DNA of 64,000 nucleotides from Spongilla lacustris (taxonomy: Eukaryota; Porifera; Demospongiae; Spongillida; Spongillidae): the NCBI GenBank assembly GCA_949361645.1, contig OX442421.1, positions 4,631,320 to 4,695,319 on the forward strand. Direction: 5' to 3'. Positions 1 through 64,000 of this stretch are shown in pieces. Under the pieces are notes generated by a model, which was not told where the DNA came from, did not search any database, and was given only the letters and a program-made list of their open reading frames with translations. Position 1 is the stretch's first letter, and every line of letters starts with the position of its first letter. The position numbers were made by a program, and so were the translations under genes.

Positions 1-174
1 AGCAGGAACAGACGGCAGCCTGAACGGTATCAAGCAGGGTTTTCTTGAGAAGGAAGAAAGATGTGATAACTGATGTATTATATTATGCAACGCGCATGCG
101 CATGCTAGTATTTAAGTGTTGCCGCATTGGATTTTGACAGATTAAAAATTGGTACTTTAGCCGAGTTACTACAC

Positions 175-394
175 AGGTGAAAGGAGGTGACCTACGTTTT
201 CTCCACACACAAAACATCTCTCTAAATGCACTCTGGTGATCTTCTATGGTTGGAAGGTGTGGACCTATCACTTGAAGCTCACCTAGTGTGAAACCAAGCT
301 GAATTCCAACTGTCTCAAACTTGTGGGGAATCACAGTTGCTATTGTATCCATGAGGTGGGGTAGTAATGGTTCACCGTCCAAGGATAAGGTAAA
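175..394 (-). CDS. Death-domain exon, partial gene running off the left edge
   Basis: On the minus strand a pyrimidine-rich acceptor (T-run, then CATACAG) opens a 220-nt exon that ends at the donor CCT|GTGTAG in phase 1. It reads as a Death-fold helix bundle: a helix with LLPHLMDTIATVIP, then VGIQLGFTLGELQVI, then FREMFCVWRKRRSPPFT. The phase-1 T would complete a Trp codon (TGG) in the next exon, which fits the usual Pro-x-x-Trp before the last helix of the domain. The REM..VW.....PPFTW pattern is typical of adaptor Death domains in invertebrates, which act as protein-interaction modules in apoptosis or innate signalling. The next exon lies beyond position 1 and no upstream exon was found with confidence at higher coordinates. 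Family call fairly sure; gene identity unknown. Confidence 0.62.
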
Positions 395-2437
395 CTGTAT
401 GGGATGCAAAAAAAAAATCACATATGAATTGTGTGCTTACATAAACGGTGACATATTTAAAACACTTGCCAATATACACGGTTGTATACAGAGATTTTAT
501 TTAGCGTACTCATCAAAAAAACGCTTATATACAATACATGTATATAAATATATAACTTACTAGCACTATTCTAGTAATCATTTACATCATCTTTTTTTTT
601 TTTTAATTATATCTTCAACATTTCAGCATTCCTACAAAATGGCACATGGTAATTTGCCACTATTGCTAACTCACTGGGTTCAAAACTCTGTAGGAGTAAA
701 TAAAATCACTTTAAATAGGTAGAAAGGTCCTTTAGCTATAATTTTTATGCCATAAGTTACGGAAACACAGTTGAACTATGTACATATTTTATTGCGCTCG
801 ATTTGTGCCAATGATTTGGGCAAATTGGCTCGAATCAAGTGGCAAAACGTGGACGTAGTATATCTCCATAATAGATGGCATAAAAATTAACCAACAGAAC
901 AATTCCTTCAATAGTGAAACAACCTCTCTACATACAAATTGAATTTGAAGCGATTTGATTACTTCTACTACATTAAAGTATGGCGGGGTTGAACCCAGTA
1001 TGGTATCAAACGTTGGAAATCTCACGCTAAGTGCAAGACTCCAAAATCTATTGCACCATAGAGAAGTGGTGTAGTATGAAGACTCGAAAATAGGAAGTGG
1101 ATAGCTTTAACCGATGAGAAGCTGATAATGATCCAAAAGCAATGAATTTGATAATTTATTATTCATCTCTAAAAAGTCCCTTTTCCCGGGGACTGTGAAT
1201 GCATCAAAAAAAGTGAGGGTAACAGCAGACCAAAGAGGTGGGGGTATGTTCCTCTGGATAGTGAAAGTTAGTGATGTGGTGTTCTAGCTCATCATACTAG
1301 AAAACAGGTGCATGCTCCTGTTATCTCACAACATGGAAAATGATTAGAGCACCAAAATCAATTAATTTCAATTTCCTCATAGAAAGATAATGTGGGAACA
1401 AGTGCACAAAATTTGAAAGAAATTTTTTTTATTGTTACGAGGACATACTGTATTGGATTGCTCAACGTTGAATTTTGAGTGATAAATTTTTTTAAGCCTT
1501 AGAAGGGTGATTTTGCTGAAGCAGCTAGCAGGACAGAGCAGTGAAGTACAACTACCCTCACATGCTTCCAACAATTCTTCAGGGGAGTGCAGTGGAAAAC
1601 ATATCTCATAGTAACAACATATATGTAGTACTCCTTAAATTGTAATATACATGGCAAGGTTACCTGACTAAGTGCATACATGCATATCGGTGGTCACTAT
1701 TTTTTTACTCTGGTTTAAACTACTTGTATGAATATAACAAATCACAATTGTGGTACAATACACAAGTCATTTACCTGAAGTGATGCAACCTTATTATACA
1801 TGTCTTTTGGTTGCATAAAGCACCTGATTCCTGCATCCTGGACATCCTCACCACAGATGATTAATTATGTACAAAGCTGGCTATAATACATGTAAGCTCA
1901 AGCATTCTCGCATATACATCCAGCTATTGAATTGTGAGAATCCACTCCCCAATGGACCTTTTCATTTAAGGGCACAAGGAATGCAATTAGTGTTGATTAC
2001 ACGTGACGTCAAATCCGGAGTACATTCTTCGCACGTTTGGCTATGGTGTGCGCGTGTATTCTCACGTGTGTTGGCTTAGTTGGCTTCAAATTTGAGGTAA
2101 GAATGATGAATGCAGTATGGAGGACCCCTCCAGGTACATGCTGTGATCATGCTTCGCATTCTCGTTCAAAGTTTCTGAATGTACGAAACCAAACAAATCT
2201 GCCGGTCCCTCAAAGCGACGTGACACAAAACGTCCGCCTTGTGCCTCACCTGTTCTTCTCTAAATGGGTAAAGTGTGAAAAAAATAAATGAAACAGAAGC
2301 AGCCTTTGATGTACTGTTCCTTTCATTTTACAACTGAAGATATACCATTAACCATTTACATAGGAGTACCATGTCATTTCAACTCCCTGCCTGCACATTT
2401 GTTCATACTTCTTACATACAACCGCTAATGGTGCCCC
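395..2437. other. No gene recognised
   Basis: AT-rich DNA with short open frames on both strands. None shows a recognisable motif, and no chain of splice sites with matching phases was found. Upstream exons of the minus-strand Death-domain gene may lie here but were not identified. Confidence 0.4.
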
Positions 2438-4571
2438 CAGGCCCGTAGCCAGGGGGGTGCAAACGGGTGCAATTGCACCCCCCCACTGGATGCAAGGTCC
2501 GCTTTGCAGGCTATGAATATTATTCACTTTATTGTGCAATCTACACATATATTAATAAGAACTGCCATGTGCACGATCGAGTGCATGTAAGAGCACTGGT
2601 GCGGGATCAAGTCAGGGCTATGGCTCGACCCTTTTTGCCCAAGGTCCACCTCGAAAAAGGATATACTGATAAAATTGTGTGCATATAGCCCCTGAGTACA
2701 CAGTTCAAGTTCATCAGTTCAAATCAGTGCCAAATCAGTCAGTTTTGTACCAAAATATCTGTGACATTTTGCTTGAGGTGACTATGGACAAGGTACACCA
2801 TGTACATGTGACTGTAACTGTATGATTTTTAGAATAATTATCTTTACTACTTACACCCAGTATGGATAATTATATATCACATAGAATCGAAGTCAGTTCT
2901 CAAGTACCCTTCCACAACCATATGACCACAATGTTTGGTGCGAAGGAAATAACTCATTGGCCACAATGGTTTCAAAAGAGGTCTTGAATCCACTAACTAA
3001 AGATGAAGGTCGCGCGTGATATGTATCTACGCATGCAGTGTTCCGTTCCATCTGTGTAAAAGCTGACTGCAGCTGGTGACAAAGCATCTAACCGAAAGAA
3101 TTTGCTGACTGTGGCACGGCTTACAGCTATATAGTGCTCCTAGTTCCCAGACCCTCCCATACCCACCCCCTACGTGCAGTATAAAAACTATTCCGCTCTG
3201 TTACTAGTTAGTTCCATGCCCTTATTATTTTCCCTCTCCGGGCCACCCTACAGGCCTATAGCTATTGCCGGGCCTTGCCATGCCATAAACCTCAGACACC
3301 GTAGCTCCTCCATCACATCAGCTTTGCAACTTTTGCCAGGACTTGCAATTTTGTACTGAATTGCAAAATAGATTTGTGACTCTTCAATCCTATGGCATTG
3401 CATGGCCAGATTTCAGTACTACTTTGTAATAATGAAAACGTGGTACCAGCCTTCCTTTAACAAGTAGTAAATAGTACTATGTAATAACCACATTTGCTTT
3501 CATGTATATCTGCATGCAGGGTGAGCTGCCGTATGCTATGCACGTGATTGCAATTGTGCATTGCCCCAGCAGCTTTGCATAGAGCTTTTGATTTATTTAT
3601 TTTTATACAGTCAATTGCAAAAAAAAAATTTGCGACACTTCATGGCATTGGCCAAATTTACTACATGAACCAAATAATGAAAATGTTGTACCAGCCTTCC
3701 TTTGTAGTAGAAATAGGACTATTCTGGCAGTGCAACTGAGAGGAAGACTTTACCACTGATATTTGCTTTCATACAGTAATGTACATCAGATTCTGTAGTG
3801 TGAGCTGCCTTGAATTGTGCATTGCCCCAGCAGCACCTTTGCAACTTAACCAATTTTTTTTTAAGTCTTGCAATTTTGTACTCAATTGCAAAAAATTTTG
3901 TCACACTTCAATCCTCAGTATGGCATATTGCATGGCCAGATTTTATGACCCAAATAATGAAAATGTGGTACCAACCTTCCTTTACCAAGGAGTAAATAGG
4001 ACTATATGTAGTAGAGGAAGACTATAACCGCATTTGCTTTCGTGTACATCTGCATGTATGGTTAACTGCCATATGCTATGCACGTGCATGCAGTTCTTGC
4101 ACTGTGCATTGCCCCAGCAGCTTTGCATGCAGACTTTATTCAGTCAATTGCAAAAAACAATCGCGACACTTATTCTATACCACATTTGGCTAGATTTACT
4201 ACATTGTATGAACCAAATAATGAAAATGTGGTGCCAGCCTTCCTTTGAGGTAGTAAATAGGACTGTGTAATAGAGGAAGACTTTAACCATATTTACTGTT
4301 AATATTTGATACATCTGTAGCGTGAGCTGCCTTGAATTGTGCATTGTCCTGGGCAACTATTGCAAATTGTTATGTCTTACATGCAATTTTGTATTCAAAT
4401 GCAAAGGAATTCGCGACGCTCCATTCTTACGGCATTTCTGCATTGGCCAGATTTACTTAATACTTAGTACCACACACATACATGCATTGCATTATCCTGG
4501 CTACACCACTGGTTGAGTCCACTTATAACATACTTTGCACCCCCCCAACACACAACCTGGCTACGGGCCTG
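2438..4571. mobile_element. TIR DNA transposon remnant, hAT-like ends, non-autonomous
   Basis: The left end begins CAGGCCCGTAGCCAGG and runs into a G-rich stretch and TGCAAA. The right end is its inverse, TTTGCACCCCCCC then CCTGGCTACGGGCCTG. Ends of this type, CAGG plus CGTAGCCAGG, are common on hAT-family non-autonomous elements. No clean 8-bp target duplication is visible; the flanks are both C-rich and only roughly alike. The interior holds a tandem repeat (separate entry) and no transposase frame. Decayed, non-autonomous copy. Confidence 0.55.
3300..4440. repeat. About four diverged tandem copies of a 265-290 bp unit
   Basis: Landmarks recur in order: CAATTGCAAAAAA, a GCGACACTT or CACACTTCA block, TGGCCAGATTT, AATAATGAAAA, CCTTCCTTT, GGAAGACTTTA, and ATTGCCCCAGCAGC. 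The last lies near 3557, 3822 and 4109, with a diverged version near 4340, so spacing is about 265-290 bp. The copies have drifted by substitutions and small indels. All lie inside the TIR element. Confidence 0.65.
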
Positions 4572-5382
4572 GCCCCCACACCCAAATACACTTCCTACAG
4601 TACCACATGCAAAGTGCAAACCTCCCTCTATCCACTGTTTATAATGGCAGATCAAAGATATGCTGTAGTGGCTTCAATGGTGCATGATAGTGTGTGCCTG
4701 CTTGTGTGCTACTCCCACTGTTATGTGGCATAGCAGTACTCACACACATTTAGAGGACATCTAGCAACTGCTAGACATGCCGCAGGCTGATGGAGTGTTA
4801 ATGATTTTAGCACAATCACTAATATATGTGTAGGAGAAGAGGGACAGAAAATAAATTCGTGGTGAAGGTGTTAAAGCCTAAAAAGACTTAGTGTGAGATA
4901 TATGCATATTCAAAGAGTTTTCAGTATACGCACGGAGGGGAGGAGTTGGAATGGCCCCTATGTAAGTAGTAGACTTCTCCTCCAGGTATTGAGTGGAAAT
5001 CACACAGACAGTAAATGAAATAGTATGCTAATGGAATTATACTCAAGCTGTCATGATGACAAACAAGTATCTAAGGAAGAGCATAACCAAGGTTTGAGAT
5101 ATTGTATGAGTTGGCATCTGATAATTGATGAACATGCTTGGGCCAGTAAGTAGCAAGCACATTCCTCTTGGAAAAGTACTGCACACAAGTTATTATTGTG
5201 GTGTCTTTGGTCTGGATCCAATTACATGTTCAGATGCAGTCTTTGAAACAGTGTAGCCTGTGGCCAACCTCATGCATCCCAGATTTAAAACACTTATAGG
5301 CCTTAGCAATTATCAATTCAACAGTCTGTTCTTTACCACTTGTTTACAAAAGATGTAATGTTGGTACTGTATTTATAATATA

Positions 5383-5657
5383 CTCTATTTTTTTAACTTG
5401 TAAACTTACCATACATACTGCTGAACCTAAGCTAAACTAAGCCCAGCTAGACGGGCGTACCCTAAACTAAGCCCAGCTAGATGGGGGAACAGTCGGCTGA
5501 TCTGCTAACTAATCCAACTTTACCGGGACAAAATTTAATTTGTCCGGGTCTAGCTGGATTTGTTAGCGGATCAGCCGACTGTTCCCCCGTCTAGCTGGGC
5601 TTAGTTTAGTTTAGGTTCAGCAGTATGTATGGTAGTTTACAAGTTACAAAAATAGAG
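5383..5657. mobile_element. 275-bp foldback MITE with TA target-site duplication
   Basis: The two halves are near-perfect inverted copies. The left arm starts CTCTATTTTTTTAACTTGTA and the right arm ends with its inverse, TACAAGTTACAAAAATAGAG. The arms continue through CATACATACTGCTGAACC, CTAAACTAAGCCCAGCTAGA and GGATCAGCCGACTGTTCCCC to a small central loop around the CCGGGACAAA / TTTGTCCGG stem. The element is flanked by TA on both sides (5381-5382 and 5658-5659), the signature of Tc1/mariner-type insertion. There is no coding capacity. Confidence 0.82.
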
Positions 5658-6306
5658 TAACAGTCAGAACGGGACACTGTTGATAATTTACATCAAAGGC
5701 TGTTAATTGATTTGTTGATTAGTTATAATTGGGGGGGGAGGGGGGGGGGGGGGGGGACGTCCTTAAAAAGAAACCTTGACATACTTCGCTGACAATTTGC
5801 ATAGTGACCCGGTGTTCAGCTGCGCCGTATGTTCCGCCATCCTACGGTGGCTCTAATAAGAATGATCAAATTTGAATCCCACAATAGCAGTGTCGCAAAA
5901 AACACTCTTCTTCACAATCCGCGTAGGCGATAAGATTGTCTAACACTTATTCCTACTCCCAAGTATTTACTTTGTAATAAAACGACAACAGTTTTCATCT
6001 CTCCGCTTGACAGCGTCCATGCCAACCACAGCGTCTGTAACAAATATATCGATACAAGCGCTAGTTGCCTTTTCTACATCGTACAAACGATCAGTTGGCA
6101 TTGGCGTGTAGCGTATCCACTCACTGATGAGACCGATTTTGCAAACTTCTACATTAAAAACTCGCTCGGTTCAAAAGTTGTCACGCCCTGGTCACATGAT
6201 ACCTAAAAATACATTAACTCAGAAATTTAATTCCGCGGTTACGTGCAATAGCGTCATTAAATATCCGCTGGTACATGGTAAACCGTTAAAGCCACTACGC
6301 TACGAT

Positions 6307-6737
6307 CAGTGCCGGATTAAGGGTCACTGGGGCCCCTAGACTAGTTATTTTGAAAGGCCCCCCCTCCCCCTTCCCGAGAGCCAAGCGAGAGAGCTTCAGC
6401 CTCCAAAGGAATCATGTCTTCTGGATTGGAGCTATTAAGCTCATTGCAAGCACGATCTCCACTCTGGTCCACTGTTGTAGTGGCAGAGCTTTCAGACATG
6501 TTTGTGGGTGCTACGATGTTGATAAAACCCAGGTCATCCAGCTTGCCAAGCTTAGTAATTGATTTCTCCTGCTGTTTCTTCAATTTCGTTTTGCAGCGAC
6601 TGAGTTGATTATCAAAGCAGAGGGGATATGCATAATGCATTGACCGATAATTATTTTGTCGTTGCCCGTTTGGTGCCCCCTAAGGTTGTGGGCCCCTGGA
6701 CTGTAGCCCCACTTGCCCAATGGATAATCCGGCATCC
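6307..6737. mobile_element. Short hAT-like element with TGCCGGATTA ends
   Basis: The left end reads CAGTGCCGGATTAAGGG followed by GGGGCCCCTAGAC. The right end mirrors it: GGGCCCCTGGACTG, then GGATAATCCGGCATC. The minus-strand interior encodes a Lys-rich stretch (KTKLKKQQEKSITKLGKL) that resembles the leader of ZMYM1-type hAT transposases, but the catalytic part is absent. Ends are diverged and no target duplication is clear. Confidence 0.5.
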
Positions 6738-6975
6738 CTTAATTCAGTACGTTCTAGCGAACTATTAAGTCGTATTACGATCAAAATACCTTGATTTGAA
6801 GAAGTCAGTGAATTGATGCAGTGCTAAGGCCTATTTCCTTATACAAATCCAACAGACTTACTAAAGAATTGATTACTGCTTTCAAGTCACTCTATTCCAA
6901 TTATACACTCGTGTAATTTCCCGAAATGCAAATTAACAGCAAAATTTTATGTATGAACCTATTATATTCATGATT

Positions 6976-7560
6976 TTATGCTATTGTATCTGCATTAAAC
7001 AACTGTTTTACTTCTGCCAATTCCCAGTTAGGGACAAGAACGTCTGCTGGGCGGAATTGTGAATTTGTAAACCCAACCCCGCAGCCCATCTCTAGACGTG
7101 GACCCAGGCAAGCACGTTGGCAGAAGTCTGAAAAAATGTCCCGGAGCTTATTATGGCGCGATACCACATCCCCTCCATGCTTACAACTGAGGGCGTGATG
7201 GCCAAAGTCATCCAATGCAAAGGAAGCTAGAAAGGACAGTGAGGGCAACTTTGGCCTTGGACAACCAGAATACCCAACCATCACTTCAGTGCCACTTGAA
7301 ATTCTGCAGGATCCAGGTGGAGGTTAAGTCGAGGGGAGGGAGTGACTGTCAGCCAAGCAGAGACATGAGGGGAAGAGATGGACAAAAGTCGACCCCTGTC
7401 AGTCAAAGTTGCACTTTGAAAAAGGTTATTGAACTGTTGGTCTTCAATCTTGGAAGATAAGACCTGTGAGAGATGGGAATTTTGTACTGACCCAAGGGTA
7501 AGGAAATCCTGGGGGTCTACAAGACTGTTATAAAGGTCGACTGAAGAGGACATGCAGATA
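6976..7560 (-). pseudogene. Retrotransposon polyprotein fragment, C-terminal part
   Basis: Two overlapping minus frames form the end of a reverse-transcriptase polyprotein found in many marine invertebrates. The first has LSSKIEDQQFNNLFQSAT, then SPHVSAWLTV and a LDPAEFQVALK block. A frame change leads into ALDDFGHHALSCKHGGDVV, SRHNKLRDIF and RPADVLVPNW. The Cys/His cluster plus RPADV is typical of the post-RT endonuclease-like region. The frame change shows it is decayed. A poly-C tract separates it from the oppositely oriented fragment next door. Confidence 0.65.
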
Positions 7561-7649
7561 CTTACCTGACAACGAGGAGAGGCCTGCATGAAGACTGAAA
7601 TGAAGCTGCAGGGGAATGCCAAGATACATGTAGGCGCCAAAGCCCTAAG

Positions 7650-7680
7650 CCCCTCCCCCCCCCCCCCCCCCCCCCCCCTT
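7650..7680. repeat. Poly-C tract between the two retroelement fragments
   Basis: A nearly pure run of about 28 C, followed by TTTTT. It marks the junction between the two oppositely oriented retroelement fragments. Confidence 0.85.
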
Positions 7681-7777
7681 TTTAAGCTCAGCTGTGCCTG
7701 CTACACATGCCAGGTGGAGGCAGAAGCATCCACCGCAGTATACATTCTGAGAAGCATCGCTGTATATATAGGTAGCC

Positions 7778-7972
7778 TTGCTTCTTCTTAGACAGTGTGG
7801 GAGCTTTTGTAGACTGGTGCATCTATCTAGAAATACTCTACCTCCCCTAGTCAAGGAGGCCTTTGCCATGTTTGATGATTATGCATGGGAGTCGATGGAT
7901 CCCACAGCTTCTGTTGCATGGGTCTGTCAAGCTAAGAGGTGTCTCAAGAAGGTAACGGGCAATGCCAACTGA
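7778..7972 (+). pseudogene. Retrotransposon RT fragment, opposite orientation to its neighbour
   Basis: The plus frame reads RQCGSFCRLVHLSRNTLPPL followed by VKEAFAMFDDYAWESM. In the RT polyproteins I know from invertebrates, a segment of this shape (asFCrlvHl.R..Pp.Lv..al..FD) lies just N-terminal to the IEDQQF/GHHALSC region. Here the two pieces face opposite ways, so one has been inverted or they come from two insertions. Confidence 0.5.
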
Positions 7973-8221
7973 CATTTGAATCAGATGAACTTCTGATAGA
8001 AGTGAAGGAAACACTACCCTTACATATATGGCTATATATAATGATGGAACCTATTACCCCAGCACACCTGCTTACTGATACCATCCGGCTACATGTGCAT
8101 GGTCTACTAGACCCACATTCAGTGTTGGAGCAAGATGCGGACTTTGTTGTTTCTGCATGGTGACCATTCCAGCATCACTATTATCCACATTACATATATG
8201 CTGGTATACATGCATATATCA

Positions 8222-8540
8222 ACCAACCCTTTTTATGGAGGTGAAGGGGGTGGGAAGAACTGTGCATGCAACCATTTAACATGATGTGCTTCACTCATGT
8301 GGGTAACAGTATGTGCATGGGTTACACATTCTTGTTCCAGGAGATTAACATGTACGTAATGCATTTAGATATGTCATCCGAATATAATGGAGGTTCTTTA
8401 GCATGTACAGTTCTGCATGAGACCGAGAAACTATAGCTAACTTTTTTAAGTCTCCAAATACAGCTCTTTCGTGGATGACTTTAATTAAAGATCCAAATCA
8501 TGACTGGTGGCAAATAATTATCATTGTGTGTACATGCATG
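8222..8540. repeat. Diverged 300-bp duplication, copy 1
   Basis: Shares ordered blocks with 9540-9850: CAACCCTTT, GGTGAAGGGGGTGGG, GATGTGCTTCACT, TGTTCCAGG.GATTAAC, TCATCCGAAT, CATGCACAGTT or similar, GAGACCGAGAAACT, and GCTCTTTCGTGGA. The copies are direct and about 1.3 kb apart. No coding frame is conserved between them, so this is probably an old repeat family. Confidence 0.65.
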
Positions 8541-9539
8541 TATAAATGCACTTGGCATTAAAAGCCACATGCAGCATGCAACTCAAACTTCAACATAGTT
8601 GCCTTTTTTCATTGAAGGCATTTTGTATTCTGTAAACGTTTTGCTATATCACCAAATTAACGGCCAGACTAATCAATTGATAATACATTTGATTTGTAAT
8701 AATAACCCATATGTGCTATCAGATGGGTGGTACATTGCAACCAGACTTTCCGTCAATATGAGAAGGTTGGGCTATGCCCAACTAGCCACTGAGTCAAATA
8801 GTGCATCCTTTCATTGTGCACAAGCTGAAGTGAATAATGGGTAAAAGATGCATTGTTGTGGATACAGTAATTTTTGAATTGCAATGTACGTAAGGGAAAT
8901 GGCACCCACTGCAGGTGTGACTAGGAGGTTTATTTCATAGCCTCTCGTCCTCACAACCATAAATCTAGATGCACACACAAAACATAATGTGCCAGACATC
9001 GTCCAGTGGTCACATCCCATGGAAATGGCCATGGAGATCCATATATCTGCAACCCAGTGACATATACATAGTCCTAGGCTCTTGCAACAAATTGAGGAGT
9101 GCATGTAGATCTATCGTCATGGCTGAAGGGACTTCCATATACACGAAAACTAATGTTATTAGGTGTTGGTTTATTTATTGGTTTGTAAATAAGGGTCAAT
9201 ACTGATCTGAAGTCTCCATTGCACAGTGGTTACACCCAGAATTGAACTCAACTCTTTGCCTGTGCGGTGCCTTGACTGATTTTACCCCTGACTCAGATAG
9301 GAAGCTGTATACATGCATTATGCCTGGCCTGACGTTAATGTGTTATATAGGCCAAATTGGACATATATGCCAGTCAGTATTCTGGTATTGAAAGTGATTT
9401 TACTGGAATGTAAACTGCTTGATCACTGACATATCGGGGTCGGAGTGTAAGCCCAAGCACATGTCTATGTCATGATCAAGTGTTTCACAGTACATAAATA
9501 TATTAATAATAATATATCCTACCATATATTGTTGCAACA

Positions 9540-9850
9540 GCCAACCCTTTGTATGGAAGTGAAGGGGGTGGGTGCATAGTGGGGGGAATGAACTAGTAAT
9601 TATCAACCATTACGATGTGCTTCACTGTTATAAATTCCTGTTCCAGGTGATTAACGTGTATACGTGATGCATTAGAGAAGTCATCCGAATAATAGCATGC
9701 ACAGTTGCGCATGGGACTGAGAAACTCACTGCAGTAACTAAATATGTACTTATTGCTCTTTCGTGGAATTCTGTTCAACAAATGACTTTAATGATCCAAA
9801 TCCTGAGAAGTGGCCACTGGCCACAGATAATTATCATTTTGTGCACATTG
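9540..9850. repeat. Diverged 300-bp duplication, copy 2
   Basis: Direct copy of the 8222-8540 block, with the same order of landmarks through GCTCTTTCGTGGA and GATCCAAATC. The stretch between the copies and up to 10750 shows no gene I can support. Confidence 0.65.
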
Positions 9851-10750
9851 GTGTACATTTGCACTCAACTTTAAAACATAGGCGGAACAGACGCAAGTAT
9901 TACGGCAAGTACGGCGAACGCCGGGGCACTTTTTATCAGAAATGCACATTGGGTGTGGACCGTGGTAATGACGATTTAATATGACTATTACTGACTAGGC
10001 TTTGACGATGCATGGGGCATCACTTCCTATACAATTATGCAATAGGCTTTAGCATTTATTTTTTTAGCATTCTTTTTTTGTGTCTTTCTTATGTTATGTA
10101 TGGTATTATTTAAAATGTGATACTATTATGCACGTAAGTACATGTAATGACTATATACGTATGGTAATACGATGTCGAAGCAATCCGTGACAAGTGTTTG
10201 CAAACCACAACAACAGCAACACATTTGAATATATATGTAACTAGCTCATTTCCATGGTCCACCTATCAGTATAGCAACCCCCTCTCCTCCCCGCTCGTAA
10301 TTGGCCTCTGGCAAGGGGGACCCACTTGTATCGCAAAGAGGGTATCACTTTTTATATTGCTGCGCCGCCGCTGTAAAAGAGTTAAATGATTAATGCACCG
10401 CTTCCTCAAACCTAACCTAAACCTTCCCGTTGTTGTAAATTAAATATATGGTCTTAACATTATTGGTGACGATATGACAATGTCATGGCAAAGTGACATT
10501 GCATGTTGATACCTTATATTGTCATAACAGCCAAAGGTGATGCATCCACCACACATGTATGGACTGAATTGCAATTGAAAATAACAAGTATATGTGTATC
10601 AAAAACAATGTGGCATACTACTACCATAAATGACAGAGTCGCTAATACAGTACACCTCTCAAACGGAAAATAATATCGTATATGGCAGTGTGCGGAAGTT
10701 CATTTCAAATAAATACGCTTCGGATGCGCAGGATTATCATAATACCGAGG

Positions 10751-10834
10751 ATGCTAAAGGGATTGGCTCTGCTTGCTGTTCTGGCGGCCCTTCCAGCGGC
10801 CATGGCTCGTCCTCGTGTCCATAACTCTGAGATG
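10751..10834 (+). CDS. Signal-peptide exon of the micro-exon gene
   Basis: This 28-codon exon starts at an ATG followed by MLKGLALLAVLAALPAAMA, a textbook secretion signal with a likely cut after Ala-Met-Ala, then ARPRVHNSEM. It ends at the strong donor ATG|GTAAGT in phase 0. In-frame ATGs lie upstream (for example 10682), but they would place charged, non-signal residues before the hydrophobic core, so 10751 is preferred. Confidence 0.75.
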
Positions 10835-13800
10835 GTAAGTCGTCACCAGAGCTATATAGACCTTGCATATCAATGATATCATGCATGCAAGCGGAATGTC
10901 TATCGTTGCTGCGAAAAGGGACCTATATCATGTTTTTTTTTTTTTTCTTTCCAGAAACGATGTAAATGTACATGTATACCATTTTCAATTGTATTTAGTT
11001 GTGGAACAAATTAGATACGATACTATGGCAAAGTGCGCAGGCATGCACAAGCGCAAAGTACTATACTGTACTGTAGTACTTCAGAGGCGGATTTAGCCCC
11101 CCCTCCCCCTCCCCCTCCCCCTCCCCCTCCCCCTCCCCCCTCCCCCCTCCCCCTCCCCCCTCCCCCTCCCCCTCCCCCTCCCCCCTCCCCCTCCCCTCCC
11201 CCTCCCCTCCCCCCTCCCCCTCCCCCCTCCCCCCTCCCCTCTCCCCCTCTCCCCCCTCCCCCCCCGCAAAACCTATGTTCAGTATTATGCATGGCTTCTT
11301 TCACTGTACTATGCGTCTATGCTGCTAACGTACATGTATTCCCTAAACCCACACAGGTGATGCAGACTGGTGAGTATGCGCATGTGTTCGTGTGATTGTT
11401 AAACGTCCGTCCTTCATGCACGCAGATTTGGATACAACTGTGGACGATGTTTATGTCCAGTCAAATTCCAAAAACCTTGCGGATAGTAAGAATAGTTGGT
11501 CGTTGAAGCCATGTAAATAATGGCATAATTGCATAGTAACAAGCCCAGATAAGGTCTTACGTTATATGAACGCTGAGATTGATAAAGAGAATGGACAGGA
11601 AGAGGAAGAGGTAAGCTGCTGTTATTCCTTCTACTAGATACGCCTAATACTTATTTATTATTCCGTTATTCGTGTGGGATACAAAGGCAGTACCGGTAAG
11701 TATAATATATTTTGGATGTAGGCCTATGATCTTTTTATGTCAGTGCTTATACATTGTATGTCATGACTCATAACGAACATGCTTGAGAAGAATGAATTGC
11801 CAGCAAACTTAAAAGGGTGTGTAATCGATTTTCAGGTTTTGTAGGTTATTCGATTATTCGCGATTCGGTCGACTATACATTTAGTAGAATAGCAGGTTAC
11901 CGATTTCAGAATTTCATTTAGTCGAAATAACCGATTCTGTTTTTCTTAGTCGTAATTAGACTAAGTCGATATTCGTTTCCTTCGTATGCAGAAATGACCA
12001 AATCGGTAGGAAATCGATTACTCCTTTTTCATGTCCTTCGCTTTTCCCGCCTGCTTACTAACGGGTTAATTAATCGGGATGTAATCAACACATAGTCTGG
12101 GGACCCAGCTGAACCGTGCACGGCAATTTTAGGCAATTCTCTGCAGCATACTACATGTGCGTCTTTGTGCGATAATCAAACGCGCTACGTACTCATTTGC
12201 ATAGGCGACAGGTGTTCAAAGTACACTGCATGACTCTTCTCCAGACATTCGGCCATATTCATAACATTCTGAATATTGTACATGTCTTGATTGCGTGGAG
12301 CTGTGTTCCACCATGAGGTTTCTAGCTGGTTCTGCTCAGTGTATATTAAGGGGCATGCTGTTCGATTGTGGCGGATGGGAATTGTGCGTGTTCCAGGCAT
12401 TTTGTACTTGAAATGGTCATTTCGAGCGCAAGCTGCGGGGTGGAGTTTTCATCTCAGTAAGCTAAAATCTTACATGTTCCATAATTAGTTGTGCGTTGGT
12501 AGCTGGCGAACAAATAACCACGTGTTTTTCAGTGAAAAAAATGCTTATGATTCCCATCCGCCGCCATGCATTGAAAAACAGAATCATTCCGGCCGGCTCG
12601 CCAGTGGGTTTGGCGGCGTAACATTGGCATGCCCCTCGTTCCCAGTCCCTGTGGATACTATCTTATAGCCGGGGCACGTGTAACTGTTGTTTTAATGATT
12701 TAAAGTTGGCGTAAGCAGCTGACTGAAAACTGGCTATACGTGTATTTGTATTGAGAAACTGTGATTTATCGTGCCAATATGGGAAAACGTGGAAAACCTA
12801 GGTAATCGTTGGCAAATTAATCAGTAGTGCATTAATCGCCAAAATCGATCTAATAACCGATTTGCAAGTTGCTATAAACCTGAAAAATCGATTGGGCTTT
12901 TAATTTTTTTCCATAGTCCAAATAATCGGTTTTGATTTATGAAAAGGGTTACACACCCTACCAAACTATTCGGTGAAGTGGAATAACAGATTATGGCCCA
13001 ATCTCAGGGATTTTCCACCTCCACTTCCTCCTCCGAACTTTTTTTTATAGCAAAATGAAATCAAGGATTTACTAATGCCTGTGAACATGGGTGGTGATTA
13101 CAGAGCAATCCTTGAAGCATTTATATGATCAATAATGATTGTCGCATGGGTATTTAAGTGTGCATCAAACATACATTTGGTGTCAAAGAAATTTATTATT
13201 CTCTTTTTAAAATCATAAACATGAAGATGGCTACTAAGTGTGTAAGTTTTTGAAGTCATTATTTTCAAAGTATATTACTATTTTCATTCTTGCAGTGTGT
13301 GAGTCAATTTAACAATGCATGTTGTTACTGTAAATAAATGACTGGATATACCTTGCGGCTCTGTTGAATCTACATATTAGACAGTAAGCCTATGTTTGTA
13401 TGCTTGATGAGCTCATTTATTCAAGAATGTGTCAATATATATATAATTATAATTATTGTGTCACCTGTGGATCAATGAAGTGTGTAAGTGAGAGCATTAC
13501 ATGTACATTATATCCATGCATTAAAAACTCCTTTTCATATAATAAATACAAACAATTCAGATGGTAAGTAACCGCTTTTCATAATATGCCATGATCAATG
13601 CAATGTTTGGATGTGATTGCTGTATGTGGCCTACACTGATATAGACGGTAAGTTGCTAACAATTGGTGCTTGGTACATTAAAATTACTTATACTAACTTC
13701 AACTGAACTTGAATACTGTCAAAAAGACGGTAAGATCTTTGATTGATGCATGGTTGTACTAATTTGACAGACACAATTCATTTTAGCAATCTTCAGTAAG

Positions 13801-14482
13801 TATTACTTGCTGATTGAAACGAAGATAATCCATTTTATTACTAATGTACCTGGAAATAAAACTAATTAGACTTTTATGGTAAGTATGTTATCACAGTTAT
13901 TCATATAACAATTTCAATTTCTCTCTATCTATAAAATGGAGATTGTAAGTATCCCTTCTTGCGAGTGCTCCACTCAGTGACAATTATTATTTGCTATTGT
14001 CAACTTACTCATCATACAGTGTGTAAGTTTTTTTTTAATGACCAATGATTGACCTTTACTAAAATCTCTCTCCCCTCCCTCCCTACCATTTTAATCAGAT
14101 GCCTGTAAGTTATAGGGGCACTGTACTAATGTCAAGTAATTGAGTCCTTTTCAATTTCATGCGCGAAATATATATACAAACTACATAGCCAGTAAGCTCC
14201 TGCCATATGCCAAACTTTTATTTAATATTTCTCTACTATATACTAATATAGCCTGTAAGTATATGTATCCGGAATCAATTGAATCATATTATTACATGTA
14301 TATTTGAATATCCGCTTCATTATTTGCTCGCAATCCTCGTGCACTTCCAAGGGCTCCTCGGGGAAGTGTGTAAGTGGTATGGTATAAAGGCATACATGCT
14401 TGTCAACATGTTTTGTTGAAATTTGACTCTTCTGTGCCTACAGTGTATGAATGGTGGTTGCTGCGTCAATTTCTACCCATAA
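10751..14482 (+). CDS. Secreted micro-exon protein, about 22 exons, twelve of 3 nt
   Basis: Exons: 10751-10834, 11357-11369, 11426-11485, 11537-11610, 11687-11695, 13051-13080, 13239-13241 (or from 13227), 13296-13298, 13381-13383, 13481-13483, 13561-13563, 13645-13647, 13727-13729, 13787-13795, 13870-13878, 13942-13944, 14020-14022, 14099-14104, 14189-14191, 14252-14254, 14367-14369, 14444-14482. Phases run 0-1-1-0 through the first four exons and every later exon is a whole number of codons. The product, about 120 aa, has a signal peptide, an acidic pro-region rich in Asp/Glu, and a short Cys-rich tail with Pro. The layout (leader, acidic spacer, Cys-rich end) suits a processed secreted peptide, and micro-exon genes of schistosomes are the closest architecture I know. 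Function unknown; a defensive, adhesive or toxin-like role is possible but not shown. Introns of 54-112 bp in the array match those of CYB5R4 next door. The least certain exons are the 9-nt one at 11687 and the join at 13080. Confidence 0.65.
10955..11014 (+). CDS. Possible alternative short terminal exon, Cys-rich
   Basis: The strongest acceptor of the locus, a T-run ending CTTTCCAG, opens a phase-0 frame of 19 codons plus TAG that begins KRCKCTCIP and has four Cys. Joined to the signal-peptide exon it would give a very short secreted Cys peptide instead of the long form. There is no transcript evidence and no poly(A) signal is obvious close by; it may be cryptic. Confidence 0.3.
   Translation, partial: KRCKCTCIPFSIVFSCGTN
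11095..11268. repeat. (CCCCCT)n tract
   Basis: About 170 bp of C5-6 T repeats, in an intron of the micro-exon gene. It follows CAGAGGCGGATTTAG, which resembles a transposon end. The G-rich complement could form G-quadruplexes. Confidence 0.9.
11426..11610 (+). CDS. Acidic pro-region exons 3 and 4 of the micro-exon gene
   Basis: Exon 3 (11426-11485, after ACGCAG, before A|GTAAGA) encodes DLDTTVDDVYVQSNS plus KNLAD. Exon 4 (11537-11610, after GCATAG, before GAG|GTAAGC) encodes ITSPDKVLRYMNAEIDKENG plus a QEEEE tail. An alternative exon-4 acceptor, CCCAG at 11546, keeps the same frame. The acidic, Cys-free composition is what one expects of a propeptide or linker. Confidence 0.6.
11814..12959. 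mobile_element. Candidate 1.15-kb non-autonomous TIR element in an intron
   Basis: The left end AGGGTGTGTAATCGATTTTC faces the right end, which finishes GGGTTACACACCCT. Subterminal motifs recur inside in both orientations (AATCGATT, AACCGATT, AGTCG and ATTCG blocks). No coding frame is present. The terminal repeat is short (about 11 bp) and a target duplication could not be fixed, so boundaries are approximate. It separates the 5' exons of the micro-exon gene from its micro-exon array. Confidence 0.5.
13239..14369 (+). other. Micro-exon array: fifteen exons of 3-9 nt
   Basis: Every exon sits in the frame AG | 3n nt | GTAAGN (one GTGAGT). The 3-nt exons are TGT (13239), TGT (13296), ACA (13381), TGT (13481), ATG (13561), ACG (13645), ACG (13727), ATT (13942), TGT (14020), CCA (14189), CCT (14252) and TGT (14367). 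The 9-nt exons are CAATCTTCA (13787) and ACTTTTATG (13870), and one 6-nt exon is ATGCCT (14099). Each adds one to three residues without changing frame, so any could be skipped freely. AG-NNN-GTAAG occurs exactly eleven times here; at equal base use it is expected about 0.07 times in 1.2 kb. Confidence 0.72.
14444..14482 (+). CDS. Terminal exon of the micro-exon gene
   Basis: After the acceptor GTGCCTACAG, thirteen codons encode CMNGGCCVNFYP and a TAA stop in phase 0. Three Cys in twelve residues continue the Cys-rich end built by the TGT micro-exons. A poly(A) signal AATAAA follows at 14598. Confidence 0.65.
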   Translation, partial: CMNGGCCVNFYP

Positions 14483-14584
14483 GATTGAGTCAGACTTTCA
14501 ATTTAAGATCCTGATGAACTGAGATTAATGCGCTTGTTTCCTGCTTTTATCACAGCTGATTCCTATATATAGTTTTACTTACAG

Positions 14585-14602
14585 TGCCATTTGTGTAAAT
14601 AA
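14585..14602 (+). CDS. Possible second terminal exon, six codons
   Basis: After TTTTACTTACAG a phase-0 frame reads CHLCK and stops at TAA, overlapping the AATAAA signal. It is very short and rests only on acceptor quality and frame; it could simply be 3' UTR. Confidence 0.2.
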   Translation, partial: CHLCK

Positions 14603-14603
14603 A
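14598..14603 (+). terminator. Poly(A) signal AATAAA
   Basis: Canonical hexamer 116 bp after the stop of the 14444 terminal exon. A second AATAAA at 14785-14790 follows the possible distal terminal exon. Confidence 0.5.
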
Positions 14604-14640
14604 AAATATAATTTTATAATAATTATAATAATGATTTCAG

Positions 14641-14742
14641 GGCGCGCTGGCCAGGCAGATCATCAACCAATTATACCAACAATTGGCCATCACATTGCAG
14701 AGGCAACATGCCAGAGCAATGATTGCCAGACAGCCATTATAA
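14641..14742 (+). CDS. Possible distal terminal exon: 33-aa Gln/Arg helix
   Basis: After the acceptor ATGATTTCAG a phase-0 frame of 33 codons plus TAA reads GALARQIINQLYQQLAITLQ and then an Arg/Gln/Ala-rich end. It has no Cys or Pro until the last residues and would form an amphipathic basic helix. It fits onto exon 21 or any earlier phase-0 exon as an alternative ending. A frame this long is not rare by chance, but the acceptor, phase and nearby AATAAA (14785) favour it. Confidence 0.4.
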   Translation, partial: GALARQIINQLYQQLAITLQRQHARAMIARQPL

Positions 14743-15321
14743 ATTAGAACTTGACCATGAGCATCTCTTTTTATGTACCATAATAATAAAATTATTATAA
14801 TTATAATTATAATATAACTTATATACATGTATATGCTGCTCAAGGGTGGGGTGAAGAGAGCAACTTGTACCATATCTGAACTTGCCTATCAAGGATATAG
14901 GTGCCTATTAAATTGGTAACTACCAAATACTGAATTTACTTTTATTATATTGTCAGTGCAAAACTTGCAAAGTATAACATCTACCCACAACAAATCCCCC
15001 AGACTCTATACGCATGCATATATACCTAATCCAAATCATGTATTACAAAATACCTCTCTAGCTATTCTATTTAAAAATCCCAGTGGATGATTGACTGCTT
15101 GTGTTGTAGATGCATGCATGGGTGGTGGTGGTAGAAATGCTGCCTATTCATCAGAATGAATAATCGCATGTGCCCGGCTGGAGCAGCGTGAGCCACTAGT
15201 ACAGCAGCCTGTATGGTGCGTGGGGAGGAGCGTGGCAGTATCTATGTAGCGAGATGTGTCCACCATACCAAACACCCCAGAGTTGGTGGTGTGGACGTCT
15301 TCTTCACTGGTACTGGGAAGG
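14743..15321. other. No gene recognised
   Basis: AT-rich spacer with TAAT repeats near 14780-14815. Nothing coding was supported. Confidence 0.4.
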
Positions 15322-15489
15322 CTAGTTGTCAAAATTATACACATGGCTGATGCGAAAGAGTGGCTCATCCACAGTTGACTCTAAAATCACAGGGCTGTCA
15401 TTGATGGGTTGCATCGAGCAGACCTTTCTTAGCCATTGAAACAGAAACTTGTCTAAAGCTGTGTTGTTGGAGACTTCAGCCTCAGGCTT
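15322..15489 (-). CDS. Unidentified minus-strand coding-like exon
   Basis: After CTAGGCAG a phase-0 frame of 55 codons ends with TAG. It contains LDKFLFQWLRKVCSMQ, then PVILESTVDEPLFRISHVY. Composition and hydrophobic spacing look protein-like, unlike the repeat-derived frames around it. An overlapping minus frame (15144-15368) continues with DVHTTNSGVFGMVDTSRYID, so a frameshift or alternative splice could extend it. No partner exons were found upstream on the minus strand. It may be the last exon of a gene or a decayed transposase. Family not recognised. Confidence 0.35.
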   Translation of the reverse strand, partial: KPEAEVSNNTALDKFLFQWLRKVCSMQPINDSPVILESTVDEPLFRISHVYNFDN

Positions 15490-16194
15490 CTGCCTAGACC
15501 CGTAATAGATCAGTATTAGGTGCCTATTCGGTGATTAATAGTTTCTCATCGTGCATCAGAAGTTAGCTGTCAAAAAAAATTCCACTAGAATTACGGCATT
15601 TTAATGTGTAATCTCCAGGGAAAAATCCTTATTCATGTCATTATTTTACATTGCATGTGTTTGCTAACCAAGCAATTTAGATAACATAAATGCTATTACC
15701 CAATTTTATACTGATTAGCCTCTGTGTGGTCAATATAATTAATGTCCATGTGTAAAAACAGGAAGGAGTGCTTATTTAAGGATTGACACCATCCTTAACT
15801 GAAAACTGATAAGGATCACAACAGTATAGATGTCGATTATTGACCAGAAAAACCATAATGGTTTTAAAAATCTTCATTTTCTCTGATAGTTCAGTTGCTT
15901 CAGCTATACTCACAACCTGATTCGTCGAAGAAATAACTTGTGGTTAAAAGGTTATGCAATTAAATCATAACAAATATCAAGTTTGAATATACATTTGTAT
16001 ACATGCTCGCTTCTGCTCAAACACCAGCATGGACGTATCCTATAGCCTTGCTGAAACCATGTGCACTATGGATGTTCTGCAGCTGCTCCATCAACTAGTG
16101 TGCCTTTTAATCCTATCGTTGAGTGCAGTATCATGCATAGGCGGCAGAGACAGTGGCAAGGGGACTTTTGCCCCCCCCCCCCCCTACTTTTGCG

Positions 16195-16234
<40 letters not shown>

Positions 16235-17078
16235 AAGTATCATTTCCCCCCCCCCCCCCCCCAGATTTGGGGTTAGTTAAATTTAAATATGGTAAACAGT
16301 TTACAGCAATTCACCTCAGAAGAATTCTGATCTTGTGCCATGGTATTGCAAGTTCAGCTTAATAAATAAACTGTAACTGTGCATGCATGCATGTTTGGAT
16401 TGTATCCTTGGAGGAATGGGAAAATGTTGGTGTGGGATGCCACCGGCCAAGAGGATACCTTTCACATGCTCACACTACACACAGGACTCACAATTGTTCG
16501 TTGTTGAGTGAAATACCAACACTTCTCAACTCAATTGAATTAACCGTGTTCAAGACTCTTGAAATTAAAGTCGGACCTCACAACATTCTGTGTAGGTAAT
16601 CCTGACCAGGATCTTGTAACACTCTGGCAGCAAACCCTTGTGTCATGTGGCTGTTGTAACCGCTTGTAAGGATTCGTTCGAGGATTGCGCGCGTTGATTA
16701 GTGTTGATTGCCGTTTGGTTATACTCACCCAGGGGGCGGAGAAACTCAGACCTGGGAACGAGAAACGTATTTAATTCCCCGGAAAGGAAAAAAGTACTAG
16801 TCTGGCGCCAGACTTTCGAAATGACCTTCTGGTTTGATAGCAACAACGATCTAAACTATCCTATTTGTGGCCATTGTGGGGCACGTTTTTAATGACTTAC
16901 TTAGCTAACGTAACTCATGACACATATACATGCAGACAATTCACAATGTTGGAACAAACCACAGGACGATTCCTTTTTACTTGGTATTGTAACCACCCCT
17001 CTTTTCACCACACCCAAGTTATGTAAAAATGCAAATGTGCACTGGTTGTCTGGACCTTGATTGAGTTGATTCGTACCA
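15490..17078. other. No gene supported; homopolymer-rich
   Basis: Contains a block of C-, G- and C-runs at 16171-16262. A short plus frame from 16029 has a hydrophobic leader-like start (MDVLQLLHQLVCLLILSLSA), but it runs straight into the homopolymers with no splice donor. Confidence 0.4.
16171..16262. repeat. C-run / G-run / C-run block
   Basis: About 14 C, then about 33 G, then about 17 C within 92 bp. G- and C-runs can pair into a hairpin or form quadruplex/i-motif structures. Exact run lengths in an assembly are unreliable. Confidence 0.85.
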
Positions 17079-17363
17079 TTTACTTGGCTCACAATATACA
17101 TATACATATATATATATGGTATTCATTGTATGTACATACAATGAATACCATATACATGTATAGATAGTTACTCTCTGAGTCTGGTACATAGATCTAACTT
17201 GAGGCTCGTAAGGCCGGGTGCTTTACTTGGCTCACAATATACATATACATATATATATGGTATTCATTGTATGTACATACAATGAATACCATATACATGT
17301 ATAGATAGTTACTCTCTGAGTCTGGTACATAGATCTAACTTGAGGCTCGTAAGGCCGGGTGCT
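17079..17363. repeat. 142-bp tandem duplication, each copy with a 42-bp perfect palindrome
   Basis: Two nearly identical copies (17079-17221 and 17222-17363) run from TTTACTTGGCTCACAATATA to AAGGCCGGGTGCT. Each holds a self-complementary block centred on TGTATGTACATACA, with arms reading TATATGGTATTCATTG; in copy 1 it spans 17113-17154. The duplication ends about 190 bp before the CYB5R4 start codon. Confidence 0.9.
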
Positions 17364-17491
17364 TGTATGGCTGACATGAAGCGTACCCGTTCATGATATA
17401 ATGTTTTTCAATTCACTTCTGCGGGCGCCGCGCGCAAGGACCTGCATACACGTGATATTATGGAAGTGGCTGGCTGCACTGCTCGGCGATA

Positions 17492-17498
17492 TATAAAA
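17492..17498 (+). promoter_or_regulatory. Probable TATA box of CYB5R4
   Basis: TATAAAA in the context CGGCGATATATAAAAATGAG, 59 bp before the start codon at 17557. That leaves room for a transcription start near 17525 and a short leader. Confidence 0.45.
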
Positions 17499-17556
17499 AT
17501 GAGCGAGTGGTTGGAAAGAACTGATAGGTGAACGTTTCGTACCAGAACCAAAGACT

Positions 17557-18408
17557 ATGGCGATGCATTCCCTAGCTACGGTCAGTACCCCGCCCTCTAG
17601 CCCGCTGTCGACAAGATCTTTTAGTCTCTCGAGCAAACTTCTCACTGTAACACGGACTGTCCCGCCAAGCCCTACCATCAGGAAGCCCATAGAAAAGAAG
17701 GGCCGTAAAAACCTTGGTCCTGGCTGCGGGCTCTTGGACTGGGTACGTCTTGGGAAGAGCGGGAAGGACCTGACAGGCGTCGAGGGAGCAACACTGAGCG
17801 TCACGGAAGAGGAACTAGCGAAGCATTGCAAGATGGACGACGCTTGGACGGCAATCAGAGGTAAGCGTTTGGCAAGCTATTTGGCGCGCTGTTCACACGT
17901 ACGGTTCCGTAGGTGTAGTTTACAACATCACTCATTATCTCAAGTTCCATCCCGGCGGTAAAGAAGAGCTAATGGAAGGTGCTGGAAAAGACTGCACACT
18001 ACTGTTCGACGAGGCAAGTGTTAATTAAAAAATAAAACCCGCGCGCGGGCAAGTAGAACCAAGTTTGATATACGTACGATAGGTCCACAGCTGGGTTAAG
18101 GTCGAGTCGATGTTGGCCAAGTGCAAAGTTGGCGCGCTTGTACCACGTACGTGCGCTGCGAAGGCTAAGAGTAAGTGCACTTAGGAAATTGACTAGTGTT
18201 GCAACCTCAGCTCGTTAATCTTGTTTTCCTAAACAGTTTGCCGCACTGAAGGTGTACCTTCAACCCTCTCGGTCCATCATGGTGGTAAGTAGATCATAAT
18301 TCCGTCGTGGTAAGATAAGAAGTCGTCTTTCGTTTTACAGCAACAGGACGTGAGCAGACAAGGACAGGCACAGCTGTACGTGTGGATGAAGATGCCCAAC
18401 CAGGCGAT

Positions 18409-18480
<72 letters not shown>

Positions 18481-18499
18481 TGATGTGTGTGTTTTTGTG

Positions 18500-18576
<77 letters not shown>

Positions 18577-20610
18577 CAAGGCTATTAACCAACACTTTCT
18601 CTACCCACCCTCTTATTTTGGGTTCCCCAGAGCCAGCCAGCACTAAGCAGGTCTCCCCAGTTAGCCCCACCAGACCACCTCTGCACAACACCACTACCTT
18701 GTCCTCGGGAGAAGGTGGTAGTGTGGAGCCAGTCATGCTCAACCTTCCTACAGTCCGGGTGCGCAGAAATTCTGATATCAACAGGCCAAACCCCAGGTGT
18801 GTAGTTGCTTGTGTCGTATTAATCCTAGACCCTACACAAGAGAGCTTAAAAGCTTCTTCCCATCCCCCTCCCATGGCTAATGTGCCGTTGATATGTTTCT
18901 GACCTGTTCAGGATGGAGTGGCAGCAGACTGCGCACGATGTCACTATTACCATCCATCCACAGTGCAAGGTGAGTGGGAAAGAGAGGGAATAGAGGAGGA
19001 AATGTGGGGGGCTTATTGGAAATATGGGAGTGGGGAGTGCTTTGTTATGAAAGACATGTCTTCTGTTTGCAGAATCTAAACATGAAGAGTACAGACCTCA
19101 TCTTGGACGTGAATCAGAGAACATTTGAGGCTGCATTGTTTATCAATGACTGGGTGTACGACCTTAACCTGGGTGAGTGGTTGTAGGCTGGCTTCTGTGC
19201 CACTAATAGAAAGTGGGATGATAAGTTGCCAAGGGCGGCGAGACAAGAGTCAACAAGTCTCTGTGGCATGGGTACTTTGAAGTGCACTAATTTAAATGTG
19301 GCAATGATGTGGCTTCCCCTTCATTTCAGCCTTGAGTCATGGTGTCACCAGCTCACAAGGTATGCCACTAGCAGGGGGGAGGGGAGTGGGGGGGGGGGGG
19401 AGCTCTGTGCCTTTAACGATAGTGGGGGGACCTTTTTTACAGTGACCTTTGGCATGGATAGCCTCCACATAAGACTGGAGAAGGACAGCGATCTTCACTG
19501 GGATATGCTGGGGAGCTACCTACCTGGGCATGGATCTGTAACGGCCAAAGCAAAGCGAGGTTAGTAAACATCCACTTTGCGAGGAATGTACCCTTCATAT
19601 GTTGCATATAATATTAGTGATGCCCCCTCCCTCCCTCCCTCCCTCCCTCCCTCCCTCCATTATTAAGTACATGTAAGGTTACCATGAATACTTAGTTACT
19701 ATGTCGTGCACCATTAATACTGTTAGATGTGAGGATGTGGGGCTGGGGGGGGGGGTAGGTCCCTCCCCTTGCATTCCTTGTACTTGTAACATGCTAAAAT
19801 CCTCACTCTCATGGGACCACATACCTCATCACCTCACAGAGCCAAGGCAACGTCTGTGTACTCTGGATGAGATTAGGGATGTAACCCATGACACAAGGCT
19901 CTTCAGACTTCAGCTTTCGAAAGGCTCCTACTTTAAAGTTCCTGTTGGACATCACATCTCTCTGAGAGCCAAATCTGGTGGTAAGTATTAATGGTTGTGT
20001 TCCTGCTACAACCACTTCATCCTCCCATGTCACACCTCCCATCCTCCCATGTCACACCTCCCATCCTCCCATGTCACACCTCCCATCCTCCCATGTCACC
20101 TCCCATCCTCCCATGTCACACCTCCCATCCTCCCATGTCACACTTCCCATCCTCCCATGTCACACCTCCCATCCTCCCATGTCACACCTCCCATCCTCCC
20201 ATGTCACACCTCCCATCCTCCCATGTCACACCTCCCATCCTCCCATGTCACACCTCCCATCCTCCCATGTCACACCTCCCATCCTCTTATATCACATCTC
20301 CCATGCACCCATGTCACACCCTCCCATGTCACACCTCCCATTCTCCCATGTCACACCCTCCTTTACCTTTCAGAGGAGACGGTCATTCGTGACTACACGC
20401 CCATCACACCTCTGACACACCTGCACTGTGAGCAGCAGACCGACTGTCTCCACCTTATGATTAAGCTGTACAAGGATGGCAGGATGTCCAAGTACCTATC
20501 TGAACTCAGAGCTGGTAATTACAGCACTATACATATACCACACACACACACATACGACTGTGCGTGCATGTGTGTATGTGTGTGTGCATGTGTGTGTGTG
20601 TGTGCGTGCA

Positions 20611-20678
<68 letters not shown>

Positions 20679-22048
20679 GATGTAAAGAAACGTGTTGTGT
20701 GATATTTGAAACACCCGGAAAAATTGTAGGTACATGTAGCTATTCAGATGTTGCCGCCAGCATGCTTTCATTCCAAGCATTTTGTGATTACTACACATAC
20801 ATGTATGTGTGAGCATGTGTACATGCGTGTTGGGATGGGGAGGAGGGGGAAGGGAGGCATGATATGTGAAGGGGTGTCTGCTTCCTCATCAGGGGACAAA
20901 GTGTGGATCAGTGACCCTCAGGGGACGTTTGATGACTCGCGACTTCAAGTGGCAGAGAAGATTGTTATGATAGCTGCTGGGTCAGGTAATGTGACCAGGA
21001 TCTTCGGGTAGGGAAGTGAATGGGAGGGGCCTCTGGATCAGTGAATAGGGGTCTGAATAGAGGTATTGGGTAAAGAAGCCATTGAGGCTGCTAGCCTCTG
21101 GGGATCAGGGTAGTTGGTGGACGGAACCAGCTCTTTTTTTCCCAGGTGGGGTGGGGGGGGGGGGGGGTTAGCTGGGATAGTTTTAGCAGGGTTTCCACAC
21201 CTGCTCATTGAACACCTGTGGTATACATGTACATGTACGTTAAGTAGTATAACTGGTTTGTTGTGTCTTGTGGTCAAAGTGTTTCACTTAATAAGTCTGC
21301 CCTGTTTTCACTTAACAGGGCTTACTCCCATGGTGGGGATCATCCACAGCGCTCTCAGGACAACAAGGTGATTATACTGTGTGTATGTACACGTGTGTTT
21401 TAATTTGGTTGACTTATCAATTTTACTTCTTTTTTTTTTTTTTTTTTTTGTACACAGACCACCAGTAAAACTGCTCTTTGCGAACAAGACTGAGGGAGAC
21501 ATTATGTGTAGGGAAGAACTGGACAGCCTCACTAAGGAAGGACCAGGGTGAGAGAAAAAAAACTGTTGCTATGTGACATCTCAGCATGCTCCTTGAATCA
21601 ACCTTCCTCTCTCTCTCCCCCCCCCCCCCCAGGTTTGAAGTGATCCATGTGCTCTCAGCAGCTGGAGCAGCATGGGAGGGTATCCATGGAAAGGTCACCC
21701 ACGGCCTCCTGAGAGAGCACTTGCCACCGGTTCCTCTTGCTTCACAGAAGAGCAAGATATGCATTTGTGTGTGTGGACCAACCCCTTTCTTGGAATCTAT
21801 GAGCAAGTGAGTTCTGACCTTTGTGTGTTTACTTGGATAGGTGAGCAGTAAACATAATGGGGCTTTTCCTCAGTATTGTATCAGATACTTTTGCATGTGT
21901 GTGGTGGGGGGGGGCTAAAAGCAGTGTTGTCAAACACAAGCAGCAGTGGCTGTTACCTGTTTTTCTTTTAACCCTTCCCTCCCCCACCCATCTTAGCATT
22001 CTTCTGGAAATGCAATATCCAGTGGAGTGTATCCATCTGTTCTCATGA
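17557..22048 (+). CDS. CYB5R4: Cytochrome b5 reductase 4 (b5 / CS / FAD-NADH fusion)
   Basis: Seventeen exons: 17557-17860, 17913-18013, 18083-18170, 18237-18284, 18341-18409, 18631-18796, 18912-18969, 19073-19172, 19330-19359, 19443-19559, 19840-19980, 20374-20514, 20893-20985, 21319-21367, 21458-21547, 21633-21806, 21997-22048. All phases agree, giving 606 aa. An N-terminal LLDWVRLGKSGKDLTG motif precedes a cytochrome b5 domain with haem ligands His114 (FHPGG) and His137 (VHSWV). A linker follows, then a CS/p23-like domain (about 260-355), an FAD domain with RDYTP at 413-417, and an NADH domain with AAGSGLTPM near 483-490 and CGPTPF at 579-584. It ends HLFS. The protein moves electrons from NAD(P)H through FAD to haem b5 and is an ER-associated reductase linked to lipid desaturation and oxidative stress. 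The b5-CS linker (exons 4-6) is about 95 residues, making it longer than human (521 aa as I recall). Intron 2 has a GC donor. Confidence 0.95.
18014..18082 (+). other. CYB5R4: GC-AG intron of CYB5R4
   Basis: Between the codons for ...LLFDE and VHSWV the donor is GAG|GCAAGTG and the acceptor CGATAG. No GT placement keeps the conserved haem-domain frame. GCAAGT after AG is the classic strong form of the rare GC donor class. Intron length is 69 bp. Confidence 0.85.
18410..18573. repeat. (TG)n microsatellite starting at a splice donor
   Basis: About 164 bp of TG repeat with two TTTGTGATG interruptions. The donor GATG|GTGTGTG of CYB5R4 exon 5 is the first GT of the run, so the repeat itself supplies the splice site. 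Confidence 0.9.
20030..20365. repeat. 22-bp minisatellite in a CYB5R4 intron
   Basis: About fourteen copies of a pyrimidine-rich unit beginning CATGTCACACCTCCCATCCT. The array runs up to the acceptor of exon 12 and acts as an extended polypyrimidine region. Confidence 0.9.
20560..20674. repeat. (TG)n microsatellite
   Basis: TG repeat with GCATG interruptions in CYB5R4 intron 12. Confidence 0.9.
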
Positions 22049-22146
22049 GGTTTACAGTGCGACTTTCAGACAGTGCTATCTAGATCTGCAACCAGCAATT
22101 TTTGTGTGTATGTACATTGTATGTTCATCAGTGTTCACTTTTTATA

Positions 22147-22240
22147 ATACATCGTTGATGCCTGTATGTCACCCTGGCAACATGTATCAGGATACATCGT
22201 TGATGCCTGTATGTCACCCTGGCAACATGTATCCTGATAC
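22147..22240. repeat. 45-bp tandem duplication with hairpin ends between convergent genes
   Basis: Two copies of a unit starting ATACATCGTTGATGCCTGTA and ending GGCAACATGTATC. The junction ATGTATCAGGATACAT and the end ATGTATCCTGATAC are inverse of each other. It lies in the presumed CYB5R4 3' UTR. Confidence 0.85.
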
Positions 22241-22367
22241 TTGGCCTGCCTGATTGCCCCACATAGAGTGGCTAAGAAAACCGTTGCATATAAAAATATT
22301 TCTCAGTACAAATATTCCAAACTTGTATATGATTGTACAGTATTTGTACATTAGGAAAATGGGATGA

Positions 22368-22373
22368 AATAAA
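22368..22373 (+). terminator. Poly(A) signal AATAAA of CYB5R4
   Basis: Canonical hexamer 320 bp after the CYB5R4 stop and 240 bp short of the convergent CEP162 stop. The two 3' ends probably lie very close or overlap. Confidence 0.5.
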
Positions 22374-22612
22374 ATATATAGACAGTTAACTCTCTACTAT
22401 CCAGTCCCAATAAATGACACAGACAAAAAAGTTGGGGGAGACTTCTTGCCAAAATGTCTCTTCGTCCAGGCTGAGTGCATACATGTATGAGGTTGAAATT
22501 AATAAGTACTCTTGCATTCGTCCAAGCGTGGAAAGAGTCTTGGGCTTCACCTGATTACTCCTCATCGAGGAGTGTATATATGTCACCAAGGGCATCCAAT
22601 AGACACACACAG

Positions 22613-22724
22613 TCACAGGCATGTGTCCTGTAGCACCTGCAAGACACTAAGGATGGAGTCCAGCTCCACTCTGAACTGGTCAATTTCAGCAGCTTTTGAA
22701 TTAAGTTGTATTTTCCACTTGGCC

Positions 22725-22760
<36 letters not shown>

Positions 22761-22796
22761 GTGCCAAGGGTTATGTGTACAGTGTGTGTGTGTGTG

Positions 22797-22844
<48 letters not shown>

Positions 22845-25800
22845 GGGGGGGGGGGGTATCCACAGCATTCAATAACTTCCCATTCTATGGTCAAACTACA
22901 AAACAGCATTAAAAATGTATTTCTGTATATCATGATGTACAAAACAACACAGAGGTCAGTATTGAGGTACATGTAAGCAATATCATTTCCTGGTTCATGG
23001 TACATGTGTAAGGTGAAATGAGCAGGGGTGGGGTGAAAGGGCTCACGAGAAGCCACTCTTCACATTAAAACAATTCTAATTAATACACATAATGCCATCC
23101 TTGAGGGGCACACAATACATCCCATGTACATCACTGTGAGAAAGGGAAGCTTGCCTCTAATTGTCTTATCTTTTCATTGGCCTGCCTTTCATGTGAACTC
23201 TTTTGTTCACTGGCCATCTGCTCCGAGTGTGAGAGCCTATTCAAGAAGAAATGCTAAAGCTGATATATACGCAAAGGTATCAAGAAAAGGGACAGCAACA
23301 CCCCAATATTGGAAACTGTAAGCCTACATGTAACATAAATCATGCAACCACAACACAACAGAACTCATACAAAGGTTCCGGAGGACAGTAGAAACCCCTA
23401 CTACAGCTAAACAAGTACTTGTATACAGAGGAAATGATGTTGCTGATGTATTCAAAAGCACACTGTATGACGTGTCAAGTTAATTAATTTACTACTTGCG
23501 AAGCAGCACAGCACCCCTCCACCACCTGCCATGACACCCTGCATACATGTGTATACATGTACATGTACATGTATGTCTCCTTATTGCTTTGCCCCACCTA
23601 CAAAACCCGACATCCATTGTCCACTCCATTCATCACTGGTACATGTACAACAGCCCCTCCCCTCCATCACTGGTACATGTACAACAGCCCCTCCCCTCCA
23701 TCACTGGTACATGTACAACAGCCCCTCCCCTCCATCACTGATACATGTACAACAGCCCCTCCCCTTCATCACTGGTACATGTACAACAGCCCCTCCCCTC
23801 CATCACTGGTACATGTACAATAGCCCCTCCCCTTCATCACTGATACATGTACAACAGCCCCTCCCCTTCATCACTGGTACATGTACAACAGCCCCTCCCC
23901 TCCATCACTGATACATGTACAACAGCCCCTCCCCTTCATCACTGGTACATGTACAACAGCCCCTCCCCTTCATCACCTTGATTCCAAATCTGAGATTTTC
24001 GCTTGCAAAGCCATGACATGATGCATCTCCTAGCAAAAGTAATCACATACGTGTATTTCATGACCCCAAATGTACATGTATGACAAAGAACACACACAGG
24101 CATACCACACAAAGCCTTCAAAATGACAACAAAAAGGGCCGACTGACATGATTTCAACAGGCTATGCAACATCCTGTATATACATCTATGCAGTAATTGT
24201 AGTTGAAAACACACACACCCTCCCATCCAAGTACAGGATGCCCCACCCAAGGACAGTAGGTACCACCAAACATTTTCCATAGGCTGGTTCAAGTAGACAA
24301 ATTAGACAATGCAAGTACTAGACCCGCCATCCTTATAAGAACACTCCGTTTTGAGGGAATGGGTCAGAGAGGGTGAGGGAACAATGCACAAATAAGGACA
24401 TACATATTACGACACACATGCAAAACTGTAATTTACACATGTACGGAAATATGTGTAGGTACATGTACAATCTGCATACATAACATTGCCAGCCAAAAAA
24501 AGAAGCCATTTTACATGTACATGTACCAATAACAAATATTTAAAGCATGTTTTAGCTACACGTAATGTGAAGTAAATCCATTAAAATGAATTTCAGCATT
24601 TGATGAATAATAGGACAAGTAAAATTGCATGCTTCTCCATGACTGAGCACACATGTATACATGTAGGTCAGCAATACACTTTGTTTTTAATTGCTCAGAT
24701 TGTGAGGCATCCTATTGACAATCTGCTGTACTAAAATCATTTCCTGGCTATTTTTAATCATACAAAAATATCATTGAGATAGATGAGATGTGCGCAGTTG
24801 TACAGTAATACATGTATAGCGGTGACAAGTGCCCAGGATATAAGTATTTAGCAAGTGCCCAAGCATCAGCCAGCACCTTGCAATGTCATACACCAGACAA
24901 ATATCTAGTCTGACAGCTCATCAGACTCCAGCAGAGCCACATGGTCTAGCGCCCCCATTAAGCCCCACCTCAGTGATCTCCCTTTAAATATATGCCAAAC
25001 ATTGGCACAGTGCGGAGCAGATGTATAGGTACATGTACAAGATCATGTATGCAAACACCACACCTCCACTAAGCACACACTTGTAAACAAGGAACATATA
25101 CACACACACACATTAGCAAACTGGCAACAGTGTACATGTATGCGAACAACAATCAAGCACCCAGTGACTGTTGTATACAGGATACTGACAGCAATGCACA
25201 ATGTTTCATCTATTCCCGCTTGCCAAAATTGCTCACCGGTGAGTGATACTTTTTGGCCTCTACAAGCTGTTCCGTAAGCACCTTGACAGACTGGGTTAGC
25301 TCTGCTTCACGAACTTTAGAGATAGCTAGAAGCTCGGAGTCAACCTTGGCTGAGTCAAGGCTTTGCCTTAGACACAAGATCGTAGCCTGCAATAGAAGTG
25401 AAGGAAACAATATACAGCAACCAAGCCTACAGCAGGTTAACTACCATCACCACCCAGCAGGTTAACTACCATCACCACCCAGCAGGTTACCTACCATCAC
25501 CACCCAGCAGGTTAACTACCATCACCACCCAGCAGGTTAACTACCATCACCACCCAGCAGGTTAACTACCATCACCACCCAGCAGGTTAACTACCATCAC
25601 CACCCATCAGGTTACCTACCATCACCACCCAGCAGGTTAACTACCATCACCACCCAGCAGGTTAACTACCATCACCACCCAGCAGGTTAACTACCATCAC
25701 CACCCATCAGGTTACCTACCATCACCACCCAGCAGGTTAACTACAACCACCACCCAGCAGGTTAACTACCATCACCACCCATCAGGTTACCTACCATCAC

Positions 25801-28800
25801 CACCCAGCAGGTTAACTACCACCACCACCCAGCAGGTTAACTACCATCACCACCCAGCAGGTTAACTACAACCACCACCCATCAGGTTACCTACCATCAC
25901 CACCCAGCAGGTTAACTACCATCACCACCCAGCAGGTTAACTACAACCACCACCCATCAGGTTACCTACCATCACCACCCAGCAGGTTAACTACCATCAC
26001 CACCCATCAGGTTAACTACCATCACCACCCATCAGGTTACCTACCATCACCACCCAGCAGGTTAACTACCACCACCACCCAGCAGGTTAACTACCATCAC
26101 CACCCAGCAGGTTAACTACAACCACCACCCATCAGGTTACCTACCATCACCACCCATCAGGTTAACTACCATCACCACCCATCAGGTTAACTACCATCAC
26201 CACCCATCAGGTTAACTACCATCACCACCCATCAGGTTACCTACAACCACCACCCATCAGGTTAACTACCATCACCACCCAGCAGGTTAACTACCATCAC
26301 CACCCATCAGGTTAACTACCATCACCACCCATCAGGTTACCTACCATCACCACCCAGCAGGTTAACTACCATCACCACCCATCAGGTTACCTACCATCAC
26401 CACCCATCAGGTTACCTACCATCACCACCCATCATGTATCTCACCCATCACTATTACTGTCATTACTCTGACTGCCAGATGTCAAGAGGTGCATGTACAC
26501 ATGTCCTTAAGGGTGATAGGATGGTGGCCAGGAAAAGGTGTAGGTGGTCAACGAATGAGATGATAGGTTAGCATAGTGGTTGCACACCCAGATGGTTGCA
26601 CACCCAGATGGTTGAACACCCAGGTGGTTGCACACCCAGATGGTTGCACACCCAGGTGGTTGCACATCCAGATGGTTGAACACCCAGGTGGTTGCACACC
26701 CAGGTGGTTACACACCCAGGTGGTTGCACACCCAGATGGTTGAACACCCAGGTGGTTGCACACCCAGGTGGTTGCACACCCAGGTGGTTACACACCCAGA
26801 TGGTTGCACACCCAGGTGGTTGAACACCCAGGTGGTTGAACAACCAGGTGGTTGCACACCCAGATGGTTGAACACCCAGGTGGTTACACACCCAGATGGT
26901 TGAACACCCAGATGGTTGAACACCCAGATGGTTGAACACCCAGATGGTTGCACACCCAGGTGGTTGAACACCCAGATGGTTGAACACCCAGATGGTTACA
27001 CACCCAGGTGGTTGAACACCCAGATGGTTGAACACCCAGATGGTTACACACCCAGGTGGTTGCACACCCAGGTGGTTACACACCCAGGTGGTTGCACACC
27101 CAGATGGTTACACACCCAGGTGGTTGCACACCCAGGTGGTTGCACACCCAGGTGGTTGCACACCCAGGTGGTTACACACCCAGATGGTTGCACACCCAGG
27201 TGGTTGAACACCCAGGTGGTTGAACAACCAGGTGGTTGCACACCCAGATGGTTGAACACCCAGGTGGTTGCACATCCAGATGGTTGAACACCCAGGTGGT
27301 TGCACACCCAGGTGGTTACACACCCAGGTGGTTGCACACCCAGATGGTTGAACACCCAGGTGGTTGCACACCCAGGTGGTTGCACACCCAGGTGGTTACA
27401 CACCCGGATGGTTGCACACCCAGGTGGTTGAACACCCAGATGGTTGAACACCCAGGTGGTTGAACAACCAGGTGGTTGCACACCCAGATGGTTGAACACC
27501 CAGGTGGTTACACACCCAGATGGTTGAACACCCAGATGGTTGAACACCCAGATGGTTGAACACCCAGATGGTTGCACACCCAGGTGGTTGAACACCCAGA
27601 TGGTTGAACACCCAGATGGTTACACACCCAGGTGGTTGAACACCCAGATGGTTGAACACCCAGATGGTTACACACCCAGGTGGTTGCACATCCAGATGGT
27701 TGAACACCCAGGTGGTTGCACACCCAGATGGTTACACACTCAGATGGTTGAACACCCAGGTGGTTGCACACCCAGATGGTTACACACCCAGGTGGTTGCA
27801 CACCCAGGTGGTTGCACACCCAGGTGGTTGCACACCCAGGTGGTTACACACCCAGGTGGTTGAACAACCAGGTGGTTGCACACCCAGATGGTTGAACACC
27901 CAGGTGGTTGCACACCCAGATGGTTGAACACCCAGATGGTTGAACACCCAGATGGGTTGCACACCCAGGTGGTTGAACACCCAGATGGTTGAACACCCAG
28001 ATGGTTGCACACCCAGGTGGTTGAACACCCAGGTGGTTGCACACCCAATACCCAAAATGCTCATAGTTATGCAGAGCATATATGTACATGTAACAAGTAC
28101 AAATTTTTACAAACCCACAAGATACCAGCAGATCCTTCATAGGAATGGTGCGGAATGACATTGGTACTTGATTTCAAGGAAATACAGTAGCTGTTTTTGA
28201 AGCGATCAGATTTTGACGGAGATGTAGCAAATCCTTGCTACCAAGGTACCAGACTACACAGTAGCTGACCAAATATTAAAAGAACAGTACATCTACATGT
28301 AGTTGTACTCAACTGCCCTGTCAGTTCCAGGCCCAATGCCCTGCTCCTTCCCATCAATACTCCTATGCTCACCCCTACTCAACCATTAGTACCTGTTACA
28401 AGACTGGTTAAAAAGAGTCTATTTTATATGGAGATAGGAATCAGCACGGCCACACATCACCCACTGCACACCCTCATCCCAACCACTTCACAATCATCAC
28501 CTCACTCATCACACCCACCACCCTCACCTTATCATACTCACTCGTAGGCAGCATACATGTAAATTCCATTACTTATTCATTGTATAATAATAATTATTGC
28601 ACCCACCTCACCCTCATCACACATGTCCCTCTACTTATACCTAGGCTGTGGCTGCATGAGTGTGACTGTGCGCATAGGGAGGAGGGTGTGTCCATGCCAA
28701 AGAGGGTGATTAACATGAGAAGTGGATGGGGTGATGGGCACTTCACACACTCCTATTCAACACCTCCCCTTTGCTTTCAAGGTGTCCTATCCTGCAGTGG

Positions 28801-31800
28801 CCCACACACAAACTAGTAACACAAAGGCATGCCATCCTTACACAGCCACTACATTAAGCTTTACATCTAGATGTACAATGTATGTGTGTGTGTGTGTGAG
28901 GGTGTGTACAGATGCATTTGTGCTTATATGGTGGACTATTTACATCATTTATGCTGACCATGAACAACAGTTGTAGCAACAGAGGAAGTTGTGATGTGGG
29001 GAATAGCCCATAGTTTGCACAGGCTGATGGGATATCCCCCTATGCTGCTGTATTGACAATATGCAAGCCTGTCTTAACAGAACTGTGCAAGTACATGTAC
29101 AAGTAAAAATGTTAGTGTGTTATGTGTATACATCAATATTGTGTTACACATGCATCAGTGTGTGTGTGCCCTATGTGGCATGGCTATATGTATGTACACA
29201 TGCATCAGTGTGTGTGTGTGCCCTATGTGGCATGGCTACATGTATGTACACATGCATCAGTGTGTGTGTGTGCCCTATGTGGCATGGCTACATGTATGTA
29301 CACATGCATCAGTGTGTGTGTGTGCGCCCTATGTGGCATGGCTACATGTATGTACACATGCATTAGTGTGTGTGTGTGCCCTATGTGGCATGGCTATATG
29401 TACATGTATGTACACACCATGCACATGTAGAGATTGCAGCCTCACTGTACATATATATGTTCAATGTAGTACGCAATGAGTAGAATGCAAAAAAAATAAT
29501 ACTCCTCTCCCCGCAATTGCCAAATAAAACTGTTATGACAAATTCCGGACCCAGAGGATAGATCATTAAAGAAGCAAAAATAAACAAGCTACATGTATGA
29601 GTGTTTAACTTCCAAAGTGCAAGTACGGTGATTTTGTTTTGTTTATTTAATGTGCTCATTTGATTGTGTGCTTCTTGTAGTCAATAGCAACAACTTTATT
29701 GGAGACGTAATAAGGTTCCTAAATAGACACTGAAATGGTACTGTGGAATTAACACAACACAAGGGCGTGGCATAAACACAACACAAGGGGTGTGGCATAA
29801 ACACAACACAAGGGCGTGGCATAAACACAACAAGGGTGTGGCATAAACACAACACAAGGGTGTGGCATAAACACAACACAAGGGTGTGGCATAAACACAA
29901 CACAAGGGTGTGGCATAAACACAACACAAGGGTGTGGCATAAACACAACACAAGGGTGTGGCATAAACACAACACAAGGGTGTGGCATAAAGGGTGTGGC
30001 ATAAACACAACACAAGGGGCGTGGCATAAACACAACACAAGGGTGTGGCATAAACACAACACAAGGGGTGTGGCATAAACACAACACAAGGGTGTGGCAT
30101 AAACACAACACAAGGGTGTGGCATAAACACAACACAAGGGTGTGGCATAAACACAACACAAGGGGCGTGGCATAAACACAACACAAGGGTGTGGCATCCT
30201 TTTGATAATAGTACCAGAAGTCAAGAACACAAAATTGTACAAGTACATGTGTGCACACTAAGTGAAGAATAATATAAACTGAAGTTACATTCATAATCTA
30301 TCAAAATGATCAGGGATGGCTTTAGATGGCTCCTGGGTTTATAAATGCTGGTAATAGGGAAGCTTGCATTAGCCCTACATGTATCTGCATTACTAATTAT
30401 AACATTAATATTACATTCCTAATGGAGGTGTGATTTTTAAATGTGTAGAATTTAAATACTGCACAGTTTGGGGGAGTGATTCATTGCACACATCATTGCA
30501 GTAGTTTATACATAGGGGAATACTCTGTGCAAACAGCCATGCCACAAATGCTAACCTAATGTCCACCATACCATAAACGTGGCTACAAAGGGGTCATTAT
30601 CAAAACAGCTGCCAGATATGTCTATGGCACCTACATGTATGACTACCCCCTAGCCTACCTTATGCTTATGAGCCATCCCTGGCCTACCCTATGAGCCATC
30701 CCTGGCCTACCCTATGAGCCATCCATGGCCTACCCTATGAGCCATCTCTGGCCTACCTTATGCTTATGAGCCATCCCTGGCCTACCCTATGAGCCATCCC
30801 TGGCCTACCCTATGAGCCATCCCTGGCCTACCCTATGAGCCATCCCTGGCCTACCCTATGAGCCATCCCTGGCCTACCCTATGAGCCATCCCTGGCCTAC
30901 CCTATGAGCCATCCCTGGCCTACCCTATGAGCCATCCCTGGCCTACCCTATGAGCCATCCCTGGCCTACCCTATGAGCCATCCCTGGCCTACCCTATGAG
31001 CCATCCCTGGCCTACCCTATGAGCCATCCCTGGCCTACCCTATGAGCCATCCCTGGCCTACCCTATGAGCCATCCCTGGCCTACCCTATGAGCCATCCCT
31101 GGCCTACCCTATGAGCCATCCCTGGCCCACCCTTCCTGGCCTACCCTCCAATACCAACATTGTACATGTATGTGTACAGATCCCTAATCGATTTATAAAT
31201 GGGTGATTTTACATATGTACCATGCCCTGCACCTTACTGTGTACATATGATTAGGGGTTAACCACAGAGGATCATCTTACCTTCATAGCAGCCACTTGAG
31301 ATGAGAGATGGGAAACCTTGGAATCTGACTGCTCTCTGGAGTACTTGGCCACAAGTCTGTCTAACTTAATTGAGTTCTGTTCTTGTACAGCTGCAATCTG
31401 CATGAATGTATGTCATAAATGACAGTTTAGCATTTTGGAGGCATACATGTACCCCATTGAATCTACAGGCATTATGGGGTTAAATGCTAATCACCAATAA
31501 GGTGCACTGCTATTGAAAGAGTCCTACATATGCATGTGTGTATTACATGAACATAGGTAATAATGACCCTTGAAGAACCTTTTTATTTATCTATCACAAA
31601 ATGTTCCCTTGCAAATGAGTACACAGACACAAGTACAAGGGAACACAGACCAGTACAAGGGAACACAGATCAGTACAAGGGAACACAGATCAGTACAAGG
31701 GAACACAGACCAGTACAAGGGAACACAGACCAGTACAAGGGATCACAGACTAGTACAAGGGAACACAGACCAGTACAAGGGAACACAGACCAGTACAAGG

Positions 31801-34800
31801 GAACACAGATCAGTACAAGGGAACACAGATCAGCACAAGGGAACACAGACCAGTACAAGGGAACACAGACCAGTACAAGGGATCACAGCCTAGTACAAGG
31901 GAACACAGACCAGTACAAGGGAACACAGACTAGTACAAGGGAACACAGACCAGTACAAGGGAACACAGACCAGTACAAGGGAACACAGACTAGTACAAGG
32001 GAACACAAACCAGCACAAGGGAACACAGACCAGTATAAGGGAACACAGATCAGTACAAGGGAACACAGACCAGCACAAGGGAACACAGACCAGTACAAGG
32101 GAACACAGATCAGTACAAGGGAACACAGACCAGCACAAGGGAACACAGACCAGTACAAGGGAACACAGACCAGTACAAGGGAACACAGATCAGTACAAGG
32201 GAACACAGACCAGTACAAGGGAACACAGACCAGTACAAGGGATCACAGACTAGTACAAGGGAACACAGACCAGTACAAGGGAACACAGATCAGTACAAGG
32301 GAACACAGATCAGTACAAGGGAACACAGACCAGTACAAGGGAACACAGACCAGTACAAGGGATCACAGACTAGTACAAGGGAACACAGACCAGTACAAGG
32401 GAACACAGACCAGTACAAGGGAACACAGACTAGTACAAGGGAACACAAACCAGCACAAGGGAACACAGACCAGTACAAGGGAACACAGATCAGTACAAGG
32501 GAACACAGACCAGCACAAGGGAACACAGACCAGTACAAGGGAACACAGATCAGTACAAGGGAACACAGACCAGTACAAGGGAACACAGACCAGTACAAGG
32601 GAACACAGATCAGTACAAGGGAACACAGACCAGTACAAGGGAACACAGACTAGTACAAGGGAACACAGACCAGTACAAGGGAACACAGACCAGTACAAGG
32701 GAACACAGACCAGTACAAGGGAACACAGATCAGTACAAGGGAACACAGACCAGTACAAGGGAACACAGACTAGTACAAGGGAACACAGACTAGTACAAGG
32801 GAACACAGACCAGTACAAGGGAACACAGACCAGTACAAGGGAACAGAGACAAACCTCCAGAGAGAAATGGCATAAAGATAGATATATGTAAACCAAACAA
32901 TAATAGGAATGTGTTCCTAAAACATCCTGAAACCAATACCTTTTCTTTCATCTGTTCCTCCATCTTATTAGTCTTACTCTCAGCATCTGCAAGTTTCCTC
33001 TCCATTAGGACTCGTTCATTTTGGAGAGTGCCCATGACTTGAGATAGCTACAAAACAAGGCACGGATGAACACGTATGCACATGTTTATGATTGTACATG
33101 AAAATGTGTGTTCATGTATGTGTATGTGTATGCGTATATGTGTGTGAAAATAATTAAATACGTATATTTATATGTTCCTAATACCCTAATGCTACATGTA
33201 AGTACTTACATACAAGTATAGGTATGGGAAGCACACGTAACAGTAATGGGGGAAAGGTGAATCATGCTGTTCTACGTACCTGATATAATGACATGTAGTA
33301 CAGGCAAGCATTCCCAGGGGCACACTTCCCTTGCATACCTTTTCTTGCAATTCCGTATTGTTGGCTTGCAATTCGCCATGTTGTGGTACGGTACAGATCT
33401 CTGTTTCCAAGGCACTGTGGGACTTCTCTTGTGCCACCTAATCCGGTAAGGCAAACAGCAAAGGCTCAGGCTAATTAGTGTTGCTATGGTGTGGGTATCT
33501 GGCGTGGCATACCTCCAACTCCCTCCTCAAGTGGACAACCTGCTGCTCATAATGCAACTGCAGAAGGAAAGGTATGGCCACCACCCACCTGATATAGCTC
33601 CCTCACCTCAATGGCAGAGAACTTCTGCTGCAGCCCTTGTACCTTGACCCTGTACTCCCTATCCTGCTTCTCCAAAGCCTCTTGCAGCTCACGGACACGA
33701 TGCTCCAGGTAAGCAGATGGACTTGAGGCTACAGCACCTGCACAAAGAGATACATGCACATGTACACTTCCTTTGATTTGTGCCAAGTCAAATACTGCAC
33801 TGGTACATGGTAACCAGAGCCACCAGTGAATGTAACGACCGCTTTGCAACTACTTTTCTTGCTTTCAATCAGGGAAAGATATGGGTTCCCATTTAAATAG
33901 CCTCAAGACATCACTGAGCATATAACCACACTATATGCTGAACTGGGGGTGGTTGAAATAGACCAAGCATTCCAGCAATTACATCCAAGTTTTGAATAAT
34001 GACATCAAGATGAACTATTGTTTTGATCCTTATTTAAAAATTTCATTAGTAATTTGTAGGAACATCGCCATGCAAGACAGCCTTGATATGTGTTTTTTAT
34101 TCCATCTTTTCAAATATCCGCATTCGATAGATGTCCTAAGATGTGCTAATGTCCTTTTAATTTTGTGTAAGAATCCCAGATGTCACCCCATGCAGTGATA
34201 TGCAGACCACACCCCATGCAGTGATATGCAGACCACACCCCATGCAGTGATATGCAGACCACACCCCATGCAGTGATATGCAGACCACACCCCATGCAGT
34301 GATATGCAGACCACACCCCATGCAGTGATATGCAGACCACACCCCATGCAGTGATATGCAGACCACACCCCATGCAGTGATATGCAGACCACACCCCATG
34401 CAGTGATATGCAGACCACACCCCATGCAGTGATATGCAGACCACACCCCATGCAGTGATATGCAGACCACACCCCATGCAGTGATATACAGACCACACCC
34501 CATGCAGTGATATACAGACCACACCCCATGCAGTGATATACAGACCACACCCATGGTATGGAATGGACTACAGGTAAGTTGGATACATATGTGTAGTTGA
34601 CTTCACTTACATTTTTCAAACTACACACACACTTGGTGGAATTGATCTGATATGTAGGTCCAGGGCTGTTTGGGACAATTTTTGTGACGGAAATTCCCAC
34701 ACACACCCTAGACTACACATACCTATCCTAGCAGGTCATAAAAAAACCTGTTTGTTATCCCACCTTCTTTGTACATGTATATGTACTTGCCTCTTCAGAA

Positions 34801-37800
34801 ATGACTACAAGCCATGAAACTACATGCACATGTATACTCTGACCACCTACATGTACATGTATGCTCTGACCACCTACATGCACATGTATACTCTGACCAC
34901 CTACATGTACATGTATACTCTGACCACCTACATGCACATGTATACTCTGACCATCTACATGCAAATGTATACTCTGACCACCTACATGTACATGTAAATG
35001 TATACTCTGACCACCTACATGCACATGTATACTCTGACCACCTACATGTACATGTATACTCTGACCATCTACATGTACATGTATACTCTGACCACCTACA
35101 TGTACATGTATACTCTGACCACCTACATGTACATGTATACTCTGACCACCTACATGTACATGTATACTCTGACCATCTACATGTACATGTATACTCTGAC
35201 CACCTACATGCACATGTATACTCTGACCACCTACATGTACATGTATACTCTGACCACCTACATGTACATGTATACTCTGACCACCTACATGTACATGTAT
35301 ACTCTGACCACCTACATGCACATGTATACTCTGACCATCTACATGTACATGTATACTCTGACCACCTACATGTACATGTATACTCTGACCATCTACATGT
35401 ACATGTATACTCTACATGCACATGTATACTCTGACCACCTACATGTACATGTATACTCTGACCACCTACATGCACATGTATACTCTGACCATCTACATGT
35501 ACATGTATACTCTGACCACCTACATGTACATGTATACTCTGACCACCTACATGTACATGTATACTCTGACCATCTACATGTACATGTATACTCTACATGC
35601 ACATGTATACTCTGACCACCTACATGTACATGTATACTCTGACCACCTACATGCACATGTATACTCTGACCACCTACATGTACATGTATACTCTGACCAT
35701 CTACATGTACATGTATACTCTGACCACCTACATGTACATGTATACTCTGACCACCTACATGTACATGTATACTCTGACCACCTACATGTACATGTATACT
35801 CTGACCACCTACATGTACATGTATACTCTGACCACCTACATGTACATGTATACTCTGACCATCTACATGTACATGTATACTCTGACCACCTACATGTACA
35901 TGTATACTCTGACCACCTACATGTACATGTATACTCTGACCACCTACATGTACATGTATACTCTGACCATCTACATGTACATGTATACTCTGACCACCTA
36001 CATGTACATGTATACTCTGACCACCTACATGTACATGTATACTCTGACCACCTACATGCACATGTATACTCTGACCACCTACATGTAGCACAGCCGTAAT
36101 GCTAAAGTATTCTACCCGTGCAACACTACGAAGGGACTGGGCTTCCTTCCATTAGTGTAGGTACATGTACTTGTACAGCCTTGCTGATACTTAAATTGTT
36201 ACTGGCACACCTTCATAGCTGTATTTCTTCTTCACCACTAGTGCGTAACCATGGGAATATGTGAGGGCAGCCTCCTCAAAGAGCATGCAGAAGCACTGTA
36301 ATCCCACTTAACAAATTCTTTAAACTTCCATCTTCCAAGCCAACCACCTTATAGTCCCTACTGGCCAGTATGTTTGCCACAAATACCATGAAAGTGAAGT
36401 ACATTGTCATGTAACCTTAGTAATTAACACCCACTGTTCTTGTTTATTCCAGTGAGCAAATGCCAATACATGTACACTGGCTACTCAGGAAACACTTTCC
36501 GGTTGTAAGGTTTTTTTTTGTAGACTTTTAATAAATAACTTAAATGCAGTAAAGACACCTTAAAGGTAAAGTAGTATTTGAGTATTTAACCCTTCATTTA
36601 TCTATCATCTGGTCCATCAGAATCTACTTACCAGTGTCTGCTTTGCTGGCTACAATAAGTGCGGAAAGAGAGTTGGGGAACTTCTTTTGAATAATATCCT
36701 CCAGTTCTTTGATTCTGTGCTCCAATACCTGCCTGACCTTCTCTGTGTGCCCAGAGGCTCCCTGCAACGCCACAACAGGATACAAGATGCAGGTTAATTA
36801 GACAGACAGAGGGAAATAACCAGGTGGTCATTGATTACGCGAAATCAACAGGAAGACGCCAGGCATACCACATCATGCAGCTGGTGGCAAGGTGTCCATG
36901 TGTACATGTACACCTGTATGTGTGCAGTGCACGCACATGCATACATCTGTGTGGGTATGTGTGCACGCACATATGCGCCTGTGTGTGTGTGTCGTACATG
37001 TGTTGTGTGTATGGTGTATGTGTGTGTGTGCATGTGTGTGTGGTCTACATGTACTTCAACGACAGCTCTGGCACAAGGAGGAGTTGAAGGCAACAATATC
37101 AAAATGGCAAGAATCTAATCTCCCGAAACCCCTGCCCTGTGACCTTGTCACAACAATTAGCCCCAATCAGTACATGTACACAAATGTGCAATTTATGGGT
37201 CAACATAATATTAGACATGTTATTTTAGGTAGCCTCCCCCCCTACTTACATGTATGCAAAACTGTGATATAACCAACCCCTAGATTCAGAAGTTGTAGAA
37301 TCTCTTACTAAATTTAGGAATGTATGTGGGTACACTGTACAAACAGTACTTCCATGGAAACTCACAATAGGCGCTGTACTACATGTACATTGTAAATACT
37401 AATATACATTGTACATGTACATGTGGGTGTGTGCAGTAGTGTATAGGTGGGTGTGATGGTGTACATGTGGGTGTGTACAGTGGTGTACATGTGGGTGTGT
37501 GCAGTGGTGTATATGTGGGTGTGATGGTGTACATGTGGGTGTGTTATAATGTACATTGTACATGTGGGTATACTGACATGTGGGTGTGTTATGCTATACA
37601 CGTGGTACACAGTAAAGTTAACATGTACAATGGCACACACACCTTCATTTTTGTAATGGTGTCTTGTAGGTTCTTGATCTCCACCCGCTTGGCTCTCAAT
37701 TCTTCACCCACCTCATCAACACTGTGCTGGTTCCTTCCAAGTAAGTCTATCTGCGATGTAAGTGCCTCTATTTCCCTGGTGTGTCCTTGGATTAGCTGCT

Positions 37801-40800
37801 CCACCTCCTTCCTGTGTTCAGCCTTCACTTTCTCCATCAGCGCCGACTGTTGAAGGCTTGCCTCATCACTCTTCTTTGCTCTGAGAGATACCACCTCTGA
37901 CTTCAGAGACTGTACTTCCAGTCCTAAGCTGTGGTTGACTTGCTTGAGCTGTTTCACCTGCAGACAAGCACAGCTCTACATGTATACACCCCTGTGTTCT
38001 AATGACATACACTGTACATGTATACACCCCTGTGTTCTAATGACATACACTGTACACACCCCTGTGTTCTAATGACATACACTGTACATGTATACACCCC
38101 TGTGTTCTAATGACATACACTGTACATGCATACACCCCTGTGTTCTAATGACATACACTGTACACACCCCTGTGTTCTAATGACATACACTGTACACACC
38201 ACTGTGTTCTAATGACATACACTGTACATGTATACACCCCTGTGTTCTAATGACATACACTGTACATGCATACACCCCTGTGTTCTAATGACATACACTG
38301 TACATGCATACACCCCTGTGTTCTAATGACATACACTGTACATGCATACACCCCTGTGTTCTAATGACATACACTGTACATGCATACACCACTGTGTTCT
38401 AATGACATACACTGTACATGTACACACCCCTGTGTTCTAATGACATACACTGTACATGTACACACCCCTGTGTTCTAATGACATACACTGTACATGCATA
38501 CACCCCTGTGTTCTAATGACATACACTGTACATGCATACACCCCTGTGTTCTAATGACATACACTGTACATGCATACACCACTGTGTTCTAATGACATAC
38601 ACTGTACATGTACACACCCCTGTGTTCTAATGACATACACTGTACATGTATACACCCCTGTGTTCTAATGACATACACTGTACATGCATACACCCCTGTG
38701 TTCTAATGACATACACTGTACACACCCCTGTGTTCTAATGACATACACTGTACATGTACACACCCCTGTGTTCTAATGACATACACTGTACATGTATACA
38801 CCCCTGTGTTCTAATGACATACACTGTACATGCATACACCCCTGTGTTCTAATGACATACACTGTACATGCATACACCCCTGTGTTCTATTGACATACAC
38901 TGTACATGTATACACCACTGCGTTCTAATGACATACACTGTACATGTATACACCCCTGTGTTCTAATGACATACACTGTACATGCATACACCCCTGTGTT
39001 CTAATGACATACACTGTACATGCATACACCCCTGTGTTCTATTGACATACACTGTACATGTATACACCCCTGTGTTCTAATGACATACACTGTACATGCA
39101 TACACCCCTGTGTTCTAATGACATACACTGTACATGCATACACCACTGCGTTCTAATGACATACACTGTACATGCATACACCCCTGTGTTCTAATGACAT
39201 ACACTGTACATGCATACACCCCTGTGTTCTAATGACATACACTGTACATGTATACACCCCTGTGTTCTAATGACATACACTGTACACACCCCTGTGTTCT
39301 AATGACATACACTGTACACACCACTGTGTTCTAATGACATACACTGTACATGTATACACCCCTGTGTTCTAATGACATACACTGTACACACCCCTGTGTT
39401 CTAATGACATACACTGTACATGCACACACCCCTGTGTTCTAATGACATACACTGTACATGTATACACCCCTGTGTTCTAATGACATACACTGTACATGCA
39501 CACACCCCTGTGTTCTAATGACATACACTGTACATGTATACACCCCTGTGTTCTAATGACATACACTGTACATGCATACACCCCTGTGTTCTAATGACAT
39601 ACACTGTACACACCCCTGTGTTCTAATGACATACACTGTACATGCACACACCCCTGTGTTCTAATGACATACACTGTACATGTATACACCCCTGTGTTCT
39701 AATGACATACACTGTACATGCACACACCCCTGTGTTCTAATGACATACACTGTACATGTATACACCCCTGTGTTCTAATGACATACACTGTACACACCCC
39801 TGTGTTCTAATGACATACACTGTACATGCATACACCCCTGTGTTCTAATGACATACACTGTACACACCCCTGTGTTCTAATGACATACAGTACCGCTCAC
39901 CCACAAGTTTACACTCGCGTTACAAGACTCGCTCGCCACTCGCGCGCCACTCGCGCGCAACTCGCAAATATATATTCTCGAGCGAGTAATTATCTTGTCA
40001 TTGGCGAGTGCTTGGCGAGTGCCGCGCGAGTAACGGATAATTAGCAAGTTGCATATACATGTACATGTACATGTATAACAATGCCAACAGTACACGCAGT
40101 CAATGCAGTCAATCCCGCTCTGATACGAACGGCTAAACAGATAAGTGCACACGGACGCGCAAATGTGGAAGTCATAAGGACTAGCGGTAGCGTCCAATAG
40201 GAATTGTACACTGTACAATTGTAGCGTTACGCAACAGATGGCTTTCTAGACGAGGCTACGTCTTAATACGTACGTACAACATGTATAAGCTACGACACCT
40301 ATCATCAGTATAATGGTTTTAGTTGCGTTAGATAATTCCCAGACAATCATTCTAAGGCCATAACAATTAAACGTCACGCGCGCGCATGGTGTATTTAGAA
40401 TGCCAAGGATAGACAACAAAACGAGAGGGAAGGTGATTAAAAAGGGTACAGTGTACGATGTATTACGGAAAGGTTGCTGGAGGAGGGGCTGGCTATCACG
40501 ATAATGCGTAGGCGTTTTAATCGCTGGTAATTGTTACGTAGATCAGATAAATATCAGATCTAAGGACATATGGGCAATAGCCACTTAGATTCCGTACAGG
40601 CCACACGCAACATTACCGAATGTGGAGAAAAACAAGCAAAACAAAAAAGTGCGCGAGAAACAGAATACCACGTCCATTGTACAGCTGCTATGTTGTATAT
40701 CATTCGTGCCGTAAATTATAAATGAATATTCCACGCGAGTGCTTCGCGAGCGCCGCGCGAGTACCTATTATGTTTACAACGTGTGATTGCTCGCGAGCGC

Positions 40801-43516
40801 TCGCTCGCCACTCGCTCGCCACTCACTCGCAACTCGCGTGTGACACGCGAGCGAGTGTAAACTTGTGGGTGAGCGGTACTGTACACTGTACACACCCCTG
40901 TGTTCTAATGACATACACTGTACATGCACACACCCCTGTGTTCTAATGACATACACTGTACATGCATACACCCCTGTGTTCTAATGACATACACTGTACA
41001 CACCCCTGTGTTCTAATGACATACACTGTACACACCCCTGTGTTCTAATGACATACACTGTACATGCATACACCCCTGTGTTCTAATGACATACACTGTA
41101 CACACCCCTGTGTTCTAATGACATACACTGTACATGCATACACCCCTGTGTTCTAATGACATACACTGTACATGCATACACCCCTGTGTTCTAATGACAT
41201 ACACTGTACACACCCCTGTGTTCTAATGACATACACTGTACACACCCCTGTGTTCTAATGACATACACTGTACACACCCCTGTGTTCTAATGACATACAC
41301 TGTACATGCATACACCCCTGTGTTCTAATGACATACACTGTACACACCCCTGTGTTCTAATGACATACACTGTACATGCATACACCCCTGTGTTCTAATG
41401 ACATACACTGTACATGCATACACCCCTGTGTTCTAATGACATAACAGGTCATGTCAAGCCGCTCACAGAAACCCTGGCATGAAAACCTCTTGGCATAATA
41501 TGTCCTAAGCAAGCTGATACCTGGCAAAAAGCAGCCATATGCACTGATTTGTGGATTATTAAGAATACCACAAGTATTAGTTGCTAATATAGCAAAGTTC
41601 TGCAAGCCTACATGTACATAACGGACAAATGACAAGCACATGTACATGTAAAGTATACCCAGCCCAACAGCCATCTGAGTCAAGAGGTCAATGGATAGAG
41701 CGGTGAAACTAACGAGGTCAAAGGATAGATTAACAGGCAAGAGTTCAAAGGCAGGTACTGTACATACCTCCAATTTCATCACACTGATGCCAGAGAATAT
41801 CTCACCTGAGCTTCAAGCTGCTTTTCCTTGTCGAGAGAACACTCTAGCTGGTCTTCTAATTGAAGCACCCTGTTGTTTAGGTGGACAGCTCGTTCACTCT
41901 CCTCGGGGGAATGCAAGACATTACTTGAAGACACAACGGGCCTTTGCAGCTGTGCTCTAAGCAACATACGTGTGTAAAGGGAGCGGTGATCAATATACAC
42001 ATACTGCACATGCACATGTACACATTTTGTGCATGTAGTTTACATGTACACATATTACTGTACATGCAGATACATATAAACATACTCTATCTACATGTAC
42101 ATTTCATGAGTACATGTGGACACATGTACACGCATGTTACACATGTACATGTACGCAGTACACTGTAGATGCCAATTGCATAATCAAACAACACATACTG
42201 TACAAATGGAAGGAGCATAGCAAACAATATTTAATAAACACATGTACCTTGCATTCATAAGCTCAGCATTTACTTTCTGATTTTCTTCGAAGTAATGGGC
42301 CCGGACTGATTTTAACTCCTTTTCAGAACGGGCTAGCTCCCCACACAGACGTTCATTCTCCTATTCAAAATAAACAAATAAACACACTAAATAAAAGCCT
42401 TGATCACTCTTGTACCCAGGTTGGGAAATATTTTATTAAAAACTAGATGAAGTTGTAACTTTTGTTCACCACCTTTATATGAACATTACACTACACCATA
42501 TATCCATCATTACACCATATATCCATCATTACACCATACATGTGTATATCCATCACTTCTAATGATGTACTCTGTTAGACACATACCTTTTGATACCCTT
42601 GAAGAATAACCTCTTGTTCCCTGATGCTGGACTCCAATGCCTCCTTCTCTTCCTTTGTCAGCTGGGCTGTGTTGAGAAGTTGTCTACTGCTTGAAGCTTT
42701 CTGCAGTTCCTTCAGCTGTGTGTGAGCAAAAGGAACGTATACTAGTTATATGTACACACACATACATACAGATGTGTGTACAGTACCTTTTACATTACCT
42801 CCAGCATCAAATGTACAACAAATACATACAGATGTGTGTACAGTACATTAACGTAACACCTACTCCAGCATCAGGTGTGTGTGTGGTGGTACATAAGCAA
42901 AACAATGCATCAAAATGGCCAAAGGGAGAAGAAGAATTGAATTATTAGGCTTCAGGTTAATTGTGCCATCATCAGGTGCTATTTCCATGCCCCAAACATG
43001 ATACAACATGATGGCTAATCAGGCCTCGCTGGTGACATCAGGTTTTGCCCTTTGTACTATATCATCACAGGATGTGACCGAACCTTTGCTGTCAGGGATA
43101 ACACCTCCTCCTGCAGTTCCTGCCTAGCCTTCTCCAGGGCCTCCTCCCTCTCACACACAGCTGCCTTCTCTCCAGCTTCTTCCCTTCCCTTGAGGGCTTC
43201 CTCCCTTCCCTTGAGGGCCTCCTCCCTTGCCTTGAGGGCCTCCTCCATCTCATGATCCCCCTTCAGGGCCCCCTCCATCTCCTTCAGGGCTTTTCCCCTC
43301 TCATGGGCTGCCTTGAGGGCCTCCTCCCTTGCCTTGAGGGCCGCCTCCTTCTCACGGGCTGCCTTGAGGGCCTCCTCCATCTTGGCACAGTGCAGTACCA
43401 CCTTGTGCAACTGTGCCTCAGTCTGGGTATGAAGCCTCTGAAAAACAGTAGATATGCCTTGAACTATTTTTGGGTAGAAAAACACCACAACATATGCATG
43501 CACACACACACCCACA

Positions 43517-43549
<33 letters not shown>

Positions 43550-43638
43550 CACACACACACACAAACACACACAGCCACTGCACATCTAGTGTGCACCAAC
43601 ATATTCACATGCAGACAGATGCTCACCAACATACATGA

Positions 43639-43705
<67 letters not shown>

Positions 43706-46700
43706 ACATATGCACACACATGTTCACACAACACTCCATACATGTAGATAACCTTTTCCTCTTGCCAGGTCTTCTTCCACTCAACTGCCCCTTCTTCATC
43801 ATGACATCTGCTCTGCAGCTTCCCAGCACAAAGGGAAAGGAAGACATACAACCACATCTTCGACAACTGTCACATCAAACCTGCTACATGTACATGTACA
43901 TGTAGGTGTCTGATGTATACATTGTAGTTCATATATGTAGTTCATACATGTCGTGTAATGTGTCTTAAAATATGCGGATCAAAAAACCACCCAATTGTAA
44001 TCAATAAAAGGGAGCTACATGTACATGTACATGTATTTCATGCTACATGTACTTCGTTAATTACCATGTTTCCCACAATGATACTGCAAAGGCTTAATTC
44101 TCACTTGCCTAGGCCTGCCCCACTATTTGTACCGAATTCATTTTTAATGTATGTAGTATGCATCCAAAATAATAATAATGGGCAGAATGATCAATGGTAT
44201 ATTATTGTTACCACATAATTATCAATAGACACACATATCGACAAATTCAACATTAAAACACGCACAAAAACCCAAAGGTTTTAGGAATGGATGGCATTAT
44301 TATTATTTAGGCAATTATACATGTATCAATAATATACAGCAGCACATGATTACTACATTATAAAATTAAATTACAATAACATGATGTAATGAATTCAAAC
44401 GACAGACATTCCTGATAATTCCCACCAATATATGTAGCTGATCCAGTACAAAAAAGCACGTTGACAGCAAAAAGCCCCAATTTAATTTAATGACTTGATA
44501 TTGTGATCACTAACAGAATCGTGACGAGGCACCAAATCTATGAGGTATTGATACACTGTAACCCTAATAATACTCAACTACTGAGTAATAGTTAATTAAC
44601 TGCAATAGCATTTTGATTACTATTTTACCTAACTAGTACAGTGTAAGTAAAATAAACCAATCAATCCACTAATTAATATTAATGATGCTTAGAATCTAAA
44701 GTACAGTGCAGTTGCAATTGATGACACCTCATGTGCATTATCTGCTACCTTGTGGGCAGACTCAGCTTCAGAGTCATGGGTTCCTCTTTCTGCATGAAGC
44801 TCGCAGTTCCTTCCTATCTTCTCTCCTCCAATACTCTGCTTCTTCTCCCCTCCAACTTTCCCTCTTGCCTCTACTCCAAGGCATTTCCTTTTTGTTGTTA
44901 CTGGTCCCTGTGAATCCACTGTACGCAGTTGTGGTTTCCTTGTATTCACGAGAGAAGGCTGCTTTAATCTGCCACCCACTTGTCTATTCAAATGTGTCTG
45001 CTTACTGTAGGTGCTGGGGAAGACAAGTGTAAGCAACTATGAATGCACTGTACATGTCCACCCATGGAAAAAAATGTCATTTTTTTTTTTTGCATCACAA
45101 ACCTGTTGTAAAGTATGCAGGATTTCATGTGCACCAACACCAGTATGGATAAAATATACATGTGCATGGCATGTTACATGTATATATGAAAATCTTTACA
45201 TCATATCTGCACAGTTAAAACATTTGCTAGTCAATTATTTTATACATGTACAACAAAGTAGTGACCAGGCTGATCATAGCTGCTGTAATTCCAGGGCTAT
45301 TCTTTCTATGCATGCTGTATGTGTGTACTTATGTTTTGTGTCCTGTTGTTACCAGTGTATTGTTTAACTATGAATATTAAAATAGAACATTCTACAGCTG
45401 TACATCATACTATACTTAATAATTGGAGGTGTTAGCCTCATTATACCGCCGCCTGGGCATTACACTGATGTGCCCGAATGCTAGAGCTTTGCTAGCAAGA
45501 AGCACATCATGCAAATTAGACATTTGTTTAGCGTATAATTTTGTGTATGCCTGTACTGCTTATCTATATCAATAAGTGGACAACAAAAAGATGGACACCA
45601 AAAGGTCCCAAATCCCATCCCCCTCTCAATCCTAGATACCTGGTTGCCTTTCCAACTTTATTAGCCACAGGAATTGCTCTCTTCATGCTTCTTCCAACTG
45701 GCTGCACTGTGTGTTTAGAGTAGTCCCCACAAAGATCTTGTTCCACACTTTTTACTTCATGGCTACCCAGGTTGGTCTCATGGCCAGAGGAAGTGGTCCA
45801 TTCCCATCCTGACCTAGTCTCATGACCAGTGTGGGCCACCTCATCTTGAGCCCCCACACCATCAGGCAATACAGCATCTCTCTCCTGCTCCAAGACCTCC
45901 TTCATCACACTGGCTAGCTCTTGTGTGGTGATCTCTCTGATGGCATCATGCAGGCTCAGTGCAATGCCCTTGCCAGCCACTGAAAAGCCACGATGTGACT
46001 CCTCATTGTCTAGTTTAAACCTGCCCTGGAGGCCAGCAGTGCTGGCGTGGGGACCAGTAGTGCTGGCATGGGGACCAGCAGTGCTGGAATGGGGACCAGT
46101 AGAGCTGGCATGGAGACCAGCAGTGCTGGAATGGGGACCAGTAGAGCTGGCATGGAGACCAGCAGTGCTGGAATAGGGACCAGTAGAGCTGGCATGGGGA
46201 CCAGTAGAGCTACCAAGCAGTGGCAGACCGGCTGCCCTTAAGGCTTCTTGCAAAGCTGCCAATTCTCTCTCCAATGGCTCTTTACTACATGTAGCTTCTG
46301 GCGAAGGTGATGGTTCTGGAGCACAGGGAGTATAGACTGTGAGAGATTGTTTCTTCTCCTTGGATGCATGTTCTCTGTCCACACCTTCTGCTTGCATGAC
46401 TGCAATCCCTCTACTGTCCCTTCCTCCCATTATGGATGCTGTCTGTCCAATGCCACTGGTTGCCTTATGAGGTGTGATGGTCTCAGGGGATGTCACATTC
46501 TCATTTACAGTTGAGCCCTTTATGTTCTGTTGAACTATGGGCTTAGAATTTGGGGCCTTTGGACTACCAAGATCTGGGGCCTTTGGACTACCATGGTCTG
46601 GGGCCTTTGGACTACCATGGTCTGGGGCCTTTGGACTACCATGGTCTGAGGCTATTAGAGTCTTCTGACTTGAGGCTTTCAGACTCTCACGACTTGAGGC

Positions 46701-49700
46701 TTTCAGACTCTCACGACTTGAGGCTTTCAGACTCTCACGACTAGAGGCTTTCACACTCTCACGACTTGATGTCTTCAGACTCTCATGACTTGAGGCTTTC
46801 AGACTCTCCTGACTTGAGGCTTTCAGACTCTCACGACTTGATGTCTTCAGACTCTCATGACTTGAGGCTTTCAGACTCTCACGTCTTGATGTCTTCAGAC
46901 TCTCATGACTTGAGGCTTTCAGACTCTCACATCTTGATGTCTTCAGACTCTCACGACTTGAGGCTTTCAGACTCTCACGACTTGATGTCTTCAGACTCTC
47001 ATGACTTGAGGCTTTCAGACTCTCACGTCTTGATGTCTTCAGACTCTCATGACTTGAGGCTTTCAGACTCTCACGTCTTGATGTCTTCAGACTCTCAGGT
47101 CCCGCTGCCTCTATATTTGAAGTGACATTTGAGGCCTGAAGATCGTTCTGTTTCAAAGCCTTGAGGTTCTCCTTGCTTAAAGCCCTAGGGTTTCCAAGGG
47201 GGAAGGATTCCAGACTCTCACTTGAAGTCTTCAAGCTCCAATGACTAGCAGCCTTTATAGGTGTTACGAGTGCATAGGGACAGCCACAGGAATCAGTACA
47301 ACACACAAATGCCATGGTGCACTCCTGAACACCGTGCACAACACAGCAGAGCAGGCAGCTAATACACATGCATCAAAACACAGCCAGGCAGAATGTGTCT
47401 ATCTAAATGTACAGGGCCCCAAATAAGAATCCATTACAGCATAAATAAGAATGACTATAACGTAAAGCAGACAGCACAGGTATCATGCAGCCCAGGACTT
47501 TTTAATTTCATTTTGGTGTGGGTGGAGGAGATGCTACACCAATTACATGTACATCAATGCATGAACTTTATATACTGTGATGTGTAATAAATGTTCCACC
47601 TATGTAATGCTAATAGCCCTAGTGTGACGTATACATAGCACTGCAGGTAAGCCTGATTGTGTCAGATAAAGAGTGGTAAGAGCATTATTTAAACTATGTC
47701 TTGAAGATTTATGTGGAAAGTATTTACTTAAATTGTACATCAGCGGCAAGTGACCCCAGAGATGGTGAGGAAAAGAATGTAACCTAAAAAACCTATATTC
47801 CTATAATCAAGCATGTCCACGACAATGGATGAACTAAATTTAAATGATGTACAGACACACGTAACTATCATTTAAGAAAGGTGGCATATGGCTGTGTGGA
47901 AGAAATGGGGAGGAGTAATGATACAGAGCTAAATGTGAGTATGTATGTGCATATGTGTGAACATGTGTATGTATGCGGATGTGTGTGTACATGTGCATAC
48001 ATACATGTATGTGTGTACATGTGCATGTATGTGGATATGTGTGTGCCTACCTACATGTACAATGTATGCGGTACACCAGATCCATGCAATCCATAAAAGT
48101 AGACAAGTAATTTGTTCATACATTGGTATTAATCCAAGTCTGAGCACACTTTTTGCTATGACTGACTCCAAACATTTTTTGTGGTGTCCCTGACGAGGAT
48201 CCATTTCAAACATTAGCACTAAGGGTCAGCTAAATCTGTGTCACTTTATGTAATGGTCAAAGAGTGTTTTGAGGTCAGTTGAAAGATGAAAAGATGATGT
48301 TTTTATTGCACTTATGCAAATACCAATACACTTTTTGAAATAGCTTCTTCTCCCTTTTCCTGGATATGCCCCTTTTCCACCCAACCATTTATTGGACATG
48401 TGGATATGATCCATAGTCTTAACTTAGTGTTTTGGGTCGTCTTATTGCACCTCCTGGACCAGATCCATAAATAATATGCATCCAGAACACAAAGAAATTG
48501 GAAGTGTGTATTGAAGTTTATCTTCAGGATGCAACAAGCAAAAAGATTGCAGTCAGCCATGACAAAAGATGTGACGCACATTAGAATGTCAAGTACCCAA
48601 TACATCCACATCTAAAGTTAAACTTGCCTACAAATTACTTGCAACCCGGCCATTCAAAACAATTATGGTACCAAAATATGCATGAGCTCAAATGAAACAA
48701 TGTGGTTTTACACATGCCCTTTGGAGTGCTCTGCTGAATGGTCTGCCTGTGCCCTCAGCAGCTAGTATGTATACAACAAACTTTATTAAAAGCTCTACTC
48801 ACTTCAAGTTGGTGTACTGCTCCCATCAGTGGCTGATCTGCATCATAGGGGAATGCAAGGTCCCAATGTGAAGAGGAGAAAGGAGTGGTGAGAGGGGACA
48901 AAGGATTTGTGGGTGGATGAAAGGGATGAGGAGGGGAGAAGGGATGAGGAGGGGAGAAGGGAGAAGGAGGGGAGAAGGGAGGAGGAGGGGAGAAGGGATG
49001 AGGAGGGGAGAAGGGATGAGAAGGGGAGAAGGGATGAGAAGGGGAGAAGGGAAGAGGAGGGGAGAAGGGATGAGGAGGGGAGAAGGGATGAGGAGGGGAG
49101 AAGGGATGAGAAGGGGAGAAGGGAAGAGGAGGGGAGAAGGGAGAAGGAGGGGAAAAGGGAGGAGGGGAGAAGGGAGAAGGAGGGGAAAAGGGAGAAGGAG
49201 GGGAAAAGGGAGGAGGAGAAGCATGGAGAAGAATATAGAAGAGGAGAAAGGAGGATAATAAAAATGCGGCAAGATGGCTGGGCTTCAAAATACAACGCAT
49301 TACTTAAAAGTGTATGCAGGGCCACACCCACTGTGCCCATATTACCTTGCTTGTCCAATATGTTAATGGGAACTTGAGAACCTACATGTATAGTGGGGGG
49401 ATGAGCCGGTGGGTTAATGTATGAAGCACAACTAAATGCCAGCCTGCTGCCTTCTTTAAATTTAATGATAATGTTAGGACGTTGTAGAGCTTATTAAAAG
49501 GCTTGAATAGCTGGTTCTTAAAGGCCTTGGTAAAATTGTGTGGTTTGAGAAAGGAATGCTGCAAACAAGGGTAACTAGGTCTCATCCCCATTTTGATTTT
49601 TTAAACATTTGCATAGGACTGCACAGTTTGGCAAAGCCCAATGAGAGCTTCTGTGCGTAGGAGAGGGGGTACATGTACCACTTGTCAGCCAAGCTGATAC

Positions 49701-50423
49701 TATTTTAGGATTTGGCCTCTAACACTGCACTGTATCTATGAATAGTGCAGTCATTAAACCTCTAGTATGGCCGAACAATCATTACAATGTTATCTACCTC
49801 TTCCTTCTCCTCCTCCTCCATTATGGCCTACCCCTTCCTCAACGATCCTTCGTAGGGCGCTCTCCAGTCTGAGGCTGGACTCTTCAGACAACGTGCTCTG
49901 CATTGCTCCAGTGACAGCCTTCATACCACCAGTCCCTAACAGTGGTACATGGCATATGGTCACGTGCATGTATACAAATGCAGATATATGTACAAGGTAC
50001 AATGGTGTACAAGCACAGGTGGAATGGTGAAAGAGTGGGGTGCTCAGAGATGAATGGCGGTGGTTAATGATAAATGGATATATACACGGACGCTTAATAA
50101 AAGCGATACACAACTATCTCTGGTGCAAGCAAACCCATTCTGTGACATTATTTGCACACTGCGACTCTGCACCTTCAAGGCTGTCCTTGCTGTACTCTGC
50201 ACCGTCTGTTGCAAGCATCGACGGCTGGGTGTTCTTCAGCCATTTCTCACCCGCACCATGACTCAGGGAGAGGCTTGCGACACGCGAGAACGTATGATGC
50301 GAGGCAGCCGAGTTTGTCAGCGACTACACGAGTTAAGGTGAACATAAATGAGCCAAAACTCGCAAGCACATGCCTCACAACCTCTTGCAAGAACTTTTCG
50401 AATTCGGCATCAGAATCACTCAT
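22613..50423 (-). CDS. CEP162: Centrosomal protein of 162 kDa, ciliary transition-zone assembly factor
   Basis: Twenty-one exons (5' to 3'): 50423-50379, 50323-50173, 49935-49798, 48837-48803, 47252-45640, 45004-44749, 43812-43753, 43437-43084, 42715-42587, 42360-42248, 41956-41806, 37957-37643, 36761-36632, 33737-33607, 33557-33513, 33437-33339, 33047-32940, 31397-31281, 25386-25237, 23253-23155, 22723-22613. Phases agree throughout, giving about 1,449 aa against about 1,400 in human. The N-terminus ([14 protein letters not shown]) resembles the acidic EEFEQFMKEL start of the family. The middle is Ser-rich with repeats, and from about residue 750 it is coiled coil. Family landmarks as I recall them: [45 protein letters not shown]...EAKKYHSP, and the C-terminal [15 protein letters not shown]162 binds axonemal microtubules at distal centriole ends and helps CEP290 build the transition zone. 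Least certain are the exon 1, 7 and 8 donors (GTTGTG or GTGAGG, GTTATC, GTTCGG) and the exon 5 and 7 acceptors. Confidence 0.92.
22731..22850. repeat. (TG)n microsatellites at the acceptor of the last CEP162 exon
   Basis: Two TG runs and a short G-run. On the CEP162 strand they read (CA)n directly before CATGTAG|GCC, the exon 21 acceptor. Confidence 0.9.
23155..23253 (-). CDS. CEP162: CEP162 exon 20, ends at a GC donor
   Basis: After CAGCTTTAG, 33 codons start [17 protein letters not shown] and end EKIRQLE. The HF start continues the family motif after ...HSP from exon 19. The only donor before an in-frame stop is TTAGAG|GCAAGC, a GC donor. It joins in phase 0 to exon 21 ([20 protein letters not shown]), restoring the conserved C-terminal helix. 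Confidence 0.8.
23632..23972. repeat. 34-bp minisatellite, CEP162 intron 19
   Basis: About ten copies of a unit beginning CATCACTGGTACATGTACAA and ending in a C-rich CAGCCCCTCCCCTC stretch. Confidence 0.9.
25432..26432. repeat. 25-bp minisatellite, CEP162 intron 18
   Basis: About forty copies of a unit beginning AGCAGGTTAACTACCATCAC. Variants swap AGCAGG/ATCAGG, TTAAC/TTACC and CCATC/CAACC, often in matching blocks, which suggests higher-order amplification. Confidence 0.92.
26577..28047. repeat. 15-bp minisatellite, CEP162 intron 18
   Basis: Nearly one hundred copies of ACACCCAGATGGTTG with A/G variation at two sites and GAACA/GCACA/TACACA alternatives. The unit length is a multiple of three and stop-free on both strands, so long frames appear here; they are artefacts. 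Confidence 0.93.
28048..29140. other. Intron DNA, nothing recognised
   Basis: Non-repetitive part of CEP162 intron 18 with short CA/TC-rich stretches. No exon in phase was found. Confidence 0.4.
29140..29412. repeat. About 52-bp minisatellite, five copies
   Basis: Unit contains CATGCATCAGTGTGTGTGTG followed by CCCTATGTGGCATGGCTACA. Lengths vary through the TG run. Confidence 0.88.
29752..30200. repeat. 24-bp minisatellite, CEP162 intron 18
   Basis: About eighteen copies of a unit with GTGTGGCATAAACACAACAC and an AAGG end; some units are shortened. Confidence 0.92.
30655..31152. repeat. 23-bp minisatellite, CEP162 intron 18
   Basis: About twenty copies of a unit beginning CCATCCCTGGCCTACCCTAT. 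It is unusually homogeneous, which suggests recent expansion. Confidence 0.92.
31622..32850. repeat. 20-bp minisatellite, CEP162 intron 17
   Basis: About sixty-one copies of GAACACAGACCAGTACAAGG in perfect 20-bp register. Variants are CAGAT, CTAGT, CAGCAC and GATCA. Blocks of variants repeat in the same order, showing duplication of multi-unit segments. The 442-codon plus frame across it is a repeat artefact. Confidence 0.93.
34185..34556. repeat. 26-bp minisatellite, CEP162 intron 13
   Basis: About fourteen copies of a unit beginning CATGCAGTGATATGCAGACC. Nearly identical copies; the last three share an ATACAG variant. Confidence 0.92.
34823..36088. repeat. 27-bp minisatellite, CEP162 intron 13
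   Basis: About forty-six copies of a unit beginning CTGACCACCTACATGTACAT. Each unit carries the self-complementary ACATGTACATGT, and variants are CATCTA and ATGCACA. Confidence 0.92.
37972..41442. repeat. 38/32-bp minisatellite, CEP162 intron 11, split by a transposon
   Basis: Roughly sixty-five copies of a unit containing GTGTTCTAATGACATACACT. Long (38-bp) and short (32-bp) forms differ by six bases (ATGCAT or ATGTAT) and are intermixed. The array is interrupted at 39888-40881 by a MITE-like element. Intron 11 is almost wholly this array. Confidence 0.93.
39888..40881. mobile_element. 994-bp Tc1/mariner-type non-autonomous element inside the satellite
   Basis: The left terminal repeat starts CAGTACCGCTCACCCACAAG and continues TTTACACTCGCG. 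The right end is its inverse, CTTGTGGGTGAGCGGTACTG. The insertion is flanked by TA on both sides (39886-39887, 40882-40883). Removing the element and one TA restores a normal satellite unit (TGACATACACTGTACAC), so the empty site is visible in every neighbouring repeat. Subterminal DNA is full of CTCGC/GCGAG motifs. No transposase frame is present. Confidence 0.88.
43501..43702. repeat. (CA)n microsatellites, CEP162 intron 7
   Basis: Two CA runs (43501-43572 and 43639-43702) separated by mixed sequence, between exons 7 and 8. Confidence 0.9.
45640..47252 (-). CDS. CEP162: CEP162 exon 5: 537-codon exon with coding minisatellites
   Basis: Much the largest exon. After AAG|GCTGCTAGT it encodes a Ser/Lys/Glu-rich start, then about nineteen copies of an eight-residue repeat alternating ESLKASSH/R and [16 protein letters not shown] copies follow, then a stretch ending [17 protein letters not shown], a second repeat of [14 protein letters not shown] type, and a unique end with [20 protein letters not shown]. 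The donor is ACCAG|GTATCT in phase 2. The repeats are Ser-rich and likely phosphorylatable. The region corresponds to the poorly conserved N-terminal half of CEP162. The acceptor could lie slightly upstream. Confidence 0.8.
46030..46215. repeat. Coding minisatellite in CEP162 exon 5 (Ser/Thr/Gly/His repeat)
   Basis: Copies of GCATGGGGACCAGTAGAGCT and near relatives, 15-18 bp apart on the plus strand. On the gene strand they encode [18 protein letters not shown] repeats. Frame is kept throughout. Confidence 0.85.
46655..47105. repeat. 24-bp coding minisatellite in CEP162 exon 5
   Basis: About nineteen copies of a unit starting GACTCTCACGACTTGAGGCT on the plus strand. On the gene strand these encode eight residues ([16 protein letters not shown] and variants). 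The two forms alternate, giving a 48-bp higher-order period. Confidence 0.9.
47253..48802. other. CEP162 intron 4, nothing further recognised
   Basis: About 1.5 kb of intron with TG-rich and ACATGT-rich patches near 47935-48060. No in-phase exon found. Confidence 0.4.
48803..48837 (-). CDS. CEP162: CEP162 exon 4: 35-nt exon behind a giant pyrimidine tract
   Basis: Acceptor ATGATGCAG and donor GAA|GTGAGT flank 35 nt that encode [12 protein letters not shown] when joined in phase 1 to exon 3. It resembles the DVEALHQAY segment of vertebrate CEP162. The purine-rich minisatellite beside it (48908-49220) is pure pyrimidine on the transcript strand and has no AG, so this AG is the first available after it. 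Confidence 0.7.
48908..49220. repeat. Purine-only minisatellite (about 15 bp) before CEP162 exon 4
   Basis: Copies of GGATGAGGAGGGGAGAAG, GGAGAAGGAGGGGAGAAG and similar. On the transcript strand it is a continuous C/T tract of about 300 nt that lies just upstream of a 35-nt exon. Confidence 0.9.
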
Positions 50424-51042
50424 CGTTTGTTTTCATTCTCGTGCCCACGGCCACTCATGGCGCGCGAAATTTGTATTGCACGTGCACCTATATACATTTA
50501 AAATAACAAATAAATCATACACTTAATCGCGATACTTACACTTCTTTTCCACTGAAATGCACACTTCTTTCCAGTGATGTACATCATCACATGCATTCGA
50601 TGCAGCTTATTGGTTATTCCAAGCTCACGCTGTAGTATGTCCTCGATTCATTCTGAAAGGACTGGAAGCGTCTATTCTTTTCTTGTACTGGCTAAGACCA
50701 AGAATTAAATGCAGTGGCATGGCAATTGCGTGGAACTGAGATCAAAGAGGGGAATTAAAACTTATTGCTGGTAGGAATTACCCGTACCAGCATGTTTGAA
50801 TTATATAATAAATGCATGCATGATCGGCCACGAATCCCGGCCCGCGCAGTTACTCAATTTCCAAATTCCCTCAACGCCCATTTCTTGTTTATTCTGAACA
50901 GCTTTCTTTCCATGGCTTAAATAATAATAACAATAATAAGAGCGACAGTGGGCTGTGGCTGCATGGGATCGATGGAATGGTGGGTGTAGCTTGGTATGAT
51001 TTGTTTAGTCAGGTATAGGCTTTGATTGTATGGCGCGCGGCC
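50424..51042. other. Upstream region of CEP162, no gene
   Basis: Presumed promoter side of CEP162. No TATA box is obvious on the minus strand, and no frame was supported. Confidence 0.35.
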
Positions 51043-51446
51043 GATGGATAGAAACAACTCCGTAATCTACGAAAATACTATAGTTTCAATAATCTATCCG
51101 CGTTACGGTGAAGTGGTCCTCTTTAATTAGAGTAACGAGATCTAGTGAATGCAGTTTTAAACCTGGTGGGTTGTTTGCACCTGAGATAGTGTTTCTATTG
51201 GTACTGGGATACCCCAAATTGAACTTTTAAACATACATTTTACGTCCGTTAAAGCTTAGAGTAACGACATCTCACGAACCAAAGCACGCCGGTGAGTTTA
51301 GTAAGCACTAAGCATAATCCCAGACCTTCGTGCACTGGGATTGGGTGTGTGTTGTGCATTCCCAGTATAGGCCCTTGGTATAGCATACAACGTAACGCGG
51401 ATGGTTTGCCCGTATCCGTAGATTGCGGAGTTGTTTCCTATCCATC
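51043..51446. mobile_element. Candidate 404-bp MITE
   Basis: The left end reads GATGGATAGAAACAACTCCG then TAATCTACG. The right end is the inverse of GATGGATAGGAAACAACTCCG with CAATCTACGGAT. Direct motifs AGAGTAACGA.ATCT recur inside at two places. There is no coding frame. A target duplication is not clear. Confidence 0.55.
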
Positions 51447-51514
51447 TAATTTAATATCCTGGCGCATGCATGTCACTCAATATGATACAAATGAAATACA
51501 TACATGCATGCATA

Positions 51515-51892
51515 TAAGAGGTACAAAAGAACACACCCAGAAATAGAAGGTACAAGAGAACACACCAAGAAATAGAAGGTACAAGAGAACACACCAAGAA
51601 ATAGAAGGTACAAGAGAATACACCAAGAAATAGAAGGTACAAAAGAACACACCCAGAAATAGAAGGTACAAGAGAACACACCAAGAAATAGAAGGTACAA
51701 AAGAACACACCCAGAAATAGAAGGTACAAGAGAACACACCAAGAAATAGAAGGTACAAAAGAACACACCCAGAAATAGAAGGTACAAGAGAACACACCAA
51801 GAAATAGAAGGTACAAAAGAACACACCCAGAAATAGAAGGTACAAGAGAACACACCAAGAAATAGAAGGTACAAAAGAACAAGTCTAGGAAA
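51515..51892. repeat. 29-bp minisatellite
   Basis: About thirteen copies of a unit beginning AAGAAATAGAAGGTACAAGA; CCAAG/CCCAG and CAAGAG/CAAAAG variants alternate. The long minus frames across it are artefacts. Confidence 0.92.
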
Positions 51893-52539
51893 GATACAAA
51901 TGAACAATAGAAGGTCCTGGCCATCTTATTCTATTTACACACTTTTGTGTGAATGAGCACTCAAGACCACAACTGCTTGCAATTGCATCAGCACCAATTA
52001 AGTTGTGCAGGACAGGAGTTCTCAATCCGATGGCCCTCAGATTGGAGGTGGTGGTCAGTGATGTGAAGAAGGTGGTAAAAAGCAGTGTGTTGTTGATGTG
52101 GAGGTGTTGTGGAGATGGTGATGGTGTAGAGGTGGCGTTGCTGATGTGATAGCTGATGTGGAGATGTGTAGTGTCGTGAAGTTTGATGATTTGGTTCAGG
52201 ACTCAATGAAGCTCCATAAGTAACTTGGCAATATATTGTTGTATTAATAATCATATTCTGACTGATGCTGACCAATACTTTTTACAAAAAAACATAAAAT
52301 ACTAAAAAATAAATAAAAATACATGAAATATTAAAAATAAATTAAAGTAATTGAAAAAAAATAGAAAATTATTTAAAAGAAAATTAACCCGACAAATAAT
52401 AACAATAATAATAATACCAGTGAAGGAGTGGACAGGCTGCAGCTTTTTAAGATAAAGCTAACTGTCATGAAATTGAAATAAAGAATCACTCCAAAGAAAA
52501 AGATCATATTAGGTATCAGATGGCCAACATGAGGTATCA

Positions 52540-53620
52540 AGAGCTAACAAGATAAGCTATCTAAACAGCTACCTAGATCGAGATAAGCTACCTAGAGAGC
52601 TACCTTGATTGAGATAAGCTACCTAGAGAGCTACCTAGAGAGCTACCTAGATCGAGATAAGCTACCTAGAGAGCTACCTAGAGAGCTACCTAGATCGAGA
52701 TAAGCTACCTAGAGAGCTATCAAGATAGAGATAAGCTACAAAGAAGAGCTGTATGTTGCTTTCCATTACAACTGCCACCTCCTTCTCCAACTTAGTGCCA
52801 ACAACTTCTCAACTCATCATCAACACACGTTTCGTGGACACCAAAATCCAATTCACTTTCTCATATGCAATTTTATCAGCTACTCAATATGTATACATTT
52901 AACAAACATTTGCTGACAAATACAAGGTTTTATTATGGCATACTACAGGATTGTACATGAAACCATAGAATTAAACATATATCATACATGATACCACACG
53001 ATTATGTCACAGGACGGTACCAACAGGATTGTACTCCGTACATATACCAATATGACTATACATATTATATAGACAGGACTGTACATATTATATAGACAGG
53101 ACTCGTACATATTATACCACAGGACTGTACATATTACAGCAATAGGGCAGTACATATTATACCTGTACATATTATATCAATAGGACTATACATGTTATTA
53201 TACCGCATACGTTATACCAATAGATACCCGATATATATTATACTGGAAAAGGTAACTGGAAACATTGGTGACTTGAGTATGTAACTGGAAGCACTGGTGA
53301 CATGGAACAGGCAACTGGAAACACAAAACTGGAATAGGTAAATGGAAACACTGGTAACTTCAGAACGTAACTGGAAGCACTGGTGATTGAAATAGTTGCT
53401 GGAGCATGCCTACCTCTGGAGCCTGGACTATAGTGCTAGCTTTGAGAGACCCTAACCTAGAGGTGAGGTGGATGCAGGAACTGAAGCTGGAGATGAGATG
53501 AACAAATTTACAAGTGAATTCTTGTTGTATGCATTTCCCACTTGTGCACAGGTGAATTGCTATGCATTTCCCACTTGTGCACAGATGAATTGCTTGGCAG
53601 GATTCAACTGTGTATGTATG
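52540..53620. repeat. Composite repeat block, copy A
   Basis: Ordered sub-blocks: GAGATAAGCTACCTAGAGAG repeats (52540-52745), a CTGTATGTT..CTTCCATTA..AACTGCCACCTCCTTC segment, TACAAGGTTTTATTA (52922), GGACTGTACATATTATA repeats (52960-53230), GTAACTGGAA.CACTGGTGAC repeats (53250-53400), then a TATAGTGCTA.CTTT.GAGAGACC block. The sub-blocks recur at 56440-57430. Confidence 0.7.
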
Positions 53621-53636
53621 GAATGTTAAAAACAAG

Positions 53637-53740
53637 CCAATGGTGTCATGTTAGCCATGTTTGCAATGCTGTCATGGTGTCATGTTAGCCATGTTTGCAA
53701 TGCTGTCATGGTGTCATGCTTGCCATGTTAGCAATTATGT
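53637..53740. repeat. Three copies of a 35-bp unit
   Basis: TGTCATGTTAGCCATGTTTG followed by CAATGCTGTCATGG, repeated with small changes. Confidence 0.85.
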
Positions 53741-53881
53741 CATGCACAGTATCACTATGAATGACAGATGTCTTGTAGGATGGATGGTCACTGATGATAG
53801 TATACTTGGGACAATATTCATGGCCATACACATGATGGAGGTGCTGAAGGAGCTGTCACCAGCAGCCATAGGGATGTTCTC

Positions 53882-53912
<31 letters not shown>

Positions 53913-55049
53913 GGGAGGCTTTATTGGCCCAGTGGAGGTACCATTTGCCACACCCTCTATGGGAGGAGCCCTGACCTGCTGCCTAGGAGTTGGTGCTTTT
54001 CTTGATCGTTTCGGAGGTGTGGTCAGCTCACTACGCAGCTCCTGCTTGGATAGATTTGAGGACAGTACTCTGGTGTCTTGATTTGCCTGGGGACTTGATT
54101 CTTCTCATCACCCAGCCAGCTCTAGCTCACTCTTAAAACCTGTTGGAGGTTTCAGTTTCAATGGCATTGAGGTCAGTCTTGAGGCAACATCAGTACCACG
54201 ATCCACAGGGTCAGCAGCAGGCCTAAGTGGTACCACCAAGGAAGCATGCAGCTATATGAGATGAGGGAGGAAGGGAAAGGAGAGTAATTCAACATTATGT
54301 CAAAGCAACTGTAATGAATTCATGTAAAGGATTTTAACATATAAAAATTATATGAATGGCAGTGGATTTTACATAGCCCTGGCACGTTTGGCAAGCTAGC
54401 CTGACACTATTGATGGATGAGTCAAGCACCCCTGACTTAATTCACAATTGTTGGCCATACATGCACTGGCCCCTCCCACCCTAGTTCAAATACTACTTGG
54501 GGAATGAGAACGTGAACTTTATAGTTCCTATCCTAAGGACGCTGGTCTAAGCCATGTTCAACTTCACAAAATTGTTTAATTGATCTACACTGGCTGCATC
54601 TCCCACCAACGAGGGGGAAAAAAAACAAGACTCTAATTGTTTTACAATCTGTATTTCATGTGTGTGATATTACTAAACGAAACCTAGAATTTACTAAAGT
54701 GACTGCTGTAAGGAGCAAAGAGCGTCAGAGATATGCAATTTTAATGCTAAGCTCACTAATGGTAGGAAGCTAGAGATAGAAAGTGTAAAGCGGTATACAA
54801 ATGCAAGAATAAAATTGCGCTCAAGATTCATGACATGACAAGGAAACTCTTGTGCCCACATATGCACATGCACAACAGAACTCAGTCCTCACAGCACACA
54901 CACTCACCTAACCCAGTCCTAAGAGCATGTCAGCCTGCCTGTGTAGCAGTGGTCACAAGAGGAAGTACTTTGATTTAGGGAGAATGGTGCCTTGGACCTA
55001 TGCACATGGTGGGTAAGAGGATGGGAACACCACAAAACCCTCCCACATG

Positions 55050-55140
<91 letters not shown>

Positions 55141-56439
55141 AGATAACACAGGTACCATTGTATACATTAATCATTGTGGGGTCGGATATACTGGGCGAGG
55201 TGTATGGCGTTTGGGGGACCAGAAGTGATCTCTCTTCCATAAGAGTGTTCACAACACAAGATGTCTCCTCACTTATGACACTGCATCACTGTGTGAGGTG
55301 TAGGAAGGGAACTTGAAGGGAGGGTGTAGGGAGACCATAGAGGGTGTAGGAAGGGGGTATAGGGCATAGCTACCTTTCCGTGGACTGGAACACAGGGGAC
55401 TAGGAGGGATGACTGTATGACAGCTGCTTTGAGTCCAATCGATAAATTACATGATCAATACTCAATACTATGTCAAAATTGACTGCAATGAGGCTAAAAA
55501 AACATGTAATTTCACTATTATATCAATGGCAGAGCTTCACACTATTGATGGCCGAGTCGAGCACTTTTTTTTATTGGCTATGTATGAATGCATTGTAAGT
55601 GTTTGCAGGCATACATCAAAGTACATGTGTGAATGGTTAATACATGATGTCAGGTTATATCACTTGCAAATACTATATGCTAAAAAGTACTCATTTTCTA
55701 ATAAATGCTGTGGCTATGATTAATTAGCTGCAATGCAGTTGTACTTACTGGCATTTGGTCCCTCCCATCCATCATTCAGAACACCTAACATGTTGCAAGC
55801 CAGATGTGATGCTGATTTACAAGGTACATGTGGTTGCAATCTCCTATCTAGAACGACCATTACCTGAAACCATGTCAAACAAGAAAAAATTAAAATATTT
55901 AACATAAGGCAAGGCAAAACATATTCCTTTTGAAACAATCATTTCCAACCTTGGGGATATTGATGCCAGAGATATCTGTCTGCAGAATGCCAATGGCCAG
56001 AACTGATGACAGAGAACAATGCAGACCAAGCAGCAGCAGAATCAGCAGTTCAAATGGCAGCACTAGCATAAGAGAGCTTTTCTTTTTTTTTTCTTTCTAA
56101 AATCGAACCTTACATCTCAGCTAGCAGCGAGCAGCAGGGTTGAAGGTGCAGAAGAGGGCATAGCTAAAGTCAGGAAGTAAAAGCAACAATGATACTTTTA
56201 ATATTATTCCAAATCATAAGCAACAGTTATGTTAATAAGTAACAGTTCTATTAATTCAGTGAAGGGTAAATTTTTGATGCTTCAATCCAAATTTAATTTT
56301 AAATACAGTTAATTACCAATATAGAAAAATGCACTTACCAGCATAGACACAACAATTCAGATAAGCAGACAACAGAACAGCCAGCTGCAGCAACGTAAGA
56401 TTTATTCACAGCCTATTATCATAACCCATTATAAAACTT
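53741..56439. other. No gene recognised
   Basis: Contains a G-run (53890-53910), a (CA)n tract (55052-55139) and short frames without recognisable domains. Possible exon-like pieces were not linked by phase. Confidence 0.4.
55052..55139. repeat. (CA)n microsatellite
   Basis: About 88 bp of uninterrupted CA repeat. Confidence 0.92.
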
Positions 56440-57430
56440 ACATGTACAAGTGAGGAGAGGTGGATTCAGCTGCTGGAGTATGTTATGTTTACCTCAGGAC
56501 TATAGTGCTACCTTTCAGAGACCTTTATCCAGAGGAGGGGTGGATTCAGGAACTTGAGCTGGACATGAAATTTACAAGTGAATTCTGGGTATATGGGGGG
56601 GGGGGGGGGGGCCCACAGGTGGATTGCTTGGCATGATTATTATACTTTAAACTCTTACATGTGTGGCCCCACAGGTGGATTGCTTGGCATGATTATTATA
56701 CTTTAAACTCTTACATGTGTTACTAAAATGTAACTACACCAACCCCTTCCACTACTCACCTTGGATATGCTGCCCATGTACAGGAGGAAGGAAGACGATG
56801 GGATGGAGAGGGGAAGATGGAGAAGAAATAGGGGTGAGAGATGGGGAGGGGAGGAGCTACCTACAGAACTATCGAGATAACCTACCTAAAGAGATATCAA
56901 GATAACCTACCTAAAGAGCTATCGAGATAACCTACCTAGAGAGATCGAGATAAGCTACCTAGAGAGCTATCGTGATAAGCTACCTAGAGAGCTATTGAGA
57001 TAAGCTACCTAGAGAGCTATCGAGATAAGCTACCAAGAACAGCTGTATGTTATCTTCCATTATAACTGCCACCTCCTTCCCAACTTTGTGCCAACAACTT
57101 CACAACTCATCCAAAGTGCCAACAACTTCTCAACTCATCAAACACAATTACTTTTTTAAATACACCTTAAACCTGTGTACAAGGTTTTATTAGGATTGAA
57201 TATATACCATACATGTACAAGGGTTATGTATTATAACCATAGGACTCATAGATATGTACACAGGACTACAAGTATACCAATAGGACTACGCATATTATAC
57301 CACAGGACTATACACATGTTATACCACAGAACTGTACACATTTTAGCTGTACATATCACCAATAGGGAAATATACAGGACTGCACATATTATACCGTAGG
57401 ACTGTGGATCGTACATGATACCACAGGAAC
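56440..57430. repeat. Composite repeat block, copy B
   Basis: Shares with 52540-53620 the TATAGTGCTACCTTTCAGAGACC block, the GAGATAAGCTACCTAGAGAG repeats, the CAGCTGTATGTTATCTTCCA and AACTGCCACCTCCTTCC segments, TACAAGGTTTTATTAGGATT and the GGACT..CATATTATACC repeats. Relative to copy A the order is circularly shifted, as if both are cut-outs of a longer tandem unit. A separate duplicate (GGCCCACAGGTGGATTGCTT, twice at 56610-56720) is nested in it. Confidence 0.68.
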
Positions 57431-57769
57431 CATTCTATGTAGCTACCACACTTGGCAGCTAGATCTTAGTCTAGCATACATATAACAGCACATGAAATTT
57501 CCTTCACTGTCTTGTAACATGAGTGACTTGAATGCACATAACAGGGAGGTGAAAGGGAGGGTGTTGGAGGGTGGACACATGGGGAGGGTGATACAGAGGG
57601 AGGGTGGGTACATGGAGAGGGGAACATACAAGTGTGTAGGAGGGTGGATACAGAATAGAGGACTGTGCGTGGGCACAACCAGTTGCCTCAAGCATCCTCC
57701 ACGTCTCGTCTGGAGAGAAGCTGTACCCCCAGTTCTGCAAGGTTACCTCCAGATGGCTGGTCTGTTACA

Positions 57770-57900
57770 GTAGCTCCATTTCCCAGCAGACAGTAGCTTC
57801 ATCTCCCAGCAGGATGGCATGGTTGTCCTGGACAAGTAGATCCATCTTCTATCAGGATGGGTTGGACAGTAGCTCTAATGACATGGTTGGTATGGACAGT
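57770..57900. repeat. Short TCCCAGCAGGATGG..GGACAGTAGCT repeats
   Basis: Same motif family as the 62390-64000 array, placing related repeat DNA on both sides of the Gypsy-like elements. Confidence 0.65.
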
Positions 57901-58059
57901 AGCACCATATACCAGCAGTTGCCTTGGTGATGTAGTAACGTGAGCAATCACGCGACCATGGGACTCCTTATATACATTGTGTATGTATTCAATAGTCGTG
58001 TACTCGTTTTTAAATACCACATGGCCTTGAACCAAAATGATAGCTAGCATTCGTCTTAA

Positions 58060-59780
58060 TCCAACAGAAGGTTATGAGTAGAATATTGGAAGGGCTTGGT
58101 GGAGTAGTTTGCCAGATGGACAAGGTGCTCGTATTTGGACACACCCAGGATGAACACAATCACCACCTACAAGACACTGCCTCACATTGCAGCTGCTGGA
58201 CTGACGTTACACAAAGAAAAATGTGTGTTTTCAAAACCAACAATAAATTTCCCGGGTCACATAATCAGCACAAGTTGCATATCCCCAGATCCTGCAAAAA
58301 CTGCTGCAATCCATAACATGCCTCCACCGAAGAGCCCATCTGACTTGTTTATGGGGATGGTAACACAGCTGGGACGTTTTACCCAAACTAGGCACACATT
58401 AGCCAGCCATTATGGGAGCCACTGGGTTCAACTACAGGAGGAAGCCTTTGCTCACATTAACTCAACCAGCTGTTATAGTGTACTATGATTCGGCAGCTGA
58501 CACTACAGTTTCGGCTGATACATCTTCACATGGATTAGGGATCATGCTGTTACAGTTGCACAATAATTCTTGGAAGCCTGTAGTCTTTGCATCTTGATCC
58601 ATGTCAGAGACTGAACCTATATATGCGCAGATTGAAAAGGAAGCACTGGCCACGACCTGGGCATGTGAAACGCTTACAGACTACTGATTGGCAAGACGTT
58701 GAGTACACAAACCCATCACACACCACTGGTCCCTCTGTTAAACTTGAAATACTTGGCCAGCCTTCCACCTCGCATATTGCGGTTTCGTTTGAGACTTATG
58801 CGATTTTGATTACACCATTTCCCATGTACCAGGAAAGCTCCTCTACACAGCTGATACCCTGTCCTGTGCCCCTGCATGCTGCTACCTTTTGATCCGAATT
58901 GCAAGGCACTCCAGGTGAGTACCCATCATTTACCTGCAACTGAAGGAAAATTACAGGAACCAGGCTGAGGATCCAGTATGGGCCCAGATGATGAAGTACT
59001 GCTGGCCTGACAAACACTGTGTCGACTCTAAACTGAACCCTACTGGGCCCATAGAGAGGTGTTGGCAGTACACAAAGGGCTGCTGTTTGGGGATTACCAA
59101 AAGGAAACTCTTACCACGCATCACAGCGGGCCGGGTATCTTAGGATCTAAAGATGCACGTTCAGGACCTAGCAGTCTGTTTGGTGACCAGGGTAACCAAG
59201 GAGATCGAGTCAATTGTGCAGCAATGCCAGATTTGTGCTAAGCTGACTATTCCACGTACAGAACCAATGACTGTTTCATAACCTCCAGACTATACTTGGT
59301 CTTTTTGAGTTAGAACAGACGTATCTGCTAATAGATGACTATTTCTCACAAACCCTGGAAGTGGCCAAGCTGTATGCTGTATAGTACAACTTCAATAGCA
59401 ATCATCTCAAAACCATTTTCTCAGGATATGAAATTCCAGAGGTATTGATTACAGACAATGGCCTAAAGAGTTTTCCAAAAGGTATGGTACTACTCATGTG
59501 ACTAGTAGCAGCCCTCGCTATCCTCAAGGTAATAAAGCAGCCCAAACTGATAAGAGGGCATTTGAAGTGCTCAGATAATCCAGGGATATCTATACTGTCG
59601 TATAATGCCACTCCCCTCCCCATGGTGTAACTCAGCCCATCAGAATTGTTGATTGGCAGGTAGCTTCACACCACATTATCACAACCATCCATCTCACCCA
59701 TTTCTAAAAGAGTTCAAAAGACAGAAGAAAGAGTTTTAAGGACAAGAAGATCCCGGGGCAAAGTGGTAGTGCCATCTCCT
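58060..59780 (+). pseudogene. Ty3/Gypsy-type pol pseudogene 1 (RT, RNase H, integrase)
   Basis: The plus strand carries recognisable pol pieces in order but in shifting frames. They are an RT end (ILEGLGGVVCQMD, then TLHKEKCVFSK and ISPDPAKTAA), a connection segment, RNase H (DTTVSADTSSHGLG, then LQLHNNSWKPVVFAS), and integrase pieces (VLAVHKGLLFGDY, PEVLITDNG-like, CNLSPSELL-like). Stops and frameshifts occur every 100-200 bp. No gag, LTRs or intact active-site set were found. This is an old, dead long-terminal-repeat retrotransposon fragment. Confidence 0.72.
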
Positions 59781-60109
59781 ACACCCAGTTTGAACCTTGA
59801 TGACACACTACTAGAAGAAATTGACACCATCGTCTCATCAAGGTTCATATCTTGATCAGGATGATTGTACAGAAGGCACTGGATCCAAGGATCAGTCACA
59901 GCAGGAATCACAGGAAGCATATCATTGTGGCCAGCACACTTCACGCTGAATGTTTTACCCATATGTGCACCCCTGATATATAATGTAGTTCTAACTGATT
60001 CGTCTTCTTCTTTGAGTAGTCTGTTAGTTTTGTGTATAGGATTTGCGTGATTTGCCGTATCGATTCCTGCAATTATATTCTTTGAAGTCCTGTTTTCTAT
60101 AAGAACAAG

Positions 60110-62390
60110 ACAGGATTTTGTGGAATAGTTGGCAGGATGGCAGTGTTCCAGCTACTCCAGCAACAAATAGTGGCGCAGCAGAAACATACAGAAGCACAGC
60201 AACAGCAACACCTGAGGCACAGCAACAGCAACACCTGAGGCACAGCAACAGCAGATGGAGGTAGGGCGTAAACAGATGGTAGAGCTTAATCACTGCCCGG
60301 TAGACAAGCGAGAGCAACCAACTTCACTTCCTGTGGTCCCCATTTGCAAGGCTGCGATTGCAGGAAAACCTGTTAAACTCTGCAACTGCTAGGTTGCAGT
60401 TGACTGTCAGCAGGAACCCCATCATCACCCCATGCCACTTCCTGAAGATCTGATGCAGAAGTTGGGTGGTGGGTATGGTTTTACAATGATTGACCTTGCC
60501 GATGCCTATGCTGGCTCCCAAAAGTCACAAGTCCTTGCCTCTGAGCACCCGACGAGGAGTAAATGTGACTTCCCTTTGGCATGAGCTCAGCTCCAGCCTA
60601 CTTTCAGGGGATCATGGACCAGCTGGCCAGAGCCCTCCGAGAAGTGGTTGTCTACATAGACAACATCCTGGTCAATCTAACGTCTGGAATGCAAGGGTCT
60701 TCGCTGCCGGTCTGGAGAAGTGTGTAGGGTACTTCAGTCATATCCTGACTGGCCAGGGGATTACCAATGGTCCAAAGGTGAATGATATCATGCAGATGCC
60801 AGCTCCGGGAAATGTCTCTGGTCTACCAATATTCCTTGGGTCATTTCAGTTTTAGGCCAATAGCAAGTTCCTTCCTGACCTTGCTACGTTAACAGTACCA
60901 CTTCATCGTTTCACCATAAAGGACACACCATGGATTATGGGTGTAGAGGAGCAAGCTGACTTCCAGGATCTACTCTGCGCAGACAATGCACTTGTCCACT
61001 TTGATCCATCTCTCTCTGTCAGGATCTCTTTTGATGCCTCTGAGGTGGGTTTAGGAGCTGTCCTTTTCCATTGCTATCCAGACAGCAATTAATGTCCTAT
61101 CGCTGATGCTATCATTATATTCGTCTTGAACAAGTTTCACCAGTTCCAATATGGCCACTCAATCATTCTGGTCACGGACCACAAGCCACTTGTTACATTG
61201 CTTGAACCAAGGCAACTCCTAAGCCAACAGGCTTGCACGATGGGCACAGACACTCAGCAAGTACCAATACACCATTGCGTACAGGAAAGATGCTCTCAGC
61301 CGCCTTCCAGTGGACAGGATGCCAGCTTTGATGAGGGGAAACATGACACAGATTTTGACACAGTCAGCACCATCGAAACTTATAGCTTCCAACTGCAGGA
61401 ACAATGGCCTAGGAGACAGCCAAGGGATCCAGTCATTGCCATTGTAGTGCGCTTCAAATAAGAAGGTTAGCTACCTAGGGACAAAGGAGAGACATCAAAT
61501 GATGGCTTGGAGGATTTCCGCAAGGTGGCAGTGTCACTGTCTACAGCACATGGGTGCCCTTCTGGGTATGGGTCCAGAGTTGTCAAATGTTCCCACCAGC
61601 CTGAGGCCGCAGGTATTGCAGCTTCTTCACTTGGGACACTTCGGGAAGCATTTACTTCCTGTGCATAGCACCATACCTGGATGCTGCTGGAGATACCATG
61701 GAGCAGAGTGCATTTTGATCACACATCACCTTCATGGGGTCCAACTAGCTGGTGATTATCAATGCATACTCTAAGTACATGTACCTTCCTTGCAACTACT
61801 TGACTGTATCCACTTCCACCAAGTCCAGCTGCTGGGGAGCAAGATTTTGGCATCCCCATACCACCACTTCTTTCTATTCAGAGGAGTTCCAGGCATGTTG
61901 TAGGGAGAGGGGAACCACCCATCTCACTGGTGCACCTTACCACCCTTGCCACCAATGGAGATTTCATGCAGGCTCTCTGTAAGTCGGCCCTTCAGGAGTT
62001 CTTGATGGCAAACTCCTCTGGCAGACACCTACTCCCAACGTGAACTCCTGAATGGTTGGCTTATTTGGACCAACATATATGTTCTAATTCCTCCCCCAGC
62101 GCATATTGCTCAAGGAAAGCAGACCAGAGCAGCCACAAAGCCACAAAGTCCCAAGAACCTAAGCTTCCTGATAGGGTGCCTCCTACCTATTCTGTGGGCT
62201 CACACTGTACTGTGGCCTGAGGTGTGAGAAGGATCCCAGATGGGTGCCTGCAGTGGTCAAAGAGAGGTTCGGCACATACAGTGTCAATGTACGTGTGGTG
62301 CCATGAGGTGGCACATTGCATCACCACATCGAGCAACTGAGTACTCGCTATGTGGACCAGGATGATGCAGGCATCAGTTGGTCTGGACAG
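60110..62390 (+). pseudogene. Ty3/Gypsy-type pol pseudogene 2, a different lineage
   Basis: Begins with a Gln-rich gag-like start (MAVFQLLQQQIVAQQKHTEA), then RT pieces in the order YGFTMIDLADAYAGS-like and REVVVYIDNILVN-like. RNase H follows (SFDASEVGLGAVLF, then ILVTDHKPLVTLLEPRQ), then integrase pieces (VLQLLHLGHFGKH, IINAYSKYMYL, TSFYSEEFQACC). It is broken by many frameshifts. Sequence differs clearly from pseudogene 1, so these are two families in tandem and not one duplicated copy. No LTR pair was recognised. Confidence 0.7.
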
Positions 62391-64000
62391 TAGCTTCATC
62401 CCCCAGTAGAATGGCTGGTCTGATCAACGGCTTGATCCCCCACCAGAATGGGTTGTTTTAGCAACATCTCCCAGCAGGATGGTATGGCAGCGGCGACAAA
62501 AGCTAATAAAAAGTGATGTGGCAATTGAATAATATTTAAATGCCCGACGAGTTGCCCTGGTAAGGATGCAGGTTGGGGGAACCTTCTATCCAAGATACGG
62601 GGATGGAGGAGTGCTGTAAGCTCACTCAATGGGGCCTGGGGTGAAGCCCCAGAAGCAAACGCTGTTTGCATAGAAAAAAACCTCCAAAAAAGCAGCGACT
62701 AAATGAAGTTCTATGAATTTTGATAACATTAATATCAGCCCAAATGGTGGTACAGCCATGACTGTAGCGGTTCCATCACCTCTGTATGGTTGATTTAGAA
62801 AGCAGCTTCCAATATGGCATGGTTGATCTGGACAGTAGCTCTATCTCCCAGCAGGATGACACGGCAGGTCAGGACAGTAGCTGCATCTCCCAAGAATGGA
62901 ACAGTCAGTCTCGTCAGGTCACTTGCCAAAGCTGGTTTGTAGCACAGCAGTGAAGCTAATAAAAACTGGTGTTACCAACAAATAATAAATATCTCGCTAC
63001 AAAATGTAGTCTGAGTTAGCGTTGCCACGCCGGGAAGGGTGCGGGAGGGGTGCCCAACCTGGGGTATGGGGGAGCACTATACGCTCTCCCTAAGGGACCT
63101 GGGCAGAGCTTTAGAAACCGATGCTGCTTGCATAGAAAAAAAAAACTTCACAAAATTATGTTAACAGCAGTGGCCGGGAGACTTTTCCTAATGATGAATT
63201 ATTAATATCAGCCCAAAAAGTCATCACCCCTATATGGTTGGTCTAGACAGCAGCTCCATCTCCCAGCAATGTGGCATGGTTGGTCTGTACAGTAGCCCTA
63301 TCTCCAAGCAGGATGACATGGATGGTCATGACAGTAGCGTAATCTCCATGCAGGATGGCTAGTCTGGACAGTAATATGAGCCTTCTCTCGGCATCCTTTT
63401 ATGGTGGTTGTGGTGGTGCTAAGAGGTGGCAGTGGCTTGCAGAACAGATGCTGGTGGTAGGGTAGCCGCATCTCCAAGTGGAATTGAATGGTTGGTCTGT
63501 TCATTGGCTTCATCCCCTAGCAGAATGGTTGATCTGTAGCACCATCTCCCAGCAGGATGGTATGGCAGTGGTGACGGGAGGGTGCTGGAGGGGGGCGTGC
63601 TGAACATATCCTAGGAGACCTGAGGTGGAGCCCTAGAAGCTAATGCTGTTTGTGTTTTAAAAAGTCACGCAAAAAGCAGCGGGTAGGAGACTTTTTCTTA
63701 CAACTGATGAGTTATCAATATCAGGCCAAAAAGTGCTACGGCCATCACCTCTGTATGGTAGGTCTAGACAGTAGCCCCATCTCCCAGCAATATGACATGG
63801 TTGGTCTGGACAGTAGCTTAATCTCCAAGCAGAACAGCAAGACTGGAAAGTAATGAGCTTCTCTCGGCATCCTTTTATGGTGGTTGTGGAGGTGCTAAGA
63901 GGCGGCAGTGGCTTGCAGAAAAGATGCTGGTGGTAGGGTAGCCGCATCTCCAAGTGGAATTGAATGGTTGGTCTGTAGCAGCAAGCTGGTACGGCAGCAG
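62390..64000. repeat. Tandem array of a roughly 475-bp unit, running off the right edge
   Basis: Landmarks recur: CTTCTCTCGGCATCCTTTTA near 63381 and 63858, GTGGTGCTAAGAGG, GATGCTGGTGGTAGGGTAGC, CATCTCCAAGTGGAATTGAA, and CATCTCCCAGCA.TATGACATGG. Earlier copies (62390-63230) are more diverged. Sub-motifs of about 40 bp (ATCTCCCAGCAGGATGG..GGTCTGGACAGTAGCT) repeat inside each unit. There is no coding capacity. Confidence 0.75.

Follow-up and report, generated by a model that had tools for sequence, protein, structure and literature searches.

Arrays of single-codon exons in candidate genes for cysteine-rich peptides of the sponge Spongilla lacustris

Structure of the window gene

A 64-kb stretch of Spongilla lacustris DNA (hereafter the window) was analysed; the exons described here lie on its forward strand. 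Exon 1 (10751–10834, donor GTAAGT) encodes the predicted signal peptide MLKGLALLAVLAALPAAMARPRVHNSEM, a hydrophobic leader as judged by composition. It is conserved in two close paralogues, L023 and L033, and has 11 matches genome-wide. Exon 2 (11357–11369, 13 nt, donor GTGAGT) aligns in L023. Exon 3 (11426–11485, 60 nt) and exon 4 (11549–11610, 62 nt, C-terminal EEEE) encode an acidic pro-region, and exons of the same two lengths are found in the L023 gene model. The signal exon and acidic pro-region described in the initial annotation are present. Exon 5 (11687–11695, 9 nt) encodes AVP, its L023 counterpart AES. The 1543-nt intron on the 5′ side of the array contains a transposon-like stretch (11823–12893, no strand assigned) with imperfect inverted arms at 11823–11844 and 12872–12893; it has no counterpart in L023.

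The array consists of fifteen micro-exons located at 13239–14369, twelve of 3 nt, one of 6 nt and two of 9 nt, all in phase 0. Paralogue alignment and the joined frame place them at 13239–13241 (TGT, Cys), 13296–13298 (TGT, Cys, donor GTGAGT), 13381–13383 (ACA, Thr), 13481–13483 (TGT, Cys), 13561–13563 (ATG, Met), 13645–13647 (ACG, Thr), 13727–13729 (ACG, Thr), 13787–13795 (CAATCTTCA, QSS), 13870–13878 (ACTTTTATG, TFM), 13942–13944 (ATT, Ile), 14020–14022 (TGT, Cys), 14099–14104 (ATGCCT, MP), 14189–14191 (CCA, Pro), 14252–14254 (CCT, Pro) and 14367–14369 (TGT, Cys). The array introns measure 54–112 nt. Eleven of the fifteen donors are GTAAGT, the others being GTGAGT (one), GTAAGC (two) and GTAAGA (one). 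The last coding exon (14444–14482) encodes CMNGGCCVNFYP followed by a stop that is retained in L023 and L033. Joining the 21 exons (exons 1–5, the array and 14444–14482) yields a 327-nt open frame of 109 codons including the stop TAA. In the predicted precursor, the array-encoded CCTCMTTQSSTFMICMPPPC stands between AVP and CMNGGCC, and the predicted mature part contains eight cysteines. Coordinates and open frame thus agree with the initial claim of fifteen consecutive symmetric phase-0 exons, twelve of them single-residue, with AG acceptors, near-perfect GTAAGT donors, introns of the range given above and a Cys-rich product. A further exon proposed at 14641–14742 was dropped from the gene, because the earlier stop codon (14480–14482) is kept in both close paralogues and the sequence past ~14586 does not align to L023. 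Automatic gene models contain spurious long exons in several loci, the window included, and were used only where paralogy agrees.

The motif AG-N3-GTAAG occurs 12 times on the forward strand of the window and once on the reverse strand, with 11 of the 13 occurrences inside the array. These 11 occurrences in 1.3 kb compare with 0.021 expected from the rate in the remainder of the window (Poisson P ~7e-27). When spacings of 1 to 9 were counted in 13201–14500, N = 3 was found eleven times, N = 6 once and N = 9 twice, and N = 1, 2, 4, 5, 7 and 8 gave zero; the exon at 13296, with its GTGAG donor, falls outside this count. The micro-exon array observed in the window is confirmed as real.

Neither Pfam nor solved structures offered a relative that would support a function. 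Pfam gave no curated-level domain in ten open frames of the window and nothing significant for six precursors. A search of solved structures returned no convincing match (one at E 3.4, otherwise none), and Rfam and tRNA scans of the window gave nothing useful.

Related loci and coding signal

The same architecture was found in further loci of this genome. The pattern matches at least ~42 places, a lower bound since the GTAAGTB half of the pattern was not included in the count, and chains of micro-exons were present in all 20 loci fetched from these matches. A related MLKEL-type signal exon lies upstream of arrays elsewhere in the genome, and in related MLKEL genes the pro-region exons reach the array in phase 0, where traceable by eye. 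The genome loci hold 419 micro-exons, 378 of which are 3 nt long, with a median array intron of 84 nt; L016 alone has 41 consecutive single-codon exons. Over the window region and the 20 fetched loci together, AG-N3-GTAAG was counted 395 times in sense and 18 times in antisense, N6 48 and 17 times, and N9 28 and 14 times. N1, N2, N4, N5, N7 and N8 each gave 13–29 sense versus 5–41 antisense occurrences.

The frame of the arrays was assessed from stops and cysteines in 26 chains from 23 loci. With one codon per exon, a single stop was found in 552 codons, as compared to 14/526 and 49/526 in the other two frames (63/1052 together). Cys codons numbered 77 in this frame versus 6 and 13 in the others. 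This test rules out phase 1 or 2, in which codons would run across exon junctions. Likewise, the 419 micro-exons contain one stop in 474 codons; the base composition of the 378 3-nt exons predicts 21 in these alone. Intron lengths are spread evenly modulo 3 (130, 134, 130). One TGA lies within the chain of L012 and units with broken acceptors occur in L029, so that some arrays may have decayed or may skip units.

Comparison of the window gene with L023 and L033 showed that the Cys codons and the retained splice sites are unchanged. Indeed, between the window and L023, none of 105 AG and GTAAG columns differ, as against 97 of 989 intron bases. Over the three pairs, differences were counted at 11/60, 8/57 and 10/57 positions of the micro-exons and at 97/989, 47/995 and 97/969 positions of the introns (Fisher P 0.046, 0.007 and 0.076); non-Cys codons change at a rate equal to or above that of the introns. 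In L033, a 20-nt loss removes one whole micro-exon, corresponding to 13645–13647 in the window, leaving one Thr fewer and the frame intact. When further paralogues were compared, 3 of 4 pairs together left 22 micro-exons without a partner under the pairing rule.

The signal and pro-exons were found again in gene models of Ephydatia muelleri, which also contain the predicted exon 1-2-3 joins (e.g. P0123). Past the pro-region these models diverge from the prediction, and no recognisable array-encoded peptide was seen among those examined; annotators would be expected to overlook 3-nt exons. One model, P0127, runs into the repeated intron.

The repeated intron and the origin of the arrays

Copies of one 88-nt sequence make up most of the introns in 12 of 21 loci, and a match of at least 0.60 to a single consensus was reached by 217 of 339 array introns. 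None of the 12 window introns belongs to this family, and those of L023, L026 and L028 are likewise outside it. Gapped identities were discarded as a measure of intron similarity, since shuffled introns reached 0.79 under those settings. Of 292 exact copies of the 19-base end of the family intron, 256 continue directly into NNN-GTAAG, and the other 36 are not followed by NNNGTAAG. That many arrays are one repeated sequence might suggest a non-coding repeat whose splice sites are a chance resemblance. This reading is hardly credible and is refuted in the main: stops are depleted in one frame only, cysteine is enriched, lengths are multiples of three, splice sites stay invariant while introns change, and a repeated intron is lacking in the window array.

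The arrays may instead derive from tandem duplication of a 91-nt unit made up of the 88-nt intron and one codon, frequently NNT. The first two codon positions would then have been under strong diversifying selection, with the introns partly homogenised; we give this origin slightly less than an even chance. It is favoured by near-identical introns that lie exactly 91 nt apart in several loci and by the repeated PPG units of L030, whose source is a three-unit tandem duplication. Between units of L016, identity is 72% at the third codon position as compared to 30–31% at positions 1 and 2. The third base is T or A in 294 of the 378 3-nt exons, with a GC3 of 0.22 versus 0.61 in 13 signal exons. 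Codon changes between paralogues comprise 31 nonsynonymous versus 5 synonymous, and 20 of these 36 involve two or three bases. However, neighbouring introns are no more alike than distant ones (identity 0.675 when adjacent, 0.690 when ten or more apart within a chain), identical neighbouring codons are not in excess (26/340, shuffled mean 27.5), and conservation of the family intron does not fall towards the codon, being the same beside it as in mid-intron, although the adjoining codon is close to random. These observations, as well as the 217/339 introns on one consensus, point instead to an introner-like mobile 88-nt intron inserted between the codons of once-ordinary exons, the arrays being a by-product of invasion. 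The lack of linkage between codon and flanking variants between loci (z from −0.7 to 0.9) and the near-identical introns on either side of different codons in L029 argue in the same direction. Such an origin nevertheless seems unlikely. The intron ends precede single-codon exons, not exons of random length, in the 256/292 cases, so that random insertion leaves the strict codon spacing unexplained. Moreover, four loci including the window have introns outside the family, and the L016 position-3 pattern resembles duplication with selected codon change. Because it concerns origin, an introner-like history would be compatible with the gene model preferred below.

Proposed splicing and comparison with known systems

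Overall, the sequence data indicate that the loci very probably belong to a superfamily of genes in this sponge genome, each encoding a short, likely secreted Cys-rich peptide mainly from single-codon phase-0 exons, which are predicted to be spliced in order into a single message. A role of the peptide in defence, antifouling or signalling would be possible. As 3 nt lie below the size needed for exon recognition, the array introns are probably removed one after another. Once joined, the three bases would form the edge of the extended upstream exon at which the next GTAAGT acts as donor, in a process much like recursive splicing with one codon gained per step. Because the exonic half of each donor is a free codon, its intronic half would be near-perfect. 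Since each unit is one phase-0 codon, loss or duplication of a unit would alter the peptide by whole residues without frameshift. The gene would then serve fast-evolving secreted peptides as a scaffold whose modules are single residues. We somewhat favour the broader view of a one-residue-per-exon class of animal genes for secreted peptides. On this view, recursive-like splicing would proceed through dozens of steps in succession, the evolutionary currency would be the intron-plus-codon unit instead of the base, and peptides would gain, lose or exchange single residues, the frame never being shifted.

Skipping or inclusion of single-codon exons in various combinations could alternatively generate many peptides per locus. 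Every micro-exon being 3n and in phase 0, any subset stays in frame, and the broken acceptors of L029 suggest that units can be bypassed. We nevertheless consider such combinatorial use improbable: the invariant Cys codons and retained splice sites of the three paralogues fit a defined product, and would fit constitutive inclusion at least as well.

If transcripts confirm the predicted splicing, these genes would be an extreme of gene splitting, with most residues of the finished peptide each on its own three-letter exon. The 41 consecutive 3-nt exons of L016, far below recognisable exon size, would be an extreme test of the spliceosome, and sequential intron-defined splicing would become directly testable in an animal. 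The genes would also offer a natural system with each peptide residue separately exchangeable, in an early-branching lineage known for bioactive peptides. As such genes escape ordinary annotation, as illustrated by E. muelleri P0127, sponge proteomes may lack entire repertoires of peptides.

In recursive splicing at zero-length exons, an intron series is removed stepwise with the donor regenerated at each step. The sponge arrays would differ in that three bases are retained in the message per step, and AG directly abutting GTAAG, the recursive splice site, occurs nowhere in the window array. Introners are many near-identical introns at unrelated sites. In the sponge arrays, near-identical copies form the majority of introns in 12 of 21 loci and none of the 12 introns compared in the window; the family intron differs from introners in preceding a single-codon exon at 256/292 exact ends.

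Stryphnines, asteropsins, barrettides and halichondamide are small demosponge disulfide peptides, with precursors carrying a signal and an intermediate region; the accessible parts of the corresponding papers do not mention a micro-exon architecture (PMC13418204, PMC8713285, PMC11382151), and the solved-structure search gave no convincing match to these peptides. The eight cysteines of the predicted mature part of the window product differ from the six-cysteine inhibitor knot of sponge knottins. In the open-access papers searched, no description of arrays of single-codon exons was found. Single 3-nt exons are spliced in animals, e.g. in mouse Ncam (PMC8042270); such exons are cited singly, whereas sponge arrays hold up to 41 in succession. 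Schistosome micro-exon genes (MEGs), as described in PMC10526429, form a variable multigene family (35 genes) with a signal peptide and coding mostly on very short exons, mostly multiples of three; exons measure 6–81 bp (text) or 3–81 (abstract), mostly 15 bp, and introns 0.1–5 kb. In contrast, 378 of the 419 sponge micro-exons are single-codon, and the array introns, many of them copies of one intron, have a median of 84 nt; those in the window array are only 54–112 nt. The window's predicted precursor contains no W and hence lacks the W-bearing aromatic motif that follows the signal peptide in MEGs. The initial comparison with schistosome MEGs does not extend to kinship. It holds as an analogy: both systems combine an N-terminal signal peptide, here judged by composition, with mostly symmetric, very short coding exons.

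Structure of the window gene

On the forward strand, 10751-14482 reads as a single gene: its signal exon is followed by three exons of the pro-region, one exon of 9 nt, an array of fifteen micro-exons at 13239-14369 and a last exon carrying the stop codon. Twelve micro-exons are of 3 nt, one is of 6 nt and two are of 9 nt. When joined, the exons give 327 nt with no internal stop codon. Among lengths 1 to 9, the AG/donor spacings of the array are 3, 6 and 9 only. The AG-N3-GTAAG motif occurs 13 times on the two strands of the 64-kb window, with 11 occurrences inside the 1.3-kb array (Poisson P ~7e-27). All but one of the exons placed by the initial annotation were retained; the exception, 14641-14742, is supported by neither close paralogue.

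A transposon-like insertion (11823-12893; imperfect inverted arms of 22 nt, 77% complementary) lies in the intron before the array, without counterpart in the close paralogue L023. Elsewhere in the window, 20018-53744 is very densely packed with minisatellite arrays, whose many distinct units measure 11 to over 100 bp, and 61093-61458 weakly matches a reverse-transcriptase RNase H domain, slightly below the curated cut-off.

Related arrays in the genome and their reading frame

The whole genome (248.6 Mb, 51 contigs) was searched by pattern. A strict three-donor pattern gave 183 matches as compared to 30 in the reversed control, simple tandem repeats included; the complete list for its GTAAGTA half held 73 matches as compared to 2. 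Ten entries at three simple-repeat places being set aside, a hand count of this half only gave at least about 42 separate genomic places. Twenty loci were taken in list order from contigs C1 to C3, one simple repeat being omitted. Micro-exon chains were present in all 20, as expected because the loci were chosen by pattern; their length, 8 to 41 units, far exceeds that of the search pattern. A signal exon homologue was found upstream of the array in 13 of 21 loci after filtering. For the MLKEL-type signal, 62 matches in the genome had E values of 10 or lower, 41 of them 0.001 or better, and the window-type signal exon gave 11. Among named sequences, those closest to the gene family are proteins of Ephydatia muelleri (order Spongillida). 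A mitochondrial contig of the genome carries a COX1 that, with TGA taken as Trp, shares 95% identity with a UniRef cluster labeled Demospongiae. On the 28-kb mitochondrial contig (G000:C51, L032), translated motifs such as GPTTSVLYR recur, which suggests palindromic repeats proliferated between genes.

The pattern used to find the loci demands GTAAG and 3-nt exons and thereby biases donor strength and exon length, whereas the tests of frame, stops, Cys and paralogues are free of this bias. Several results support translation of one codon per exon. Over the 20 loci and the window region, AG-N3-GTAAG occurs 395 times in sense and 18 times in antisense. A single stop was found among 474 micro-exon codons, as compared to 21 expected from the base composition of 378 3-nt exons. 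In 26 concatenated chains from 23 loci, the one-codon frame contains 1 stop in 552 codons and 77 Cys codons, whereas the two other frames contain 14/526 and 49/526 stops, and 6 and 13 Cys codons. Array intron lengths are evenly spread modulo 3. Read by eye, pro-region exons reach the array in phase 0 in several related genes, and the same pro-exons are joined in the same way in E. muelleri gene models. The one stop among the 474 codons is a TGA at 4599-4601 of locus L012, within an otherwise open single-codon chain; a decayed gene, a skipped unit or a false exon are possible. At the third base, 13 signal exons have a G+C of 0.61 and the 378 single-codon exons one of 0.22, perhaps an effect of splicing or ancestry.

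Codon change and the origin of the arrays

Between the window gene and L023, none of 105 array AG and GTAAG positions is changed, as compared to 97 of 989 intron positions. In L033, the other close paralogue, splice-site loss is limited to seven positions, all belonging to the exon at 13645, which a 20-nt deletion took out entirely; the predicted peptide is therefore one Thr shorter and the frame is kept. Cys codons are identical throughout the three genes, and the variable residues are Q/P, S/Y, F/T/M, M/I, I/V, M/R and P/S. Micro-exon divergence exceeds intron divergence in each of three pairs (P = 0.046, 0.007 and 0.076). Over four paralogue pairs, 73 micro-exons were matched and 22 unmatched; 31 of 36 changed codons are nonsynonymous and 20 have two or three bases changed. 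Differences by codon position are 19/92, 22/92 and 18/92, versus 1069/7862 in introns. This small sample suggests diversifying change that affects whole codons.

Many arrays, the window array not being among them, carry copies of a single 88-nt sequence as their introns: 217 of 339 introns match it at identity 0.60 or better, and such introns form a majority in 12 of 21 loci. For shuffled introns the median identities were 0.49-0.53, although single values reached 0.64. Exact copies of its last 19 bases number 292 in the genome and none in the reversed control; in 256 of them NNNGTAAG comes next. Conservation is even right up to the codon, while the codon itself is near random. Neighbouring introns are not more similar than distant ones, identical neighbouring codons are no more frequent than after shuffling, and comparison between loci shows no linkage of a codon's identity with the variants of its flanking introns. 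At 2385-3478 of locus L029, near-identical 88-nt introns flank different codons, and two middle units have broken acceptors, leaving a 270-nt gap.

How the arrays arose was considered in this light. Pure insertion of introns is the less favored explanation: the strict codon spacing counts against it, as do the block duplications of PPG units in locus L030 and, in locus L016, a codon position 3 more identical than the other positions. L030 (585-4841; G000:C12:2129500-2134700) has 44 micro-exons, which predict a collagen-like peptide rich in Pro and Gly. PPG units recur in it, and several units derive from a three-unit tandem duplication of about 272 bp. We tentatively favor duplication of units with selected codon change, which may have produced the arrays.

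Splicing, annotation and comparison with known systems

By what is established about splicing, a 3-nt exon is too small for both neighboring splice complexes simultaneously; the array introns are therefore likely to be removed successively, one after another. Since the exonic part of the donor is the codon itself, recognition would have to rest on the intronic part. Of 419 donors, preselected for GTAAG so that the first five bases are set by the search, 372 have T as the sixth base.

The part encoded by the array is missing from the E. muelleri gene models. One of them, P0127, runs on through sequence that matches the family intron (score 56 versus at most 38 in 200 shuffles), and the public prediction P0147 clearly contains the translated intron (110 versus 36); a third prediction, P0126, is marginal (31 versus 29). 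The translated intron in P0127 and P0147 is an annotation artefact, and suggests that both E. muelleri and the source assembly of P0147 have the same arrays.

Predicted precursors matched no solved structure or Pfam family. The products are likely of the sponge disulfide peptide class, whose precursors, in the portions of the descriptions available, contain signal and intermediate regions (PMC13418204, PMC8713285, PMC11382151). Barrettide introns in these portions range from under 100 to 400 nt, and micro-exons go unmentioned there. As far as the available excerpts describe them, schistosome micro-exon genes (MEGs; PMC10526429) are the closest kind of gene to the sponge arrays. The two differ in the sizes of their exons and introns as well as in motif, and nothing in this comparison hints at common descent.
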